DNA of 64,000 bases from Candidatus Hydrogenedentota bacterium (GTDB lineage Bacteria > Hydrogenedentota > Hydrogenedentia > Hydrogenedentales > JAEUWI01): positions 62,001 through 126,000 of the forward strand of contig JACPGE010000044.1 of NCBI GenBank assembly GCA_016182605.1, written 5' to 3'. The notes below the pieces were generated by a model that was not told the DNA's origin, did no database searches, and was given only the letters and a program-made list of their open reading frames with translations. The translations under genes were made by a program, and so were the position numbers. Shown here piece after piece: positions 1-64,000 of this stretch. The stretch's first letter is position 1; each line of letters starts with the position of its first letter.

Positions 1-2805
1 GCGGCGTTGTCGGCGATGCAACCGGAAAGCGTGGCGTTGCAGGCACGTGCCGAGGCGCTGGAAGAAACGCTGGAGTCCGTGCGCCGGGAGCTGCATGACC
101 GGGAGGCCACCTGGTCGATGGAGCACGATCGATTTGAGGCGCGGATCGCCGAGCTTCTGGAGGAGCAGCAGTTACTCGAAGAACAGGCCGCCGCGCCGTG
201 GATGGAAACGCGCATTCTCATGCTCGAAGCGGAAGTGGCGGAATTGCAGCAGGAATTGATGCTGGCAGCGGCCGGATCGGCGCAGGAAGCCACGGCGCCC
301 GGCGCGCGGGAAGAGGAGCAGCGCGCCGCGCTTCAGGACGAGTTGGCGCAGTTGCAGGAAGAACTGGGCACGTTGCAAGCAAGATACACGGACCTCCTGG
401 ACGAGCGGGACGCGCTCGTGGAGCAGGTGCAGACAGCCGGCATGGCATACGCGGATCAAGATGCGGACCGCGAATCGTTGCGCGCGGCATTGCAGGCAGA
501 GCGCGCGCAAAACAGCGCATTGTCAGGCCAGGCCGAGGCCTTGCGCGCGGAATCCGAGTCTCTGGAGCAGGCGCTGGCCGCTATCCGCGCCGCGCAAACC
601 ACGGCGATGATGCAATCCGAAGGGGCCGTGCAGGCGATCCGGGAGGCGGCGCTGGGGCAGCAGGCGCTGCTTGTCGAGCGAGAGGCCGCCATCGGAGACC
701 TTACGGCGCGCATTGCGGTGCTCGAAGAGGCGCTGCTGGAACAGGCAGACGGCCCGAGCGCGGCGGAGGTGGAGGAGAGTGCGCGGCAGCTTGATGAGTT
801 GAACCGGGTACTTGCGGGGGCACAGCAGGCCTACAAGGACAAGGCGCTGGCATTGGAGGAAAGCGATCGGGCACTGAAGGACAGCCTGCTTTCCCACGCG
901 ACGGCGGAAGATCGGATTGCCGATCTAGAACGGCAGGTCCGCGAATTGCGCGGGGCCCTGACGGAAATGGAACAGAAGGAGGCGCTGGTTCAGGCGCAGC
1001 ACGAAAGCTTTATCCAGGAGATCGAGGCGCTGCGGCGTTTGGAACAAACCCGCTCCGCGGCGCTTGACAAGGCACAATCGGAAACCGCCGCCGGCAAGGA
1101 AGCGCTGGCGGCGCGCGAGACGGAGATGGCCGCGTTGCGGGAAGAACTGCGCGCGGGATCCGCCGCGCTGGAGGCGTTGCGCGCGGAGATGGCGGAATAT
1201 GAGCGCCGCATGGAAGGCTTGCTGGCGGAGCATGCGGCGCAATCGGACCAGTGCGCGGCTTTCCAGCGCGAGGTGGAGGCACAACAGACGCAGTTGGAGG
1301 AGGCGCAGCGCGAACTTCAATCCCGTGCCGCAGCCCACGACGAACAACGTGCGGCAGCGCAGAATCTGGAAACAGAAACCGCCCGCTTGCAGGCCTTACT
1401 GGACGAGTCCGGCACGGAGACGGCCACCCGCAACGCGGCCCTGGAAGAAGCCTTGATCGCTTCGCAGGCCCTGGAACTGCGGCAACAGGAAGCCCTCCAG
1501 CAGGGCGCCGCGGCGCTTGAGGCGCAGAAAGACGCGCTGGCCGGGCGGGAACGCGAGTTGATGGCGCTCGATGCAGCCTTGCGCGAAGCGAAGGAGGCAC
1601 TGGCAGAGGCGAATGCGCGGGAGTCCGCCCTGGCCGGCGCGCTGCATGTTGCGCGCTCGGCGGAAGCGCAGCAACGCGCAGGATTGGAGAACGCACTGGC
1701 GGCGCTGACCGCGCAATCCGAAGCGCTCGCGGCGCAGGAGCGGGAGACGGTCGATCTTCAAGAACACATGCAGGACCTGCAGGAAGAATTAAGCGCTCTA
1801 AGCAAGGCGGAGGCGTCGACCCAGGCGCAGATGGAGTCCCTGCGCGAGGAGATAGCGCTTGCGCGCGAGGATCGGGAGGGATTCCAGGAGCATCTGCAGA
1901 CGCGGGAGAGCGACATCGAGTCGCTGCATCAACAATTGCGCGAACAGGAAGAACAACTCGACGGTATCAATCAGGAGCGGGAACGCTTGCAGGAAACCGT
2001 GGAGGCGTTGAAACTCTACGAGGCCCAATATCAAGCCGATCTGAAGCGGGCGCAGAAAAACCTGGACGCGCAGCAGGAACACCTGAACCACCGCGACGTC
2101 ATGCTCCGCCAAGTGCAGGACAAGTTTGAATCGCTGGAGACGCAGCTATCCGCCGCGAACACCGAGTCGGCGCGTCACAAGGAAAAGGCCGAGCAGGTGA
2201 TGTCGGAGCTGATTCGCGCGGTGGAAGAGCGCGATGCCGCCTTGCAGCGGGCCGCCGCCAAGCCCGAACGGGGGCGCATCCCCATGGGTATTGCAGGCGG
2301 CGAGCCGCTGCTGGATCCAGAAGCGCAGCAACAGCAGCAGGAGATCATTCTCGCCGAGCGCACCATCAGGGAAGGCCACAAGTCGCTCGGTGAAATCCTG
2401 GTGCGCGCCGGCATCATCGACGCGGAACAGCTAGTCGAGGCGCTGAAAATGCAGGAGACCTCGCCGGGACAGTTGCTGGGGACGATACTCATCAATCTGG
2501 ACATGGCGACAGACACCGCAATCGCCCAGGCCGTGGCGAGCCAGTGCGGCATCCCGATGGTGACCCCGCTGCCGGCGCAGATAAGCGCGGAGGCGCGCGA
2601 TTTGCTCCACAAGGATCTGTGCGCGTGGCACGTGTGCATTCCCATGCGCTGCACAAAGGACTGCATTGTCGTGGCGATGGCGAATCCGCTGGACGAGTCC
2701 GCGCGCCGGAAAATCGAGGACATGAGCCGGCGCACCGTGGAACCGGTGGTGGCGGCGGCGAGCACCATTATGCGCGCCATAGAGGATGTCTACGGCGATC
2801 TCTAG
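1..2805 (+). CDS. Long coiled-coil protein with C-terminal GspE/MshE N-domain (5' partial)
   Basis: The frame is open to the first base, so the true start probably lies upstream; the first in-window start-like codon is a TTG at 7. Roughly the first 750 visible residues are Glu/Ala/Gln/Leu-rich with heptad-like spacing, a long coiled coil typical of filament or scaffold proteins. After a short basic, Gly/Pro-containing linker the last ~148 residues match the N-domain of type II secretion/type IV pilus ATPases (T2SSE_N/MshEN). It shows the tandem pattern SLGEILVRAGIIDAEQLVEAL then LLGTILINLDMATDTAIAQAV. In c-di-GMP-binding MshEN domains each half normally starts RLG; here Arg is replaced by Ser and Leu, so nucleotide binding is doubtful. 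No ATPase domain follows: the stop comes directly after the N-domain. A structural or regulatory partner of a secretion or pilus machine is the likely role (inference). Confidence 0.75.
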   Translation, partial: AALSAMQPESVALQARAEALEETLESVRRELHDREATWSMEHDRFEARIAELLEEQQLLEEQAAAPWMETRILMLEAEVAELQQELMLAAAGSAQEATAPGAREEEQRAALQDELAQLQEELGTLQARYTDLLDERDALVEQVQTAGMAYADQDADRESLRAALQAERAQNSALSGQAEALRAESESLEQALAAIRAAQTTAMMQSEGAVQAIREAALGQQALLVEREAAIGDLTARIAVLEEALLEQADGPSAAEVEESARQLDELNRVLAGAQQAYKDKALALEESDRALKDSLLSHATAEDRIADLERQVRELRGALTEMEQKEALVQAQHESFIQEIEALRRLEQTRSAALDKAQSETAAGKEALAARETEMAALREELRAGSAALEALRAEMAEYERRMEGLLAEHAAQSDQCAAFQREVEAQQTQLEEAQRELQSRAAAHDEQRAAAQNLETETARLQALLDESGTETATRNAALEEALIASQALELRQQEALQQGAAALEAQKDALAGRERELMALDAALREAKEALAEANARESALAGALHVARSAEAQQRAGLENALAALTAQSEALAAQERETVDLQEHMQDLQEELSALSKAEASTQAQMESLREEIALAREDREGFQEHLQTRESDIESLHQQLREQEEQLDGINQERERLQETVEALKLYEAQYQADLKRAQKNLDAQQEHLNHRDVMLRQVQDKFESLETQLSAANTESARHKEKAEQVMSELIRAVEERDAALQRAAAKPERGRIPMGIAGGEPLLDPEAQQQQQEIILAERTIREGHKSLGEILVRAGIIDAEQLVEALKMQETSPGQLLGTILINLDMATDTAIAQAVASQCGIPMVTPLPAQISAEARDLLHKDLCAWHVCIPMRCTKDCIVVAMANPLDESARRKIEDMSRRTVEPVVAAASTIMRAIEDVYGDL

Positions 2806-2860
2806 CGCTTGCGCGCCCAATATCCGCCCGGCGTGGGAAGCGCGGAGTTCTTTCCGCTTC

Positions 2861-2869
2861 TGTTATACT
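2861..2869 (+). promoter_or_regulatory. Candidate extended -10 promoter for the GT2 gene
   Basis: TG-T-TATACT, an extended -10 element, lies about 55 bases before the GT2 start in the 98-bp gap after the coiled-coil gene. No good -35 is visible, as is usual for extended -10 promoters. The match is short, so this is tentative. Confidence 0.35.
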
Positions 2870-2924
2870 TCCGTGGACGTGAGAATCCGAAGAATTCCGG
2901 GGAATGGAGTGCCGCCACGCCGCC

Positions 2925-3890
2925 ATGCGTAAACTCATCATACAGATCCCTTGCTACAACGAGGCCGAAACCATCGGCATCACGCTGGACGCGCTCCCGC
3001 GCGAAGTGCCCGGGGTGGACGTGGTCGAGTGGCTCGTCATCGACGACGGGTCTGCCGACAACACGGCCGAGATTGCCGCGCAGCACGGCGCGGATCACGT
3101 CATCCGCTTCCGGGTGAACCGGGGCTTGGCGCGGGCCTTCACACAAGGACTCGATTTCTGCATCCGCTCCGGGGCGGACATCATCGTGAACACCGACGCG
3201 GACAACCAGTACAACGCGGACGACATACCCCGGCTGATTGCGCCGATACTCGCGGGCGAGGCGGAGATCGTCATCGGGGCGCGGCCCATTTCCACCATCG
3301 AGCATTTTTCCTTCATGAAGAAGGTGTTGCAGCGGCTCGGATCGTGGGTGGTGCGGCTCGCGAGCGGAACCGAGATCGCCGACGCACCGAGCGGCTTCCG
3401 GGCAATGACGCGCGACGCCGCGCTTTCGCTCAACGTGTTCGACAACTACACCTACACGCTGGAGACCATCATCCAGGCGGGGCGCAAGAACATTTCGATA
3501 ACGAGTGTGCCCGTGCGCACGAACGAGGACCTGCGGCCGTCCCGGCTGGTGCGGAGCATCCCGAGCTACGTACAGCGGTCGTTGTTCACGATCGTGCGGA
3601 TATTCATGACGTACCGGCCGTTCCGCTTCTTTGCCCTGCCCGGCTTTGTTCTCTTCGTGCTGGGGCTCATACCGAGTGTGCGCTATGTCTACTACCACTT
3701 CTCCGGCCAAGGGGGCGGCCACATTCCGTCCTTGATTGCCGCGGCCATCCTGATCTCGCTGGGCGCCGTGCTCATTCTCATGGGATTGCTCGCGGACCTC
3801 ATCGGGATCAACCGGATGCTCCTGGAAGACATCCGGCGCCGCCTGCGCGATCTGGAATACCGCGATCATACGCGCCGCTTCGGGCGCTGA
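2925..3890 (+). CDS. GT2 family glycosyltransferase (polyprenyl-phosphate sugar transferase type)
   Basis: A 321-residue protein of the GT-A fold. PCYNE is at residues 9-13, VIDDGS ends near 43, and NTDADNQY near 89-96 supplies the DxD-like metal/nucleotide-sugar site. The C-terminal third has two hydrophobic segments (about 232-255 and 268-292), as in the DPM1/GtrB/ArnC branch, which loads a sugar on undecaprenyl or dolichyl phosphate at the inner membrane. The start used is MRKLIIQIPCYNE; an in-frame ATG 21 bases upstream (2904) is also possible. An A/G-rich stretch (GGAATGGAG) precedes the chosen ATG by about 14 bases. It is followed convergently by the DUF4202 gene. The acceptor and sugar cannot be told from sequence. 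Confidence 0.85.
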   Translation: MRKLIIQIPCYNEAETIGITLDALPREVPGVDVVEWLVIDDGSADNTAEIAAQHGADHVIRFRVNRGLARAFTQGLDFCIRSGADIIVNTDADNQYNADDIPRLIAPILAGEAEIVIGARPISTIEHFSFMKKVLQRLGSWVVRLASGTEIADAPSGFRAMTRDAALSLNVFDNYTYTLETIIQAGRKNISITSVPVRTNEDLRPSRLVRSIPSYVQRSLFTIVRIFMTYRPFRFFALPGFVLFVLGLIPSVRYVYYHFSGQGGGHIPSLIAAAILISLGAVLILMGLLADLIGINRMLLEDIRRRLRDLEYRDHTRRFGR

Positions 3891-3934
3891 TGCGCAAAAA
3901 ATGCGGCCGGCCGGAACCCGCAGTGCGTGGGGAA

Positions 3935-4531
3935 TCAGGCCGGCTCCGCGGCGAGAGCTCGCTGGATCAGCGCAAAGTCTTCCGGCGCAAAGTCGAGCAA
4001 TAGCGCGTGGGCGTGGCCGTCCGCACTCATTTTCTGCCACGTCTTCCGGATGATGGGGATCATCATCTCCTCCTCCTTCTCCGCGGCAAAGGCGTTGAAG
4101 TGGAACTGGAGAAATACCAGGCACGCCGCGTCTTCGAGCGACTGCGTGTCCGGGTCGGTATTCAATTGCCGCTTTTGGAGAAGAAACATGACCCGTTCGA
4201 CGGTTTCCTCGTCAAAGGCCAGATCGCGCAGTATGGCGGCGGCCTTATCCGCGTGCCAGGTGTAGAGCTTCTTGCGCCACATCAGGTACCCCTTGCGATC
4301 CATCGGAAAGGAGTCGCGCGGAATCTCCCAGCGGCAAATGTGCTGCGCGCGCGCCGCAATCTCCAGCGCTTCCGGCGCATCGGGCCGCAGCGCGTCCATC
4401 CACACACTCATCCGCCGCCCATACAGCAATTCCTTCGGATAGGCCTTTCCCTCGTATTGCTCGGCATTCGGATCGGCGCTGTTGGCCGCGTCAATGGCCT
4501 GGAATGCGGTTTCGACTCGTGAACTGCGCAC
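3935..4531 (-). CDS. DUF4202 domain protein
   Basis: 198 residues, the usual size of this family. It carries the diagnostic run AQHICRWEIPRDSFPMDRKG followed by YLMWRKKLYTWHADKAA, and conserved acidic/His positions later (ETVERV, LEDAACLVFL). The molecular function of the family is not known. I used a GTG start at 4531 because GGGAG sits 5-6 bases ahead of it and the family homology starts directly after (SSRVETAFQAIDAAN). The open frame runs ~120 codons further upstream into the acetolactate-synthase-like gene but lacks family character there. It lies 101 bp downstream of that gene on the same strand and may share its transcript. Confidence 0.85.
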   Translation of the reverse strand: MRSSRVETAFQAIDAANSADPNAEQYEGKAYPKELLYGRRMSVWMDALRPDAPEALEIAARAQHICRWEIPRDSFPMDRKGYLMWRKKLYTWHADKAAAILRDLAFDEETVERVMFLLQKRQLNTDPDTQSLEDAACLVFLQFHFNAFAAEKEEEMMIPIIRKTWQKMSADGHAHALLLDFAPEDFALIQRALAAEPA

Positions 4532-4632
4532 GTGGATCTCCCGTTGGGCCGCCTGGCCACTCCCATTGTACACCGAATGGCGCACCGATGGCGCAATTGC
4601 CAAGACACTCCGCCCCGCCGGGATTGCCCCGC

Positions 4633-6279
4633 TCAGATCGGGCAACTGATCTTCCCCAGGCGCTCGGTAAGCTTCCCGTTCTCGGATCCATCGTTGTGGA
4701 CGGCGACCAGCGCGGGTTTGCCGCAGGCGCAGGCCGCTTCGAGGGCGGGGCGGTATTCGCTGGCCTTGTTCACCTGGAATCCCTTCCAGCCGAAGAGTTC
4801 CGCAAGCTTCACGAAATCGGGATTGGTGAAATTGAGATCGGTGTGGCGGCCAAAGTGGTTGTTCTGTTTCCATTCGATGAGGCCGTACTTGTTGTCGACC
4901 CACACCACCACGACAATGTTGGCCCCGATACGCGCCGCCGTTTCCATCTCCTGCACGTTCATCATGAAGCCGCCGTCACCGCACATGGCGACGATATTGC
5001 GATCGGGATAGACCAGTTTGGCGCCGATCGCTCCGGGCAAGGCAACCCCCATGCTGCAAAAGCCATTGGAGATAATGCAGGTGTTGGGCTCGACGCAGTG
5101 GTAGTAGCGGGCTATCCACATTTTGTGCGCGCCCACATCGCTGATGAGAATGTCTTCCGGGCCGAGGACCTGCCGGGTGTCCCACAGGATCTTTTGCGGC
5201 CGCACCAGCTCCTCGTCCGCGTCGTCCTTGTGCGCCTCGATGTCCGCCATCATCTGTTCGCGGAGGGTCTTGTGCTGCGGACGCCGGAAGTCGGGCGGGT
5301 TGTCCTTCACGCGCTCATTGAACATCCACAGGGTGTGCGCGAGGTCGCCGACCAGTTCGAGGTCGCAACGGTAGTGATCGTCCACTTCGGAGGGCGTGAA
5401 ATCGCAATGGATGATCTGCTTGTTCCCGGAGGCGTTCCAGAGCCGGGGATGGTATTCCACAAGATCGTAGCCGAGCGTGATGACGACATCCGCGGCGTCG
5501 AGGGCGCAGTTCGGCAAGTCCTTTGCCTGAAGCCCCACCGTAAAGAGATAGCTGTCGCTGGTCCAGGGAATGCAGCCCTTGCCCATGAATGTCGTGACCA
5601 CGCCAATGCCCGTTTTCTCCACAAAGGCGCGCAACTGGGTGCTGGCGCGTTTGCGGATCGCGCCGTTGCCCGCAAGAATCACAGGGCGCTTCGCGTTCAG
5701 GATAATCTCCATGGCTTGGGACACGATCTTCTCGTCGGTGACGGGGCGGCGCACCTTCTTAAACGGAAAAGGCACGCCGTTTGTTTCCATCTTGGCGATG
5801 TCTTCCGGCAATTCGATATGCACCGCGCCGGGCTTCTCCGTTTCCGCGAGGCGCACGGCCTTGTGGATCATCTCGGGAATGTTCGCGGGGTGGATGACCG
5901 TGTGGGCCCACTTGGTGATCGGCTCGAAGAGTCCCGTCACGTCCATGGCCTGGTGGCTTTCCTTGTGGAGCCGCGTGCTGCTGCCCTGGCCCGTCAGCAC
6001 GAGCATGGGCGCACGGTCCATGTTCGCATCCGCCACACCGGTCACCAGATTCGTTGCGCCGGGTCCCAGCGTGCCGAGGCAGCCCGCGGCCTTCCCCGTG
6101 AGGCGGCCATAGAGGTCGGCCATGAAAGCCGCGCCCTGCTCGTGGCGGCAGAGGATGAAGCGGATGGAGGACTCCTCCAGCGACATCATGAAGTCGGCGT
6201 TCTCTTCTCCGGGCACGCCAAAGATATACTGGATACCCGCCTCTTCGAGGCACTTCACCATCAAGCCGGATGCTTTCAT
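4633..6279 (-). CDS. Thiamine-diphosphate enzyme, acetolactate synthase large-subunit type (catabolic AlsS-like)
   Basis: 548 residues with the three domains of the POX/AHAS family. The N-terminal pyrimidine-binding domain has the catalytic Glu in RHEQGAAFM (E47). The ThDP/Mg site is GDGG at 434-437 with DNKYG at 462-466. The central domain (about 190-340) has the Rossmann-like fold. The expected reaction is condensation of two pyruvates (or pyruvate and 2-oxobutyrate) to acetohydroxyacids. No ilvN regulatory subunit or ilvC is adjacent, which fits a stand-alone catabolic enzyme rather than branched-chain synthesis, but related ThDP decarboxylases cannot be excluded. The start is set at MKASGLMVK because a strong GGAGGAAGG lies 8 bases upstream; longer frames upstream are not conserved in character. 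Confidence 0.85.
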   Translation of the reverse strand: MKASGLMVKCLEEAGIQYIFGVPGEENADFMMSLEESSIRFILCRHEQGAAFMADLYGRLTGKAAGCLGTLGPGATNLVTGVADANMDRAPMLVLTGQGSSTRLHKESHQAMDVTGLFEPITKWAHTVIHPANIPEMIHKAVRLAETEKPGAVHIELPEDIAKMETNGVPFPFKKVRRPVTDEKIVSQAMEIILNAKRPVILAGNGAIRKRASTQLRAFVEKTGIGVVTTFMGKGCIPWTSDSYLFTVGLQAKDLPNCALDAADVVITLGYDLVEYHPRLWNASGNKQIIHCDFTPSEVDDHYRCDLELVGDLAHTLWMFNERVKDNPPDFRRPQHKTLREQMMADIEAHKDDADEELVRPQKILWDTRQVLGPEDILISDVGAHKMWIARYYHCVEPNTCIISNGFCSMGVALPGAIGAKLVYPDRNIVAMCGDGGFMMNVQEMETAARIGANIVVVVWVDNKYGLIEWKQNNHFGRHTDLNFTNPDFVKLAELFGWKGFQVNKASEYRPALEAACACGKPALVAVHNDGSENGKLTERLGKISCPI

Positions 6280-6772
6280 GGACGCCCTTCCTCCGTATCG
6301 CGCACTTGCATGCGCCTGGTCCGAATCGCACAGCGGCGCCGCCCAGTCCACGAACTCCGGGAGCGCCAGGGAACCAACTGGACCAGCATAGAGACTCTTT
6401 CCGATGAATGCAACGCTTGGGGGTCCGGGGGGGGGCGCCCCGCCGGCAACGAGCCGATGGGTGTTGATAAATATTTATATATATTATATTTAAATATAGC
6501 AATTCGCGCGCGATGGGTCCGGTATGGGGAGGAGCATGGCCGGGCGAACTATGCGAAGGGTGCGAATACAGGCGGCCATGTGAAAGTGGCCAATGCGATG
6601 GTGGCCCGCGGCGCGGCCCAATCGTAACATACGCTTACGCACAGCGGCGCCCGGCGGGGAAGACTCCGCCTGTTTTTTTGTGACAACAGTGCGTGCCGGG
6701 GGTAGTAGTGGGTGGCTCATGAGCAGTTCTCCTCTTGCTGTGTGCGATGTAAAAAGAAAAGGAGTACGAGCC
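6280..6772. other. 493-bp intergenic region: AT island, structured leader-like stretch, terminator
   Basis: This gap separates the divergent synthase gene and the lipoprotein gene. Bases 6464-6498 are almost pure A/T (TTGATA near 6464, then repeats of TATA/TTTAA) in GC-rich surroundings; on the minus strand a perfect TATAAT occurs at 6488-6483. From about 6500 to 6650 the sequence is GC-rich with short self-complementary runs such as GGCCA...TGGCC near 6573-6590, and it ends in the intrinsic terminator at 6653-6679, about 95 bases before the lipoprotein start. I recognise no known riboswitch or sRNA consensus. A terminated small RNA or an attenuated leader are both possible. Confidence 0.45.
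6653..6679 (+). terminator. Intrinsic terminator inside the lipoprotein leader region
   Basis: Stem GGCGGGG / CTCCGCC (7 bp with one G-T pair), tetraloop AAGA, then TGTTTTTTT. It points along + but no + strand gene ends before it. It must therefore serve a small transcript or act as an attenuator ahead of the gene at 6773. Confidence 0.65.
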
Positions 6773-7288
6773 ATGCGAAACGTGTTAATTCTGGCGGCGA
6801 TCTTTTTGGGTATTGGGTTTTCAGGTTGTCCGTTGCCGCCGCCCTCGGCGCCCTTCGGCACGACGGGATCGTATACGGGAACGTGGGAAGGCCAGGACAG
6901 CGGCACGGGAGAAGATCTCGTCTGCGAACTGGATCTGAGTCTGGAGCAGGACACAAGCCTGCCCTTTCCGCAAAACTTTGGCGTGACGGGAATGGCGCTG
7001 GTGGATTTGTCGTGCACGCAATTGGGCGCGATACTGGAAGCCTACGATCAACCCGTGGTGCAGGAAGTGATGGTAACGGGCGTGCTGGGCGGAAATGGCG
7101 AAATGCTGCTGGCGAACGGCGCGTGCCCGCCGGGATTCTGTGTGGTGCTTGCGTTTGGCGGTCAGGGTGAAGACAACGACGGGGACGGCCTGATGGACTC
7201 CTATTCGGGCGAGTGGAACTTCACGGTGCTGCCTCCCGGAATGGAAGCCCATATATTCACCGGAACCTTCAGTCTGGAAGCCGAATAG
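6773..7288 (+). CDS. Small exported lipoprotein, unknown function
   Basis: 171 residues. The N-terminus MRNVLILAAIFLGIGFSGC is a hydrophobic signal ending in a lipobox-like FSGC, so Cys19 is the likely lipidated residue. The mature part begins with a Pro-rich linker (PLPPPSAPFG), then alternating beta-prone segments with Gly-rich turns and an acidic DNDGDGLMD loop that resembles a calcium-binding DxDxDG motif. I do not recognise the family. The start is fixed by AAGGAG 9 bases ahead of the ATG. A strong hairpin terminator follows at 7358. Expression may be governed by the terminator-bearing leader upstream. Confidence 0.7.
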   Translation: MRNVLILAAIFLGIGFSGCPLPPPSAPFGTTGSYTGTWEGQDSGTGEDLVCELDLSLEQDTSLPFPQNFGVTGMALVDLSCTQLGAILEAYDQPVVQEVMVTGVLGGNGEMLLANGACPPGFCVVLAFGGQGEDNDGDGLMDSYSGEWNFTVLPPGMEAHIFTGTFSLEAE

Positions 7289-7357
7289 CCGTCTGGGCCG
7301 CTGGGATATTGCCGCACGCCACTCTTGATCCGGAGGGCGTTTAGACCAGCACCGCTA

Positions 7358-7392
7358 CGGGCCGCGAAGCGCGCTTGCTTCGCGGCCCGTTT
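7358..7392 (+). terminator. Hairpin terminator after the lipoprotein gene
   Basis: A 13-bp perfect stem CGGGCCGCGAAGC / GCTTCGCGGCCCG with a 6-base loop, followed by TTT. The U-tract is short, but the stem is very stable and sits 70 bases after the stop codon. Confidence 0.6.
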
Positions 7393-7489
7393 CCATTGCG
7401 TGTGCGCCTCCATTCTGGATCGAAGCGCCCCGGGCTGATAAGATCGCTCCCCCGGCATCCACCACTACCACCCCCCCGCAGGAGCGCTC

Positions 7490-9586
7490 GTGTCCTCTTC
7501 CCGTAAATTTCTCGAAGGTCTCAATCCCCGTCAACGGGAGGCCGCGCGCCACACCGAAGGGCCGCTCCTCGTGCTTGCGGGCGCGGGCAGCGGAAAAACG
7601 CGCGTCATCACGCGCCGCATCGCGTACATTCTCTCCAACGATCTCGCCCGCCCCAGCGAAGTCCTCGCGGTCACCTTCACCAACAAGGCGGCCTCGGAAA
7701 TGCGCGAGCGGGTCTCCGAACTCATCGGCAAACAGGCGGCGCGCCATGTGGTCATCTCCACCTTCCATTCCTACTGCCTCCAGGTGCTGCGGAAACACAT
7801 CGAGGTGCTGGGTTTCCGCAAGAATTTCAGCATCGCCAGCGAAAGCGACAGCCGCACCCTGCTCCGCCGCGCCGTGGAAGACCTGCACACCACGGACAGC
7901 TTCAGCATTGCGGAATTTCAGTCGCAGATCAGCCTCCTGAAGAACACCTGCGAAGACCCCGCCAAGGGCCGGCCCATTGAGAAGGAGAACGAGGAGAAAT
8001 ACCAGAGCCACATGCCGCTCATCTTCGACGCCTACGCCTCGGCCCTGCGCGCGGCGAACAGCGTGGACTTTGACGACCTCCTCCTCCTCACCCTGCGGCT
8101 CTGGCGCGCGGACAAAGGCATCTACGATCAGTGCCACCGCCAGTTCAAGTACGTCATGGTCGACGAGTACCAGGACACGAACCAGGTGCAGTACGATCTG
8201 CTTCGCATGCTCGTGGATCACCATAAGAACCTTTGCGTCGTCGGCGATGACGATCAGTCCATCTACGCCTGGCGCGGCGCGGATTACCGCAACATCCTCG
8301 AATTTGAAAAACACTTCGAAAAGGCGCACGTCGTCACGCTCGATCAGAACTACCGCTCCACCGAAACCATCCTCGACGCGGCCAACCACGTCATCAAGAA
8401 CAACACCGCGCGCCGGAAAAAAAAGCTCTGGTCGGAACTGGGCAAGGGGCGCCTCATCGACTGGGTCGTGACCGCGAACGAAGAGGAAGAGGCCAAGGAA
8501 GCCCTCCAGTGGCTGCGCTTCATCCAGGAGCGCACGGGCGCGCGCTACAACGACTTCGCCATGCTCTACCGCAGCAACATCCAGTCGCGCCCGCTGGAAG
8601 TCACGCTGCGCCAGGCGGGCGTGCCCTATGTGGTCGTGGGCGGGCAGGACTTCTTCGAGCGCGCGGAGGTGAAGGACATCATCTCCTACTTAAAGATCAT
8701 TTCCAACCCGCGCGACGAGGCCGCCTTTCTCCGCGTGGTAAACATGCCCCGCCGCGGCATCGGCGACACCACGCTGCACAAGATCCACGACCTTTGCAGG
8801 CAAGAGGACCTCTCCCTCGGCCAGGCCATGGCGGAGTATCTCAAGCGCGAGCACGAACACGACGAAGAGCAGCTCTCGCTCGGCGAGGGCATGGTGCACG
8901 CCGCAAAGGCCAGCAACACCGACCGCGGCATCCGCGAGTTCCTCGGGCTCCTCAACACCTTCCGCAAGCGCTTCAAAGAAAAAAACGGATCCCTGCGCAA
9001 GATCGTGGAAGACCTCATCATTGCGATCGATTACCGCGGCGAGCTGGAGCGCCTCTGCAAAACGCCCCAGCAGGTCGAGGCGCGCTGGGGCAATGTGGAA
9101 GTCGTGCTCAAGGCCGTGGGCGACTACGAGGCCAAGGGCGAACAACCCAGCCTGGGCGGCTTCCTCGACGAGAGCCACCTCAATGCGGAGCCCATGTTCA
9201 GCCGCGAAGAACGCAAGGAAAAGGGCGTCACCCTCATGACCATGCACAGCGCGAAGGGCCTCGAATTCCCCTTCGTCTTCATCATGGGCATGGAAGAGGG
9301 CATCCTCCCCCATGAGCGGAGCATCAAGGAAGGCAATCTGGAAGAAGAGCGCCGCCTCTGCTACGTCGCCCTCACCCGCGGAAAACGCCACGTCTCCATC
9401 TTCGAGGCCCTCAGCCGCGTGAAACACGGCAAAGAACGCATCTGCCACACGAGCCGCTTCATGAGCGAGATCCCCGAAGAATTGCTCACCAAGCACATCA
9501 AGGCCGCGCGCAGCATGGTGGAAGAGAAGGTCGCCCCGCCCGAACCAAAGAAAAAAAAGGTGCGCCCAAAAAAGAAAGCACTGTAA
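7490..9586 (+). CDS. ATP-dependent DNA helicase, UvrD/PcrA/Rep family (superfamily 1A)
   Basis: 698 residues. All SF1 motifs can be read: Q-motif region LNPRQREAA, motif I AGAGSGKT (30-37), motif II VDEYQDT (from 224), motif III VGDDDQSIYAWRGA, motif IV LDQNYRS, motif V TMHSAKGLEFPFVF and motif VI EERRLCYVALTRGK. It unwinds 3'-5' during repair or replication restart. The C-terminus is a short Lys-rich tail (KKKKVRPKKKAL), and the protein is a little shorter than E. coli UvrD. The start is GTG with GGAG 5 bases upstream. It stands alone, followed by a repeat element and convergent genes. Choosing between UvrD, PcrA and Rep by name is not justified from sequence alone. Confidence 0.93.
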   Translation: MSSSRKFLEGLNPRQREAARHTEGPLLVLAGAGSGKTRVITRRIAYILSNDLARPSEVLAVTFTNKAASEMRERVSELIGKQAARHVVISTFHSYCLQVLRKHIEVLGFRKNFSIASESDSRTLLRRAVEDLHTTDSFSIAEFQSQISLLKNTCEDPAKGRPIEKENEEKYQSHMPLIFDAYASALRAANSVDFDDLLLLTLRLWRADKGIYDQCHRQFKYVMVDEYQDTNQVQYDLLRMLVDHHKNLCVVGDDDQSIYAWRGADYRNILEFEKHFEKAHVVTLDQNYRSTETILDAANHVIKNNTARRKKKLWSELGKGRLIDWVVTANEEEEAKEALQWLRFIQERTGARYNDFAMLYRSNIQSRPLEVTLRQAGVPYVVVGGQDFFERAEVKDIISYLKIISNPRDEAAFLRVVNMPRRGIGDTTLHKIHDLCRQEDLSLGQAMAEYLKREHEHDEEQLSLGEGMVHAAKASNTDRGIREFLGLLNTFRKRFKEKNGSLRKIVEDLIIAIDYRGELERLCKTPQQVEARWGNVEVVLKAVGDYEAKGEQPSLGGFLDESHLNAEPMFSREERKEKGVTLMTMHSAKGLEFPFVFIMGMEEGILPHERSIKEGNLEEERRLCYVALTRGKRHVSIFEALSRVKHGKERICHTSRFMSEIPEELLTKHIKAARSMVEEKVAPPEPKKKKVRPKKKAL

Positions 9587-9587
9587 G

Positions 9588-9632
9588 AATAGGGCGTATA
9601 GGTCGTGTAAGTCCTGTAGGACCTATAAAAAA
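9588..9632 (+). repeat. 9-bp-periodic TATAGGTCG element, copy A
   Basis: Five consecutive 9-mers directly after the helicase stop: AATAGGGCG, TATAGGTCG, TGTAAGTCC, TGTAGGACC, TATAAAAAA. A second copy in opposite orientation lies at 18039-18083. The 3' end also forms the U-tract of the minus-strand terminator at 9627-9667. Confidence 0.7.
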
Positions 9633-9667
9633 CTCCCCTTCCCAGCCTCGAATGAGGGGGAAGGGGA
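9627..9667 (-). terminator. Intrinsic terminator of the sugar operon (isomerase end)
   Basis: Read on the minus strand: stem TCCCCTTCCC / GGGAAGGGGA (10 bp) with a 14-base loop, then G and six T. It lies 24-64 bases after the stop codon of the TIM-barrel gene. Confidence 0.75.
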
Positions 9668-9690
9668 ATCAGGTAAAGATCAGCTGGTGC

Positions 9691-10656
9691 TCAGGCCCAG
9701 GTCATCGCTCCGCGCTTCTGCGTGATGATGCACTGCTTCAGGAATTCCACCGCCTTCGTCAGGCCTTCCTGACTCGACATCAGGCTGTCTTCGTGCTCGA
9801 TGCTGATCGGGCCGTCGTAGCCCACGAGACGCAGCGTCGAGAAGAAGTCTTTCCACCATTCCAGGCTGTGGCCATAGCCGCAGGTGCGGAAGACCCACGA
9901 ACGCTGGGCCTCCAGACCGTAGTGCTTCGTGTCGAGCACGCCGTTCACCGCCGCGTTCACCGGATCCACCTTCGAATCCTTCGCGTGCACGTGGAAGATC
10001 GCGTCGCCGCCAAGCGCCTTCACGCACTCGATGGGCTCCATGCCCTGCCAGAAGAAGTGGGACGGATCGAAGTTCGCGCCCAGGTTCTTGCCGCATTCCT
10101 TGCGCAGCTTGAGCAGCGTTTCCGTGTTGTAGACCACGAAGCCCGGGTGCGCTTCAAACGCCACGCGCACGCCGTGATCCTTCGCAAACTTCGCCTGCTT
10201 CGTCCAGTAGGGAATGACCACCTTGTTCCACTGGTAGTCGAGAATGTCCAGGTATTCCGGCGGCCAGGCGCAGGTCACCCAGTTCGGCTGTTCCGCCTTC
10301 GGGTCGGATCCCGGGCAGCCGGAGAAGTCGATGATCGTCTTCACGCCAAGCAGTTCCGCAAGCTTGATCGTGTCCGTCTGCACGTCCTGGTTCTTCTTCG
10401 CGAAGGCCTTGTTCGGGTGCAGGCAGTTGCCGTGACAGCTCAACGCGCTGATTTCCAGACCTTCGCCCTTGATCAACGCCAGCAGTTCTTCGCGCTTGGG
10501 CTTGCTGCCCAGCAGTTCCTTCAGCGGCGCATGCGGGCCGCCGGGATAATTCCCCGTGCCCAGCTCCACCGTGTCCAGCCCGAGCGGGCGGATGATCTCA
10601 AGCACCTGCTTCAGGGGCTTGTCGCCAAACATGGCGGTCAACAATCCAAGTTTCAT
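9691..10656 (-). CDS. Sugar phosphate isomerase/epimerase (xylose isomerase-like TIM barrel)
   Basis: 321 residues of the AP_endonuc_2/IolE-like family. It starts MKLGLLTAMFGDKPLKQVLE, with strand/metal-ligand motifs DTVELGTGNYPGG, ISALSCHGNCLHPN, VRVAFEAHPGFVVYN, LGANFDPSHFFWQG and HVHAKDSKVD, and the late Glu in ISIEHEDSLM. These are the usual divalent-metal ligands (Glu, Asp, His, Glu). The likely activity is isomerisation or epimerisation of a keto-sugar or cyclitol. It is the last gene of a minus-strand unit with the Gfo/Idh oxidoreductase and the small membrane protein, suggesting oxidation then rearrangement of one sugar. GGAG lies 8 bases before the ATG. The substrate is unknown. Confidence 0.88.
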   Translation of the reverse strand: MKLGLLTAMFGDKPLKQVLEIIRPLGLDTVELGTGNYPGGPHAPLKELLGSKPKREELLALIKGEGLEISALSCHGNCLHPNKAFAKKNQDVQTDTIKLAELLGVKTIIDFSGCPGSDPKAEQPNWVTCAWPPEYLDILDYQWNKVVIPYWTKQAKFAKDHGVRVAFEAHPGFVVYNTETLLKLRKECGKNLGANFDPSHFFWQGMEPIECVKALGGDAIFHVHAKDSKVDPVNAAVNGVLDTKHYGLEAQRSWVFRTCGYGHSLEWWKDFFSTLRLVGYDGPISIEHEDSLMSSQEGLTKAVEFLKQCIITQKRGAMTWA

Positions 10657-10731
10657 GGTCCGTTCTCCTTCGTTGCCATTCTAGAGGCAGTAACCGGCGC
10701 AGCCCAGAGCCCGCCACCGGTGATTGTGCGT

Positions 10732-10974
10732 TCAAACATTCGGGCTTCGCGATTCCAGCGCCTTCTGGATGGATCTCATCGTGTCGAGCATGGCTTCTTG
10801 CTGCTCCACCTGCCTGTTTTGCAGGACGACGTGCTCCTCTAACAATACGTGCAGTCTGCCGATCCCCATGAGGTACCGGACAATGAGCACCATGGCGACA
10901 AACAGTACCCCATTCAAGAATATCGCGAACGAGCCGCCAATGGCCAAGCCCAAGTACGGTTGAAATCCATTCAT
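10732..10974 (-). CDS. Small single-pass membrane protein, unknown
   Basis: 80 residues. MNGFQPYLGLAIGG leads into a hydrophobic segment (about 8-36, GSFAIFLNGVLFVAMVLIV), followed by a cytoplasmic, Gln/Glu-rich amphipathic tail likely to form a short coiled coil (HVLLEEHVVLQNRQVEQQEA). I recognise no family. The ATG at 10974 is preceded by GAGGTG; the open frame also has a GTG two codons earlier. It lies between two sugar-enzyme genes (33 bp after one, 75 bp before the other), so it is probably in their transcript. Confidence 0.6.
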   Translation of the reverse strand: MNGFQPYLGLAIGGSFAIFLNGVLFVAMVLIVRYLMGIGRLHVLLEEHVVLQNRQVEQQEAMLDTMRSIQKALESRSPNV

Positions 10975-11007
10975 GTTCACCTCGCCTGGGCTCAGCCCTC
11001 TTGGAAT

Positions 11008-12174
11008 TTACTTTACAGTGACCCACTTCTTCTTCGCGGCCGCTTTCTCCACTGCGTCAAGCACCATCTGGCAGCGCAGGCCGTCTTCGAAGGTCGGGTA
11101 GGTGACTTTCTTCTTGCCAAGCTGCTGAATGAATTCATAGACCTCGTGGGTGAAGAGGTGTTCATAGCCGATGAGGTGGGCGCTCGGCCACCAGTTCGCC
11201 GCGTAGGGATGGGCCCCATCGGTCGCGTGAATGGAACGGAAGCCCTGCAGGTGCGGCGGATCCGCGATGTTGTAGTACTGGAACTTGTGCATGTCTTCCT
11301 GGTTGAAGATCACGCTGCCCTTGCTGCCGTAGATCTCGATGCAGTTCTGGTTGCGTTTGCCCGGCGCAAAGCGCGTCGCTTCGAAGGTCCCCAGCGTGTT
11401 GGCGCCTTTGAACCGCGCCAGCACGATCACGCCGTCGTCCACGTCTACCACGCCCTTCTTCGCGCTCTTCTTCGTGGCCTTCGCCGCAATCGTCGCCTGG
11501 CCCTCGATCACCGGGCGCTCCTTGATGAAGGTCTGCATCGCCGCGCTCACTTCGCCGATCTCGCCCACCAGGTACTGCGCCATGTCGATGATGTGCGCGC
11601 CGATGTCGCCCAGCGATCCCGTGCCCGAGTATTTCTTCTGCAAGCGCCAGTTCACCGGAAACTCCGGATCCACGATCCAGTCCTGCAGGTAACACGCGCG
11701 CACGTGAAAGATCTCGCCCAGATCGCCCCGGCCGATCATCGCCTTGATCGTCTGAATCGCGGGATTGAAGCGGTACGTGTAGCCGCAAAGATTGTTCACG
11801 CCCGCCTTCTTCACCGCCGCCGCCATCGCCTTCGCCTCCTTCAGCGAATTCGCCAGCGGCTTCTCGCATATGATGTGCTTGCCCGCCTTCGCCGCTTCTA
11901 TCGCCATGGCCGCATGCATGTAGCCCGGCGACGAGATATCCACGATGTCGATGTCGGGACGGTTCACCACGCGCTTCCAGTCGGTGTCGAATTCTTCCCA
12001 GCCGAAGTTCGCCGCGGCGTCCTTCGTCCCTTCGGGATCCTGGCCGCAGATGACCTTCATGACCGGCTCTACGTTCAGATCGAAAAAGCGCGATACCTGA
12101 CGGAAAGCGTTGCTGTGCGCCTTCCCCATAAACTTCGTGCCGATAAGGGCCACATTCACTTTCTTCTTCGCCAT
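11008..12174 (-). CDS. Gfo/Idh/MocA family oxidoreductase
   Basis: 388 residues. The N-terminal Rossmann domain reads VNVALIGTKFMGKAHSNAF, a variant of GxGxxGxxH. It is followed by DIVDISSPGYMHAAMAIEAAKAGKHIICEKPLANS, with the EKP motif holding the catalytic Lys. The C-terminal alpha/beta domain has GSLGDIGAHIIDMAQYLVG, where the GxHxxD motif supplies catalytic Asp/His. It oxidises or reduces a sugar or cyclitol with NAD(P). It is first gene of the operon that continues with the 80-residue membrane protein and the TIM-barrel isomerase. The start at MAKKKVNV has GGAAGGAAC ahead. It is divergent from the ROK gene; 236 bp separate them. Confidence 0.92.
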   Translation of the reverse strand: MAKKKVNVALIGTKFMGKAHSNAFRQVSRFFDLNVEPVMKVICGQDPEGTKDAAANFGWEEFDTDWKRVVNRPDIDIVDISSPGYMHAAMAIEAAKAGKHIICEKPLANSLKEAKAMAAAVKKAGVNNLCGYTYRFNPAIQTIKAMIGRGDLGEIFHVRACYLQDWIVDPEFPVNWRLQKKYSGTGSLGDIGAHIIDMAQYLVGEIGEVSAAMQTFIKERPVIEGQATIAAKATKKSAKKGVVDVDDGVIVLARFKGANTLGTFEATRFAPGKRNQNCIEIYGSKGSVIFNQEDMHKFQYYNIADPPHLQGFRSIHATDGAHPYAANWWPSAHLIGYEHLFTHEVYEFIQQLGKKKVTYPTFEDGLRCQMVLDAVEKAAAKKKWVTVK

Positions 12175-12333
12175 CGTGTTCCTTCCTTCCTTGATTCCGC
12201 GGATGCGCGCGGGGTGTTCCCGGCTTGCCTGTGGCGGCAGCACGGACCACAGCCCGGCGGAGGTGCGGAGTGAACCGCCATTATAGAAACTTGAACGGGA
12301 GAAGCCAAGCTACCCCCAACCCACTCCGTCAAC

Positions 12334-12363
12334 TTAAACAGGACCCCGCCCCTATGCTATAGT
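12334..12363 (+). promoter_or_regulatory. Candidate sigma-70 promoter for the ROK/PIG-L/TPR operon
   Basis: TTAAAC, 18 bases, TATAGT, ending 47 bases before the ROK start codon in an otherwise GC-rich divergent gap. Confidence 0.45.
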
Positions 12364-12410
12364 AGAGGCCTTTCTGCCCCTGTTTTCAACCTCTTTCCGA
12401 TGGGAATGCC

Positions 12411-13817
12411 ATGTCGTACGATTGGATGCTCCTCCAACCCGCGGTGCTGCCGCCCCTGGAACCCGATTTTAAACCCGCCGCACTCGCCAACCGCGCCTTC
12501 CTCGCGCGTGTGAAGACCTCCGGAAACGCCGTGCCCCTCGTGCTCGGTCTCGAACGCAGCGATGGCACCGTCTCGCGCTTCGAAACCCGCGCCTTCCCCG
12601 AGGGCCATCCCGAATGCGCCGCCAACAACTTCTACGCGGAACGCCTCCTCAAGTTTCTCCTCTGGCAGCGCGGCGCCTGCACCGTCCACGTGGGCGGCCC
12701 CGCCTCCATTGCGGCGCACCTGGCCGCCGCCTACGCCCCGGATGGCGCACGCGCCTTCGACTACGAGTTCATGGGCGAATCCATCTATGAAAAGCCCTTC
12801 TCCGTCGCCGCCTGCGCGCCGCAAGACGTGCCCCCGGAACGCGAACTCACGCGCCCCCTCGGGCGCCACCTCGAAGGCTGCCGCATCGGCTTCGATCTCG
12901 GCGCTTCCGACCGAAAGGTCTCCGCGGTGGTCGATGGCGAGGCCATCTACTCGGAAGAAGTCGTCTGGGAACCGCGCAAGCACAGCGACCCCGCCTACCA
13001 TTACAACGAGGTCATGGCCTCCATCAAGACCGCCGCTTCGAAAATGCCGCGCGTCGATGCCATTGGCGGCAGTTCCGCCGGCGTCTATATCAACAGCCGC
13101 GCCATGGTCGCCTCCCTCTTCCGCGGCATCCCGAAAGACCGCTTCCACGAAGTGCGCGACATGTTCCTGCGCATCGGCCAGGAATTAGACGTGCCCATCG
13201 AGGTCGTGAACGACGGCGAAGTCACCGCACTCGCAGGCAGCATGTCCCTCGAAGATGGCGGCGTCCTCGGCATCGCCCTCGGCTCCAGCGAGGCCGGCGG
13301 CTACGTCACGCCCGATGGCAACATCACAAGCTGGCTCAACGAACTCGCCTTCTGCCCCGTCGACTACAACCCAAACGGCCCCCTCGAAGAATGGTCCGGC
13401 GATCGCGGCGTCGGCGCGCGCTATTTCTCCCAGCAATGCGTCTTCCGGCTCGCGCCCCGCGCCGGCATCGAGATCCCCGAAGACATCACCGACGCCGAAA
13501 AACTCAAACTCGTCCAGGAAAAACTCGAAGCGGGCCACGAAGGCGCGCGCAAAATCTGGGAGAGCATGGGCGTCTATCTCGGCTACTCCATCGCCCACTA
13601 CAACGATTTCTACGACCTGCGCCACGTCCTCATTCTCGGCCGCTGCACCTCCGGTTCCGGCGGCGGCCTCCTCCTCAACGGCGCCAGGGCCATCCTCGAA
13701 TCCGAGTTCCCGGAGATCGCGCGAAAGGTCAACATCCAGTTGCCCGACGAAAAGAGCCGGCGCGTCGGCCAATCCATCGCAGCCGCAAGCCTCCCCGTTC
13801 TGACCCGCAACGTATAA
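12411..13817 (+). CDS. ROK-like (ASKHA fold) protein, divergent and long
   Basis: 468 residues, longer than typical ROK kinases (300-400). An N-terminal ~155-residue region is unfamiliar. The ASKHA part begins RIGFDLGASDRKVSAVVDGE (phosphate-1 loop, about 162-181), then AIGGSSAGVYINSR, VVNDGEVTALAGSM (ROK-type catalytic Asp) and LGIALGSSEAGGYVTPDG. The ROK zinc signature with clustered Cys is absent; instead there is LAFCPVDYNPNGPLEEWSGDRGVG. Sugar binding or phosphorylation is possible but the active site is altered. It starts the + strand unit with the PIG-L gene 12 bp downstream. GGGAAT precedes the ATG. Confidence 0.7.
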   Translation: MSYDWMLLQPAVLPPLEPDFKPAALANRAFLARVKTSGNAVPLVLGLERSDGTVSRFETRAFPEGHPECAANNFYAERLLKFLLWQRGACTVHVGGPASIAAHLAAAYAPDGARAFDYEFMGESIYEKPFSVAACAPQDVPPERELTRPLGRHLEGCRIGFDLGASDRKVSAVVDGEAIYSEEVVWEPRKHSDPAYHYNEVMASIKTAASKMPRVDAIGGSSAGVYINSRAMVASLFRGIPKDRFHEVRDMFLRIGQELDVPIEVVNDGEVTALAGSMSLEDGGVLGIALGSSEAGGYVTPDGNITSWLNELAFCPVDYNPNGPLEEWSGDRGVGARYFSQQCVFRLAPRAGIEIPEDITDAEKLKLVQEKLEAGHEGARKIWESMGVYLGYSIAHYNDFYDLRHVLILGRCTSGSGGGLLLNGARAILESEFPEIARKVNIQLPDEKSRRVGQSIAAASLPVLTRNV

Positions 13818-13829
13818 GGATTTCCCCGT

Positions 13830-14687
13830 ATGCAGTTCTCCTGTAAAGAAGCCGAACTCTATATTCCCGATGGCGTCGAAGAAAGCGCCGCGCTCGCGCG
13901 CACCACCCACCTGGCCATCGGCGCCCACCAGGACGACCTGGAAATCATGGCCTGCGAAGGCATCCTCACCTGCTTCCAGCAGCCGGACCTGTGGTACACC
14001 GGCGTCGTCGTCACCAATGGCAGCGGCTCGCCCCGCTCCGACGTCTACGCGAATTACTCCGACGATGAAATGGTGAAGATCCGCCGCAAGGAACAAAAAA
14101 AGGCCGCCCTCATCGGCGACTTCGCCGCACAGTTTCTCCTCGATTTCCCCAGTGGCGCCGTGAAGAGCCCCACGGACGACGCCCCCATCAACGACCTCGT
14201 CCGCATCCTCGAAGCCACCCGGCCGAAAATTCTCTACACCCACAACCTCGCCGACAAACACGACACCCACATCGGCGTCACCATGAAGGTGCTCCACGCC
14301 CTGCGCCGCCTGGAGCCGGAAGCGCGCCCGGAAAAAGTCTACGGCTGCGAGGTCTGGCGCGACCTCGACTGGATGGTCGACACCGACAAGATCGCCTTCG
14401 ACGTCTCCGCCCGCGAAAACCTCCAGTTCGCCCTGCTCGGCGTCTTCGACAGCCAGATCGCCGGCGGCAAACGCTACGACCTCTCCACCATGGGACGCCG
14501 CCGCGCCCATGCCACCTACCACCAGTCCCACGGTGTCGATGAGACCACCGGCATCACCTTCGGCATGGATCTCACCCCCCTCATGGCCGCCGATCCCTTC
14601 GATCCCGTCGCGTTCGTACAGCACTACATCAACCGATTTCACGAAGATGTCACCGATCGCGTCGCACGCATCGCGGGGAACGGATGA
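13830..14687 (+). CDS. PIG-L family (LmbE-like) deacetylase
   Basis: 285 residues. The metal-binding motif AHQDDLEIMACEGIL (about 31-45) corresponds to the family's AHPDDxE, with Gln in place of Pro. Further family features are VVVTNGSGSPR and a late YTHNLADKHDTHIGVTMKVL, whose His-xx-Asp/His completes the zinc site. Members remove N-acetyl groups from GlcNAc-type glycoconjugates. It follows the ROK gene by 12 bp and its stop overlaps the TPR start (ATGA), so the three are translationally linked. This suggests a small pathway for an amino sugar. Confidence 0.88.
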   Translation: MQFSCKEAELYIPDGVEESAALARTTHLAIGAHQDDLEIMACEGILTCFQQPDLWYTGVVVTNGSGSPRSDVYANYSDDEMVKIRRKEQKKAALIGDFAAQFLLDFPSGAVKSPTDDAPINDLVRILEATRPKILYTHNLADKHDTHIGVTMKVLHALRRLEPEARPEKVYGCEVWRDLDWMVDTDKIAFDVSARENLQFALLGVFDSQIAGGKRYDLSTMGRRRAHATYHQSHGVDETTGITFGMDLTPLMAADPFDPVAFVQHYINRFHEDVTDRVARIAGNG

Positions 14688-15169
14688 GCACCCAACTCGT
14701 ATTCGGTCTCCTCGTGCTGGTGGCCCTCATCGGGTATCAGGCCGCAGCGCGTTATTACCACGCGCACAAAACACAGGAATGGTGGCTGAAAAGCAAGGAA
14801 GCCTGGGTCGCCGGTGATCTGCCCGCAGCCACCAACGCCCTCGAGCGCTGCCTGAAATGGGCCCCGCTCGCCGTCGCGCCCCGCGTGCTCCTCGCCACCG
14901 CACTCGCACGGCAGGGACGCCTCAAGGAAGCCGAAGATCACCTGCGCATGGCGGCCGACCTCCAGCCCAAGGAGGCCTCGGGCTATGTCGAACTCGCCCT
15001 CTTCTACGCCTCCGCATGCACCGGACGCATGGCGGACGCCGCAAGCGCGCTGGAACGGGCGCTCAAGTGCGACCCGCAAGTCGCAACACAACTCCTGCAT
15101 GACCGCCGCTTCGACCAACTCCGCGAGGTCCCCGAACTAAAGCCCATGCTCACGGCGGACACACCGTAA
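14684..15169 (+). CDS. Membrane-anchored TPR protein
   Basis: 161 residues. An N-terminal hydrophobic anchor (about 4-22, LVFGLLVLVALIGYQAAA) is followed by about three tetratricopeptide-type helix pairs (AWVAGDLPAATNALERCLKWAP, ATALARQGRLKEAEDHLRMAADLQP, GRMADAASALERALKCDP). The TPR part would scaffold protein contacts. The start overlaps the PIG-L stop by 4 bp (ATGA). The TPR part faces cytoplasm or periplasm depending on topology, which cannot be decided here. Confidence 0.75.
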   Translation: MSTQLVFGLLVLVALIGYQAAARYYHAHKTQEWWLKSKEAWVAGDLPAATNALERCLKWAPLAVAPRVLLATALARQGRLKEAEDHLRMAADLQPKEASGYVELALFYASACTGRMADAASALERALKCDPQVATQLLHDRRFDQLREVPELKPMLTADTP

Positions 15170-15223
15170 CGTCTCCTGCACGGAAAAGTTGAGCGCGCCC
15201 AGAAGTCACTCGCGCCCTTCCAT

Positions 15224-16399
15224 TCACTTCCGGGGATTCTCATACCAGATCACCCCCAGCCCTTCCCGCTCTTCGCATGTGAGTATGTCCGGGTCCCCAT
15301 CGCCGTCCAGATCGATCACCTCTACCCGGTCAAACTTCGTGCCTTCCAGTCCGCTCACGTCAATAAAATCCTGCGCCCCGTTCCGCTTCGGGTCCGCATA
15401 ATTGCGCAGAAGGATGACCCCCATCTTGCCCCCCACGTTCTCGCAGCTATAGACCAGATCAAACGCGCCATCACCATCAAAATCGCCGCGCGCAACCCCC
15501 TTGCCCGTGCCCAGCCCCGGCGGCAATGCCAGCATGATCGGCTCCTCGCCCGCAGCGTGCAGCACCGGGCCCGCGTCGGACGTGGCGCATACCACCGAAG
15601 CATTCATTGGTCCCGATACGTAATCGAGAAACATCCATTCGTGCTCTGGACCGGCAATAGAAGAAACCTGCCAGTCTTGCTGCGCCTCCGTGGGCGGAGC
15701 GATTGCAAAGCACCCCACATGGGGCGTCCTGCGATTGCTCACAATCAATGCGCTCAGATCCGTGCCGTGCGGCCCGTAGTCCGCCGCTATCGACATGACC
15801 CACCCCATGTCGTGGATCTTGTGCCACGTCCACGCCGCCACCGCCCGGGGCTCCCGGGAAATCGCATACACGCCAATCTGACCGTTGGGATTCTTGCTGC
15901 CCGCGGCTATGCGCACACATCGGGAAGATCCCGCGTACAACGGCAGCGTATACATCCAGCGCGTCTTCCCCACGCTGTCCGGTATCGCCTGGGTCTCCCA
16001 CGCGTCCGCATCAAGATAGCGCTCCGGCGCTTTCGGCGCCCAATGCACGAACAAGGTCTGCGTGCCGCCTTCCGACGCGGAAAGCACATCCATCGCACCA
16101 TCGCCATCCAGATCCGCCAGCACCGCGTCTTCTCCATCCGCCACCCGGCCCACGGTCACCTGGGGCCACGGCTCGCGTACGCGCGCAACACCGGGATGGA
16201 GATAGACCCGCACCACGCCCCCCTCCTCCCAGGCCGTCGCAATATCCGCCAATCCATCCCCGTTCGCATCGTCAATGCGGACCCCGTCCGCCCCCGCCGA
16301 ACTCGCGTCGATCGTGTGCCGCATCCAGGCGCCGTGCCCCACCACTGCATACAAGCCGCAGATCAACAGCGTCGACAGGATCCGGCAGGATGCGCTCAT
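15224..16399 (-). CDS. Exported FG-GAP/VCBS repeat protein
   Basis: 391 residues. A signal peptide (about 1-27, ending VVGHGAW) precedes at least four FG-GAP/VCBS repeats with calcium loops: DDANGDGLADIATAW, DLDGDGAMDVLSAS, DFDGDGAFDLVYSC and DLDGDGDPDILTCEE. These form a beta-propeller, usually extracellular, for ligand or carbohydrate binding. The start ATG overlaps the sulfatase stop (ATGA), so it is translationally coupled as the second gene of the unit. The pairing suggests a surface protein that presents or senses the sulfated substrate (inference). Confidence 0.85.
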   Translation of the reverse strand: MSASCRILSTLLICGLYAVVGHGAWMRHTIDASSAGADGVRIDDANGDGLADIATAWEEGGVVRVYLHPGVARVREPWPQVTVGRVADGEDAVLADLDGDGAMDVLSASEGGTQTLFVHWAPKAPERYLDADAWETQAIPDSVGKTRWMYTLPLYAGSSRCVRIAAGSKNPNGQIGVYAISREPRAVAAWTWHKIHDMGWVMSIAADYGPHGTDLSALIVSNRRTPHVGCFAIAPPTEAQQDWQVSSIAGPEHEWMFLDYVSGPMNASVVCATSDAGPVLHAAGEEPIMLALPPGLGTGKGVARGDFDGDGAFDLVYSCENVGGKMGVILLRNYADPKRNGAQDFIDVSGLEGTKFDRVEVIDLDGDGDPDILTCEEREGLGVIWYENPRK

Positions 16400-17976
16400 A
16401 CCGGCTCCCGCTTGCGCGGCGTCTTCACGCCCACGCGCGCCGACCACACGTCATACGCCGCCTTCAATTCCGCGGCAATCTCCGGGTGCGCCGCCGATAC
16501 CTCGTTCAGTTCCGTCCGATCCGCTTTCATATCGTACAGCTCCCACGACTCGCGCTCCGTCCGCTTCACCAGCTTCCAGTCGCCCTGCCGGATCGCCGCG
16601 TTGCCCATGTGCTCCCAGCAAAGCGTCCGCGCTGCCTGTCCTGCCTCTCCGCGAAAGACCGGCAAAAGACTCGTTCCCTCCATCGCCTGTATCGCCTCCC
16701 CATCGCGCGCCTCGGGATACGCCGCACCCGCCAACGCACACACCGTCGGCATGAAATCCAGAATATGCCCCACCTGATCCGTCAACCGCCCGGGATGCGC
16801 AATCCCCGCGGGCCAGTGCGCAATGCACGGCGTCGCCGCGCCTCCCTCGTGCGCCCAGTGTTTGAACAAGCGGTAGGGCGTGTTGCTCGCGTTCGCCCAG
16901 GACCGCTCGTACGCCACATACGATTCCCGCGTCCCGGCGAGACTTCCCGGCTGATTCCGCTTCCGGCCATCAATGTTTTCGTGGCACCCGCCGTTGTCAC
17001 TCAAGAACAATATCAGCGTGTTCTCAAACACACCCTTCGCCTTCAGCGCCGCCACGATCCGCCCGATGTTCTGGTCCATCCGATCCACCATCGCCGCATA
17101 CACCCGCATCCGCCGCTCCCAGTCCAGCGCGGGATCGCGATCTTCCCACGCGGGCACCTCGTCATCCCGCGGACTCAGCGGCCATTCCGGCCGGACCAGG
17201 CCCATCTCCAGCATCCGCGCATGGCGCTCCTGCCGCAAGACGTCCCAGCCCTGCCCATACTGTCCCGCATACTTCGCCACGGTCTCTTCCGGCGCATGCA
17301 GCGGCCAGTGGGGCGCGGTGAACGCCACATACTGAAAGAACGGCGCCGACGCATCGTGTTCCTCAATGCATTGCACCGCATGATCGCCAATGGCATCCGT
17401 CATGTAGAAGCCGTCCGCGGGCGGCGTGAACGGCGCGTCGTCCAACGCCATGGCTCGCCCCTCGTCCTTCGCGTAATAGCTGCTCGCCCCGCTGATCAAT
17501 CCAAAATACCGATCGAAGCCCCGCTTGCACGGCCAGTGCGCTGGCGCTTCCCCCACATGCCATTTCCCCGACATGTACGTCCGGTAGCCTGGCCCCTTCA
17601 ACACCTCTGCAAGCGTCACGCAACGGCGGTTCAGATAGCCCTGATACGGACCCTCGGGACCCTCCGATCCTTTGGAGACCATGCCTCCCATGCCCGCCTG
17701 ATGCGGATAGAGCCCCGTGAGCAGGCAGGCCCGCGTGGGACAGCACCGCGCCGCATTGTAGAATTGTGTGAAGCGGATGCCGCCCGCGGCCAGCGCGTCA
17801 ATATGGGGTGTCTCGATCTCCCCCCCGTAACAACCGATGTCGGAATAGCCCATGTCATCCGCAAGGAGGATCACAATGTTGGGCCGCCCCGCGCCATGCG
17901 CCCGCACCGGCGCCCCCGCAAAACACATCGCGGCCATCGCCGCACTGCTTCGTTGTAGAAACTCCCGGCGCCGCAT
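16396..17976 (-). CDS. Tat-exported arylsulfatase-type sulfatase
   Basis: 526 residues. The N-terminus MRRREFLQRSSAAMAAMCFAGAPVRA is a twin-arginine signal. The sulfatase fold starts PNIVILLADDMGYSDIGCYGG (metal-binding Asp pair). The signature ARCCPTRACLLTG carries CxPTR, whose first Cys would become formylglycine. GKWHVGEAP follows with catalytic Lys/His, and a late FLSDNGGCHEN gives the Asp-Asn metal ligands. It hydrolyses sulfate esters, probably of polysaccharides. No formylglycine-generating enzyme lies in the window. The start is chosen at the Tat motif with GGAGG upstream. It is coupled to the FG-GAP gene; a 9-bp repeat element sits just upstream. Confidence 0.92.
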   Translation of the reverse strand: MRRREFLQRSSAAMAAMCFAGAPVRAHGAGRPNIVILLADDMGYSDIGCYGGEIETPHIDALAAGGIRFTQFYNAARCCPTRACLLTGLYPHQAGMGGMVSKGSEGPEGPYQGYLNRRCVTLAEVLKGPGYRTYMSGKWHVGEAPAHWPCKRGFDRYFGLISGASSYYAKDEGRAMALDDAPFTPPADGFYMTDAIGDHAVQCIEEHDASAPFFQYVAFTAPHWPLHAPEETVAKYAGQYGQGWDVLRQERHARMLEMGLVRPEWPLSPRDDEVPAWEDRDPALDWERRMRVYAAMVDRMDQNIGRIVAALKAKGVFENTLILFLSDNGGCHENIDGRKRNQPGSLAGTRESYVAYERSWANASNTPYRLFKHWAHEGGAATPCIAHWPAGIAHPGRLTDQVGHILDFMPTVCALAGAAYPEARDGEAIQAMEGTSLLPVFRGEAGQAARTLCWEHMGNAAIRQGDWKLVKRTERESWELYDMKADRTELNEVSAAHPEIAAELKAAYDVWSARVGVKTPRKREPV

Positions 17977-18038
17977 CGTGCCAATCCTCCAGTTGCCTCT
18001 GGCGATTGTAACGCAGTCGCCCCCACTCCTCAATCATC

Positions 18039-18083
18039 ATCGTTATAGGTCTTATACGACTTATACGACCTATAGGTCCTATT
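18039..18083 (-). repeat. 9-bp-periodic TATAGGTCG element, copy B
   Basis: On the minus strand the 9-mers are AATAGGACC, TATAGGTCG, TATAAGTCG, TATAAGACC, TATAACGAT. The unit order and phase match copy A at 9588-9632. It lies between the argJ stop and the sulfatase start. Confidence 0.7.
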
Positions 18084-18089
18084 CCCCCT

Positions 18090-19298
18090 TCAGGTCCGGT
18101 AATCCGCGTTGATCGACACATAGTCGTGGCTCAGGTCTGAGGTCCAAAATACCGCCGACCCCGCCCCATCGCCGATGCTCACATCGATGAAAATGTCCTT
18201 CGCCTTCATAATCGTCGACGCGGCGGCCTCGTCGAATCCTGTCGGCAGTCCCTCGTGCACCACCTCCAGATCGCCCAGGCTGATACACAACCGCTCCTGC
18301 GGAAAGCGCACCCCGGAATACCCCGCCGCACACGCAATGCGACCCCAGTTCGCATCCTCGCCAAAAAACGCCGTCTTGCACAACTGCGAATGCGCAATGC
18401 TCCGCGCTATCGTTTTCGCGTCCTCGTCCGTCCGCGCGCCGTTCACCCGGATCTCCACAAACTTCGTCGCCCCTTCCCCGTCGCGCACCAGCGCCTGCGC
18501 CACTTCCACGCACAACGCCCGGAACGCCGCGGCGAAGGCTTCATAATCCGCCGTGCCCGGAAGCAACGGCGTGTTCCCCGCGAGCCCGTTCGCCATCACC
18601 ACCACCGCGTCGCTCGTGCTCATGTCGTTGTCCACGCAAATGCAGTTGAACGACACCCCCACGCATTCGCGCAATAGCTGCTGGATCACCTCCGCCTCGA
18701 TCCGCGCGTCCGTCGTCATCACCACGATCATCGTCGCCAGGTTCGGCGCGATCATGCCCGAACCCTTCGCCATCGCGCCCAGCCGCACCGGACCGCTGCT
18801 CAGCGCCACCTCCACCGCATACTCCTTCGGCACCGTGTCCGTCGTCATGATCGCGTGCGCCGCGTCGGCATTGCCGCCCGGCGAAAGCGCCGCCACACAC
18901 CCGTGCAGCCCGTCACTTATGCGATCCATCGGCAACGGCACCCCGATCACCCCCGTGGACAGCACGCCCACTTCGGTGATGGAGATCCCCAGTTCCCCCG
19001 ACAGCTTCTCCGCGATCGCCTGCACGTCCGACAGCCCCCGGCTGCCCGTGCACGCATTCGCGTTGCCGCTGTTGATAAAAACCGCGCGGCACGCCCCGCG
19101 TATCGCCACACCCTCGGTCCACGCCACCGGCGGCGCCTTCACCACGTTCGTCGTGAATGCGCCCGCCGCCGTCGCCGGCGCTTCGCTGTACACAAGCGCA
19201 CAGTCCTTCTTCGTAATCTTCAGGTTCTTGATCTTGGCGTTGACGCCCGAGGCCTGGAATCCCTGCGGCGCGCACACGCCACCTTCTATCTTCTTCAC
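18090..19298 (-). CDS. argJ: Glutamate N-acetyltransferase/amino-acid acetyltransferase ArgJ
   Basis: 402 residues, normal for ArgJ. The self-cleavage site is in KGSGMIAPNLATMIVVMTTDA, where the Ala-Thr bond is cut and Thr becomes the nucleophile of the beta chain. VFINSGNANACTG, FNCICVDNDMSTSD and FGEDANWGRIACAAGYSG are also family hallmarks. It transfers acetyl from N-acetylornithine to glutamate (and may use acetyl-CoA), so it closes the arginine acetyl cycle. The start is the GTG that overlaps the argC stop (GTGA), with GGAGG 9 bases upstream; this makes argC-argJ translationally coupled. The open frame extends upstream into argC without homology. Confidence 0.95.
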   Translation of the reverse strand: MKKIEGGVCAPQGFQASGVNAKIKNLKITKKDCALVYSEAPATAAGAFTTNVVKAPPVAWTEGVAIRGACRAVFINSGNANACTGSRGLSDVQAIAEKLSGELGISITEVGVLSTGVIGVPLPMDRISDGLHGCVAALSPGGNADAAHAIMTTDTVPKEYAVEVALSSGPVRLGAMAKGSGMIAPNLATMIVVMTTDARIEAEVIQQLLRECVGVSFNCICVDNDMSTSDAVVVMANGLAGNTPLLPGTADYEAFAAAFRALCVEVAQALVRDGEGATKFVEIRVNGARTDEDAKTIARSIAHSQLCKTAFFGEDANWGRIACAAGYSGVRFPQERLCISLGDLEVVHEGLPTGFDEAAASTIMKAKDIFIDVSIGDGAGSAVFWTSDLSHDYVSINADYRT

Positions 19299-20308
19299 GG
19301 AGCCATTCCTCCACGGAGCAGCCCCTGCCGCTCGTCCAGTCCAAACATAAGATTCATGCACTGCACCGCCATGCCCGCCGTGCCGCCCACGAGATTGTCA
19401 ATCGCGCTCACTATGATCAGATTGCCGGTCCGCGCATCGCGCACCCAGCCAAAATCGCAGAAGGTCGAACTGCGCACATACTTCACCTCCGGCAGGCTCC
19501 CCTCGCCCAGCACGCGGATGAACGGCTCGTTCTCATAGCGGGCGTAATACGGCGCGGGATCGAAAAGCGTCTCGGGCCGGATCACAATCGTGGAAAGAAT
19601 GCCGCGCGTGTACGGCGCCACGTGCGGCGTGAATTGCAGCAGGAGCCGGTGCCCCAATACCTGCTCCATCTCCGGCGTGTGCTGGTGCACCGCCACCTTG
19701 TACGCCTTGTAGTTCTCGTTCATCTCGGGGAAATGAAATCCCTCGCTCGGCGTCCGCCCGGCGCCCGAAATCCCCGACGTCGCGTTGATCACCACCGGCA
19801 CCGTGCCCAGCGGCGCATCCAGCAACGGCAACAGCGGCGTCAACACGCTGATTGGATAACAGCCCGGCACCGCCACAAGCTGCGCATCCTTCAACGCTGC
19901 CCGGTTCTGCGCCACCAGACCGTAGACCGACTCCTCCAACAAGGCCGGCGCGTGGTGCTCTTCTTTGTAGTACGTCTTGTAAACCGCCGGATCCTTCAAC
20001 CGGAAATCCGGCCCAATATCGATCACGCGCGCCCCCGCCTCCCGCAATTGCGCCACCATCCCCATCGCCGCCTTCTCCGGCACCCCCACAAAAACCACAT
20101 CGCACGACTGCGCCAGCCGCGCAGGATCGAATTCCTCCAGCTTCAGATCGCTCAGCTTGCGGAATGCGGGCAACACCTCCCCCAACGGCTGTCCCGCCGC
20201 ACTGCTCGACACCGCCGCGCACAGCTCCACCCCCGGATGCCCCAGCAGCAACTGCACGAGTTCCCGCGCGCCATAACCGGTCGTTCCAACCAATCCCGCA
20301 CGTATCAT
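19295..20308 (-). CDS. argC: N-acetyl-gamma-glutamyl-phosphate reductase ArgC
   Basis: 337 residues. The NADP-binding start is IRAGLVGTTGYGARELVQLL. The active-site Cys lies in VPGCYPISVLTPLLPLL, and the late HQHTPEMEQVLG and FTPHVAPYTRGILSTI belong to the catalytic/dimer domain. It reduces N-acetylglutamyl-5-phosphate to the semialdehyde in arginine synthesis. GGAAGAA precedes the ATG. The stop overlaps the argJ start by 4 bp. An aldehyde dehydrogenase gene lies 110 bp upstream on the same strand. The other arg genes are not in the window. Confidence 0.95.
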   Translation of the reverse strand: MIRAGLVGTTGYGARELVQLLLGHPGVELCAAVSSSAAGQPLGEVLPAFRKLSDLKLEEFDPARLAQSCDVVFVGVPEKAAMGMVAQLREAGARVIDIGPDFRLKDPAVYKTYYKEEHHAPALLEESVYGLVAQNRAALKDAQLVAVPGCYPISVLTPLLPLLDAPLGTVPVVINATSGISGAGRTPSEGFHFPEMNENYKAYKVAVHQHTPEMEQVLGHRLLLQFTPHVAPYTRGILSTIVIRPETLFDPAPYYARYENEPFIRVLGEGSLPEVKYVRSSTFCDFGWVRDARTGNLIIVSAIDNLVGGTAGMAVQCMNLMFGLDERQGLLRGGMAP

Positions 20309-20418
20309 TACGTTCTTCCCAGAGCCCCGATCGGCCCTTTATTCCCTGGAAGCCTATGCGCACTCCCATGCCCTTCACAACCACACACCCCGCTTCGAAG
20401 CGTCTCCCCCCTCCTCCC

Positions 20419-21816
20419 TCACCCCGGTATCGCCGTCCGCAGATGCATGCTCTTCATCCGGCTCAACCCGAGCAACCCATACTTCGACAAGGTCGCGCCG
20501 CGGCCCGTGTCCTTCACCCCGCACCACGGCAGCGCCGGATCCAGATAATCGCAGCGGTTCATGAAAAACGTCCCCGTCTCCACCTGCTCCCCAATGCGCA
20601 CCGCCCGCTTCAAATCCGCCGTCCAGATCGACGCCGTCAATCCATACGCGCTGTCGTTCATAAACTTCACCGCCTCCGCATCCCCGGACACCCGCAGTAT
20701 CCCAATCACCGGACCAAAACTTTCCTCCTGCATCAGCGAGCAGTGCTGCGGCGCATTCGCCACCACTGCCGGCGCCGCAAAGTAGCCGTGACCGGGCTTC
20801 GCATAGCCCGCCGGATCCACCACGAGTTCTCCCCCCGCCTTCACCGCATCCTCCACCTGCCGCGCCAAAAACGCGGGCGCACCCTTCGACGCCAGCGGAC
20901 CAATGTTCACGCCGTCTTCCATCGGATCCCCGAGCCGGTACGCGTCCATCTGCTTGATATACTCCGCGACAAACGCATCATAGACCGGCGCCTCCACATA
21001 CACCCGCTCGATCGCGCAACACGACTGCCCCGCATTGTAAAACGCGCCGTCCACACAATTCGCCACCGCATAGTTCAAATCCGCGTCCGCGCACACATAC
21101 GCCGGATCCTTCCCGCCAAGCTCCAGCCCCACCTCGACAAAGCGATCCGCCGCGCTCCGGTTCACCTCGCGCCCGCCGGAAACCGATCCCGTAAAGGACA
21201 CATGGTCCACCCCCGGATGCTGAATCAGCAACTCCGTCACCCGGTGATCCGCGTGCACCGCCTGCACCAGATGCTCCGGCGCGCCCGCCGCAGCAAACGC
21301 CTTCGCAAAAGCCTCCCCACAGCGCGGCGTGCGGCTCGAATGCTTCACGATCGCCGCGTTCCCCGCCAGCACCGCAGGCACCACCACGTTCACCGCAATC
21401 AAGAGCGGATAATTCCACGCCGCAATGTCCAGCACCACCCCCAGCGGCTCGTGACGGATATACCGCACGAATCCCGCCTGCTCCGGCACATACTCGTCCG
21501 CCAGCGTCGCCTCCGCTATCGAGATCATGTGCCGCGCGCGCCCAATCATCCCGTTCACCTCACCCCGGGCCTGGCCCAGCGGCTTGCCCATCTGAATCGT
21601 GATATCCCGCGCCACCTCATCCGCCATCGCCTCAAACGCCGGTATGAACGCCTCGCAAAGCGCCACCCGCTCCGCAAGGCTGCTCCCACGCCACTGCCGC
21701 AACGCCGCGCGCGCACGCGACACCACGCCCTCCACCTCGCCCGCCTGCAACAACGGCACGCGAAACGCCTCGGTTTCAGTAAACGGATTGATCACGGACA
21801 ATTCGGGTGTGCTCAT
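20419..21816 (-). CDS. NAD(P)-dependent aldehyde dehydrogenase
   Basis: 465 residues of the ALDH superfamily, closest in style to succinate-semialdehyde dehydrogenases (GabD/YneI group). It has NYPLLIAVNVVVPAVLAGNAAIVKHSS for cofactor binding, VSFTGSVSGGREV, catalytic Glu in ELGGKDPAYV, catalytic Cys in YNAGQSCCAIERVYV and late EESFGPVIGILRV. It would oxidise an aldehyde to the acid. It lies upstream of argC-argJ on the same strand with a 110-bp gap; co-transcription is possible but no metabolic link is obvious. The start has AAGG upstream. Confidence 0.9.
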   Translation of the reverse strand: MSTPELSVINPFTETEAFRVPLLQAGEVEGVVSRARAALRQWRGSSLAERVALCEAFIPAFEAMADEVARDITIQMGKPLGQARGEVNGMIGRARHMISIAEATLADEYVPEQAGFVRYIRHEPLGVVLDIAAWNYPLLIAVNVVVPAVLAGNAAIVKHSSRTPRCGEAFAKAFAAAGAPEHLVQAVHADHRVTELLIQHPGVDHVSFTGSVSGGREVNRSAADRFVEVGLELGGKDPAYVCADADLNYAVANCVDGAFYNAGQSCCAIERVYVEAPVYDAFVAEYIKQMDAYRLGDPMEDGVNIGPLASKGAPAFLARQVEDAVKAGGELVVDPAGYAKPGHGYFAAPAVVANAPQHCSLMQEESFGPVIGILRVSGDAEAVKFMNDSAYGLTASIWTADLKRAVRIGEQVETGTFFMNRCDYLDPALPWCGVKDTGRGATLSKYGLLGLSRMKSMHLRTAIPG

Positions 21817-21885
21817 GGGGATACCTTACTGCGCGCGGCTTCGGGACACCGGCAGGAAATGAAGTAAAAGAAAACAACCGGAACT

Positions 21886-21915
21886 AGTATAGGGAATGCG
21901 CGATTCCCCGCGCAA
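21886..21915 (-). promoter_or_regulatory. Candidate promoter of the aldehyde dehydrogenase gene
   Basis: On the minus strand TTGCGC, 18 bases, TATACT, about 70 bases before the start codon. The -35 is weak. A 6-bp hairpin GGGAAT/ATTCCC (21892-21908) lies within the spacer. Confidence 0.35.
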
Positions 21916-22041
21916 AGGAGAGCGCCGGACTTGTTGGAGAACGCCTCCGTAGCACCGCACAAGTTCATCCCACTGGATTCAGGCACGCGCTAGTCTTGTC
22001 AACCGCCTGACCGCACATTTCCTTCCTCGCTTGCCTCCGCC

Positions 22042-22072
22042 CATCCGTGTGCACCAGTGTCCATCCGTGGTT
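22042..22072 (+). repeat. 31-nt CATYCGTG...CATYCGTGGTT repeat, copy 1
   Basis: CATCCGTGTGCA, seven variable bases, CCATCCGTGGTT. It is 24/31 identical to the copy at 41992-42022, mostly differing by C/T changes. It is intergenic. Confidence 0.55.
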
Positions 22073-22154
22073 GCGGCTTCCTCTTCCTCTTCCTCCATTT
22101 CGTGCCTTTCGTGTCTTTTTCTGGCTGAACTTCCCTCCCCCCCCTTCCTCCCCT

Positions 22155-22183
22155 TATCCGTGTGCCCCGCTTGCTCCGTGGTT
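22155..22183 (+). repeat. CATYCGTG repeat, degenerate copy 2
   Basis: TATCCGTGTGCCCC then GCTTGCTCCGTGGTT, the same frame of words as copy 1 but two bases shorter. A still weaker relative (TTCGTGCCTTTCGTGTC) lies between them near 22098-22115. Confidence 0.4.
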
Positions 22184-22211
22184 CGCGAAGCGCCTTTCTT
22201 CCCCGCCCCCA

Positions 22212-22238
22212 TGTCACACTTCCGCCCCCAGCCCCGTC
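22212..22238 (+). promoter_or_regulatory. ECF41 sigma factor target promoter
   Basis: TGTCACA, exactly 16 bases, CGTC. This is the promoter consensus reported for ECF41-group sigma factors. It ends 54 bases before the CMD-family gene and, through it, the ECF41 sigma gene, so the pair is probably autoregulated. Confidence 0.8.
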
Positions 22239-22292
22239 TTCTATGGTGTATCCTGTCACGCGCCCGGGAACCCAAGCACAAGGAGCCCCGCC

Positions 22293-22877
22293 ATGATCGT
22301 CACCCCCATCGAACGCCCCAACGGCATCCGCCTCCGCATCGCCTGGCTCTACAGCCGCGCCTACTTCGGCAAGGTCATCCTGCCCATGAAACTCGTTTAC
22401 GCGCGCGTCCCCGCCGCACTCACCATGGTCACCAAAATGCACACCCTCCTCCACCGCGGCCTCTCCCTGGACGCCCGCCTCGTCCTCCTCGTCCAGATGC
22501 GCGTGGCCGCGGAAAACGGCTGCGCCTTCTGCATGGACATCGGCCGCGCCCTTGCCGTGCGCCTGAAAATCGCCGATGATACACTCAATGCCGTTGCCCA
22601 GGGAGCGCCGCATGCCTCATTGAGCCCGCGCGAGGCCCTCGCCGTCGGCCTTGCCACCCGGGTGGCCCGAAAGCAGCCCCTGAGCACCGAAGACTGGGCG
22701 CCCCTCAAGGCCGCCTTCACCGAAAAGGAGATCGTCGAATTGACCCTCGTCATGGCCATCGAGGCCTTCTTTAACACCATCACCCACACCCTGGAGATCC
22801 CCCCGGACGGCCTATGCATCCTCGCGAAGGGCCGCTCAAAACAGGCGCGCCCTGCCGCCCCGGAGTTGCACTCCTGA
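22293..22877 (+). CDS. Carboxymuconolactone decarboxylase/AhpD-like protein
   Basis: 194 residues of the CMD/AhpD-like fold. The redox motif is NGCAFCMDIG (CxxC about 71-74). The surrounding helices (LDARLVLLVQMRVAAE, SPREALAVGLATRVA, FTEKEIVELTLVMAIEAFFNTITHTL) match the family. Members are peroxidase-type or decarboxylating enzymes; CxxC favours an AhpD-like redox role. It is the classic neighbour and target of ECF41 sigma factors, and here its stop overlaps the sigma start (TGATG). AAGGAG precedes the ATG. The upstream open frame is only repeat sequence. Confidence 0.85.
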   Translation: MIVTPIERPNGIRLRIAWLYSRAYFGKVILPMKLVYARVPAALTMVTKMHTLLHRGLSLDARLVLLVQMRVAAENGCAFCMDIGRALAVRLKIADDTLNAVAQGAPHASLSPREALAVGLATRVARKQPLSTEDWAPLKAAFTEKEIVELTLVMAIEAFFNTITHTLEIPPDGLCILAKGRSKQARPAAPELHS

Positions 22878-23749
22878 TGGACCACGAAACCCACTTCCTG
22901 GAACACCGCCGGCTCCTCTTCTCCGTCGCCTACCGTATGCTCGGCAGCGTTGTCGAAGCGGAAGACGCCGTCCAGGAGTGCTACCTCCGATGGCAGGCCA
23001 CACCCCTCGATACCGTGGACAATCCCCGCGCCTTCCTGCTCACCATCGTCACGCGCTGGTCCATCGATCAACTGCGTTCCGCGCGCCACCAACGCGAATC
23101 CTACACCGGCACCTGGCTGCCCGAGCCCCTCGTCGATCGCAGCCCCGCCCCAGACGCCCAGGCCGCCCTCACCGAATCCCTCTCCATGGCCTTCCTCGTC
23201 CTCCTCGAAGCCCTCTCCCCCCAGGAACGCGCCGTCTACCTCCTCCACGACATCTTCCAATACTCCTTCGCCGAAACCGCGCACATGCTCGGCAAGCCCG
23301 AGGCCGCCTGCCGCCAAATGGGTAAACGCGCCCGCGGCCACGTCCACGCGCGCCACCAGCGCTACAGCGCCAGCCGCGAAGAGCAGGAACGCCTCACCCA
23401 CGCCTTCCTCTTCGCCGCCGGCAGCGGAGACGCCGCCGCGCTCAAGGCCCTCCTCACCGAAGACGCCGTCTGTTACAGCGACCACGGCGGCAAGGCGGCC
23501 GCCGCAAAACGCACCATCCACACTGCGGACAAGGTCGCCCGTTTCATCATCGGCGTCAGCCAGCGCTTCGCGCCCGAGGCACTCCGCGTCGAACTCGCCA
23601 CCATCAACGGCCAGCCCGGCATCCTCTACTACGACGGCCCCGAGCCCTACGGCGCCATGACCTTCGCCTTCACTCCCCACGCCATTCAGGCCCTCTACGT
23701 CATCCGCAACCCCGACAAGCTCCGCCACCTCCACGCACAGCACACGTGA
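22877..23749 (+). CDS. ECF41-group RNA polymerase sigma factor (SigJ-like) with SnoaL-like C-domain
   Basis: 290 residues. Sigma region 2 reads HRRLLFSVAYRMLGSVVEAEDAVQECYLRW; region 4 spans about 100-160 (SPQERAVYLLHDIFQYSFAETAHMLGK). Between them is the ECF41 linker signature YTGTWLPEPLVD. The fused C-terminal SnoaL-like domain has SDHGGKAAAA and NGQPG, the conserved ECF41 positions that control activity in place of an anti-sigma factor. It directs RNA polymerase to TGTCACA-N16-CGTC promoters, one of which is at 22212. It is translationally coupled to the CMD gene (TGATG). The stimulus is unknown. Confidence 0.92.
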   Translation: MDHETHFLEHRRLLFSVAYRMLGSVVEAEDAVQECYLRWQATPLDTVDNPRAFLLTIVTRWSIDQLRSARHQRESYTGTWLPEPLVDRSPAPDAQAALTESLSMAFLVLLEALSPQERAVYLLHDIFQYSFAETAHMLGKPEAACRQMGKRARGHVHARHQRYSASREEQERLTHAFLFAAGSGDAAALKALLTEDAVCYSDHGGKAAAAKRTIHTADKVARFIIGVSQRFAPEALRVELATINGQPGILYYDGPEPYGAMTFAFTPHAIQALYVIRNPDKLRHLHAQHT

Positions 23750-23823
23750 CGCCCCAAAATGCGCAGTGCGCGCCGGATCGCTCCGCCGCGCACTGCCTGG
23801 GCTGTTCGGGAGGTCAATCAGGA

Positions 23824-24810
23824 TCAGCCAAAAAAACCGGCCACGCCCGCAAAGGAGGCGTTCGCCGGGAAATTGCCCGGATACTTGCTGAAGCTCACGT
23901 GACCGTCCATGTACAACACGTTCGATCCACCGGGAACGTGGTTGTACGATCCCACGGCCTGCGCGCCGCCGCTCGCTGCCGCTTCGTTCGACGCCACCAC
24001 GTCCCACATGACCGGCAGTGTGCTCTGCGCCTGCGCGGATCCCGAGGGATTGTTGATGTCCGTGATAAGGAAGCGTTCAATCCCCTCACGGATGCGGTAG
24101 ATCGTGTCGCCGCCCCCGTTGCCCACGCCCAGCGGCTCCAGCGCCGCGCCCAGACCCGGTATCCCCGATACGGATATATCCTCGTCCAGACCCGCCTCAT
24201 CCGTATTGTCCAGCGTGCCGAACCCGGATTGGAGCACGTGCCCAACCACCGCGGCCAGTTGGCCGTTCACCTGCACGCCGGCGCCCAGACCCACCAGACT
24301 CGAATCCACCGCCGGCACCCCGTCTTCTACCCGATCCAGCGCATAGCCCAGGTAGTAGTAGCTCTGATCCCCGTTCGAGATCGCGCCCACACACACCGAA
24401 GGGCACGCGCCGGTGCCATCGTCCTGCACCACGCCCGCGCCCGCCTCCGGGCTGCCGCCCAGGCCCGCGTCCGAGGGACACAGCAGCACGCCCGCGTCCG
24501 TCAGGTATTCCGGATACATCGCGCCCGTGTCCACGCCCAGATCCGCCTCCTCTTCCACATTCACGCAAGCGCCGCAGGAACCCGCGCCGCCGAAACGATC
24601 GTCGCCGTTCAACGCCGGGAAAGTTCCGCCCTTCGACTCGTTACCGTACATCTTGAACATGATACCCATCTGCTTGAGGTTGTTTTGGCAACTCGACCGC
24701 CGCGCCGCCTCCCGCGCCCGGGCCAGCGCCGGCAGCAATATCGCCGCCAATATGCCGATAATCGCAATCACCACCAGCAGCTCTATCAGGGTAAATCCGT
24801 GCTTCTTCAT
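23824..24810 (-). CDS. DUF1559 protein with prepilin-type N-terminus and H-X9-DG C-terminus
   Basis: 328 residues. [29 protein letters not shown] is a class III (prepilin) signal: cleavage by a prepilin peptidase after Gly5, N-methylation of Phe6. [20 protein letters not shown] follows, typical of planctomycete/PVC pseudopilins. The C-terminus has [16 protein letters not shown], the H-X9-DG motif. These proteins occur in many paralogues per genome and are thought to be type II secretion pseudopilin-like or surface proteins; function is not proven. The start is set at the prepilin leader with CTGGAG upstream. It has its own candidate promoter near 25000. Confidence 0.93.
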
Positions 24811-24992
24811 CCAAATTTCTCCAGGTGCTCGCGGCACGCGGCCGCAAGGTACTTCGGGTACTGTTTTCAGGGTCGATACGCCGGATGCCCTTCCGTTTTC
24901 CTTTCCCACGCTGCCGGGCGCCGGGGCTGCGGTTAAACACCTCCCGGCCCCGATTATCCGCCCGGCGCGCCGCCGAAGTCAATACTTTTCTG

Positions 24993-25020
24993 TATTTACG
25001 TAAATGCCGATTCACGTCAA
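24993..25020 (-). promoter_or_regulatory. Candidate promoter with overlapping 12-bp palindrome, DUF1559 gene
   Basis: On the minus strand TTGACG, 16 bases, TAAATA. The perfect palindrome ATTTACGTAAAT (24994-25005) overlaps the -10 and could be a repressor site. The leader to the start codon would be about 175 bases. Confidence 0.4.
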
Positions 25021-25045
25021 ACAATTTTTGCGGGCCCGCCCCGGA

Positions 25046-25088
25046 AACAAAAAACGCCCCGGCGGGGGGAGGAGGGAACCGCCGGGGC
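25046..25088 (-). terminator. Intrinsic terminator of the Hsp20 gene
   Basis: On the minus strand a 10-bp perfect stem GCCCCGGCGG / CCGCCGGGGC, 13-base loop, followed by GTTTTTTGTTT. It starts 33 bases after the stop codon. Confidence 0.88.
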
Positions 25089-25120
25089 TGGGAGGGGGAC
25101 CGGAAATTGAGCCGGCTTTC

Positions 25121-25561
25121 TTACTTCACCGTCACCTCGATTAGCTTCGGCTTCGCCGTCTCGGGCTTCGGAAGACGCACATGCAGCACCCCGCTCTTGA
25201 ATTCCGCCGCCACCCTCTCTGCCTCCACCCCGCCCGGGATCCGGAAGCTGCGGTGGAAGCTGCCATAGCTGCGTTCAAACCGGTGGTAACCCTTCGTGTT
25301 TTCTTCCTTGTCCTGGGCGCGCTCGCCGCGAATCGTCACAATCTCGTCCTCAATCTTCACCTCGATGTCCTTCTTCTCCATCCCGGGAAGATCCACATCC
25401 AGCAGATAGGCGTCTTCGGTTTCCCGAAGATCCACCGCCGGTGCCCATTGCGCGCCCTCCGCGCTCACCGGCGCGATAAACGCGTCAAATATCCGTTCCA
25501 GATCGTCCAGGCCCGCAAAAGGAAAGAGGCTGTTTCTGCGATAGGGAGTCAAGGCTCTCAT
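25121..25561 (-). CDS. Hsp20/alpha-crystallin small heat shock protein
   Basis: 146 residues. The alpha-crystallin domain (about 45-135) shows WAPAVDLRETEDAYLLDVDLPGM, then IEDEIVTIRGER, RFERSYGSFHRSFRIPGGV and the C-terminal AEFKSGVLHVRLPKPE (the conserved A-x-x-x-n-G-v-L). It holds unfolding proteins in an ATP-independent way. The C-terminal IxI motif is replaced by LIEVTVK. The start is at MRALTPYRR with AGGAGATGG upstream; the longer open frame is not conserved. A sigma-54-like promoter lies at 25630-25645 and a strong terminator follows. No CIRCE element is seen. Confidence 0.93.
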   Translation of the reverse strand: MRALTPYRRNSLFPFAGLDDLERIFDAFIAPVSAEGAQWAPAVDLRETEDAYLLDVDLPGMEKKDIEVKIEDEIVTIRGERAQDKEENTKGYHRFERSYGSFHRSFRIPGGVEAERVAAEFKSGVLHVRLPKPETAKPKLIEVTVK

Positions 25562-25629
25562 GGTTCCATCTCCTGAAGTTGTGCGCGTTGCTCCGCGCTC
25601 CGTTGCCTGTTCACTCACATCACCCACTA

Positions 25630-25645
25630 TGCGAAGGCCGTGCCA
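25630..25645 (-). promoter_or_regulatory. Candidate sigma-54 promoter of Hsp20
   Basis: On the minus strand TGGCACG-N4-TCGCA. The GG at -24 and GC at -12 have the obligatory spacing and 11 of 12 consensus positions match (TTGCA expected). It would start transcription about 55 bases before the Hsp20 start. Confidence 0.5.
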
Positions 25646-25838
25646 GAATTTCAATGATCGCCATAAAGCACTCATTTGCAATTACTTACATAAAAGCAGG
25701 CCCGCTCAAACCAGGGCCGCCACCGCCACCTGTGCCACAAGGTGAAACAGGTCCTGTTTTAAAACCGAACACCCGGCGGCACAAGCTTGCATTTCCAATC
25801 CCACATTTGGCCACCACGCCCTGCCGGCAGGAAGATAA

Positions 25839-25867
25839 TTGACAGTGCCGCACCGCTGTGCTAGACT
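25839..25867 (+). promoter_or_regulatory. Sigma-70 promoter of the TIGR04073/HDOD unit
   Basis: TTGACA, exactly 17 bases, TAGACT. A perfect -35 and 4/6 -10; transcription would start near 25874, about 50 bases before the gene. Confidence 0.7.
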
Positions 25868-25921
25868 GCAACTGCCTGATATTCTTGGGATTGACTTCGT
25901 TTTTACCGTGGAGGGAGCCGC

Positions 25922-26305
25922 TTGTTTACCATGAACCGTTTATCCATCTATGGCGTGGTCTTCGTGCTCGCCATCGCACTCGCCGCCATCCCCCTGACCA
26001 GTGCAGCCCAAATTTACAATCCCGAAGAAGACCTGCCCAAGCCCACCGGCTTGGAAAAGCGCCTCACCAAGCTCGGCCGCGGCCTCTCCAACATCATGTT
26101 CGGCTGGGCCGAAATCCCCGTCACCTTTGACCGCAAACTCGACGAGGGCAAACCCTTGGCCTATCTCCTCGGCGTCGCGCCGGTCCTCGGTACCGCCCGC
26201 GCCTTCATGCGCACCGGGACCGGTGTCTTCGAGGTCGTTTCCTTCCCCTTCTCCGACAAGGCAGTAAACTACGAAGCGGTGCTCGAGCCCGAATACATCT
26301 TTTAG
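25922..26305 (+). CDS. Small exported protein of TIGR04073 (exosortase system-associated) type
   Basis: 127 residues. A signal peptide (to about AAQIYN) is followed by the family-like core LEKRLTKLGRGLSNIMFGWAEIPVTFDRKLDEGKPLAYLLGVAPVLGTARAFMRTGTGVFEVVSFPF. This matches the short proteins called TIGR04073 in Verrucomicrobia/PVC genomes. Their role is unknown and no exosortase is in the window. The start is TTG at 25922 because GGAGGG ends 6 bases before it; an in-frame ATG at 25931 is the alternative (124 residues). It begins the unit that continues with the 89-residue and HDOD genes 17 bp downstream. Confidence 0.7.
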   Translation: MFTMNRLSIYGVVFVLAIALAAIPLTSAAQIYNPEEDLPKPTGLEKRLTKLGRGLSNIMFGWAEIPVTFDRKLDEGKPLAYLLGVAPVLGTARAFMRTGTGVFEVVSFPFSDKAVNYEAVLEPEYIF

Positions 26306-26322
26306 AATACGGGAATAGCGCT

Positions 26323-26592
26323 GTGATCAATTGGAAAAGGCAAGGTGCCGCCGTGGTGGGTGAGGTTGCCTATACCGACGGACACCGGGGCAATATCGTC
26401 TTGGTCGGTCCCCGATCAAACCCGAAGGGCGCAGCGCTGCTCATTCCCGGAGGCAACGCCGGGAAGCCCGCCACCAAACTCTTTCCCGATGGCATCGATC
26501 TCCTCGGCCCCGAACTGACCGTCGAACTCCTCTGCATGCAGGAACGCGCCTTTGGCGCCTGCGGCCTCCCCAAACCCTTGGAACTCGACTGA
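26323..26592 (+). CDS. 89-residue unknown protein coupled to the HDOD gene
   Basis: Mixed beta-rich sequence (VVGEVAYTDGHRGNIVLVGPRS, AALLIPGGNAG, IDLLGPELTVELLCMQERAFGACGL). No family is recognised; there is no signal peptide and no membrane segment. It starts with GTG preceded by GGGAAT. The stop overlaps the HDOD ATG (TGATG), so translation is coupled and the small protein may partner or modulate it. It is real-looking because it has codon use and operon spacing like its neighbours. Confidence 0.55.
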   Translation: MINWKRQGAAVVGEVAYTDGHRGNIVLVGPRSNPKGAALLIPGGNAGKPATKLFPDGIDLLGPELTVELLCMQERAFGACGLPKPLELD

Positions 26593-27449
26593 TGGGCGGC
26601 GCAAAAACCTACGATATCGACACCCTTCTCGATGAAGTCATCACCCTCCCCAGCCTCCCCGACTCCGTCCACCGCATCAACGAACTCATCGAAGATCCCG
26701 ATTGCCAGTTGGGCGACATCGCGCACGTCATTTCCGGCGATCCCGCCATCGCCATTAAAACCCTCCGCCTCGTCAACAGCGCCTATTACGGCCTCGGCCA
26801 GGAAGTCGCCACCGTCGAGCACGCCGTCGTCCTCCTGGGCGTCAAGGTCATCAAAAACCTCGCCACCACCGCCACCGTCTTCGAGGCCATGAAGGGCAGC
26901 GCCACCCAGTTCCTCCAGCACAGCATCGCCACCGGCGTCGCCATGAAATCCTTCGTCGACCACGGCCCCCTCAAGGGCATGCTCGGCTCCGGCGATGAAG
27001 CTTTCATCTTCGGCCTCCTCCACGACATCGGCAAGGTCATCCTCCAAGAATACCTCCCGGATGCCTACCGCGAAGTCGCCGGTTACGTCCGCGACAACAA
27101 GGTCGCCTGGCACGTCGCGGAACAACACCTCATCGGCGTCGACCACGCCTCGCTCGGCGCGCGCCTCGCCGCAAAATGGAAACTCTCCAAACCCCTCATC
27201 CACGCCATAGCCGGCCACCACAACTTCCAGGCCGCCGACGAAGATTGCCGCAAAATCGCCGCCGCGCTTGCCATCGCCGACCTCCTCGCCAGCAAGACCG
27301 GCCTGCCCTCCTACGAAGACCCGGTCTTCAACCTCTCCCCCGAATGCTGGGAACGCTCCGGGTTGCGCGGCGATGACCTTGTCCGCGCCGTGGGCGGCTT
27401 CTTCGATGACTTCGGCACCGTGAATGAACTGATGGTGCTCGCCCACTAG
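26592..27449 (+). CDS. HDOD domain signalling protein
   Basis: 285 residues. The HDOD domain spans about 15-210: LPSLPDSVHRINELIEDPD, HVISGDPAIAIKTLRLVNSAYYG, TVEHAVVLLGVKVIKNLA and GLLHDIGKVILQEYLP, whose HD remnant is retained, then GVDHASLGARLAAKWKLSKPLIHAIAGHHN. Stand-alone HDOD proteins act in regulation (motility, c-di-GMP, cell cycle) without proven enzymatic activity. It is coupled to the small gene upstream, and recF follows 68 bp downstream. Confidence 0.9.
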   Translation: MGGAKTYDIDTLLDEVITLPSLPDSVHRINELIEDPDCQLGDIAHVISGDPAIAIKTLRLVNSAYYGLGQEVATVEHAVVLLGVKVIKNLATTATVFEAMKGSATQFLQHSIATGVAMKSFVDHGPLKGMLGSGDEAFIFGLLHDIGKVILQEYLPDAYREVAGYVRDNKVAWHVAEQHLIGVDHASLGARLAAKWKLSKPLIHAIAGHHNFQAADEDCRKIAAALAIADLLASKTGLPSYEDPVFNLSPECWERSGLRGDDLVRAVGGFFDDFGTVNELMVLAH

Positions 27450-27517
27450 GCCCGCGGCCGGGACGGCTTCCAACGCCGCCCAACGCGACACCACCAACCC
27501 CGCTCCGGGACACATCC

Positions 27518-28591
27518 ATGCAGCTTACCCAATTCTCCTGCCGCCATTTCCGCTGCCTCCCCGGACTCGCCTTCGCCCCAGAACCCGGCATCAACCTCCT
27601 CTACGGAGACAACGCCCAGGGCAAAACCTCCATCCTCGAAGCCATCCTCTATTGCACCACCTCCAGAAGCCACCGCACCACCACGGAGTCCGACCTGCGT
27701 CAACAGGGCGAAGAAGGCTTCCGCGTCGCCCTCCACGCCATCGCACAGGGACAACCCATCCAGCTTGAAGCCAACTGGTGGCACAACCAGAAACGTTTCA
27801 AGGTCAACGGCATCCCCCAGACCCGCATCAGCGACATCCTCGGCCGCATCCGCGTCGTCTTCTTCGCCCCGGAAGACGTCGACCTCGTCAAGGGCAGTGG
27901 CAGCCACCGCCGCCGCTTCCTCGATATGGAACTCGCCCAGCTCTCCCCCGCCTACCTCCTCGCGCTCCAGCAATACAAAAAAGTCCTCCGCCAGCGCAAC
28001 GAAACCGTACGCGACAAACGCCCCGACCCCATCCTCCTCGATGTTTTCGACGAACAACTCGTTCAATACGGCGCGATCCTCATGGCGGAACGCCGCGCCT
28101 TCGTCACCCAGCTCTCCGCCTTCGCCCAAAACGCCTACGCCCTCGTCGCCGGCGGCGAACTCTTCTCCGTACACTACCTCCCCAGCATCACCCCGGATCA
28201 AGACTTCGCCGAAACCCTCAAACAAAACCGCGAACGCGACATCCGCCGCGGACAAACCCTCCTCGGCCCCCACCGGGACGACCTCGAACTCACCGTCGAC
28301 GCCAAGCCTGCACGCAGTTTCGGCTCCCAGGGCCAGCAAAAAACCGCCGCGCTCGCACTCAAACTCGCCGAAGTCGAACTCATCCACCACCGCTACCAGG
28401 AATACCCCGTCCTGCTCCTCGACGAAGCCCTCGCGGAACTCGACCCCCACCGCGCACGCCGCCTGTTCGACATGCTCGCCACTCAGGTACAATGCCTCAT
28501 CACCACCACCGAACGCGCCCCCAACCCGGCCATGGAGGAACACCCCCTCACCCGGTTCCACGTTGTGCGAGGCCACATTGAAAAAACGTGA
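27518..28591 (+). CDS. recF: DNA replication/repair protein RecF
   Basis: 357 residues, a normal size. N-terminal QLTQFSCRHFRCL leads to Walker A GDNAQGKTSILEAI (about 28-41). The signature motif is SQGQQKTAALALKL, and Walker B VLLLDEALAELD is near the end. LLGPHRDDLELTV and RRRFLDMELAQLSP are RecF-specific. It loads RecA at gaps with RecO/RecR. It sits upstream of DUF721/dciA and gyrB-gyrA, the conserved order; dnaA and dnaN are not present where they often are. It overlaps the DUF721 gene by 14 bp. Confidence 0.96.
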   Translation: MQLTQFSCRHFRCLPGLAFAPEPGINLLYGDNAQGKTSILEAILYCTTSRSHRTTTESDLRQQGEEGFRVALHAIAQGQPIQLEANWWHNQKRFKVNGIPQTRISDILGRIRVVFFAPEDVDLVKGSGSHRRRFLDMELAQLSPAYLLALQQYKKVLRQRNETVRDKRPDPILLDVFDEQLVQYGAILMAERRAFVTQLSAFAQNAYALVAGGELFSVHYLPSITPDQDFAETLKQNRERDIRRGQTLLGPHRDDLELTVDAKPARSFGSQGQQKTAALALKLAEVELIHHRYQEYPVLLLDEALAELDPHRARRLFDMLATQVQCLITTTERAPNPAMEEHPLTRFHVVRGHIEKT

Positions 28592-28880
28592 CATCCCCGG
28601 CATCGGCGAGATCCTCAACGATCTCAAAAAAAGCTCCCCCCTCGGCAAACAGCTCGAACAGGCCGCCATCTGGGAACATTGGCCCGAGATTGCCGGCAAG
28701 ACCCTCGCCGCCCACGCCCAGCCCATCGCCATCAAAAAACAGACCCTCACCATCGAGGTCGACAGCCCCGCCTGGATGCACCGCGCCAGCTATGCCAAAT
28801 GGGACCTCGTCAAACACATCAACCGCCTCGCCCGAAAAGAGCTGATCTCCGACATTTTCCTCGTCCTCAAGGACTCCTGA
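28578..28880 (+). CDS. DUF721/DciA-like protein
   Basis: About 100 residues. The core EQAAIWEHWPEIAGKTLAAHAQPIAIKKQTLTIEVDSPAWMHRASYAKWDLVKHIN matches DUF721, now known as DciA, the ancestral loader of the replicative helicase DnaB in bacteria without DnaC. Its place between recF and gyrB is the conserved one. The start is TTG at 28578 (LKKRDIPG) with GAGG 5 bases ahead; a TTG five codons earlier is possible. This overlaps the end of recF, implying coupling. Confidence 0.82.
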   Translation: MKKRDIPGIGEILNDLKKSSPLGKQLEQAAIWEHWPEIAGKTLAAHAQPIAIKKQTLTIEVDSPAWMHRASYAKWDLVKHINRLARKELISDIFLVLKDS

Positions 28881-31463
<2,583 letters not shown>

Positions 31464-31504
31464 TCCTCAATCGGGACACCGTAACCCAGCGGAATTGACG
31501 CACC

Positions 31505-34030
31505 ATGTCATCTATCGACAAGATCAAAGACATCGCCATCGACCAGGAGCTGAAGACCTCGTTCATGGAATACTCCATGAGCGTGATCGTGAGCCGCGCA
31601 CTGCCCGACGTGCGCGACGGCCTCAAGCCCGTCCACCGGCGCATCCTCTACGCCATGCATGAACTCGGCCTCGCCCGCAACCGGCCCTTCCGGAAATCCG
31701 CCGCCGTCGTCGGGGAGACCATGGCCAAGTTCCACCCCCACGGCGACAGCGCCATCTACGACACCCTCGTGCGCATGGCCCAGCCCTGGAACCTGCGCTA
31801 CCCCCTCGTCGACAGCCAGGGGAACTTCGGCTCCATCGACGGCGACAGCGCGGCGGCCATGCGGTACACCGAAACCCGCATGGAATCCATCACGGCGGAA
31901 ATGCTCGGCGATATCGAAAAGCAAACCGTCAACATGACGAGCAACTACGACGGCAGCCTCCAGGAACCCAGCGTCCTGCCGTCCGCCATTCCCAATCTCC
32001 TCGTCAACGGCTCCTACGGAATCGCCGTCGGCATGGCCACCTCCTGCCCCCCCCACAACATGACCGAAGTCTGCAACGCCATCATCCACTTCATCGACAA
32101 CCCCGGCTCCACCCCCAAAGACCTGATGAAGTTTATCAAGGGGCCCGACTTTCCCACCGGCGGCATCATCTGTGGACGCGACGGCATCGACGAAGCCTAC
32201 CTCACCGGACGCGGACGCATTCGCGTGCGCGGACGCGTCGCCATCGAGTCCAAAAAGGACGGCGGCAAGGAAAGCATCATCATCCAGGAGATCCCCTACC
32301 AGGTCAACAAGTCGCGCCTCATCGAATCCATCGCCGACCTCGTCCGTGAAAAAACCATCGAAGGCATTACCGACCTCCGCGACGAGTCCGACAAGGAAGG
32401 CATGCGCGTCGTCATCGAACTGCGCCGCGGCGAAGAGCCCGAAGTCGTCCTGAACCAGCTCTACAAGCACACCCAGCTCCAGAGCACCGCCAGCGTTATC
32501 ATGCTCGCGCTCGTAAACAACACCCCGAAGGTCCTCAACCTCCGCGAGGTCATCTTCCACTACGTCGAGCACCGCGCCGAAGTCATCGAGCGACGCACCC
32601 GATTCGAACTCGCCAAGGCCGAAGCACGCGCACACATCCTCGAAGGCCTCCTCAAGGCCATCGACCACATCGACGAAGTCATCAAGATCATCCGCGCCTC
32701 CGGTGACACCGACGACGCCAAGGCCAACCTCATCGCCCGCTTCGATTTCTCCGAACCCCAGGCCATGGCCATCCTCGCCATGCGCCTCCGCCAGCTCACC
32801 GGGCTCGAGCGCGACGTCCTCGAAAATGAATACCGCGAACTCCTCAAGGAAATCGAGCGCCTCCGCCACATCCTCTCCGGAAAGGCCACCATCCTCGCCG
32901 AAGTCCGCAAGGAACTCCTCGCCATCCGCGAAAAATACGGCGACGAACGCCGCACCGAAATCCTCGACGCCCTCGGTGAATTCCGCATCGAAGACCTCAT
33001 CGCAGACGAAACCATGGTCGTCACCGTCTCCAACCTCGGCTACATCAAGCGCCTCCCCGTCAGCACCTACCGCCAGCAGCGCCGCGGGGGACGCGGCGTC
33101 AGCGGCATGGAGACCAAAGACGAGGATTTCGTCAACGACATCTTTATCGCCTCCGCCCACCAGTACATGCTCTTCTTCACCAACCTGGGCCGCATCTACT
33201 GGCGCAAGGTCCACGAACTCCCCAAGGCCAGCCGCACCGCACGCGGCCGCGCCATCGTCAACGTCCTCAGTCTCGCCAACGATGAACGCGTCACCGCCTT
33301 CCTCCCCGTGCGCGACCTGGACGAAGAGGACAAGTTCGTCTTCATGGTCACCAAAAAAGGCACCGTGAAGAAGACCTCCCTCAAGGCCTATAGCAATCCC
33401 CGCGCCACAGGAATCATCGCACTCGACCTCGACAAGGGCGATGAACTGATCGAAGTGCAGATTACTTCCGGCAACGACAACATCCTCATCGCCACCTACA
33501 AGGGCCTCGCCATCCGATTCCCCGAAAAGGACGTGCGCCCCATGGGACGCAACGCCCGCGGCGTCATCGGCATCCGGCTCAGTGACGAAGACTACGTCGT
33601 CGGCGTCTCCCTCGCCCACGACGAAGCCACCGTGCTCAGCATCACCGAACACGGCTTCGGAAAACGCACCCAGGTCGGCGAATACCGCCTTCAGCACCGC
33701 GGCGGCCAGGGCATCATCAACATCAAGACCACCGAGCGCAATGGCAACGTCGTCAGCATGCTCACCGTCGGCGACACCGACGAAATCGTCCTCGTCGCCA
33801 CCAACGGCGTCGTCATCCGCACCACCGTCAAAGACATCCGCACCATCGGCCGCAACACCCAGGGCGTCAAAGTCATGACCCCCGAAGCCGGCGCCAAAGT
33901 GGGCGCCGTCGCAAAGGCCCTCGCCGAAGACAAAGAAGACGAAATGACCGGTCCCGTCGGCGATACCGCCGACGCCATACCCATCGCCCCCGCAGAGCCC
34001 GATCTCATTGAGGACGAAGACACCGAGTGA
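31505..34030 (+). CDS. gyrA: DNA gyrase subunit A
   Basis: 841 residues. The catalytic Tyr is Y121 in [11 protein letters not shown]. The quinolone-resistance region reads [24 protein letters not shown] with Ser in the usual position. The GyrA-box QRRGGRG is at about 525-531, so this is gyrase A and not ParC. The C-terminal beta-pinwheel has the repeats ([40 protein letters not shown]) and ends in an acidic tail ([13 protein letters not shown]). It forms the A2B2 gyrase with the upstream gene; a terminator follows 22 bases after the stop. Confidence 0.97.
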
Positions 34031-34424
34031 CACACCCCGCATGGATCATGCAGCGCGGGTGCCCCGAAATCCAGGGTGCCCGCGCGTTTTTTCTATCCTG
34101 CCCGTTGATCTCTGCTATCTCGAACACAGTGAGACGTCCCCTCCTCCCTCGACATCATGCTGCAAACCGGCACGGACAAGGAGTTGCGCCTGCGCACCGT
34201 CAGCCGGCCCGAACACCATCTCGCTTCAAAAACTGGAGCTGCTGCCAAACATACCAAAGCCGATCTGAAATGTAGTGGAGAAAATCAGCATAAAAACCCG
34301 CATTTCCATGGGAATGAAATAATCAAATGGCATCACTGCGGAAAATGGGCTGGCGCTTATGCGTAAGGGATGAGGGAAGGTGCGTTCAGGACATGGGGGC
34401 TCTTCGGTCTGTTTCCGTCCTGGC
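34031..34424. other. 394-bp convergent gap after gyrA
   Basis: After the gyrA terminator the gap is less GC-rich than the genes and holds no supported gene. CATTTCCATGGGAATG at 34301-34316, followed on the minus strand by CGGGTTTTT, could be a weak terminator for the TPM genes. Nothing else is recognised. Confidence 0.5.
34053..34092 (+). terminator. Intrinsic terminator of gyrBA
   Basis: GCGCGGG / CCCGCGC stem with an inner CCC/GGG step after a 2x2 internal loop, followed by G and six T. It starts 22 bases after the gyrA stop. Confidence 0.82.
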
Positions 34425-35096
34425 TCAATCGAGGAAAATTACCCTATTCGCCAGTTCGTTCCTGTCGTCTTCCACGCGGGGAAGCACGGGCGCCAAGCGG
34501 TTGCCCGCCTCGCGGATGACGCCGGTCAGGGCGGTGGCGGGATCGCGCGCCATGAGCGCGGTAAGTTTGTGGCAGAGTTCTTCGAGCGCGGTGGAGCCGA
34601 TGGCCGCTTTGACGGGTTCATCTGCCAGGATGCAGGCGGTGCGCTCGAAAAGGGAAACATAGACCAGCAGACCCGTGCCGCCAGCCGTGTGGTGCATGCG
34701 TTGATCGTAGAAAACGGCCCGGGCGCGCTGGTGGACTTCGTCGATCATTTCGCGCTGGGGCGTGAAGAGGCGGCGCAGCCAGGCAACGCGGGAGGAGATG
34801 AGCGCGCCCAGCACGAAGCCTGCGGCGAGCACGGCCAGCCACCCGGCGTAGTGGAGCGCCGGGGAGGTCCCCCACTCCCCGCTCTCGTGCTGAACGGCAG
34901 GCCAGAAGACCCAGCACAACACGAGACCGAAGGCGCCGAGCCAAAGACCTGCGATATCTTCGGCCCGGTCATAGCGGCCGGAGGCGGAAGCGATTACCGT
35001 GACTACTTCGACGGAAGTCTTGCCTTCCGCTTCTGCGATGGTGGCCTCGACCGCTTTTTTCTGTTCTGCCGTGAGCAATGTGGACGCGTGTTGCAT
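34425..35096 (-). CDS. TPM domain membrane protein (second of pair)
   Basis: 223 residues. The N-terminal part reads LLTAEQKKAVEATIAEAEGKTSVEVVTVIASASGRYDRAEDI, which is TPM-like (TLP18.3/Psb32/MOLO-1). Two hydrophobic segments follow (about 50-66 IAGLWLGAFGLVLCWVFW and 82-103 HYAGWLAVLAAGFVLGALI), then RAVFYDQRMHHTAGGTGLLVYVSLFERTACILAD, the TPM core strand-helix. Function is not settled; related proteins help assemble or repair envelope complexes. The start used is ATG 35096; a GTG at 35114 overlapping the upstream stop is also possible. It follows the first TPM gene directly. Confidence 0.75.
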   Translation of the reverse strand: MQHASTLLTAEQKKAVEATIAEAEGKTSVEVVTVIASASGRYDRAEDIAGLWLGAFGLVLCWVFWPAVQHESGEWGTSPALHYAGWLAVLAAGFVLGALISSRVAWLRRLFTPQREMIDEVHQRARAVFYDQRMHHTAGGTGLLVYVSLFERTACILADEPVKAAIGSTALEELCHKLTALMARDPATALTGVIREAGNRLAPVLPRVEDDRNELANRVIFLD

Positions 35097-35107
35097 GGTG
35101 AATCTTT

Positions 35108-35956
35108 CTACCACGATCCGCTGGCGCCGCCGCCACCGGAGAAACCGCCGCCAAAACTGCCGCCCGAGAAGCCGCCACCACCGGAGTGACGCGACGACGC
35201 GAGCATGTTATAGAGGATCATGCCGATAAGGCCGAAGACCGCGCCCCAAAAGAGCCAGGCCCATCCGCCCGATCCCCGGCGGATCATGGAAACGATGGTG
35301 AAGATGAAGAGAATCACGGCGATGACGATGGCGGGCTTCAACCAGGCCGGCTCCACGGGCGGCGGCAGATCCACCTGCTCAAAGGTTCCGTCTTTCCCCT
35401 GTGCGCCTTGAGCTTTTGCGCCCTTGGGCATGGCGATGCCGCGGGCCATGTTGTCCAGGCTTTGCACCCCGGCCAGGATCCCCGGGGAAAAGCCGCCGCG
35501 CTTGAAATGGGGAATGATCTGCTCGTCCATGATGCGCTTGCAGACGCCGTCATAATGGGGATCCCAGTCCGCCCCCAGCTCTATGCGGGCCTTGCGATCT
35601 TTCATCGAAACGAGCAGAAGAATGCCGCGGTTCCAGGATTCGCCGTTTACCGTGGGATGGCCGATGCCCCACTGGTTGAAGAGTGCGGTGGCAAAGGCTT
35701 CGATGCTGCTGTTCCGGGTGCCGTAGTCCGCCATGGAATTGATGGTGACCACCACGATGGGGATGGCGTTCTCGGTCAGGAGTTTGTCGCAGAGGGTCTT
35801 TATCTGTTCCGCGTCCTGGGGTTGCAGGACGTAGGCCTGATCCAGGATGAAATCCCGGTCGCCCGGCGGCTGCAGATCGATGGGCTGCGCGGCAGCGGCA
35901 TGCGCCACGCCCAAGAGAAGCGCGGGAAGCAATATTTTATGGAGGAAACGCGGCAT
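35108..35956 (-). CDS. TPM domain protein with Gly/Ser-rich tail (YgcG-like)
   Basis: 282 residues. A signal peptide to about AAAQPID. The TPM domain (about 35-160) shows FILDQAYVLQPQDAEQIKTLCDKLL, PIVVVTINSM, NRGILLLVSMKDRKARIELGADWD and IIPHFKRGGFSPGILAGVQ. Two membrane segments follow (about 210-226 and 236-252), and a tail HSGGGGFSGGSFGGGFSGGGGASGSW typical of YgcG-like proteins. The N-terminal domain is exported and the tail extends from the second membrane helix. It is first of the two-gene TPM unit. Confidence 0.85.
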   Translation of the reverse strand: MPRFLHKILLPALLLGVAHAAAAQPIDLQPPGDRDFILDQAYVLQPQDAEQIKTLCDKLLTENAIPIVVVTINSMADYGTRNSSIEAFATALFNQWGIGHPTVNGESWNRGILLLVSMKDRKARIELGADWDPHYDGVCKRIMDEQIIPHFKRGGFSPGILAGVQSLDNMARGIAMPKGAKAQGAQGKDGTFEQVDLPPPVEPAWLKPAIVIAVILFIFTIVSMIRRGSGGWAWLFWGAVFGLIGMILYNMLASSRHSGGGGFSGGSFGGGFSGGGGASGSW

Positions 35957-36077
35957 GGCAAGCTCTCATTCCGGTTGCGTGCGGGTCGGAAAGGCATCAT
36001 AGCCTATAGCGCGGCCCGATGCACACTTGCACAAGGTACCACCAGGCCCGCCCGAATATTCGTGGCGGGCGCGCCTC

Positions 36078-37547
36078 TCAGGCCACGATATCCTTAATCA
36101 CGAATCCGTGCACGTCCGTCAGGCGCCGGTCGAGGCCGTTGTAGTAAAAGTTGAGTTTCTCGTGGTTGAAGCCGAGGAGGTGCAGCACGGTCGCGTAATA
36201 ATCCCACACGGTCACGGGGTTCAACTCCGCGCGGCGTCCCAGCGGATCGGTGGCGCCGAAACTCGTGCCGCCCTTCACGCCCGCGCCCATCATCCAGCAG
36301 GTGAAACCGTCGGGATTGTGATCGCGGCCCGTGGTGCCGGCCTGGTGCGTGGGCATGCGGCCAAACTCCGTGGTCCACAGCACGAGTGTCTCGTCGAGCA
36401 TGCCGCGCTGTTTAAGATCGGTGAGCAGGGCAGCGGTAGGCTGGTCAAAGATGGGGCAGTGGCGTTCGTAATCGTTCTTGAGGGTCTTGTGGGCGTCCCA
36501 GTTGAGGAGGCCGTCCACCCCGGAGGCGCGGGAGCCGCAGTAGAGGTTGACATAGCGCACGCCCCGCTCCAGCAGGCGCCGCGCAAGCAGACAGTTGTTC
36601 GCGTAGGAGGCCTTCAGGGGGTTGGCGTCCGCCGTGCCGTAGAGCGCGTGGATGGAGGCGGGCTCTTTCGCAAGATCGGTGACCTCCGGAGCGGAGAGCT
36701 GCATGCGCGCGGCGAGTTCGTAGGCCGCCATGCGCGCCTGCAATTCCGTGTTGCCGGGGTGATCCTCGGCGTGACGCGCGTTGAGCTGCGCGGCGAAATC
36801 GCGCGTGGCACGATCCTGCTCGGGGGAAACGCCCGGGGGGATTTCCAGATTGCGGATGGCTTGATGGTTGGCGAGAACGATAGCCTGGTGCTGCGCGGGC
36901 AGAAAACCGTTGCTCCAGTTCGCCTTGCCGTTGGGCGGCTCGCCGCGCATGTCGGGAATGGACACATAGGTGGGCAAGTTGTCGTTTTCGCGGCCCATGG
37001 CGAAGCTGAACCAGGCGCCCGCGCTGGGGAAGCCCTCCGTTACGTGACCCGTATTCATGAACACGCAGCCGGGGCCGTGCGTGTTCGTCTTGGAGGTCAT
37101 GGAATGAACGAAAGCCATATCGTCGACATGCTTGGAGAGGTACGGAAGAATGGTGGAGATGGGCTTGCCACACTGGCCCGCGGGGGCGAAGGCCCAGGGG
37201 CTCTTCATGAGGTTGCCGTTCTTCCCCTGAAAGCTCATCATGTTCTCTTCGCCCGGCATGGGCGTGCCATCGAACTTTTCCAGATCGGGCTTGTACTCCC
37301 ACAAATCCATATGCGACGCGGCTCCGGGACAGAAGATCTGAATAACGCGGCGGGCCCTGGGGGCGAAATGGGAGAGCTGGCGCGCAGGGGACAGTTCCGA
37401 GGCGTGGGCGGTGGCGCCGAGGAGATCTGCGGCGAGCAGATTGGTGAGGCCGATCCCCGCGAGCCCGGTGAAGACGTCGTTCAGAAATCCGCGTCGTGAG
37501 ATGAGCTGGCGCTGCAACGCGTGGGCTGCGGCTTCATTTGGATACAT
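36078..37547 (-). CDS. DUF1501 protein (Tat-exported, alkaline-phosphatase/sulfatase-like fold)
   Basis: 489 residues. An RR motif lies in LISRRGFLNDVFTGLAGIGLTNLLAADLLG (Tat signal). DUF1501 hallmarks are ARRVIQIFCPGAASHMDLWEYKPDLEKFDGTPMPG, HSMTSKTNTHGPGCVFMNTG, LVLWTTEFGRMPTHQAGTTGRDHNPDGFTCWMMGAGVKGG and DPLGRRAELNPVTVWDYYATVLHLLG. It is partnered with the PSD1 protein 18 bp upstream, the standard planctomycete/PVC pairing. Its enzymatic activity is unknown, though the fold predicts a metal-dependent hydrolase. Polysaccharide breakdown is the usual context. Confidence 0.92.
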   Translation of the reverse strand: MYPNEAAAHALQRQLISRRGFLNDVFTGLAGIGLTNLLAADLLGATAHASELSPARQLSHFAPRARRVIQIFCPGAASHMDLWEYKPDLEKFDGTPMPGEENMMSFQGKNGNLMKSPWAFAPAGQCGKPISTILPYLSKHVDDMAFVHSMTSKTNTHGPGCVFMNTGHVTEGFPSAGAWFSFAMGRENDNLPTYVSIPDMRGEPPNGKANWSNGFLPAQHQAIVLANHQAIRNLEIPPGVSPEQDRATRDFAAQLNARHAEDHPGNTELQARMAAYELAARMQLSAPEVTDLAKEPASIHALYGTADANPLKASYANNCLLARRLLERGVRYVNLYCGSRASGVDGLLNWDAHKTLKNDYERHCPIFDQPTAALLTDLKQRGMLDETLVLWTTEFGRMPTHQAGTTGRDHNPDGFTCWMMGAGVKGGTSFGATDPLGRRAELNPVTVWDYYATVLHLLGFNHEKLNFYYNGLDRRLTDVHGFVIKDIVA

Positions 37548-37565
37548 GGTTGCAGGGACTCCCGG

Positions 37566-40541
37566 TTAATCGACGTAAATCAGTTCATTGGTGTTCAATA
37601 GCGCGCGGCAGTAGGCGGCCAGGCCCTCCGCCTTAATGAAGTCCACGGAGGCGTCCAATTCGGCAGGTGCGGGCTCGCGCGAGAAGGCCAGTGCACAGGC
37701 GCGCCGCACGGCCTCCTGCACGCTGACACCGCCCGTTTCCGCGGCGACGCGCGCTGCGAGTTGCTCCGCCATGTCGATGGTGAACGTGTGATTCATGAGG
37801 GTCAAGGCCTGAAGCGGCGAGGTGGTGTTTGCGCGCCGGGGCGCCGCCATGGCGCAGTCGGGACTGTCGAAGTCGGTCAGCACATCGACGCGGGACGCGC
37901 GCACGTTTTCATGGTAGACCGCGCGTCGGTAGGTTTCGGGCGGATGCACTTCCAGGGGCACATAGGTGGAGACGTTGTCGCGCAGGTAATTGTAGAGGCG
38001 GTAACCCGGACCGCCCATGGTGGTGTCGAGCTTTCCCGCGACGGCGAGCATGGTGTCGCGCAGTTCCTCGCCACTGAGGCGGCGCGGCGGAAAGCGCCAC
38101 AACAGCCGCGCGTCCCCGTCCACAGCCGCAGCGTCTGCGCGGTAGGCACTGCTTTGACGGTAGGTCTGTGACATCAGGATGAGCTTGTGAATTCTCTTCA
38201 TGCGCCACGCCTGATCCGGCGCAGCTTCTGTGGGGTGCTGCAATTCGCGCGCGAGCCAATCGAGCAATTCGGGGTGGCTGGGACGGTCGCCCATGAACCC
38301 GAAATCGCTCGGGGTGGAGACAATGCCTGTGCCAAAATGATAGTGCCAGATGCGATTGACCATCACCCGTGCTGGCAGGGGATTCTCCGGGGCCGTAATC
38401 CAGTTTGCCAGCGCGAGGCGCCGCTCTTTTTCGGGCGCATCCGGCGCAAGGGTGTAACTGCCCGCGGCGCGTTCGAGCGTCTTCATGCTTGCCGGCGCAA
38501 TTTCTTCCAGGGGACGTTGCGGATCGCCGCCACCGAAGATGCGGCTGACTTCCGTGGGCTGTTCCAAGCGTCCCACACGCATTACGGGCAGGGGGGGAAT
38601 CTGGTTCAACTTCGAATCCGCCTCGGCCCATTGCGCGCTCAACGCCAACAAGCGCGCCTGCTCTTCCGTGCGAAATTCCCAATCCTTGTAACGCTTGTTC
38701 CTGTGTGCTTCGTTGAGGGGCTGGCGATCATAAGAGTCTGCGACCTGCAGCCACGCATCGCCATCCTGAGAGATCTCGATGCGGTACTCACAGGGAAAAG
38801 GAGCTTCCGGACTGTCCACACTGACCGCGGCCGTCCGGTCGCTGGAAAAAACCACGCGTTGAATGTTTTCCTCCTGCGCAAACTCTAGCGTTAGTTCCCG
38901 GCTCCCGGCGAGCCAGCGCGCGTCGAACTTTCCGTCGATGGTGAGGTCCGCCGTGTAGGCCGCGCTGAAATCGCCCGGCTTGCTGCTTGCCCCGCTGGCC
39001 TTACCCCCGTTGACCGCGGCTGCCACGTTGCGCGGCGTCTCGTCGGCGGTCCAGACTTCAAACTCATCCAGCCGGTAGCCTGATGCGCCATTGGGATCGT
39101 TGTCCCGGCCTTCGGAAATGAAGCGCAGGAAACGCGCGCGCACCGGGGCGAATTCTTCCGTCGTGCCCCTTCTGTCCACGGGAGGACGCGGCCAGCGTGC
39201 GTCGTATTCCGCCGCTTTGCCTTGCGCCCGTGCCAACACAGCGGCTTCGAGTTCTCCCAACTGCGCGGCGAGCGCGTCCCGGGCCTCGCGCAGCGGTTTA
39301 ATCTGCGCGTCGCGCGCCTGCCGCTGCGCGCCGGTGGCCACTTCGCGATCGTCGTTGTAGACGCCTGCGAACGTTGCATAGAACTGGTAGTAATCACGCT
39401 GGGAGATGGCGTCGAACTTGTGATCATGGCACCGCGCGCAACCCACGGTGAGCCCCAAAAAGCTTTCCGTGGCGGCGCGAATGTATTCGTCGACGCCATT
39501 CGCGCGGATCTGGGCCGCCTGCGCGGGATCGAGATTGCCCACAATGTCGTAGGGCCCGCAAACGAGGAAGGCCAGGCCGATTTCGGTTTCTGGATTGCCG
39601 GGATCGAGTGAGTCTGCCGCAAGCTGCTCGCGCACGAAACGATCATAGGGCTTGTCTTCGTTGAAGGACTGAATTACGTAGTCCCGGTAGGGCCAGAGGT
39701 TGTCGATAATGTGGTTGACCTCATAGCCCGTGCTTTCGCCGAAGCGCACCACGTCGAGCCAGTGACGGCCCCAGCGCTCCCCAAAATGGGGCGAGGCGAG
39801 CAGACGATCGATCAGCACTTCACAGGCGCGATCGCCGATGGTATCTGTGGCGCCCGTCTCTGCCGCACAGGCCGCCTCAAATTCCGTCACCTCTTCCGGC
39901 GTGGGCGGCAGTCCGGTCACGTCATACGATACGCGGCGGATATACGCGCGGGGAGTTGTCTCGGGCGACGGCAGGAGGCGCTGCTCTTGAAGCTTTGCAA
40001 AGACGAAGCGATCGATGGGATTGGCCTGCCAGCGCGACACGAGCCCGGCCCGCTCCGGTGCAGGCGCCTGGAGTTCTGGTGGCGATACATCGCGCAAGGG
40101 CTGGAGCGACCACCAATCGTAGCCGCCACGCTTCTCGCTTGTCGCAGCGAAGAGATCCAGGGAGGTCTCTGGAAACCAGGCGCCATCCGCGATCCATTGC
40201 CGGAGCGCGTCTTTCTCGGCCTGGGGCAGCGGCTTCTTTGGGGGCATCTCGTCCTTCAGGACGTGCTGATACAGCAGGCTGCCTTCCGGGTCGCCGGGAA
40301 GCAGCACCACGCCATCCTTGCCGCCCGCGAGCGCGGTGGGGCCGCTGCGCAGATCGAGCCCGCCCTTCGGGTCAGCACCGTGACATTCCAGGCAGCGTTG
40401 CACCAGCAGTGGTTCCACCCGGGACTTGAAAAAGGCCGCTTGAGCGTCTGGCTGCGCTGCAGCCTGTGGGATCGCCCCCGTCAAGACAGCCAGGCACCCG
40501 CTGCTCCACACGAAGCGCGCCGCTCTTGTAAACGCAAACAT
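37566..40541 (-). CDS. DUF1549/DUF1553 protein with planctomycete cytochrome C motif (PSD1 type)
   Basis: 991 residues. A signal peptide (to about PQAAAQP) leads to the PSCyt1 heme motif CLECH (C50-H54) with LPGDPEGSLLYQHVLKDEMPPKKPLP, then DUF1549 (ANPIDRFVFAKLQEQRLLPSPETTPRAYIRRVSYDVTGLPPTPEEV ... RWGRHWLDVVRFGES), a middle discoidin-like region (about 480-640) and DUF1553 (NPLPARVMVNRIWHYHFGTGIVSTPSDFGFMGDRPSHPELLDWLAREL ... RRANTTSPLQALTLMN). It is periplasmic; one c-type heme is expected, and redox-assisted sugar chemistry is suggested for the family but unproven. The start has GGGCGG upstream. It is followed by DUF1501. Confidence 0.92.
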   Translation of the reverse strand: MFAFTRAARFVWSSGCLAVLTGAIPQAAAQPDAQAAFFKSRVEPLLVQRCLECHGADPKGGLDLRSGPTALAGGKDGVVLLPGDPEGSLLYQHVLKDEMPPKKPLPQAEKDALRQWIADGAWFPETSLDLFAATSEKRGGYDWWSLQPLRDVSPPELQAPAPERAGLVSRWQANPIDRFVFAKLQEQRLLPSPETTPRAYIRRVSYDVTGLPPTPEEVTEFEAACAAETGATDTIGDRACEVLIDRLLASPHFGERWGRHWLDVVRFGESTGYEVNHIIDNLWPYRDYVIQSFNEDKPYDRFVREQLAADSLDPGNPETEIGLAFLVCGPYDIVGNLDPAQAAQIRANGVDEYIRAATESFLGLTVGCARCHDHKFDAISQRDYYQFYATFAGVYNDDREVATGAQRQARDAQIKPLREARDALAAQLGELEAAVLARAQGKAAEYDARWPRPPVDRRGTTEEFAPVRARFLRFISEGRDNDPNGASGYRLDEFEVWTADETPRNVAAAVNGGKASGASSKPGDFSAAYTADLTIDGKFDARWLAGSRELTLEFAQEENIQRVVFSSDRTAAVSVDSPEAPFPCEYRIEISQDGDAWLQVADSYDRQPLNEAHRNKRYKDWEFRTEEQARLLALSAQWAEADSKLNQIPPLPVMRVGRLEQPTEVSRIFGGGDPQRPLEEIAPASMKTLERAAGSYTLAPDAPEKERRLALANWITAPENPLPARVMVNRIWHYHFGTGIVSTPSDFGFMGDRPSHPELLDWLARELQHPTEAAPDQAWRMKRIHKLILMSQTYRQSSAYRADAAAVDGDARLLWRFPPRRLSGEELRDTMLAVAGKLDTTMGGPGYRLYNYLRDNVSTYVPLEVHPPETYRRAVYHENVRASRVDVLTDFDSPDCAMAAPRRANTTSPLQALTLMNHTFTIDMAEQLAARVAAETGGVSVQEAVRRACALAFSREPAPAELDASVDFIKAEGLAAYCRALLNTNELIYVD

Positions 40542-40588
40542 CGATACCGCCCAATTTTTGGTAGACAAAATCAAAGGCCACACTTGCT

Positions 40589-40597
40589 ACTATATCA
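40589..40597 (-). promoter_or_regulatory. Candidate extended -10 promoter of the PSD1/DUF1501 operon
   Basis: On the minus strand TG-A-TATAGT, 48 bases before the PSD1 start in the 92-bp gap. No clear -35. Confidence 0.4.
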
Positions 40598-40633
40598 GAA
40601 CTGCCCCGCATTCCACTTTCGTTTGCGGCGGTT

Positions 40634-41047
40634 CTACGGTTTGAGAATTTCTTCCACCGTTTCGCTGTTGCGCAGTTTCAGCGAGGTCTCTTTCCGATCG
40701 GCCTGAAGTATCGTGTGCGTCGTATCCGAGTCACCGAGCAGCATGAGTCCGGAGGCTTCTTCGGAGGTGGTGATCTTGACGCGTGGCTTGCCGTCGGAAG
40801 TAATCAGCCGGAAGATGACGGTCTCCGGGTATCCCTTGGTGCCGTCTGGCATGACGTAGTCCGCATTGGCGGGCTCGACCTTGATCTGCGCGCGCATGAT
40901 GCCGTTTGCGTCCAGGATCTCGATGCCGCGCCCGCGAATGATGCCATCGCCGGATGCCGCGTCTGCAGTACGGGCGCCGGTGAGTTGCCAGGTGAAGAGT
41001 CCCAGGTTCACGAGGGTGAGAACGATCAGGATGGGTTGAAGCTTCAT
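40634..41047 (-). CDS. Small exported or membrane-anchored protein, unknown
   Basis: 137 residues. N-terminal hydrophobic segment (about 5-20, PILIVLTLVNLGLFTW), then GIIRGRGIEILDANGIMRAQIKVEPAN, VIFRLITSDGKPRVKITTSEEASGLMLLGDSDTTHTILQADRKETSLKLRN. The repeating short beta units (D-x-x-G-x-x-R-A/V) resemble a beta-helix-like protein. No family is recognised. CGGAGG lies 8 bases before the ATG. It is upstream of the PSD1 gene on the same strand, 92 bp away, with a separate candidate promoter between. Confidence 0.6.
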   Translation of the reverse strand: MKLQPILIVLTLVNLGLFTWQLTGARTADAASGDGIIRGRGIEILDANGIMRAQIKVEPANADYVMPDGTKGYPETVIFRLITSDGKPRVKITTSEEASGLMLLGDSDTTHTILQADRKETSLKLRNSETVEEILKP

Positions 41048-41214
41048 GGCCGTGCCTCCGGTTGGTTTAGACGAGAGAAGCCGCACCAAGGCATCTTAGG
41101 ACAGAGCCGGGCGGAAAGCAAGCGGGAGCGAACGGGCATTAAATGCAGTATCAGCGGGATGCGTTTGCGCAGGGGGATGGCTGCGCGACATCGACGGAGG
41201 TTGGGGGACCTGGG

Positions 41215-41251
41215 GAATCAAACCACGAATGAACGCCAATACGCCCGAATC
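41215..41251 (-). repeat. CATYCGTGGTT repeat, left arm of inverted repeat
   Basis: Bases 41215-41236 (starting GAATCAAACCACGAATGAAC) are the exact 22-bp reverse complement of 42007-42028. The wider 31-nt unit (41221-41251) is 25/31 identical to the right copy. It lies 79-115 bases beyond the stop codon of the GxxExxY gene. Confidence 0.75.
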
Positions 41252-41329
41252 CAGAAATCTGGCTTCTTCGCAGTGGGTCTGGCGGATGCTGGGAGTTGAT
41301 TCCCAGGATTGGTGCAAAAGACCCAGGAG

Positions 41330-41770
41330 CTAACGCACGACTCGCTTCCATTCCAGTTTGGCGTGCCTAAAGTTGAGAATGACGCCCACATGCAGCCTCG
41401 TGGTCTTCAGGTAATTCAACATCTGCCCGACTTCTGAATTGCCAATCTTCTGTACGGCCTTGGTATCGACCACGATCTCGTCGAAGGCAATGAGATCAGG
41501 GATGTACTCCCCCACAACAATGGACTTATACTCGATGAGATAGCGCTGCTGTTTCCGGAACGGAATGCCACGCAATCCAAACTCGACTGCCAAAGCATTT
41601 TCATACGGTTTCTCGATGTAGCCATTCCCCAATGCATTCAATACTTCCATTGCACACCCCGTGATTCGATAGACTTCTTCTGCGAATAGGAGATCCTGCC
41701 GGTTCACGTGAAGCTTCCTTCTAAGCCGCTGTTTTTGCGTCAATAGTTCTAATGTATCTGTAGCAATCAT
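41330..41770 (-). CDS. GxxExxY protein (PD-(D/E)XK-like, DUF/TIGR04256 type)
   Basis: 146 residues. The name motif is in ALGNGYIEKPYENAL, where GYIEKPY gives G-x-x-E-x-x-Y. It is followed by RGIPFRKQQRYLIEYKSIVVGEYIPDLIAFDEIVVDTKAV. That last stretch is the PD-(D/E)XK nuclease-type core (P-D ... V-D-T-K, Asp in place of the more usual Glu). LNYLKTTRLHVGVILNFRHAKLEWKRVV ends the domain. It is complete but of unknown function. No good SD precedes the ATG. Base composition is visibly less GC-rich than neighbours. It lies inside an inverted repeat, suggesting acquisition. Confidence 0.85.
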   Translation of the reverse strand: MIATDTLELLTQKQRLRRKLHVNRQDLLFAEEVYRITGCAMEVLNALGNGYIEKPYENALAVEFGLRGIPFRKQQRYLIEYKSIVVGEYIPDLIAFDEIVVDTKAVQKIGNSEVGQMLNYLKTTRLHVGVILNFRHAKLEWKRVVR

Positions 41771-41991
41771 TTCAAATCGTTCGGCAACGCTCTAAAGGCT
41801 GGACCTGAACCACATGAATAGACACCGGGAAGACCAGAAATGCCCGGTTGCGGAACCCAAGAAGTCTGAAGTTTTCAGGATATACCGAAGAAATTCGGCT
41901 ACAAACTTGCTGCCTTGAGCCATGCCAGTGCCAGACAGGAAGAGCCACCCAGGTAAATTTGCGTGCAAGCATGACCATGAGACGCCACTAT

Positions 41992-42028
41992 CATTCGTGT
42001 GCATACGCGTTCATTCGTGGTTTGATTC
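41992..42028 (+). repeat. CATYCGTGGTT repeat, right arm of inverted repeat
   Basis: CATTCGTGTGCATACG followed by GCGTTCATTCGTGGTTTGAT, ending TC. Bases 42007-42028 are the perfect reverse complement of 41215-41236, and 41992-42022 align with copy 1 at 22042-22072. Confidence 0.75.
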
Positions 42029-42060
42029 TTCATCGATCTCGTGTTCACGTTTCGCGATTC

Positions 42061-42096
42061 TGCCGGCGCGTTCGATGCTTCAGGAGCATGCCGGCA
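42061..42096. repeat. Compound hairpin beside the repeat arm
   Basis: Outer stem TGCCGGC/GCCGGCA, a 7-base bulge on the 5' side, then inner stem ATGCT/AGCAT with loop TCAGG. No T-tract follows on either strand, so it does not look like a terminator. Confidence 0.5.
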
Positions 42097-42264
42097 ATGG
42101 AGCCTTTGTTCAAGCCGTCGTTCCGAGTCGCAAACATGAATATCGAAACGCAATAAGAAACCAGCCACGAATGATTGTCGATACACACATGTGGCCCAGG
42201 GAGAATCCGAGCCAGCAAGCCCGGCTTCATTGTGGATATATGGAAGCCTTCGCAGGGCGCCTTT

Positions 42265-44616
42265 TTAACTGCCGTTGCGGGCCTGCACAGCGCGGTCGCG
42301 CTGTTCGCGGTTCCAGGAGTACACGACGACCGTCTTGTTCTTGGTGGCCGGGTGCCCGGTGAAGTAGGTGGCGCAGACTTCTCTAATGGCGGGATCGATG
42401 TGGTGGGATTTTTCGCGCGTCCACATCAACCAGCCTTGGGGGTGGTCTTGGGCCAGTTTCGCCAGGAACTCGGAAAGGGGCACGGATGCATTCCAATGGA
42501 GGTCCCAGTGCCTGAACCGATCGTAGTCGAGCCCGAGGGCATCGACGACGCGATGAATGTAGTACGCCTTTCTTTCCTGATAACAGACGAGGTCGCCGGC
42601 CTGTGCATGCCGGAAGACATACTGTGCGGCGGCCTCGTGTTCCACGGCTCCCCAAGGCTTCCAGAAGGCATCGCGGACATAGGCCCCGGAGGCGACGCTG
42701 TTTGCATGCAGCAGAGCGCAGACAACGAGGGCCAAGGCCACTGTTGTCTGTCCGTGAATCCTGTTTGAGAATTGGGCGGGGAACCGGGATGCCCGCCGAA
42801 GCGACCAGACCATGCAGGCGGCGCTGCGCTCGGCCACGGTGTAGATGCCCATGGCCAGCAGGGGCACGTGCATGGCGAGCATGAACTGCACGTACCGGTC
42901 GCTCGTCTGTTGCCAGGCGAAGTAGGCGCATACGAACAGATAGGCGTAGCTGACAGCCAGCATCACGCCGTAGTACTTGAAGCGGGACGGATAGTGCCAA
43001 AACCCGATCGCGCCGGCGCCGAGCAGCAGGACGATATACCCGGCCTGACCGGGGGGAAAGAGCCACCGGAACTGGCCCGCGTTGCGATTCTGAAAGGAAC
43101 CGTCCAACAGCTCGGCGACGAGGCTGGGCAAGCGGTCGAGGGCCGCGATGCCGGTCGACCAGTCTTCGCCCTGGCGTTGCGCGGCGATCAGCAACAGGGC
43201 ATTCGCCAACAGGAAGAGCAGCGCCAGCACGGCATACTTGAAGCGGTATGGTGGAACGGCCGCCGTGTTCCCGGTTGGGCTGCCTGCGATACGGCGCCGA
43301 GTCCGCCAACGCAGCGCCAGGTCAATGGGCAGCATGATCAAACCATAGCCCGCCAGGGCAAAGACGACGAGGCCGAGCGCGAGGAAGTTGTTGAGATTGA
43401 GGATGAATACAGCGCCCGCCGCAATCAAAAGCGGAGGATGGAGTTCTTCGCGCACGCACCATTGTTTGAAAGCATTCCATAGACGGCGGATGCGTCCCGG
43501 CGCGTGTGCTTGCACGGAGGACGCAGTGCGCCATGTCTGCGGCGCCGATTCGAAGCCCAGATAGAAGAGGAGCACGACGGCGGTGTGCAGGAAAAGTATG
43601 AGCGCATAGAAGCGGCAGGGAAACTGCCAGGAGGTGAAGGTCGGGGAGAGCATGAACACGACGCTCGCCAGCAGCGCCACGGTCCTCCGCCCGGTCAGCC
43701 GATCCAGGGCGGCATAGGTCAGCAAGATGGTGCACGCGCCTGCGACCAGGGAAGGGAGGCGCGCCGCAAATTCGTTGACACCGAAGACGAGCATGGCAAG
43801 TGCGGTCATCCACACCTGGAGCGCGCCCCGCGGAAAACCGGGGAGCGCGACCCGGTCCAACGAGCCCTCGGGGCGGTGGTGGCCGAACTCCAGGAGGTAC
43901 AGGGTGTGGTCAAATACGGGGAACTCATCAATGCTGATGTTCCAAGCGGCGAAATGAATGGCATAGCGCATGGCGAAGGCGTAGTACACGCAGAAGAGCG
44001 CCAGAAACGGGAGATGGGGCAAGAAGGATCGCCACCGTATCCATCCGCGCCACCACAACAGGGCCATCAGCGCCAGCACGACACCGCATACAACCTGCGG
44101 CGCATTGGGGGTAGTGCGGAAATTGTGCTGGAGTGCGGCGCGCAGTGCATTGAGCGTCGTGCGTGAAACGAGGTCGATGCCCGTGGAGGAGACGCTGCGC
44201 ACAGCGCCCACGGGTGCCTCCAGGAAGAAGCCGATCTGGGCCACCTCTCCATTCCACAAGGGATGCGACGTCAAATCGATGACACTGGTTTGGCGCCCGT
44301 TCCGCACAGGCACACCAATGGCCCCGCCCCGTTCCCAGCCGCCATCGGCATAGCGCCACATGAATTTTCCGGAGACCTGCCGGGGATCCGCGTCCAAGTC
44401 CAGATTCACGAGAAGGACGCCCAGTTCGGAAGCGTCCAGGCGCAAGTTGGGGTCGGAAACAAAATAGTAGGTTTCAGGTTCCCCTGCGTTACGCGGGGGC
44501 TGATGCTTCAACAGGTCTTGCGCATCCTGCGCCCTGCTCTGTACGTGGGCGGCCCCCAGAAGTGCGAGGGCGGCAAGCCATGTCAGCGCCAGGCGCCCGG
44601 GTTTACGTGTCGGCAT
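42265..44616 (-). CDS. GT39-like membrane glycosyltransferase (ArnT/PMT superfamily)
   Basis: 783 residues. A signal-like first segment (about 8-28) is followed by a ~130-residue exported domain (ETYYFVSDPNLRLDASELGVLLVNLDLDADP ... WNGEVAQIGFFLEAPVG), then at least ten membrane helices from about 165. The first large loop has NISIDEFPVFDHTLYLLEFGHH, the acidic motif expected for polyprenyl-phosphate-sugar transferases, and FAARLPSLVAGACTILL is typical of GT39. It uses lipid-linked sugar in the outer leaflet. The N-terminal exported domain ahead of the membrane part is unusual. It lies downstream of the GH38 gene, 145 bp away. Confidence 0.82.
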   Translation of the reverse strand: MPTRKPGRLALTWLAALALLGAAHVQSRAQDAQDLLKHQPPRNAGEPETYYFVSDPNLRLDASELGVLLVNLDLDADPRQVSGKFMWRYADGGWERGGAIGVPVRNGRQTSVIDLTSHPLWNGEVAQIGFFLEAPVGAVRSVSSTGIDLVSRTTLNALRAALQHNFRTTPNAPQVVCGVVLALMALLWWRGWIRWRSFLPHLPFLALFCVYYAFAMRYAIHFAAWNISIDEFPVFDHTLYLLEFGHHRPEGSLDRVALPGFPRGALQVWMTALAMLVFGVNEFAARLPSLVAGACTILLTYAALDRLTGRRTVALLASVVFMLSPTFTSWQFPCRFYALILFLHTAVVLLFYLGFESAPQTWRTASSVQAHAPGRIRRLWNAFKQWCVREELHPPLLIAAGAVFILNLNNFLALGLVVFALAGYGLIMLPIDLALRWRTRRRIAGSPTGNTAAVPPYRFKYAVLALLFLLANALLLIAAQRQGEDWSTGIAALDRLPSLVAELLDGSFQNRNAGQFRWLFPPGQAGYIVLLLGAGAIGFWHYPSRFKYYGVMLAVSYAYLFVCAYFAWQQTSDRYVQFMLAMHVPLLAMGIYTVAERSAACMVWSLRRASRFPAQFSNRIHGQTTVALALVVCALLHANSVASGAYVRDAFWKPWGAVEHEAAAQYVFRHAQAGDLVCYQERKAYYIHRVVDALGLDYDRFRHWDLHWNASVPLSEFLAKLAQDHPQGWLMWTREKSHHIDPAIREVCATYFTGHPATKNKTVVVYSWNREQRDRAVQARNGS

Positions 44617-44761
44617 AAATCCCCTGAAGTCTCACCATTGAAGTTTGCTGGAACAGGCGAACCAGGTGGTCACTGCGCATTCCGGATCCGCGGCGGCATG
44701 ATAGCATGCCGTTTCCCGCACCATGCAACGCGGGAAGCGTCGCGTGACTGGACGGCACCCG

Positions 44762-47700
44762 CTATTTCAGCGTCAACTTCAGGAACTTCGATTCATAGGG
44801 GGCGAAGCTCACAGTCACGGCGTGCGGGGCCACGACCTCCTCCAGCAAGTTGGTTTCTTCTATCGCGGCGAAGGCCGCCGTGCTGCGCAGCCCCTTGGTG
44901 TCCAGTTCGGTGGCCTTGCCCTCCAACTCGCGCAGGTGGAGCACGATACCTTCCCCATAAAATGCGGGCCGGGCGTCGACCAGCACGAGATTGGGAACAC
45001 CCAGATCCAACGTGGAGAGCATCGACTCAGGCGTGGCCTGCGTGCCAGGGGGCAAGACGCGCGGGATCATCGCGATGCGCGATCCCCAGCCAAATCGCGT
45101 CGCCTCCGTGTTGCTGGTGGTCTCCTTCGAGCCGAGGTAATAGTGCCACTTGAATTCGCCTTCCTGGGTCGCGCGGAAATTGGTGAACCAGTAGTTGTTC
45201 ATGACCCAAGAGTAAATGTGGGGCTTTTCCACGGTGGTGACGGCCTGCCACTTTCCAAGATTCAGTCCACCCAACTGCACCAGGGGCACGGCGTCGCTGC
45301 CAAACACGATCTGGCGCGCACTGTCCCGGATCACGGCAAAATGCTGGACGGTCTGCCAGTCGGAGGCTGATCCCGGGATCTGGTCCTTGCCGGGGCGAAC
45401 GAGCCCCCCCTGCCCCTCGTAGCGGATTTCGCCCCCAGGAACGGAGAAGGGAAATGCCACGTAGATGGCTTCCGGCGCGGCAACGGGAAGCTTTCGCAGG
45501 GTGAAATGAAATTCGATTCGCGGCTCGGTCTCATAGAGCCGAATCTCGGCCCGAACGCCGCGCCCCGCCTCGCAGCCTTCGAGGTCGCCTTCGATCTGAA
45601 TGCTCTTCCAGATGGGGCCGTTGCTGCCCGGCAGCACCTTGACGTTGTTCATGGGCATCCGCTGTATGGCCGCCGGATTGATCTCACCCCGGTCCGGCAA
45701 TGTTTCGCGGAGGATCTGGCCGAAACGCCAGGACGCGGTCTCATCCACCAGCGGCGACATCGTCTGCTTGTCCAGCAGGCGCAAGAGGCCGCCGGTCACG
45801 GGATCCACGTCCAGCCGGTACCAGGCATTCTCCAGGAATGCGGCCTGCGGGACCGCGTCTGGAGCGCCGGGCGCCGGTTGATCCGACACCTCGATGCGGA
45901 ACGACTTGTAGCCCAATGGCGGCACATTCTTGACCCAGATGGCCCAGTAGGTCCCTTCACTGCGATTGCGAAGGGCCTGGGCGGCGAGGGCCGTGCCGTC
46001 TTCCGGATCGACGATGCGAAATGCGCGGTCGCGAGGAAGGATGTCCTCGTCGATGAATACCTCGACCAGACCGGACCGGGCCCAGTTCAACGTGTTGAAG
46101 ACGGCCATCGTGGGCACGTCGACCCGCGGCAGACGGGACTGGAGCACGCCGAGGGCCTCTTCCCGGACGAGGCCGGCATCTTTGACTGCGCTCCAGACGT
46201 AGGAGGATTTCTCGCCCCACTGCACCATGGAATTTTCGACGAGGGGATCGCTGATGCTTTCCGACGCGCCAAAGGTGTGCTCATCGTAGAAGTTCAAGTT
46301 TTCGTGGACCGCCTGAATGCGGCTGCCGACGCCTGCCGAGGGCGGCGCGCCCAGCAGGGCGGCCATGGCCAACAGCGTCTCGTTGGTCTGCATGGCGGCG
46401 TGGGTCTGGCGCGAGGCCGCAGTCTCGCGGGCTGCGGAACCGAATCCATCGGTCCACCAGTCGGGCCACGACTGGCGCAAGACCGGCAAATCACTGCCAT
46501 GCTTCTTTTCGATGGCCTGCATCGTTTCGCCCGCCGTGGCGCTGCGCAGTTTGGGCCAGGCGTAGGTCGCGTTCCACTCCCGGATCAGATCGCATTCCTT
46601 CATGGCCGGGGGCGAGTTGTCGGTGTGATAGCCGCTGTATTGAATCGACGCGATGTCGAAGGGATAGGCCAGTTTCTCCAGACGATTCAGGTAGGTTTCG
46701 ATCCCGGGCTTGAAGGACCGCATGTCGGCCAGGTGGATGCCGAGCATGTTTCCTGTGTGGTAGTGATCCGCCCGATAGGCCAGCACGCGATGGCCGGACG
46801 GGGATTCCCACCAGAAGTGCGTGGGCCGCTCAAAAGGCAGCACCGACCGGGTCTCGTTGATCCCCATGATGAGGTACTTCACGCCAATCGATTCGAAGTA
46901 GTCCGCCAGGCACCAGCCGATGCCGTTCACATCGTTTTGCAGCGCGATCTGCACGGAAGCCCCGAGCTTTTCCCGGATCTCGCGGATGGGCTGTAGCGAC
47001 GCCGCCAGACTGGACTCGGTCGCAATTTCGGACATGTTCAAGAACATGCCGGCAATTTCGATGCGCCCCTCTGCCACCCGGCGCTTGAGCCGCGCGATCT
47101 GTTCCGCGGGCCGCCTGCGGAGATATTCCCGCACGGCCCAGGTCGTCTCGCAGGTCCAGCGAAACTTTGCCTCATCCGGATAGTTGTCGGTGAGATCGCA
47201 GTAGTCCAGCGCGTAGTCGATATAGCGAAGGTGCTCCGGGAGTATCTCGGTCTGCGGGCGCGTGTAGCCGATGTCCGTGTGGACGTGCTGCACCAGGTCG
47301 ATCGTCCAGCGCCGTGCCGGCGCCAGATCGAAATCCGGCAGGACGAGCCGGGTGTCACCCGCTTGCAGCGTCACCCGGAGGGCGCGCTTCTCAGCCAAGG
47401 GCGGCAAGACGATCTCCACGCGGTGTTCGCCCAGGGAGAGCTTTCCCAGATCGGCCACATGGGGCGCCGGCCAGGCCGCGTTCTCGATCTGGCAGACGAG
47501 TTTCTCCACGCCCCCGGACGTGATCTTCCCCGAGATCACCTGGCGTTCCCCTTCTGGCGTGTTGCGTACGAAGGGCGTCGCGGTGAAGGTGGCACCCAGA
47601 AGCGCATTGTTCAGGGGCGCCGTCATGGAGACTGCGGCGCCCACGCCCGGGGCCGCCTGCCCGTCCACACCGAGTATGCGAAGCAACAGGCCCCACCCGC

Positions 47701-48259
47701 CGCCGGTCTGGTCCACCTTGACCAGGAGCCGGTTGTCTCCCGGTTGCAGGGTCACCGGAACGAGGTCCTCCGCGGCGTCAATGGTGCGCCCGGTGTGATT
47801 CTCATGCACCAGGGTCTGATTCAGCCACACGCGCACCCCGTCATTGCTGCGAATCTTCAGGAGCACGTCCCGGGCTTTGTCGCTCGTCACCCAGCAGAAG
47901 GCGTAGGCCACCGCAGGATCGTCCGCCGTGACTGCAAAGATCTCGTTGTAATCCAACAGGCCGGTGGGGCCGCTGAAAACGGTCTTCCAGACGAAGCGGC
48001 GCCCGTCTTTAAGCGCGAACCCATCGCCTTCCGCCGGGGTGGCGCCCCGCTCTCCCGCGCTTGCAGCGAGATAGTCTGTGTAGAATCCGCCGCACTGCGC
48101 GCTACAGCCGGGGGCAGCCACATCGGGCAGGGGCCCGGTGACGGTCCACAGAGAGATCGAGCCGTCTTCCCGAAGTGGAAAGGTCTGGCGCGTTGCCCGG
48201 GCAGGCAGAGCGAGAATGAACAGTGCGGTGACCAACAGCCACAGCGGTGCATGCTTCAT
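44762..48259 (-). CDS. Exported alpha-mannosidase-like glycoside hydrolase (GH38)
   Basis: 1165 residues. A signal peptide (to about LPARATRQ). The N-terminal ~300 residues include a galactose-binding-like beta-sandwich (KARDVLLKIRSNDGVRVWLNQTLVHENHTG). The GH38 catalytic domain starts TIDLVQHVHTDIGYTRPQ, where HxHxD coordinates zinc. The nucleophile Asp is in ALQNDVNGIGWCLADY, and DHYHTGNMLG and HTDNSPPAMKE belong to the active site. The C-terminal beta domains run from about 700. It hydrolyses alpha-mannosyl or related linkages outside the cytoplasm; the specificity is open. GGGGAG precedes the ATG. The GT39 gene follows 145 bp downstream. Confidence 0.9.
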   Translation of the reverse strand: MKHAPLWLLVTALFILALPARATRQTFPLREDGSISLWTVTGPLPDVAAPGCSAQCGGFYTDYLAASAGERGATPAEGDGFALKDGRRFVWKTVFSGPTGLLDYNEIFAVTADDPAVAYAFCWVTSDKARDVLLKIRSNDGVRVWLNQTLVHENHTGRTIDAAEDLVPVTLQPGDNRLLVKVDQTGGGWGLLLRILGVDGQAAPGVGAAVSMTAPLNNALLGATFTATPFVRNTPEGERQVISGKITSGGVEKLVCQIENAAWPAPHVADLGKLSLGEHRVEIVLPPLAEKRALRVTLQAGDTRLVLPDFDLAPARRWTIDLVQHVHTDIGYTRPQTEILPEHLRYIDYALDYCDLTDNYPDEAKFRWTCETTWAVREYLRRRPAEQIARLKRRVAEGRIEIAGMFLNMSEIATESSLAASLQPIREIREKLGASVQIALQNDVNGIGWCLADYFESIGVKYLIMGINETRSVLPFERPTHFWWESPSGHRVLAYRADHYHTGNMLGIHLADMRSFKPGIETYLNRLEKLAYPFDIASIQYSGYHTDNSPPAMKECDLIREWNATYAWPKLRSATAGETMQAIEKKHGSDLPVLRQSWPDWWTDGFGSAARETAASRQTHAAMQTNETLLAMAALLGAPPSAGVGSRIQAVHENLNFYDEHTFGASESISDPLVENSMVQWGEKSSYVWSAVKDAGLVREEALGVLQSRLPRVDVPTMAVFNTLNWARSGLVEVFIDEDILPRDRAFRIVDPEDGTALAAQALRNRSEGTYWAIWVKNVPPLGYKSFRIEVSDQPAPGAPDAVPQAAFLENAWYRLDVDPVTGGLLRLLDKQTMSPLVDETASWRFGQILRETLPDRGEINPAAIQRMPMNNVKVLPGSNGPIWKSIQIEGDLEGCEAGRGVRAEIRLYETEPRIEFHFTLRKLPVAAPEAIYVAFPFSVPGGEIRYEGQGGLVRPGKDQIPGSASDWQTVQHFAVIRDSARQIVFGSDAVPLVQLGGLNLGKWQAVTTVEKPHIYSWVMNNYWFTNFRATQEGEFKWHYYLGSKETTSNTEATRFGWGSRIAMIPRVLPPGTQATPESMLSTLDLGVPNLVLVDARPAFYGEGIVLHLRELEGKATELDTKGLRSTAAFAAIEETNLLEEVVAPHAVTVSFAPYESKFLKLTLK

Positions 48260-48640
48260 GGTATTCTCCCCGGGACCTCCCCAATCCCCAACATACCGCG
48301 GGGAGGACCTGTCGTTTTAGAAACGAGGCCACCACCTGACTCTCCAGGATCTCGGGCGAAGGCCCAAAACGGGCAACAAAGCGGCTTCGCGGCCACCGCG
48401 CATCCCCCGTGCGTGTGAAACCATGGACGCAATCCTTCGATTGTGATCCAGGAGAGAAGTCCCATTATGGTGACAGAGTGCACGGGGAGTTTCAAGGCGG
48501 CGGAACGCCTTCCGGGCAGAACCGCCGCAGGAAGGTTCCTCTGCGTCACCCTCCGGCCCGTCCCCAGGCCGTCCCATTTGTGCGAGGTCCCTGGAACAGG
48601 GCAAGATGAGGGCAGCGCAACCCCCAAATATTGGAATGAC
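48260..48640. other. 381-bp divergent gap between GH38 and YaiI genes
   Basis: GC-rich. The DUF188 frame stays open back to 48443 and has an SD-like GGAG before an ATG at 48467, but that extension is low-complexity, Pro/Gly/Arg-rich and lacks family character, so it is not annotated. No repeat, RNA or strong promoter is recognised. Confidence 0.4.
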
Positions 48641-49102
48641 ATGACTCAAAGCATATACGTGGATGCAGACGGCTGCCCGGTGAAGGACGAGGTCTACAAG
48701 GTGGCCCGCCGCTATGGCTGGCGTGTTTTCCTGGTGGCCAACAAGTCCATGTTTCACCCCTCGGAGGATTTCGTGGAGATGGTGCTGGTGGACGATGGCT
48801 TCGACGCCGCGGACAACTGGATCGCGGAGCACGCCGGCCCGCAGGATGTCGTCATCACGGCGGACATCCCCCTGGCGGGGCGCTGCCTGGAGCGGGGCGC
48901 ACGGGTATTGGGGGTGAAGGGGCGGGTCTTTACGGAGGAGGGCATCGGCGGAGCGCTGGCGCAGCGGGAGTTTTCCTCCCAGATGCGGGAGCACGGCATG
49001 AACACCGGGGGCCCGGCGCCCTTTGGCCCCAAGGACCGATCCCGGTTTCTCCAGGCGCTGGACACGGCGATTCAGGCGTGCCTGCGCGAGGTGCGGCCCT
49101 GA
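48641..49102 (+). CDS. YaiI/YqxD family protein (DUF188)
   Basis: 153 residues, normal for the family. IYVDADGCPVKDEVYKVARRYGWRVFLVANKSM is the signature (family usually DADACPV). It is followed by MVLVDDGFDAADNWIAEHAGPQDVVITADIPLAGRCLERGARVLGVKGRVFTEEGIGGALAQREFSSQMRE and GPAPFGPKDRSRFLQALDTAI. It has a PIN-like fold with clustered Asp, and nuclease-type chemistry is suspected but unproven. The ATG is 6 bases after GGAATG. Confidence 0.92.
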   Translation: MTQSIYVDADGCPVKDEVYKVARRYGWRVFLVANKSMFHPSEDFVEMVLVDDGFDAADNWIAEHAGPQDVVITADIPLAGRCLERGARVLGVKGRVFTEEGIGGALAQREFSSQMREHGMNTGGPAPFGPKDRSRFLQALDTAIQACLREVRP

Positions 49103-49208
49103 TTCTTTTTGGTCTGGGGGAACCTGGAGCGGCTTCGGCGGGTCTGATGCGGTATTCTGTGTCTTCATACGGGCTGGGCGCCGTGCAACAACGTATAAGG
49201 AGGGATTC

Positions 49209-50660
49209 ATGAACGTGTCTCACAAGTTTTTAGGGGCGGCGCTTGCCGCAGCGCTGCTGTTCCCGGCAGCGTGGGCTTCGGCCGAGTTCAAGGTCGGCTT
49301 TGCCAAGGTAGATGTGACGCCGCAGGCGCCGGTGCCGATGTGGGGCTATGGCGCGCGCCACGATCTGCTTTCGCAAGGCACGCGGGATCCCCTTTACGCG
49401 AAGGCCCTGGTGATCGAATCGGGCGGGGAAAAACTCGCCCTGATTGGGCTCGACCTGGGCCGCTCCCCCGGCGATCCGGAGTATGGCCGCATCTGCGAGG
49501 CGGTGAAAGCCCAGGCCGGTGTCGCCCATGTGATGATGAGCGGATCGCACACGCACCACGGCCCCGTGCTGGAACTCAAAGATGAGCCGGGCAAGGGCCA
49601 GGGCAAGTTTGACGCGGCGGTGGCGTACCGGAGTGAACTGGAGAAGAAGCTGATTGCGGTGATCGTCGAGGCTGCTGGAAAGACACAACTGGCGACGGTG
49701 GGGTGGAGTTCTAAGGAAGTGGACATGAACCGGAACCGTCACGCGAAGGTGGAACCGAAGCCGCGTGACCCCGAACTCTCCGTGATCCGTTTCAACAGCA
49801 CCGCGGGCAAGCCGCTGGCCGTGCTGGTAAACTTCTCCGCGCACCCCACCATGCTGGATGGATCCGATCTCCGTTTTTCCGCGGAGTATCCCGGTGTGAT
49901 GATGAACACGGTGGAGGCGGCCCTCGGCACGAATTGCTTCTTCATGCAGGGGGCGGCGGGCGACATGTCCTGCAATCCCGCGGCGGAGGACAACCTGCCC
50001 GATAACGATCCTTCGCTTGCAGCGGAGAAGCTTCCGAAGGAACAGCGCGAACAGATTATGGCCCTGCGCAAGGTGAGCGAGGAAGACGCGCTTAAGGCGC
50101 AGCAGAACATGGTGCGGGACGATGCGAAGATGGTGAATTTTGGCACGCGCCTGGGCAAGGAAGTGATCGCACTGGCCGAATCCACCGAGACGAAGGCCCC
50201 TGCGAAAGAGTCGATCGAAGGCTTCTACAAGAATTTCGAATTCAAGTCGCGCGTGAACTTCAAGAATCCCGCGATCCAGGCGATGTTCCGCGGCGCTTTC
50301 TTTCCAGAGCTTGCCGATGCGTCCGTCGATGATGTTGCCGACAATATAATCCGCACGCGCCTCTCGGTGGTGCTGCTAAACGATGAGCTGGCGATGGTCG
50401 GCGGTTCCGGCGAATTCTTCTGCAATCACTCGGCCCGCATCAAGGAGCGCTCGGGCGCGGCGAAAACGCTCTTCTTCGGTTACTGCAACGGCCACAACAT
50501 GTACTTCCCCACAATCGAAGCCGCGTCCCAGGGCGGATACGGCGCCGATCCCACGGTGTCGTGGGTATCGCTGGGCGCCGGTGAAGAGATGATGAACGAG
50601 GCGCTGGTGCAGCTTTTTGTGTTCCTCGACAAGCTGAAGCTGGAGCCCGAGGGCGCTTAG
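49209..50660 (+). CDS. Exported neutral/alkaline ceramidase-like protein
   Basis: 483 residues. A signal peptide (about 1-25, ending WASAEF). The neutral/alkaline non-lysosomal ceramidase N-domain shows FKVGFAKVDVTPQAPVPMWGYGAR, DPLYAKALVIESGGEKLALIGLDLGRSPGD, HVMMSGSHTHHGPVLEL (zinc His cluster) and VNFSAHPTMLDGSDLRFSAEYPGVMMNTVE, ending in FLQLF-like VQLFVFLDKLKLEPEGA. The PVC homologues are abundant and their substrate is often not ceramide. AAGGAGG lies 5 bases before the ATG. A bidirectional hairpin follows. Confidence 0.85.
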   Translation: MNVSHKFLGAALAAALLFPAAWASAEFKVGFAKVDVTPQAPVPMWGYGARHDLLSQGTRDPLYAKALVIESGGEKLALIGLDLGRSPGDPEYGRICEAVKAQAGVAHVMMSGSHTHHGPVLELKDEPGKGQGKFDAAVAYRSELEKKLIAVIVEAAGKTQLATVGWSSKEVDMNRNRHAKVEPKPRDPELSVIRFNSTAGKPLAVLVNFSAHPTMLDGSDLRFSAEYPGVMMNTVEAALGTNCFFMQGAAGDMSCNPAAEDNLPDNDPSLAAEKLPKEQREQIMALRKVSEEDALKAQQNMVRDDAKMVNFGTRLGKEVIALAESTETKAPAKESIEGFYKNFEFKSRVNFKNPAIQAMFRGAFFPELADASVDDVADNIIRTRLSVVLLNDELAMVGGSGEFFCNHSARIKERSGAAKTLFFGYCNGHNMYFPTIEAASQGGYGADPTVSWVSLGAGEEMMNEALVQLFVFLDKLKLEPEGA

Positions 50661-50678
50661 GCTGCATTGTTTTCATCG

Positions 50679-50715
50679 ACGGGCCCCTGTGACGACGTGC
50701 GCCACAGGGGCCCGT
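50679..50715. terminator. Bidirectional hairpin between ceramidase-like and creD genes
   Basis: A 13-bp perfect stem ACGGGCCCCTGTG / CACAGGGGCCCGT with an 11-base loop, located in the 83-bp convergent gap. There is no long T-tract on either strand, but its position between convergent stops fits transcription termination. Confidence 0.6.
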
Positions 50716-50743
50716 TCTGCATGGGAGGATGCAGGGAGAGAAC

Positions 50744-51982
50744 TCAGTCTGTAGTAGTCTCGGGCGTTGTGTGGGCCAAGGGGTTTGTGTTTCTGGCGGC
50801 ATGTTTCGCTTCGCGCGCGAAGACCTCTTCCCAGTTCAAGTGGGCCGTGACGCGCATCAGGATCGCGAGCGTGATCACCGAACCCACCGCAATCGTGAGG
50901 CCACTGAGCCCTTCCAGGAAGAAGCTGTACGAAAAGAGCACCAGATAGAGGAGCTGGCCCGCGGCGGCTATCTTCCAGGGGAAGGCGCCTTTCAATGCCG
51001 CGGACAGGTAGGTGGTGACCAGAAAGACGGAGACGGCAGCGGAGATCATGAAGGCGCCGTGAATCGGGACGAGATCGGCCAGGTAGGCCAGCAGCAGGTG
51101 AAACGCGAAGAAGCCCGCCGCCACGAAGAGGTAGTGCATCGGGTGGATGTTTACCCGGTACACAATGTTGATCGCGGCCACCAGCACGAAGAAGAAGACG
51201 AGGCAGAACGGCGCAAAGAAGATAATGCGCGCGGTAAGCGGCCCGGGATTGAGCAGCTCCGGCACCACCACGCCGATGGATGCGCTCGTGATCAGATCGG
51301 TCGCCTGCCAGGTGAGGGTCTTGCCTTCGGCGCTGTCTTCGGCGCGCGCCGGAGAGAGGCTGCTCTCCGGATAATCCACGTCTCGGAAATTCGTGTTCAC
51401 CGTCAGGGCGAGTTGCTGCACCCGGCCGGTCTGCGGCGCGGGCCGGTACCACCAGGTGCCTAGGCCCCGTGTGGTGTAGGCGACGGAGACTTCCGCGCTT
51501 TCCCCGGGCTGCAATTCCACAAATTCATCCACGCCTTCGGCGATCTTCAGCGGCTGGGTGTAGGGCGTGCCGTTGATGGCCATCTGGAACGCGTCGTAGG
51601 TGCCATCGGGCGTGGGGAACGCGAAGTGGAAGCGGAGTTTCTGGGCGACGGCCTCGTCGTTGCTGACCGTATAGCGCCCGCTGAACGCGCACACGTAAGT
51701 TGGGAACCACAACAACCCCTTCCGCCGGTAGTCGGCGTCCAGCGACACCGTGACGGTGTTTTCCACCGGCAGTATCCACCGGACCTGGTCGGAACCCGGC
51801 ACGGCAACACTGAAGGTGGGCGCGTTCTGCGTGAGCGGGGCGCCCCACGAGGAGGCCACGCTCGCCCCCATGTCCGAGGCACTTTGTTGCGTGCGCTGGT
51901 GCATGGAGCTTCCGAGGACCCACCAGGCGGCGGAGGCGGCGGCGAGTATCAAGAGTATCGCGGCAATCTTGCTTGCGTTCAT
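50744..51982 (-). CDS. creD: CreD-like inner membrane protein
   Basis: 412 residues. A first membrane anchor (about 5-24), a large exported beta-rich domain (about 25-260), then at least five membrane helices. The CreD hallmark NIVYRVNIHPMHYLFVAAGFFAFHLLLAYLADLVP is clear. CreD is the major target of CreBC and affects envelope integrity and beta-lactam/colicin tolerance. In this window it is the last gene of a two-gene unit (unknown exported gene, then creD, 13 bp apart) preceded by a tandem cre-tag, so CreB control is likely. The C-terminus is a short cytoplasmic tail. Confidence 0.9.
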   Translation of the reverse strand: MNASKIAAILLILAAASAAWWVLGSSMHQRTQQSASDMGASVASSWGAPLTQNAPTFSVAVPGSDQVRWILPVENTVTVSLDADYRRKGLLWFPTYVCAFSGRYTVSNDEAVAQKLRFHFAFPTPDGTYDAFQMAINGTPYTQPLKIAEGVDEFVELQPGESAEVSVAYTTRGLGTWWYRPAPQTGRVQQLALTVNTNFRDVDYPESSLSPARAEDSAEGKTLTWQATDLITSASIGVVVPELLNPGPLTARIIFFAPFCLVFFFVLVAAINIVYRVNIHPMHYLFVAAGFFAFHLLLAYLADLVPIHGAFMISAAVSVFLVTTYLSAALKGAFPWKIAAAGQLLYLVLFSYSFFLEGLSGLTIAVGSVITLAILMRVTAHLNWEEVFAREAKHAARNTNPLAHTTPETTTD

Positions 51983-51995
51983 GGGGTGCTCCTGT

Positions 51996-53639
51996 CTATC
52001 GTGCCGGGTTGACCGGTTCTTTGTACCAGAGGGAAAGAGTCATTGCTTCGCCGTCGTGGAAGGAGCGCGAGAAGAAGTACGGGTTGCCGCCTTCCTTCGA
52101 GATCCCATCCCAGCCTGCGCCGTTGTCCGCGCTGACGGGTCCTTCCAGCGACCGCAGTTCCACACGAGAGGGCAGCACCAGGGCGACGCGCACCCGCTGC
52201 GCCGGGAATCCAATCTTCGGCAGCACCACCTGCAACTCACCCTGCAAACCCAGCTTTTCGCCCTGGCTGAGAAAGGTGAGTTCGACGTGGGAAAGCTTCC
52301 CCGGATCGAGCGGCACGATCCAGGCGCCGTCTTCCGCGGTGTATACGCTCTTCGCTGCGCCATTCACCGTGAGCGACCAGACCTCGGCGCCAGGCACCGA
52401 GTCGACATGCAATCGGGGCCCCGATTCTGGCGGCAGGTCCAGTGTCAGCGTGGTGAGCGCGCTGCCGCTCTCCTCGAAGGCCACGGTGTATCGTTCTTCC
52501 TCCAGCACGGCCGCAGGCGTGTTCAGGGGGGTGTAGCGATTGAAGGTCAGCGTGATGGGCAGGCCGGGGGGCGCCCGGTTGAATTGGGGCTCGGGCGCCA
52601 GGCCTTCGGCGAATTGCAGGCCCAGCTTGCTCATGGGGATGGCCGAGACCAGTTCCTCCGCCGCGGCGGTCACCTGGCCATCGTCCGGCTGCACAAGGAT
52701 GAAACGGCCTTCGCGTCCGGTGTTTCCCTCAATGAGTGGCAGGACCAGTTCATGGGTGGCGTTGTCCGGAGCAATCTCCAGCGAAAGTTCGACCGAAAAT
52801 GGTGTGCGATCTTCGGCGGAGGGGCGCAACTCCAGGCGTCCCTCTTCCAGCATACGAATCTGGGAATTCTTGAGGGCGGTGCTCACAAGCGCGGCATTGC
52901 CCGGCACCCGCAGTATTACCGGACGACTGACCGGGCGCACGGGATGGAGATGGGTTTCCAGCAGGAGCCGGTTTTGCTGCACGCTCACGCGGGTAAGGAG
53001 GTCCACCTCAATCACCGGGGCGACGTCTGCGTGTGCCTTCGCGCGGTAGTGCAGCGCCAATCGATCGGCCGTCACCAGGTGATAGCCGCCTTCTGTGCCC
53101 GCGACGCCGGGCGCCTCCAGAAGCACGGTCTCTGGCGGCAGCGAGAGCGTCAGTGTGCCCTGCAACGCGGGTGGCGTCGCAAAGGCGACTACCCGCCCAG
53201 AGTCGTCTTCCGTGGTGCGAACCCGGAACTTGCAGGCGACGATGAACGCGGCCGCGCTGCCATCGGGAAGCAAGGCCAGGCGATCCTCCTCCTGTTGATA
53301 GATCAATGCGCCTCCGCTCACCTCTTCGATGGCCGTGAGCACCACGCCGCCAAGCAGCGGAATGGGGGTGGGCGTTCCACCGAGGATACGTCCGCTCAGC
53401 CGCACCGAACAGTCCGCGTCCGTCTCCCCCACGTCGATGCGGTACGCCGCAGACTCGACCACGTGCACCTGGGGAGTTATCAGTTCCGGACCAAGCGTCT
53501 CTTTCAACTCGCGTTCAATATGCTCGCGGTAGAGCGCGCGAAACTCTTCCCACGGCAGCGGCACCGGCACCGGCGTTTCACTCCACGCCGGCACTCCCAT
53601 CAGAACCAAGGCAAGCAGTGCCCATATCCGTTTCATCAT
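51996..53639 (-). CDS. Unknown exported protein in the predicted CreB regulon
   Basis: 547 residues. A signal peptide (MMKRIWALLALVLMGVPAWS, cleavage about 21). The rest is beta-strand-rich with few helices: YRIDVGETDADCSVRLSGRILGG, GALIYQQEEDRLALLPDGSAAAFIVACKFRVRT, GTLTLSLPPETVLLEAPGVAG, FSVELSLEIAPDNATHELVLPLIEG, TLDLPPESGPRLHVDSVPGAEVWSLTVNG. It ends in HDGEAMTLSLWYKEPVNPAR. No family is recognised. It resembles stacked beta-sandwich periplasmic proteins. ATG 53639 has AAGG 5 bases ahead. It sits between creC and creD where E. coli has no gene, and carries the cre-tag promoter. Confidence 0.75.
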   Translation of the reverse strand: MMKRIWALLALVLMGVPAWSETPVPVPLPWEEFRALYREHIERELKETLGPELITPQVHVVESAAYRIDVGETDADCSVRLSGRILGGTPTPIPLLGGVVLTAIEEVSGGALIYQQEEDRLALLPDGSAAAFIVACKFRVRTTEDDSGRVVAFATPPALQGTLTLSLPPETVLLEAPGVAGTEGGYHLVTADRLALHYRAKAHADVAPVIEVDLLTRVSVQQNRLLLETHLHPVRPVSRPVILRVPGNAALVSTALKNSQIRMLEEGRLELRPSAEDRTPFSVELSLEIAPDNATHELVLPLIEGNTGREGRFILVQPDDGQVTAAAEELVSAIPMSKLGLQFAEGLAPEPQFNRAPPGLPITLTFNRYTPLNTPAAVLEEERYTVAFEESGSALTTLTLDLPPESGPRLHVDSVPGAEVWSLTVNGAAKSVYTAEDGAWIVPLDPGKLSHVELTFLSQGEKLGLQGELQVVLPKIGFPAQRVRVALVLPSRVELRSLEGPVSADNGAGWDGISKEGGNPYFFSRSFHDGEAMTLSLWYKEPVNPAR

Positions 53640-53694
53640 TGTATCCTTTCCTGCGCACGGGCTCCGGTCGATCCGGCATGCCGTGTCTATGGGA

Positions 53695-53748
53695 AGAATA
53701 CCCGTGCACTGTGAAGTGGGGGTGAAGCCTGCGGGGATTCGCGGTGAA
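53695..53748 (-). promoter_or_regulatory. Tandem cre-tag (CreB binding) promoter
   Basis: Read on the minus strand: TTCAC at 53748-53744, a degenerate TCCCC at 53737-53733, TTCAC at 53726-53722 and TTCAC at 53715-53711. All are spaced exactly 11 bp, giving TTCAC-N6-TTCAC, the cre-tag of E. coli. Ten bases downstream is TATTCT (53700-53695), a -10 at the distance used by OmpR/PhoB-type activators. A transcript would begin about 50 bases before the unknown gene. Confidence 0.85.
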
Positions 53749-53773
53749 AAATCCGGCAAGCACGTGGGGGCGT

Positions 53774-55216
53774 TTATACGCTTTCCGGGGCCGGAAGCGG
53801 AAGTTGCAGCACGGCGCAAACACCATCAGCCGTGTTCTCGAGGTGAACCCTGCCCCCGTGCAATGTGGCCACTTCGCGCGCGAAGGGCAAGCCCAGCCCG
53901 GAACTCTTGCGCCCGGTTCCGGGCCGCTGCAGGGAGTAGAAGCGTTCAAAAACGCGGGGGAGCGCGTAATCGGGAATCTGCGGCCCAGTATTGCCAATCC
54001 GGACGCATGCACCCGTCTTTTCGGCGCTCACGTCCACCTGGATGATCGCGTTGTCGCTGCTGAAATCGAGGGCATTCTGCAAGAGGTTGGCCAGCGCCTG
54101 ATACAGCAGGAAATGTTCGCCCAATACCGTAATGGAGCTTTCCGCGGTAACCTCGAACCGCACTTGCCGCAGCGCGCCTGCCGCCGCCAGATCCTGCGCG
54201 GCTTCCCGCGTGAGCGTGGCGAGATCGACGGCTTCCACATCGCGCAGTCCCATTCTGTTCTCCAGCGCGGCCAATTCGAGGATCCGTTCGATCACATCGT
54301 GCAGCCGTTGAGACTCGTTCCGGAGATTCGTGAGAAACTTTGCGCGCTGTTCTGGGGACATCTCTTCATCGAGCAGTTCCGCGGCGCCCTGTATGGCCGA
54401 GAGGGGACTCTTCATCTGGTGGGTCAGGGTCTGCACATACTCTTCGACGTACTTCTTGCCTTCGAGTTCCGACCGCATTTCTTCGAAGGCCTGACCCAAG
54501 GCGCCGATTTCGTTTTTCCCCAGGATGGGCAGCACGGAGCGCCGGCCGTCGCGGATGGCCCGCGCATGCCGGATCAACTGCTCGATGGGCCAGGTGATCC
54601 AGGAGGATACGAGCAGGCCGAACAGGACAACCATAAACGCCGCCATGACGCCCGCGAACATGATCTTCGTGCGTGCGGTTTCCAGGAAATGGGCGACGCT
54701 CCGGGCGGGTTTGCCGACCGAGAGGACGCCGGCGATCTGTCCATTCACGATGACAGGAGAAGCGACATAGAGCACCTCTGAGAGCGGGTCATCGGGAACT
54801 TCCAGGGTAGCGCGCGCGCCATACTGACCGCGCAACGTTTTGTAGACATCGTTCCAGAGCGCATAATCCTTCCCCTCATCGCGCCCGCCGCTGGAATCGT
54901 AAAGCACTTTTCCTGTCCGATCGGTCACATAGACGCGCAGATCCATTTTCGTTTTCGTCACTTCGTAGATGCGCGCGGACAGCGTCCGTTTCTGGGCGCG
55001 GTTTAGCGCCAGGCCCAGCGTTGACGTGTCGATGACGCCCGCTGCCGCCTCGTTGGCGGCCCAGGTGGAAAGCACGGTGGCCGTATCCACCATGGACTCT
55101 TCCATCGCTGCCAAGTAGCGCGGCCGGAGATCGGCGATCACCCAGTCCACAAGCCAATAGATGCCGGCGCCCGCCAGCAGCAGGAAGGCCAGGGCAATGC
55201 GCGCACGAATACTCAC
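53774..55216 (-). CDS. creC: Sensor histidine kinase CreC
   Basis: 480 residues (E. coli CreC 474). Two membrane helices (about 7-26 and 175-197) flank an exported sensor domain that has LYDSSGG, WNDVYKTLRGQYGARATLEVPDDPLSEVLYVASPVI, which is highly CreC-specific. It is followed by HAMP, the H-box LTHQMKSPLSAIQGAAELLDEE (phospho-His), N-box LLQNALDFSSDN, and DYALPRVFERFYSLQRPGTGRKSSGLGLPFAREVA. It phosphorylates CreB. The GTG start overlaps the creB stop (GTGA), so creB-creC are coupled. The stimulus is not known from sequence. Confidence 0.95.
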   Translation of the reverse strand: MSIRARIALAFLLLAGAGIYWLVDWVIADLRPRYLAAMEESMVDTATVLSTWAANEAAAGVIDTSTLGLALNRAQKRTLSARIYEVTKTKMDLRVYVTDRTGKVLYDSSGGRDEGKDYALWNDVYKTLRGQYGARATLEVPDDPLSEVLYVASPVIVNGQIAGVLSVGKPARSVAHFLETARTKIMFAGVMAAFMVVLFGLLVSSWITWPIEQLIRHARAIRDGRRSVLPILGKNEIGALGQAFEEMRSELEGKKYVEEYVQTLTHQMKSPLSAIQGAAELLDEEMSPEQRAKFLTNLRNESQRLHDVIERILELAALENRMGLRDVEAVDLATLTREAAQDLAAAGALRQVRFEVTAESSITVLGEHFLLYQALANLLQNALDFSSDNAIIQVDVSAEKTGACVRIGNTGPQIPDYALPRVFERFYSLQRPGTGRKSSGLGLPFAREVATLHGGRVHLENTADGVCAVLQLPLPAPESV

Positions 55217-55905
55217 CACACCTCCCGCAGCGAATAGCCCACGCCCCGGTGTGTCACAATGGGGTCTATCTCCGGATGCGCCACGCGCATTTTCGCGCGC
55301 AGCGTCTTGATATGGGTGTCCACGGTGCGCTCCATGCTTGCCTCGGGCGCTTCCCACACCAGGTGCATGAGTTGCTCCCGTGTGTAGACCCGGCCAGGCC
55401 GCTTTGCAAGCAGTTCCAGCATGCGGAACTCGTAACGCGAAAGATCCAGCGCGTTCCCAAAATAGATGACCTTCATCCGCGGTGCGTCGATCTGGATAGG
55501 AGAGGCCGCGCATTCCTCCGCCGCTGTAGAGGGGCCCGCTGCACGCCGGAGCACGGCCTTTACCCGAGCCGTCAGTTCGCGCGGACTGAAGGGCTTCGCC
55601 ATGTAGTCGTCCCCGCCCAGTTCCAGGCCCACCACCCGATCGATCTCGTCACTGCGCGCGGTGAGGAAGATGACCGGCACATTCGAGTGCTTGCGCAGAT
55701 CGCGGCACCAGTCGAAGCCGCTCCGGTCCGGCAGGCCCACATCCAGCACGACGAGATGCACCGACTGCGCGTCGAGGACGCCCTGCGCCTCCACGGTAGT
55801 CGCGCGCCAATGGACCTGAAAGCCTTCCGTTTCCAGCGCATAGACAATGTTGTCCGCGATGGCCGGCTCGTCTTCGACTATCAGGATGGTTTGCGTCATG
55901 CCCAT
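55213..55905 (-). CDS. creB: Response regulator CreB
   Basis: 230 residues, OmpR/PhoB family. The receiver has ILIVEDEPAIADNI (acidic pocket), phospho-Asp in HLVVLDVGLPDRSGFDWCRDLR, VIFLTARSDEIDRVVGLELGGDDYMAKPFSPREL (Thr, Lys). The C-terminal winged helix reads LDLSRYEFRMLELLAKRPGRVYTREQLMHLVWEAPEASMERTVDTHIKTLRAKM. It is first gene of creB-creC. It should bind TTCAC-N6-TTCAC direct repeats; such repeats precede the next unit (53711-53748). AGGAACGCA precedes the start ATG. There is no cre-tag in its own upstream region. Confidence 0.94.
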   Translation of the reverse strand: MGMTQTILIVEDEPAIADNIVYALETEGFQVHWRATTVEAQGVLDAQSVHLVVLDVGLPDRSGFDWCRDLRKHSNVPVIFLTARSDEIDRVVGLELGGDDYMAKPFSPRELTARVKAVLRRAAGPSTAAEECAASPIQIDAPRMKVIYFGNALDLSRYEFRMLELLAKRPGRVYTREQLMHLVWEAPEASMERTVDTHIKTLRAKMRVAHPEIDPIVTHRGVGYSLREVW

Positions 55906-56029
55906 TGCGTTCCTGTGGTGCTTTTCCAGGCCTTCTTGTACTCCTGCGCCCGGACTTGAATCAAGTGCTGTGCGCCTGTGCTATGCTCTTCCCGGCCGTT
56001 ACGGCATTCCATCGAAAGGAACGGACACC

Positions 56030-57214
56030 ATGCTGCCCAGAATATTTGTATGCGCTGTGAGCCTCTTGTTTGTGCTTGGCCATTGCGCCCAGGCGCAACT
56101 GCCGTGGGAGCAAATAGAGGCCCCGCAGGCGGGACAAGACCGCGAATTGGCCGCACTCACGGTTGAGGCCATCATGGCGAAGCTCGGCGTGCCCGGCGTG
56201 AGCATCGCAGTCATCACGGGGGCGGGCCTCATTGAGTCCCGCTGTTACGGCATGGCTGATGTGGAAAGCGGCGCGCCGGTCACCCCGGAGACGCGCTTTC
56301 AGGCGGCCAGTATCAGCAAGACCCTATGTGCGGTTGCGGTAATGCAGGCGGTAGAGCGAGGCCTTTTCTCACTCGACGACGACGTCCAAAACCTGTTGAA
56401 GTCGTGGCGGCTTCCCGAGTACAAATGGTCGAAGAAGCATCCCGTCACCCCGGCGCTGCTTCTGTCCCATACCGCCGGCGCCACCGTACATGGCTTCCCC
56501 GGTTATGCGCCGGGCGCGCCGCTTCCCACGGTGCAGGACATCCTCAATGGCAAAGGGAACACGGGCAAGGTTGAGATTCGCTCGCAACCGGGCAAAGCCT
56601 TTCACTACGCGGGCGGCGGCATCACGATGCTTCAATTGCTGTTGACGGAAACGACCGGCAGGGATTTCCCGGAACTTCTGGAGGAGTGGGTGCTCGCGCC
56701 CTGCGGCATGAAACACAGCAGCTTCGCGCAGCCGCCCTCTGAAGAAGTTGCCGCGCTGAGCGCGCGCGCACACAATCTCAAGGGGGCGCGCATGGATGCG
56801 CCCTGGCATGTTTATCCCGAGATGGCGGCGGCGGGACTGTGGACGACACCCACGGATCTCTGCCGATTTGCGGTCGCCGCGCAGGCGGCATTGCGCGGTG
56901 ATGCGGACGCGTTGCTGACGAGGGATTCGGCCGAGCGCATGCTGACCCGCGGGCCGGTGGGTCCAGTGGGTCTGGGTTTTTTCTTGAAAGGTGAGGGGGA
57001 GCAGCCGGCGATTTTCGAGCACAGCGGCGGCAATTGGGGTTTTCAATGTCACTTCTTTGCGCACCGCAGCGCGGGCCTGGGCACGGCGATCATGACGAAC
57101 AGCGAAGGAGGCAACAAGCTCATTGGTGAATTGAATGCGCGAATCGCCCAAGCCCTGGCGTGGGAAAAGTTGATGGGCGACGACAAGAAACCTGCCGCTT
57201 CCGGAAGGCGGTAA
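56030..57214 (+). CDS. Exported beta-lactamase-fold serine hydrolase (class C/esterase type)
   Basis: 394 residues. A signal peptide (about 1-22). The beta-lactamase-family core (pfam00144) has the nucleophile in ASISKTLCAV (S94-x-x-K97). A later YAGGG supplies the Tyr of the Y-x-x motif (family YxN). HSGGNWGFQCHFF gives the third HxG motif in place of KTG. It could be a DD-peptidase, esterase or weak beta-lactamase. It is divergent from creB; beta-lactamase control by BlrAB/CreBC-like systems is known in other bacteria. There is no cre-tag in front of it. GAAAGGAAC precedes the ATG. Confidence 0.85.
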   Translation: MLPRIFVCAVSLLFVLGHCAQAQLPWEQIEAPQAGQDRELAALTVEAIMAKLGVPGVSIAVITGAGLIESRCYGMADVESGAPVTPETRFQAASISKTLCAVAVMQAVERGLFSLDDDVQNLLKSWRLPEYKWSKKHPVTPALLLSHTAGATVHGFPGYAPGAPLPTVQDILNGKGNTGKVEIRSQPGKAFHYAGGGITMLQLLLTETTGRDFPELLEEWVLAPCGMKHSSFAQPPSEEVAALSARAHNLKGARMDAPWHVYPEMAAAGLWTTPTDLCRFAVAAQAALRGDADALLTRDSAERMLTRGPVGPVGLGFFLKGEGEQPAIFEHSGGNWGFQCHFFAHRSAGLGTAIMTNSEGGNKLIGELNARIAQALAWEKLMGDDKKPAASGRR

Positions 57215-57221
57215 GAGAAAC

Positions 57222-57521
57222 TCAGCCTTTCCAGAAGATAGCCACGGCGAGGAAGGCCGACAGGACGCTGGCGCCCGCTACCCACGCCGCACCGGCAAGC
57301 CCCAGCCAGAGCAGGTGCAAGCCGATGGCCGACATAATCGCGAGGAAGAGCCGATCGCCGCGGGTGGTGGGGATGGGCAGCCAGCCCTTTCGCGGCACAG
57401 ACGGCTGCCGCAGATCGAGCACGGTCAAGACCGCAATGCTGGCCATGATCGCCCCGAAAAACAGGGCGCTTTGCCACGTCCAGTACATCCAGCCCAGATG
57501 GTGTGTGAACCAGTCCGCCAT
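57222..57521 (-). CDS. DUF2160 small membrane protein (GlpU-like)
   Basis: 99 residues. Three hydrophobic helices (about 15-35, 55-72, 78-96); DRLFLAIMSAIGLHLLWLGLAGAAWVAG is the DUF2160 core. It is the accessory membrane protein that ends the glycerol ABC transporter operon glpVSTPQU described in rhizobia. Its role is unknown; proximity suggests a subunit or stabiliser of the permease. The ATG comes 2 bases after the glpQ-like stop, preceded by GGGGCGGA. Confidence 0.82.
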   Translation of the reverse strand: MADWFTHHLGWMYWTWQSALFFGAIMASIAVLTVLDLRQPSVPRKGWLPIPTTRGDRLFLAIMSAIGLHLLWLGLAGAAWVAGASVLSAFLAVAIFWKG

Positions 57522-57523
57522 GT

Positions 57524-58321
57524 CTAGATCCGCCCCAGGGAGAAGCCCTTGGCCATGCTGTTGCGCACAAAGTAGACGACCAGCGCGCCGGGGATCATGG
57601 TAAGCACGCCCGCCGCTGAAAGCAGCCCCCACTTGACGCCTTCCGCGCCGATGCCCGCCGTAAGCGTCACCACAATGGGCTTCGCCTCGGTCACCGTGAG
57701 CGCCTTCGCGAGGATCAACTCCACCCAAGAGAAGGTGAAGCAGAAGAACGCAGAGACCCCCACGCCTGGCGCGATGAGCGGAAAAAAGATCTTCACGAAG
57801 AAGCGCGGGAAGGAATACCCATCGATGTAGGCGGTCTCATCGATCTCGCGGGGGATGCCCGACATGAAGCCTTCGAGGATCCAGATGGCCAGGGGAATGC
57901 TGAAGAGACAGTGCGCGAGGGCCACGGCCAGGTGCGTGTCGAAGAGGTGCATCGCATAGTACAGCTCGGTGAAGGGCACCATGAAAACGGCTGCGGGCGC
58001 CATGCGGTTCGTGAGGAGCCAGAAGAAAAGATGGTGGCTGCCGCGGAAGGACCAGCGGGAGAAGGCGTAGGCGGCGGGTATGGCCACGGCGAGGGTGATG
58101 AGCACGTTGAGTGTGACGTAGATCAACGAGTTGGCGAAACTTCCGCGCCACTCGGGCGATCCGAAGATCTCGCGGTAGTGTTCGAAGGTAATCTGCTTGG
58201 GGAAAAGCGTGAACTCCGCGAGTATCTCGGAGTCGGTCTTCAGGCTGGTAATTAGCATCCAGTAGATGGGCGCGAAGAGCAGCAAGAAATACAGGGCAAG
58301 CAGAAAGTAGCGTTTCTTCAT
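57524..58321 (-). CDS. ABC transporter permease (GlpQ-like)
   Basis: 265 residues. Six membrane helices. The EAA loop reads EIDETAYIDGYSFPRFFVKIFFPLIAPG for coupling to an ATPase. MAPAAVFMVPFTELYYAMHLFDTHLAVALAHCLFSIPLAIWILEGF is typical of the carbohydrate MalG-type permeases. It is the second permease of the operon, overlapping the first by 4 bp (ATGA). Substrate predicted: glycerol or a polyol, by similarity of the whole operon to glpVSTPQU. Confidence 0.88.
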   Translation of the reverse strand: MKKRYFLLALYFLLLFAPIYWMLITSLKTDSEILAEFTLFPKQITFEHYREIFGSPEWRGSFANSLIYVTLNVLITLAVAIPAAYAFSRWSFRGSHHLFFWLLTNRMAPAAVFMVPFTELYYAMHLFDTHLAVALAHCLFSIPLAIWILEGFMSGIPREIDETAYIDGYSFPRFFVKIFFPLIAPGVGVSAFFCFTFSWVELILAKALTVTEAKPIVVTLTAGIGAEGVKWGLLSAAGVLTMIPGALVVYFVRNSMAKGFSLGRI

Positions 58322-59175
58322 CGTGCTGTCGCTCCCTGCTTCCCGGAAAGCAGTTGGAAGAAGACATAACTCAACACGATGACGATATAGAGGTAGATGA
58401 TGGATGCGGCGCCGGCATAACCCAGCTCGTAGGAGCTTGCCTTGCGCGCGATGAGAAAGCTCAGGAAGGTCGTCGTGTTGCCGGGCCCGCCGCCCGTGAG
58501 CGTCAGGGGTTCCGAGTAGATTGTGAAGGAGTCCATGAAGCGGAGCAGGACGCCGATCGTGAGCACGGGCCGCAGCCTGGGCAGGGTCACGTGGCGAAAG
58601 GTGCTCCAGGTGCTAGCGCCGTCAATCGCGGCGGCCTGGTAGTAGGCGGGTGGAATGGCCTGCAGACCGGAGAAGGCGAGCAAGGCGGCCAGCGGCGTCC
58701 AGTGCCACACATCCAGCGCGACGAGGGTCAGCCAGGCGTCCACAGCATGGAGAGAGACGTTGTAATCGTAGCCGGCCAGCGCCGCCAGCGACGGAATGAC
58801 GCCGATATCGGACTGGGCGAAGAGGCGCCACACGATGCCCACAACGTTGAAAGGGATGAGGAGGGGGATGCCCAGCAGGACCAGGGAGAGCGCCATGCCC
58901 GAACCCCGGTGGGGAATGGCATGGGCGAGGAGCACCCCCAACGGAATCTCAATGAGCAATATGGTCACGGTGAAGAAGAGCTGGCGCACCAAGGCGCCGC
59001 GGAAATCCGCGTCCGACAATACGGCCGCGTAGTTCTCCAGCCCGACAAACTCTGGCGATGACCCGGCGAAGATATTGTGAAGCGAGTAGTTCACGACGGT
59101 CATCATCGGAACAAACGCGCTGATGGACATGATGAGCAGGGCGGGGAACAGGAAGAGCCAGGGATGCTGCCTCAT
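58318..59175 (-). CDS. ABC transporter permease (GlpP-like)
   Basis: 285 residues. MalF-type permease: about six membrane helices, with the EAA loop in ALLAFSGLQAIPPAYYQAAAIDGASTWSTFRHVTLPRLRPVLTIG. GGPGNTTTFLSFLIARKASSYELGYAGAAS near the end is a family motif. It pairs with the following permease to form the channel. The ATG overlaps the stop of the GlpT-like ATPase (ATGA), and its own stop overlaps the next ATG; the whole set is translationally coupled. Confidence 0.9.
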   Translation of the reverse strand: MRQHPWLFLFPALLIMSISAFVPMMTVVNYSLHNIFAGSSPEFVGLENYAAVLSDADFRGALVRQLFFTVTILLIEIPLGVLLAHAIPHRGSGMALSLVLLGIPLLIPFNVVGIVWRLFAQSDIGVIPSLAALAGYDYNVSLHAVDAWLTLVALDVWHWTPLAALLAFSGLQAIPPAYYQAAAIDGASTWSTFRHVTLPRLRPVLTIGVLLRFMDSFTIYSEPLTLTGGGPGNTTTFLSFLIARKASSYELGYAGAASIIYLYIVIVLSYVFFQLLSGKQGATAR

Positions 59176-60239
59176 GGTCTTGCCTCCCCTTGCGCCGGAA
59201 AGATCCGTAGCGCTTCCTCGCGGAACCACACCCATACCGCCGCGCCTTCTGCGGGCGCGAAGCGTTCGGGCACGCGAGCCTTCAGTTGCTGCGATTCCGT
59301 TTCCAGCGTGAGGACTTTATACACGCCTGTGTCCTCCACCACGCGGATGCGGCAGTGCAGGCAGTTCGCCGCAGCGTCCTCCCGCACTTCGACAAACTCG
59401 GGACGAATCCCCAGGCGCGCAGGCCCGGCATTGGCGCAGGCCACGGGCACCACCATCTCCCCCACGCTGCACGCGCCATTCTGAAACTCCACATCAAAGA
59501 AGTTCATGCCGGGGCTGCCGATGAAGAAGCCCACAAAAGGCGTTGCCGGATTCCGGTGCAGTTCATCCGGCGTGCCGGTCTGCTGAATTGCGCCGTCCTT
59601 CATCACCGTGACACGATCGGCGAAGGTCAAAGCCTCGTGCTGATCGTGGGTCACGTAGATCATGGTCATCTTCAGGGCGCGCTGCACGTCGCGCAGGCTG
59701 CGGCGGAGATCGTATTTCTCCTTCGGATCGATAATCGTGAGGGGCTCATCAAAAAGCACTGCGGCGGTGTCCTCACGCACCAGGCCCCGTCCCAGCGATA
59801 CCTTCTGCTTTTCCGCCGGTGTCAGGCCCTTCGACTTCCGCTGAAGCAGGCCGTTCAAACCCAGCAACTCCGCAATGTCGTTGACGCGCGGCTTGATGCT
59901 AGATTCCGCCACGCCGCGGTTGCGCAGCGGAAAGGCGAGGTTGTCAAAGACGCTCATCGCCTCGTAGACCACGGGAAACTGAAAGACCTGTGCAATATGC
60001 CGCTCCCGCGCGGATTTCCCGGTGACATCCACGCCGTCGAAGAGCACACGTCCGCCACCGGGACGCAAAAGCCCGGAGATGATGTTCAGGAGTGTGGTCT
60101 TGCCACATCCCGAAGGGCCCAGCAACGCATTGGCGGTGCCATCTTCCCAGCACAGGTTGAGGCGTTGAATGGCAAAGCCTGCTCCGGACGCGTCCGTTCC
60201 GTAAGCGTGCGAGAGGTTGTCGAGTTCGATACGCGCCAT
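59172..60239 (-). CDS. ABC transporter ATPase (GlpT-like), degenerate signature
   Basis: 355 residues, MalK-type with a C-terminal TOBE domain. Walker A LLGPSGCGKTTLLN, Q-loop QVFQFPVVYEAM, Walker B AAVLFDEPLTIID and H-loop IYVTHDQHEA are intact. The C-loop signature is LTPAEKQKVSLGRGLV instead of LSGGQQ, as in GlpT of the rhizobial glycerol importer. It is expected to act with the GlpS-like ATPase as a heterodimer in which only one composite ATP site is fully canonical. The start MARIELDNLSHAYG comes 4 bp after the GlpS-like stop. Confidence 0.9.
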   Translation of the reverse strand: MARIELDNLSHAYGTDASGAGFAIQRLNLCWEDGTANALLGPSGCGKTTLLNIISGLLRPGGGRVLFDGVDVTGKSARERHIAQVFQFPVVYEAMSVFDNLAFPLRNRGVAESSIKPRVNDIAELLGLNGLLQRKSKGLTPAEKQKVSLGRGLVREDTAAVLFDEPLTIIDPKEKYDLRRSLRDVQRALKMTMIYVTHDQHEALTFADRVTVMKDGAIQQTGTPDELHRNPATPFVGFFIGSPGMNFFDVEFQNGACSVGEMVVPVACANAGPARLGIRPEFVEVREDAAANCLHCRIRVVEDTGVYKVLTLETESQQLKARVPERFAPAEGAAVWVWFREEALRIFPAQGEARP

Positions 60240-60243
60240 GGAC

Positions 60244-61344
60244 TCAGTGCGCCTCCACGGCCATAGACGCGGCGAAGCGCCCCGCGAGTTTTCCAGTGTC
60301 CGCGTCGAAGAGAAAAATCTCCGCGGGATTGAGAAAGAGTTCGATCGCCTCTCCGGCATCGAAGCGCCGCACCTGTTCCGTGAGCACGGTCAACGGCAGG
60401 GATTCATGCCGGACGTGTATCTCCGTGTCCGAGCCCACCACTTCCGACAACTGCACCGTCGCCGGCAAGGCCGCATCCGCCGTTGAGCGCCGCACCAGGT
60501 CCAGCGCGTGGGCGCGAAAGCCTGCGCGGTAGCGGCCGGGTGGGGCCTCAGGCTGGCCATGCAACACCAGGGATTGCGAGAGCCGCAGCGTACCCTGCGC
60601 ATCCAGCGCGGCATCCACGACGTTCATTGCGGGATAACTGAAATATTCCCCCACGGCCACGGTCGCGGGCGCATCGTACACGGCGCGTGCCGCGCCATAC
60701 TGCACAAGCCGTCCATCCAGCACCATGCCCACGTGGGTGCCCATGGAGAGCGCATCCACCGGGTCGGGTGTTGCATAGATTACTGCGCCGCCGCGCTTAC
60801 GGAAGAGATGTTTCAGCTCGCCGCGCAGCGCTTCACGCAGTTTGAAGTCCAGGTTTGCGAGGGGCTCATCAAGAAAGATGTATTTCGCACCCTTGACCAG
60901 AGCGCGCGCAATTGCGGTGCGTTGCTGCTGTCCCCCGCTGATCTCACTTGGGCGGTGGGTCAACACGCCGGCTAGCCCGAGCAACTCGGCCGCCTCATGA
61001 ACCCGCGCCGTGACCTCCCCCGCGCTCAGCCCCTGCCGCCCGGCACGCAAGGGCGAGGCAATGTTTTCGAACACGGTGAGCGAGGGATAGTTGACGAACT
61101 GCTGGTAGACCATGGCGATGGGGCGGTTCCGGACTGGCACGCCGCGCATGTCCTGGCCATCGTAATAGACCGCGCCCCGATCGACAAGATCGATGCCGGC
61201 GAGCATGCGCAAGAGCGAAGTCTTGCCCGCGCCTGTGGGACCGAGAAACACGGCAAAATCCCCATCGGCGATCTCGCAAGAGACGCCCTCGAGCACACTT
61301 CTCCCCGCGATGCTCCGGCCCACATGCTCTGCACGAATGCCCAC
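60244..61344 (-). CDS. ABC transporter ATPase (GlpS-like), degenerate H-loop
   Basis: 366 residues. Walker A FLGPTGAGKTSLLRML, signature EISGGQQQRTAIARAL and Walker B YIFLDEPLANLD are good. The switch His is missing: the H-loop reads VIYATPDPVDAL with Pro in place of His. A TOBE domain follows from about 240. With the GlpT-like partner this gives one site with a full signature plus His (GlpT Walker/His with GlpS signature) and one degenerate site. The start is GTG 61344; SD is weak. It is 29 bp after the DUF1080 gene, the operon head. Confidence 0.88.
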   Translation of the reverse strand: MGIRAEHVGRSIAGRSVLEGVSCEIADGDFAVFLGPTGAGKTSLLRMLAGIDLVDRGAVYYDGQDMRGVPVRNRPIAMVYQQFVNYPSLTVFENIASPLRAGRQGLSAGEVTARVHEAAELLGLAGVLTHRPSEISGGQQQRTAIARALVKGAKYIFLDEPLANLDFKLREALRGELKHLFRKRGGAVIYATPDPVDALSMGTHVGMVLDGRLVQYGAARAVYDAPATVAVGEYFSYPAMNVVDAALDAQGTLRLSQSLVLHGQPEAPPGRYRAGFRAHALDLVRRSTADAALPATVQLSEVVGSDTEIHVRHESLPLTVLTEQVRRFDAGEAIELFLNPAEIFLFDADTGKLAGRFAASMAVEAH

Positions 61345-61373
61345 GCGCTTAGGCCCCGTCCTGTGCGGCGCCG

Positions 61374-62102
61374 CTATTCATGCTTGCCGCCCAGCACCTT
61401 TAGCTGAATGTCTTTGAATTGCACCTTCATCGGCGGTCCACTGTGCAGTTGCATCGCGAGGATGCCGGAAAAATCCTGCTGTTTCGGGTCGTTGTCGATC
61501 GCCTCGGCCACCAGCGCGCCATTGACCTTGAGCGTGAGTTTCGGGCCGTCGCAGATGAGGTGATACTCGTGCCACTCCTCCAATTTGAATTTCGCGGGCC
61601 CCTGCGCGCTCTCAATCTTGCTGGTCTGCGGCGTTCCGTCCTCCTGAAAAACCGTGCGCTCGCCACGCCACGCCAGGGTATGCCGCCCAAACTCGTCATA
61701 GAGCCGCACCAGCCAGTCCGTCTTCGTGTTGTTGTCCACCTGGTAGCCACGGCAATCGTCGGGAATATCGCCGTTGAAGATTTCGCTGCGGAACTGAAAG
61801 CCGCCGTTCACATCGTGATCGCTGAGAATGCGGTGATTCACCTTGAGCTCGAAGTTGGCCAGTTTGCCGCCCTGATAGACGAGATAGTGGTTCCGCGCCG
61901 TGGGCTTCGCCTCGGTGATCTCCGCTGTCAGCGCGCCGTCCTCAATGCGCCAGAAACTCATGTCCGCCGCCTGCCATCCGTCGAAGCTCTTCCCGTCAAA
62001 GATGGACTTCCATTCCCCGGTGCCTTCCTCGGCCACCGCGGCGAAGGCCGCGCCATAGATGATGAGTCCGAAGACGAGTCCGATGCGTGCGTGCAATTGC
62101 AT
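61374..62102 (-). CDS. Exported DUF1080 protein (3-keto-disaccharide hydrolase family)
   Basis: 242 residues. A signal peptide (about 1-25, ending FAAVAEEG). The family core GEWKSIFDGKSFDGWQ is the DUF1080 start, and it continues with FWRIEDGALTAEI, LVYQGGKLANFELKVNHRI, NGGFQFRSEIFN, DDCRGYQVDNN and EWHEYHLICDGPKLTLKVNGALVAEA. A concanavalin-like fold is expected. Members cleave 3-keto-glycosides made by Gfo/Idh-type dehydrogenases. It is placed as first gene of the ABC transporter operon with its own sigma-70-type promoter, which suggests the transporter imports its product (inference). AAGGAATGG precedes the ATG. Confidence 0.9.
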   Translation of the reverse strand: MQLHARIGLVFGLIIYGAAFAAVAEEGTGEWKSIFDGKSFDGWQAADMSFWRIEDGALTAEITEAKPTARNHYLVYQGGKLANFELKVNHRILSDHDVNGGFQFRSEIFNGDIPDDCRGYQVDNNTKTDWLVRLYDEFGRHTLAWRGERTVFQEDGTPQTSKIESAQGPAKFKLEEWHEYHLICDGPKLTLKVNGALVAEAIDNDPKQQDFSGILAMQLHSGPPMKVQFKDIQLKVLGGKHE

Positions 62103-62152
62103 GTCCCATTCCTTCCAGGGCGGCCGCCCTGAGCCCGTGTGCCTTGCACAAG

Positions 62153-62182
62153 AGTATCTCCGCACGGGTACGCGCCGGTCAA
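62153..62182 (-). promoter_or_regulatory. Sigma-70-type promoter of the DUF1080/ABC operon
   Basis: On the minus strand TTGACC, 18 bases, GATACT, about 50 bases before the start codon. It lies back to back with the + promoter at 62191; the two -35 boxes are 8 bp apart. Confidence 0.6.
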
Positions 62183-62190
62183 GCCCGCAG

Positions 62191-62220
62191 TTGACGGCCT
62201 GCGTCACGCCGCGTTAGGCT
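62191..62220 (+). promoter_or_regulatory. Sigma-70-type promoter of the metallophosphoesterase gene
   Basis: TTGACG, 18 bases, TAGGCT, 42 bases before the ATG at 62262. Confidence 0.55.
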
Positions 62221-62261
62221 CTACCCATGGTGACGCACGGCCGCCGCTACAGGAGAACTTC

Positions 62262-63134
62262 ATGCTTGCCACCTTATTGCATTGCGTTGTGATCGCCGGT
62301 TGCCTGGCACAAACCGATGGGCCCATGCTGACCATTGGCGCAGTGGCCGATTGCCAGTATTGCGATTACCCCGACGGCGGTGTGCGCCAGTACCGGCGAT
62401 CCGTGGAGAAGCTCCGGGAGTGCGTCACGCATTACAACACCCTGCCCCTGGATTACGTGGTGCACCTCGGCGATTTCATCGACCGGGACTGGGAGAGCTT
62501 CGACGTGGTGTTGCCCATCACACAGGCGTTGAAACATCCACTCTACCACGTGCTGGGCAACCACGATTTCTCCGTGCCCGACGGCAAGAAGGCGCTGGTG
62601 CATGAGAAGCTGGGCATGCCTTCGCGCTACCACGATTTCGCTGTGGGCAAGTGGCGCTTTGTCATAACGGACGGCAACGACGTCAGTTTGCACGGCTGGC
62701 CGAAGGACAGCGCGCCCTACCTGGAGGCGAAACAACTACACGAATCACTCTACAAGGCGCAGCCGGTGTGGAATGGCGCCATTGGCGCGGGACAGTTGCA
62801 GTGGATCGAATCTGTATTGAAAAAGGCGCAGGCGGCGGGCGAGTCGGCGGTGCTCTACTGCCACTTTCCGCTTTACCCCGCCGATCCGCACTGCCTTTGG
62901 AACGCGGAGGCCGTCATTGCGCTGCTGGAGCAGTACCCCGTGGTCAAGGCCTGGATCAACGGCCACAATCACAACGGGGACTACGGCGAGAAGAAGGGCA
63001 TCCACTACCTGACGTTGAAGGGCATGGTGGACACCGCGGAGACTTCGTATGCGGTGCTGCGCGTCTATCCCGATCGCATCGATGTGGATGGCATCGGCCG
63101 GGAACCGGACCGCACGCTGATCATTCGCCGCTGA
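62262..63134 (+). CDS. Exported calcineurin-like metallophosphoesterase (ADPRibase-Mn-like)
   Basis: 290 residues. A short signal peptide (about 1-18). Metal-site motifs are TIGAVADCQYCDYPDGGVRQYRRS (D-x-Q instead of the usual D-x-H), DYVVHLGDFIDRD, YHVLGNHDF, LYCHFPLYP and INGHNHNGDY. The DCQY variant and the RQYRRSVEKL helix resemble manganese-dependent ADP-ribose/CDP-alcohol diphosphatases, so cleavage of a pyrophosphate in a nucleotide or alcohol is plausible. AGGAGAAC precedes the ATG. It is divergent from the DUF1080 operon. Confidence 0.87.
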   Translation: MLATLLHCVVIAGCLAQTDGPMLTIGAVADCQYCDYPDGGVRQYRRSVEKLRECVTHYNTLPLDYVVHLGDFIDRDWESFDVVLPITQALKHPLYHVLGNHDFSVPDGKKALVHEKLGMPSRYHDFAVGKWRFVITDGNDVSLHGWPKDSAPYLEAKQLHESLYKAQPVWNGAIGAGQLQWIESVLKKAQAAGESAVLYCHFPLYPADPHCLWNAEAVIALLEQYPVVKAWINGHNHNGDYGEKKGIHYLTLKGMVDTAETSYAVLRVYPDRIDVDGIGREPDRTLIIRR

Positions 63135-63141
63135 AACACGA

Positions 63142-63164
63142 AGGGAGGGAACGTGTCCCTCCCT
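63142..63164. terminator. Hairpin between convergent metallophosphoesterase and lpd genes
   Basis: A 9-bp perfect stem AGGGAGGGA / TCCCTCCCT, loop ACGTG, in the 55-bp convergent gap. No T-tract follows. Confidence 0.5.
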
Positions 63165-63189
63165 CATGAATTGATTCGTTGTGGTCCGT

Positions 63190-64000
63190 TCAGCTTTTCT
63201 TCTTCAGCGGGCGGTAGATGTGGGTGCTGGTGCCGAAGAGCGCCGCGGCGGATTCCATCACGGTTTCGCTGAGGGTCGGGTGCGGGTGAATGGTCAGATC
63301 GAGATCGCTGGCAAGCGCCCCCATTTCGATGGCAAGCGTCCCTTCCGCGATGAGTTCGCCTGCGCCGGTACCGCAGATGCCCATGCCGAGAATCTGGTGG
63401 GTCTCCGGATCGGTCAGAATCTTGGTGAGGCCTTCCATGCGATCCATTGTCGTTGCGCGGCCCGACGCCGACCAGGGGTATCGGGTGATCTGCACGTTGC
63501 GGCCCTGGGCCGTGGCTTCATTTTCGGTGAGACCGCACCAGGCAATTTCGGGATCCGTGAACACCACAGCGGGGATCGCCAGGGGTTCGAAGGCCACGTT
63601 CTCTCCCGCGATGACCTGCGCGGCGACGCGCCCTTCGTGGCTCGCCTTGTGCGCCAGCATGGGATTGCCCACCAAGTCGCCAATCGCGAAGATGTTGGGT
63701 TCAGCCGTGCGCAGTTGGTCGTCCACTTCAATGAAGCCGCGATCGTTCACGACGACTTTGGTCGACTTCAGGCCCAGGCCGCTGCTGTTGGGCTTGCGGC
63801 CAATGGACACGAGCACCTTGTCGAAAACACGAGTGGCTTTTTTCACGTCCGGGCCTTCGAGCACAACCTTGATGCCGCCTTTTTGCTCGGCCATGGAGAC
63901 CACCTTGGTATTCAGGAGGATTTCGTGGAACTTGCCTTCCAGCCGGTGGTGCAGCGGCTTCACAAGATCGCGATCGGCGCCGGGCAGCAGGCCATCGGTC
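63190..64000 (-). CDS. lpdA: Dihydrolipoyl dehydrogenase (E3), C-terminal part, cut by the window end
   Basis: About 269 visible residues; the frame runs off the window (TDGLLPGADRDLVKPLHHRLEGK continues the usual NAD-domain). It shows KVLVSIGRKPNSSGLGL, FAIGDLVGNPMLAHKASHEGRVAAQVIAG (FAD GD motif), VVFTDPEIAWCGLTENEA, and the dimer interface DLDLTIHPHPTLSETVMESA, which holds the catalytic His-Glu HPHPTLSE. It reoxidises dihydrolipoamide in 2-oxoacid dehydrogenase or glycine cleavage complexes. The N-terminal FAD domain with the CxxxxC disulfide is not in the window. The start is not visible. Confidence 0.93.
   Translation of the reverse strand, partial: TDGLLPGADRDLVKPLHHRLEGKFHEILLNTKVVSMAEQKGGIKVVLEGPDVKKATRVFDKVLVSIGRKPNSSGLGLKSTKVVVNDRGFIEVDDQLRTAEPNIFAIGDLVGNPMLAHKASHEGRVAAQVIAGENVAFEPLAIPAVVFTDPEIAWCGLTENEATAQGRNVQITRYPWSASGRATTMDRMEGLTKILTDPETHQILGMGICGTGAGELIAEGTLAIEMGALASDLDLTIHPHPTLSETVMESAAALFGTSTHIYRPLKKKS

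Follow-up and report, generated by a model that had tools for sequence, protein, structure and literature searches.

What controls the genes that stand next to creBC in a bacterium distant from Escherichia coli? To our knowledge, work on CreBC and creD has been confined to a few gammaproteobacteria, and the role of CreD is poorly known. The window analyzed here, a 64-kb stretch (64,000 nucleotides) of a Candidatus Hydrogenedentota genome, carries creB and creC followed by a two-gene unit with a creD-like second gene. An earlier reading made from the letters alone (the sequence-only reading) had called the genome PVC-like, for which Hydrogenedentota is the better name, and had proposed that the gap after creC holds tandem CreB sites.

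The creBC-creD locus and its array

Four genes, all on the minus strand, make up the locus.

55213..55905, minus strand: CreB response regulator, OmpR/PhoB family (NF008296, 322 bits; cut-off, 273)
53774..55219, minus strand: CreC histidine kinase (NF008312, 563 bits; cut-off, 356)
51996..53639, minus strand: secreted all-beta protein without family, 547 aa, first gene of the unit
50744..51982, minus strand: CreD-like inner-membrane protein, 412 aa, second gene of the unit

The cut-offs passed by CreB and CreC are those of NCBI equivalog level, and CreB shares 50% identity with its E. coli counterpart. The creD label holds for one part of the protein. Its C-terminal membrane portion (residues 232-385, 154 residues) matches the CreD family PF06123 with 60 bits against a cut-off of 23, the rest lies outside the match, and the score against NCBIfam CreD (NF008712) is 62 bits, below the cut-off of 275. 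The 547-aa protein is predicted to be all-beta (mean pLDDT, 78; pTM, 0.43), and a fold search with this model returned large all-beta matches with TM of <0.31 and no functional assignment. Beyond creD, the opposite strand carries a gene with a weak neutral ceramidase match (49083-50660, plus strand; PF04734, 34.7 bits; cut-off, 32.1).

The array occupies the 134-bp gap after creC. From 53748 to 53695, the minus strand reads TTCAC-CGCGAA-TCCCC-GCAGGC-TTCAC-CCCCAC-TTCAC-AGTGCACGGG-TATTCT, with the following elements.

53744..53748, minus strand: half-site 1, TTCAC
53733..53737, minus strand: half-site 2, TCCCC, degenerate; relative G038 also has TCCCC at the equivalent position
53722..53726, minus strand: half-site 3, TTCAC; most relatives have TTCAA
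53711..53715, minus strand: half-site 4, TTCAC, in the -35 zone
53695..53700, minus strand: predicted -10 element, TATTCT, 10 bp after half-site 4

Rereading of the minus strand bore out the earlier description exactly with respect to coordinates, 11-bp phase, N10 gap to TATTCT, the three perfect TTCAC half-sites with one degenerate TCCCC, and placement between creC and the unit. A search at 15 to 19 bp from TATTCT found no -35-like hexamer. The ATG of the first gene of the unit lies 55 bp beyond the end of the -10-like hexamer.

Conservation within the order

The search of the order covered 68 genomes. A strong creD match occurs in 11 of them, always preceded by the gene for the family-less protein, and exactly the same 11 carry CreC above the cut-off. 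The expectation that the motif should be conserved upstream of creD orthologues in relatives was borne out, as every CreC-bearing genome (11/11) has the four-half-site array upstream of the gene pair. These promoters yield the consensus TTCAC-N6-TTCAC-N6-TTCAA-N6-TTCAC-N10-TATCCT, in which half-sites 1 to 4 retain 8.7, 7.6, 8.1, and 8.9 of 10 bits, respectively; the first spacer is conserved too (8.2 of 12 bits), and the other two much less so. The weakest array is that of G006, with proximal half-sites TTCCC and CACAC, which a four-site pattern at ≤2 mismatches missed and a three-site pattern found.

At ≤1 mismatch, the four-site pattern gave eight matches in the 68 genomes, all at the gene-creD unit, and none in the 57 genomes without CreC or in the reversed control; at ≤2 mismatches, three off-target matches appeared in the 11 genomes (G006:C36, G054:C574, and G064:C92). 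In three of the relatives (G014, G048, and G052), no creC occurs within the 1.0, 1.5, and 5.6 kb of sequence available upstream of the array, respectively, and CreC is encoded on another contig. The array still lies beside the gene for the family-less protein, which argues that it serves this gene and creD. What comparison between genomes establishes is a conserved array, fixed in phase and position and linked to CreBC.

Relationship to the cre/blr-tag and the pho box

The cre/blr-tag, TTCACnnnnnnTTCAC, marks the E. coli CreBC and Aeromonas BlrAB regulons (PMC3660660, PMC4689548) and is reported to be required for CreB/BlrA action (PMC4689548, PMC3660660). Within the array, 53726-53711 is an exact TTCAC-N6-TTCAC direct repeat. 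Its place, before a gene pair that includes creD, is the one expected of such a tag, and the genome encodes a genuine CreB and CreC. The identification of the window motif with that of E. coli CreB is supported: half-site and N6 spacer are the same, and both proteins exceed the equivalog cut-offs. Shared with the described systems are the half-site, the spacer, the creBC and creD neighbors, and the CreB recognition stretch. The window differs in its phylum, in having four half-sites instead of the described pair, in the secreted protein without family that precedes creD, and in a creD that is only partly alike. The array belongs to the cre/blr-tag kind as a distant member with four repeats, a form for which we found no prior description.

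The E. coli K-12 creD promoter itself is laid out similarly: TTCAC-CGTCAC-TTCAC-ATAGC-TTCAA-ATTCTT-CCCAC-N10-TATCCT, i.e., the known tag, a 1-bp slip, and a proximal pair that is degenerate. As in the window, four half-sites are followed by N10 and a -10 element (TATCCT); in contrast, one spacer has 5 bp instead of 6, and the exact pair is distal rather than proximal. The cbrA and cbrB promoters of E. coli place an exact pair 10 bp from the -10-like TAGTCT and TAAATT, respectively, all of these E. coli -10 elements being assigned by eye. A search of papers outside the primary cre-tag literature turned up no mention of the proximal pair of E. coli creD, which does not prove it to be new.

Stenotrophomonas maltophilia provides a further point of comparison. 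Its creD tag, TTCACACTCGCTTCAA (PMC4689548), has the form TTCAC-N6-TTCAA and corresponds to half-sites 2 and 3 of the Hydrogenedentota consensus; unlike the array, it is reported as a pair, and control there is not simple activation. The pho box of PhoB consists of two 11-bp direct repeats with the core CTGTCAT (PMC2648988). It resembles the window array in these repeats and in the winged-helix regulator of the same family, and differs in its core, which the array lacks, as well as in recognition residues and regulon.

Recurrence of the layout in other phyla

A scan based on a CreC alignment yielded 80 named loci, with phylum names as in the titles of the sequence records. In the 275-bp stretch at the creC 3' end, nine of the top twelve repeated 5-mers recur with a period of 11, the most frequent being CTTCA, TTCAC, and TCCAC. 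The 76 loci from other lineages were then scanned in full and on both strands with a 54-bp matrix whose training set was the 11 promoters of the Hydrogenedentota order alone. At 39 loci, many of them Pseudomonas and thus not independent, the best match fell in the zone that directly precedes creD or follows the 3' end of creC, versus 1.3 of the 76 expected by area. Column-shuffled matrices placed a mean of 3.4 and a maximum of 9 best matches in the same zone, and the reversed matrix placed 14. With half-sites only, a spacer of 6 was found at 34 to 37 loci versus 2 to 7 for spacers of 3 to 5 and 7 to 9; the gap to the -10 element fits best at 10 (37 loci), other gaps giving 23 to 30. Roughly half of the CreC loci tested lack a strong site in the expected zone, and several of them have no creD there. 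In the phylum of G095, CreC was present in only 2 of 195 genomes. Strong matches from five phyla illustrate the spread.

L067, Fibrobacterota: 48.6 bits
L117, Verrucomicrobiota: 48.5 bits, before a VIT-VWA gene
L078, Pontiella (Kiritimatiellota): 42.8 bits
L077, Acidobacteriota: 35.7 bits
L129, Myxococcota: 32.1 bits

The four-repeat layout recurs before creD in many phyla, and the CreB switch, so far known from E. coli and related bacteria only, therefore looks old and widespread. A CreB operator that is readable from sequence would allow CreB targets to be called in phyla beyond culture. A more general picture, in which the basic creD operator of many phyla, including that of E. coli, consists of four half-sites in 11-bp phase 10 bp from the -10 element, combined with a switch at CreB residue 197 and control of VIT-VWA genes, has about an even chance of being right in full.

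CreB recognition stretch and half-site drift

Residues 193-201 of CreB, RTVDTHIKT, are identical in the window and E. coli proteins; the equivalent residues of PhoB are RTVDVHIRR. The suggestion that DNA recognition by CreB is conserved between phyla stands as regards this stretch and the layout before creD in other phyla, and needs qualifying as regards the half-sites themselves, which drift to TCCAC in Pseudomonas and TTCAT in some other bacteria.

A scan that favored neither T nor C at base 2 of the half-sites gave a pairing with residue 197 of CreB. Thr or Ala at this residue went with TTCA half-sites, i.e., TTCAC/TTCAT (base 2: T, 84; C, 1; G, 2). Ser, most cases of which belong to one Pseudomonas clade, went with TCCA half-sites (base 2: C, 43; T, 6; G, 4; A, 1). 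Examples of TCCAC/TCCAT half-sites with a Ser197 CreB are L093:7455 and Pseudomonas loci such as L131:7408, L124:7436, and L110:8068. In the CreB tree, the Planctomycetales protein of L093 (Ser, TCCA), a long branch, falls beside a Verrucomicrobiaceae CreB (Ala, TTCA) and away from Pseudomonas, so the T-to-C shift may have arisen twice. The Chitinivibrionales locus L063 (Ser, mostly TTCA) and L121 (Ser, mixed sites) do not fit. Owing to these two loci and to the Pseudomonas-heavy Ser set, we set aside a clean one-residue specificity code. The pairing is suggestive only, a lead rather than a code, and such natural pairs of recognition helix and half-site are material for testing specificity change in OmpR-family regulators.

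A predicted CreB-controlled promoter and its alternatives

Order-wide arrays, co-occurrence with CreC, matches across lineages, the E. coli layout, and the identical CreB stretch together point to the window array as a CreB operator. Judged by sequence comparison, 53748-53695 (minus strand) is very probably a CreB-controlled promoter of the gene-creD unit. Phosphorylated CreB would bind the four half-sites, 11 bp apart, as two head-to-tail dimers. Half-site 4 would occupy the -35 place, 10 bp from the -10 element TATTCT, and CreB bound there would bring in sigma-70 RNA polymerase in the way that PhoB does at the pho box. What we infer is that CreB binds, that binding depends on its phosphorylation, that the effect is activation and not repression, and that two dimers take part.

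Might the repeats have arisen by chance within an intergenic stretch? Single pairs do turn up inside open reading frames (ORFs) elsewhere in the genome, and the exact pair, with one occurrence in the 64-kb window, has an expectation of 0.065 there. Three of four TTCAC at 11-bp phase, however, never appeared in 200 Markov resamplings of the window. A matrix built from ten relatives, the window being left out, scored the window site at 37.7 bits and the second-best nonoverlapping site in the 64 kb at 3.8 bits. Retention in all CreC-bearing relatives of the order and independent recovery in other phyla leave coincidence with a negligible probability; the array is not a chance occurrence. Binding by another OmpR/PhoB-family regulator, e.g., PhoB, with incidental adjacency of creBC, could account for a direct-repeat geometry of 11 bp that is common to the family and known from the pho box (PMC2648988). 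This reading is highly improbable given half-sites of TTCAC/TCCCC rather than CTGTCAT, the differing recognition residues of PhoB, the confinement of the array to CreC-bearing genomes among the 68 of the order, and its place 3' of creC or before creD in other lineages.

A subtler alternative keeps CreB as the regulator and changes its action: CreB might repress here, or act as one dimer on half-sites 3 and 4, the upstream two being leftovers. Activation is the usual sign of creD control by CreB. Nevertheless, S. maltophilia creD rises upon removal of creBC (PMC4689548), and the sign of control is thus not universal. The layout of E. coli cbrA and cbrB suggests that one proximal pair can suffice, and half-site 2 is degenerate in the window. 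Set against this, half-sites 1 and 2 are as conserved as half-sites 3 and 4 in the order, and a site that ends 10 bp before the -10 element where no -35 hexamer is found fits activation. We consider repression or a single dimer unlikely and favor activation by two CreB dimers.

Reach of the predicted regulon

The proposed regulon assignment is upheld for the transcription unit of the family-less gene and creD, and fails for lone pairs elsewhere in the genome. Plain TTCAC-N6-TTCAC occurs at 11 sites, compared with 4 in the reversed control. Of the ten sites other than that of the window array, about six lie inside long ORFs (rough six-frame ORFs); the four-site array is present in a single copy. 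Lone pairs were rejected as regulon markers, the others being mostly in ORFs or lacking a convincing downstream gene. A pair-like pattern followed by N10 and TANNNT gave 8 scattered matches in the 11 genomes versus 3 in the reversed control and established no common second target. Autoregulation of creB was also rejected, since no array was found upstream of this gene.

Similar arrays precede genes for VIT-VWA secreted proteins close to creBC. They occur in Desulfobacterales, Bdellovibrionales, Verrucomicrobiota, and Holophagae (L074:2242, L080:10267 [minus strand], L072:2398, L073:2081, L082:4741, L117:7558, L079:7502, L081:7565, L090:5013 [minus strand], and L070:1860). VIT and VWA domains are present in the five proteins checked against Pfam, and the four checked against NCBIfam resemble marine sortase target proteins with scores below the cut-off. 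VIT-VWA genes are predicted to be further CreB targets, which would tie these proteins elsewhere, and the secreted protein without family here, to the CreB switch.

Relatives of the family-less gene precede a creD-like gene in a member of the Verrucomicrobiaceae (L095:1243-2979; 18% identity) and in a gammaproteobacterial MAG (L086:7530-9155; 28% identity), the former with an array 62 bp upstream. At L121:5248 (minus strand), an array-like site of 32.9 bits lies upstream of a DUF4153 membrane-protein gene divergent from creBC. Finally, the CreB of L060 (JAACEL010000059.1), recorded as Nitrospiraceae, falls among Hydrogenedentota CreB proteins in the tree, and this label looks wrong.
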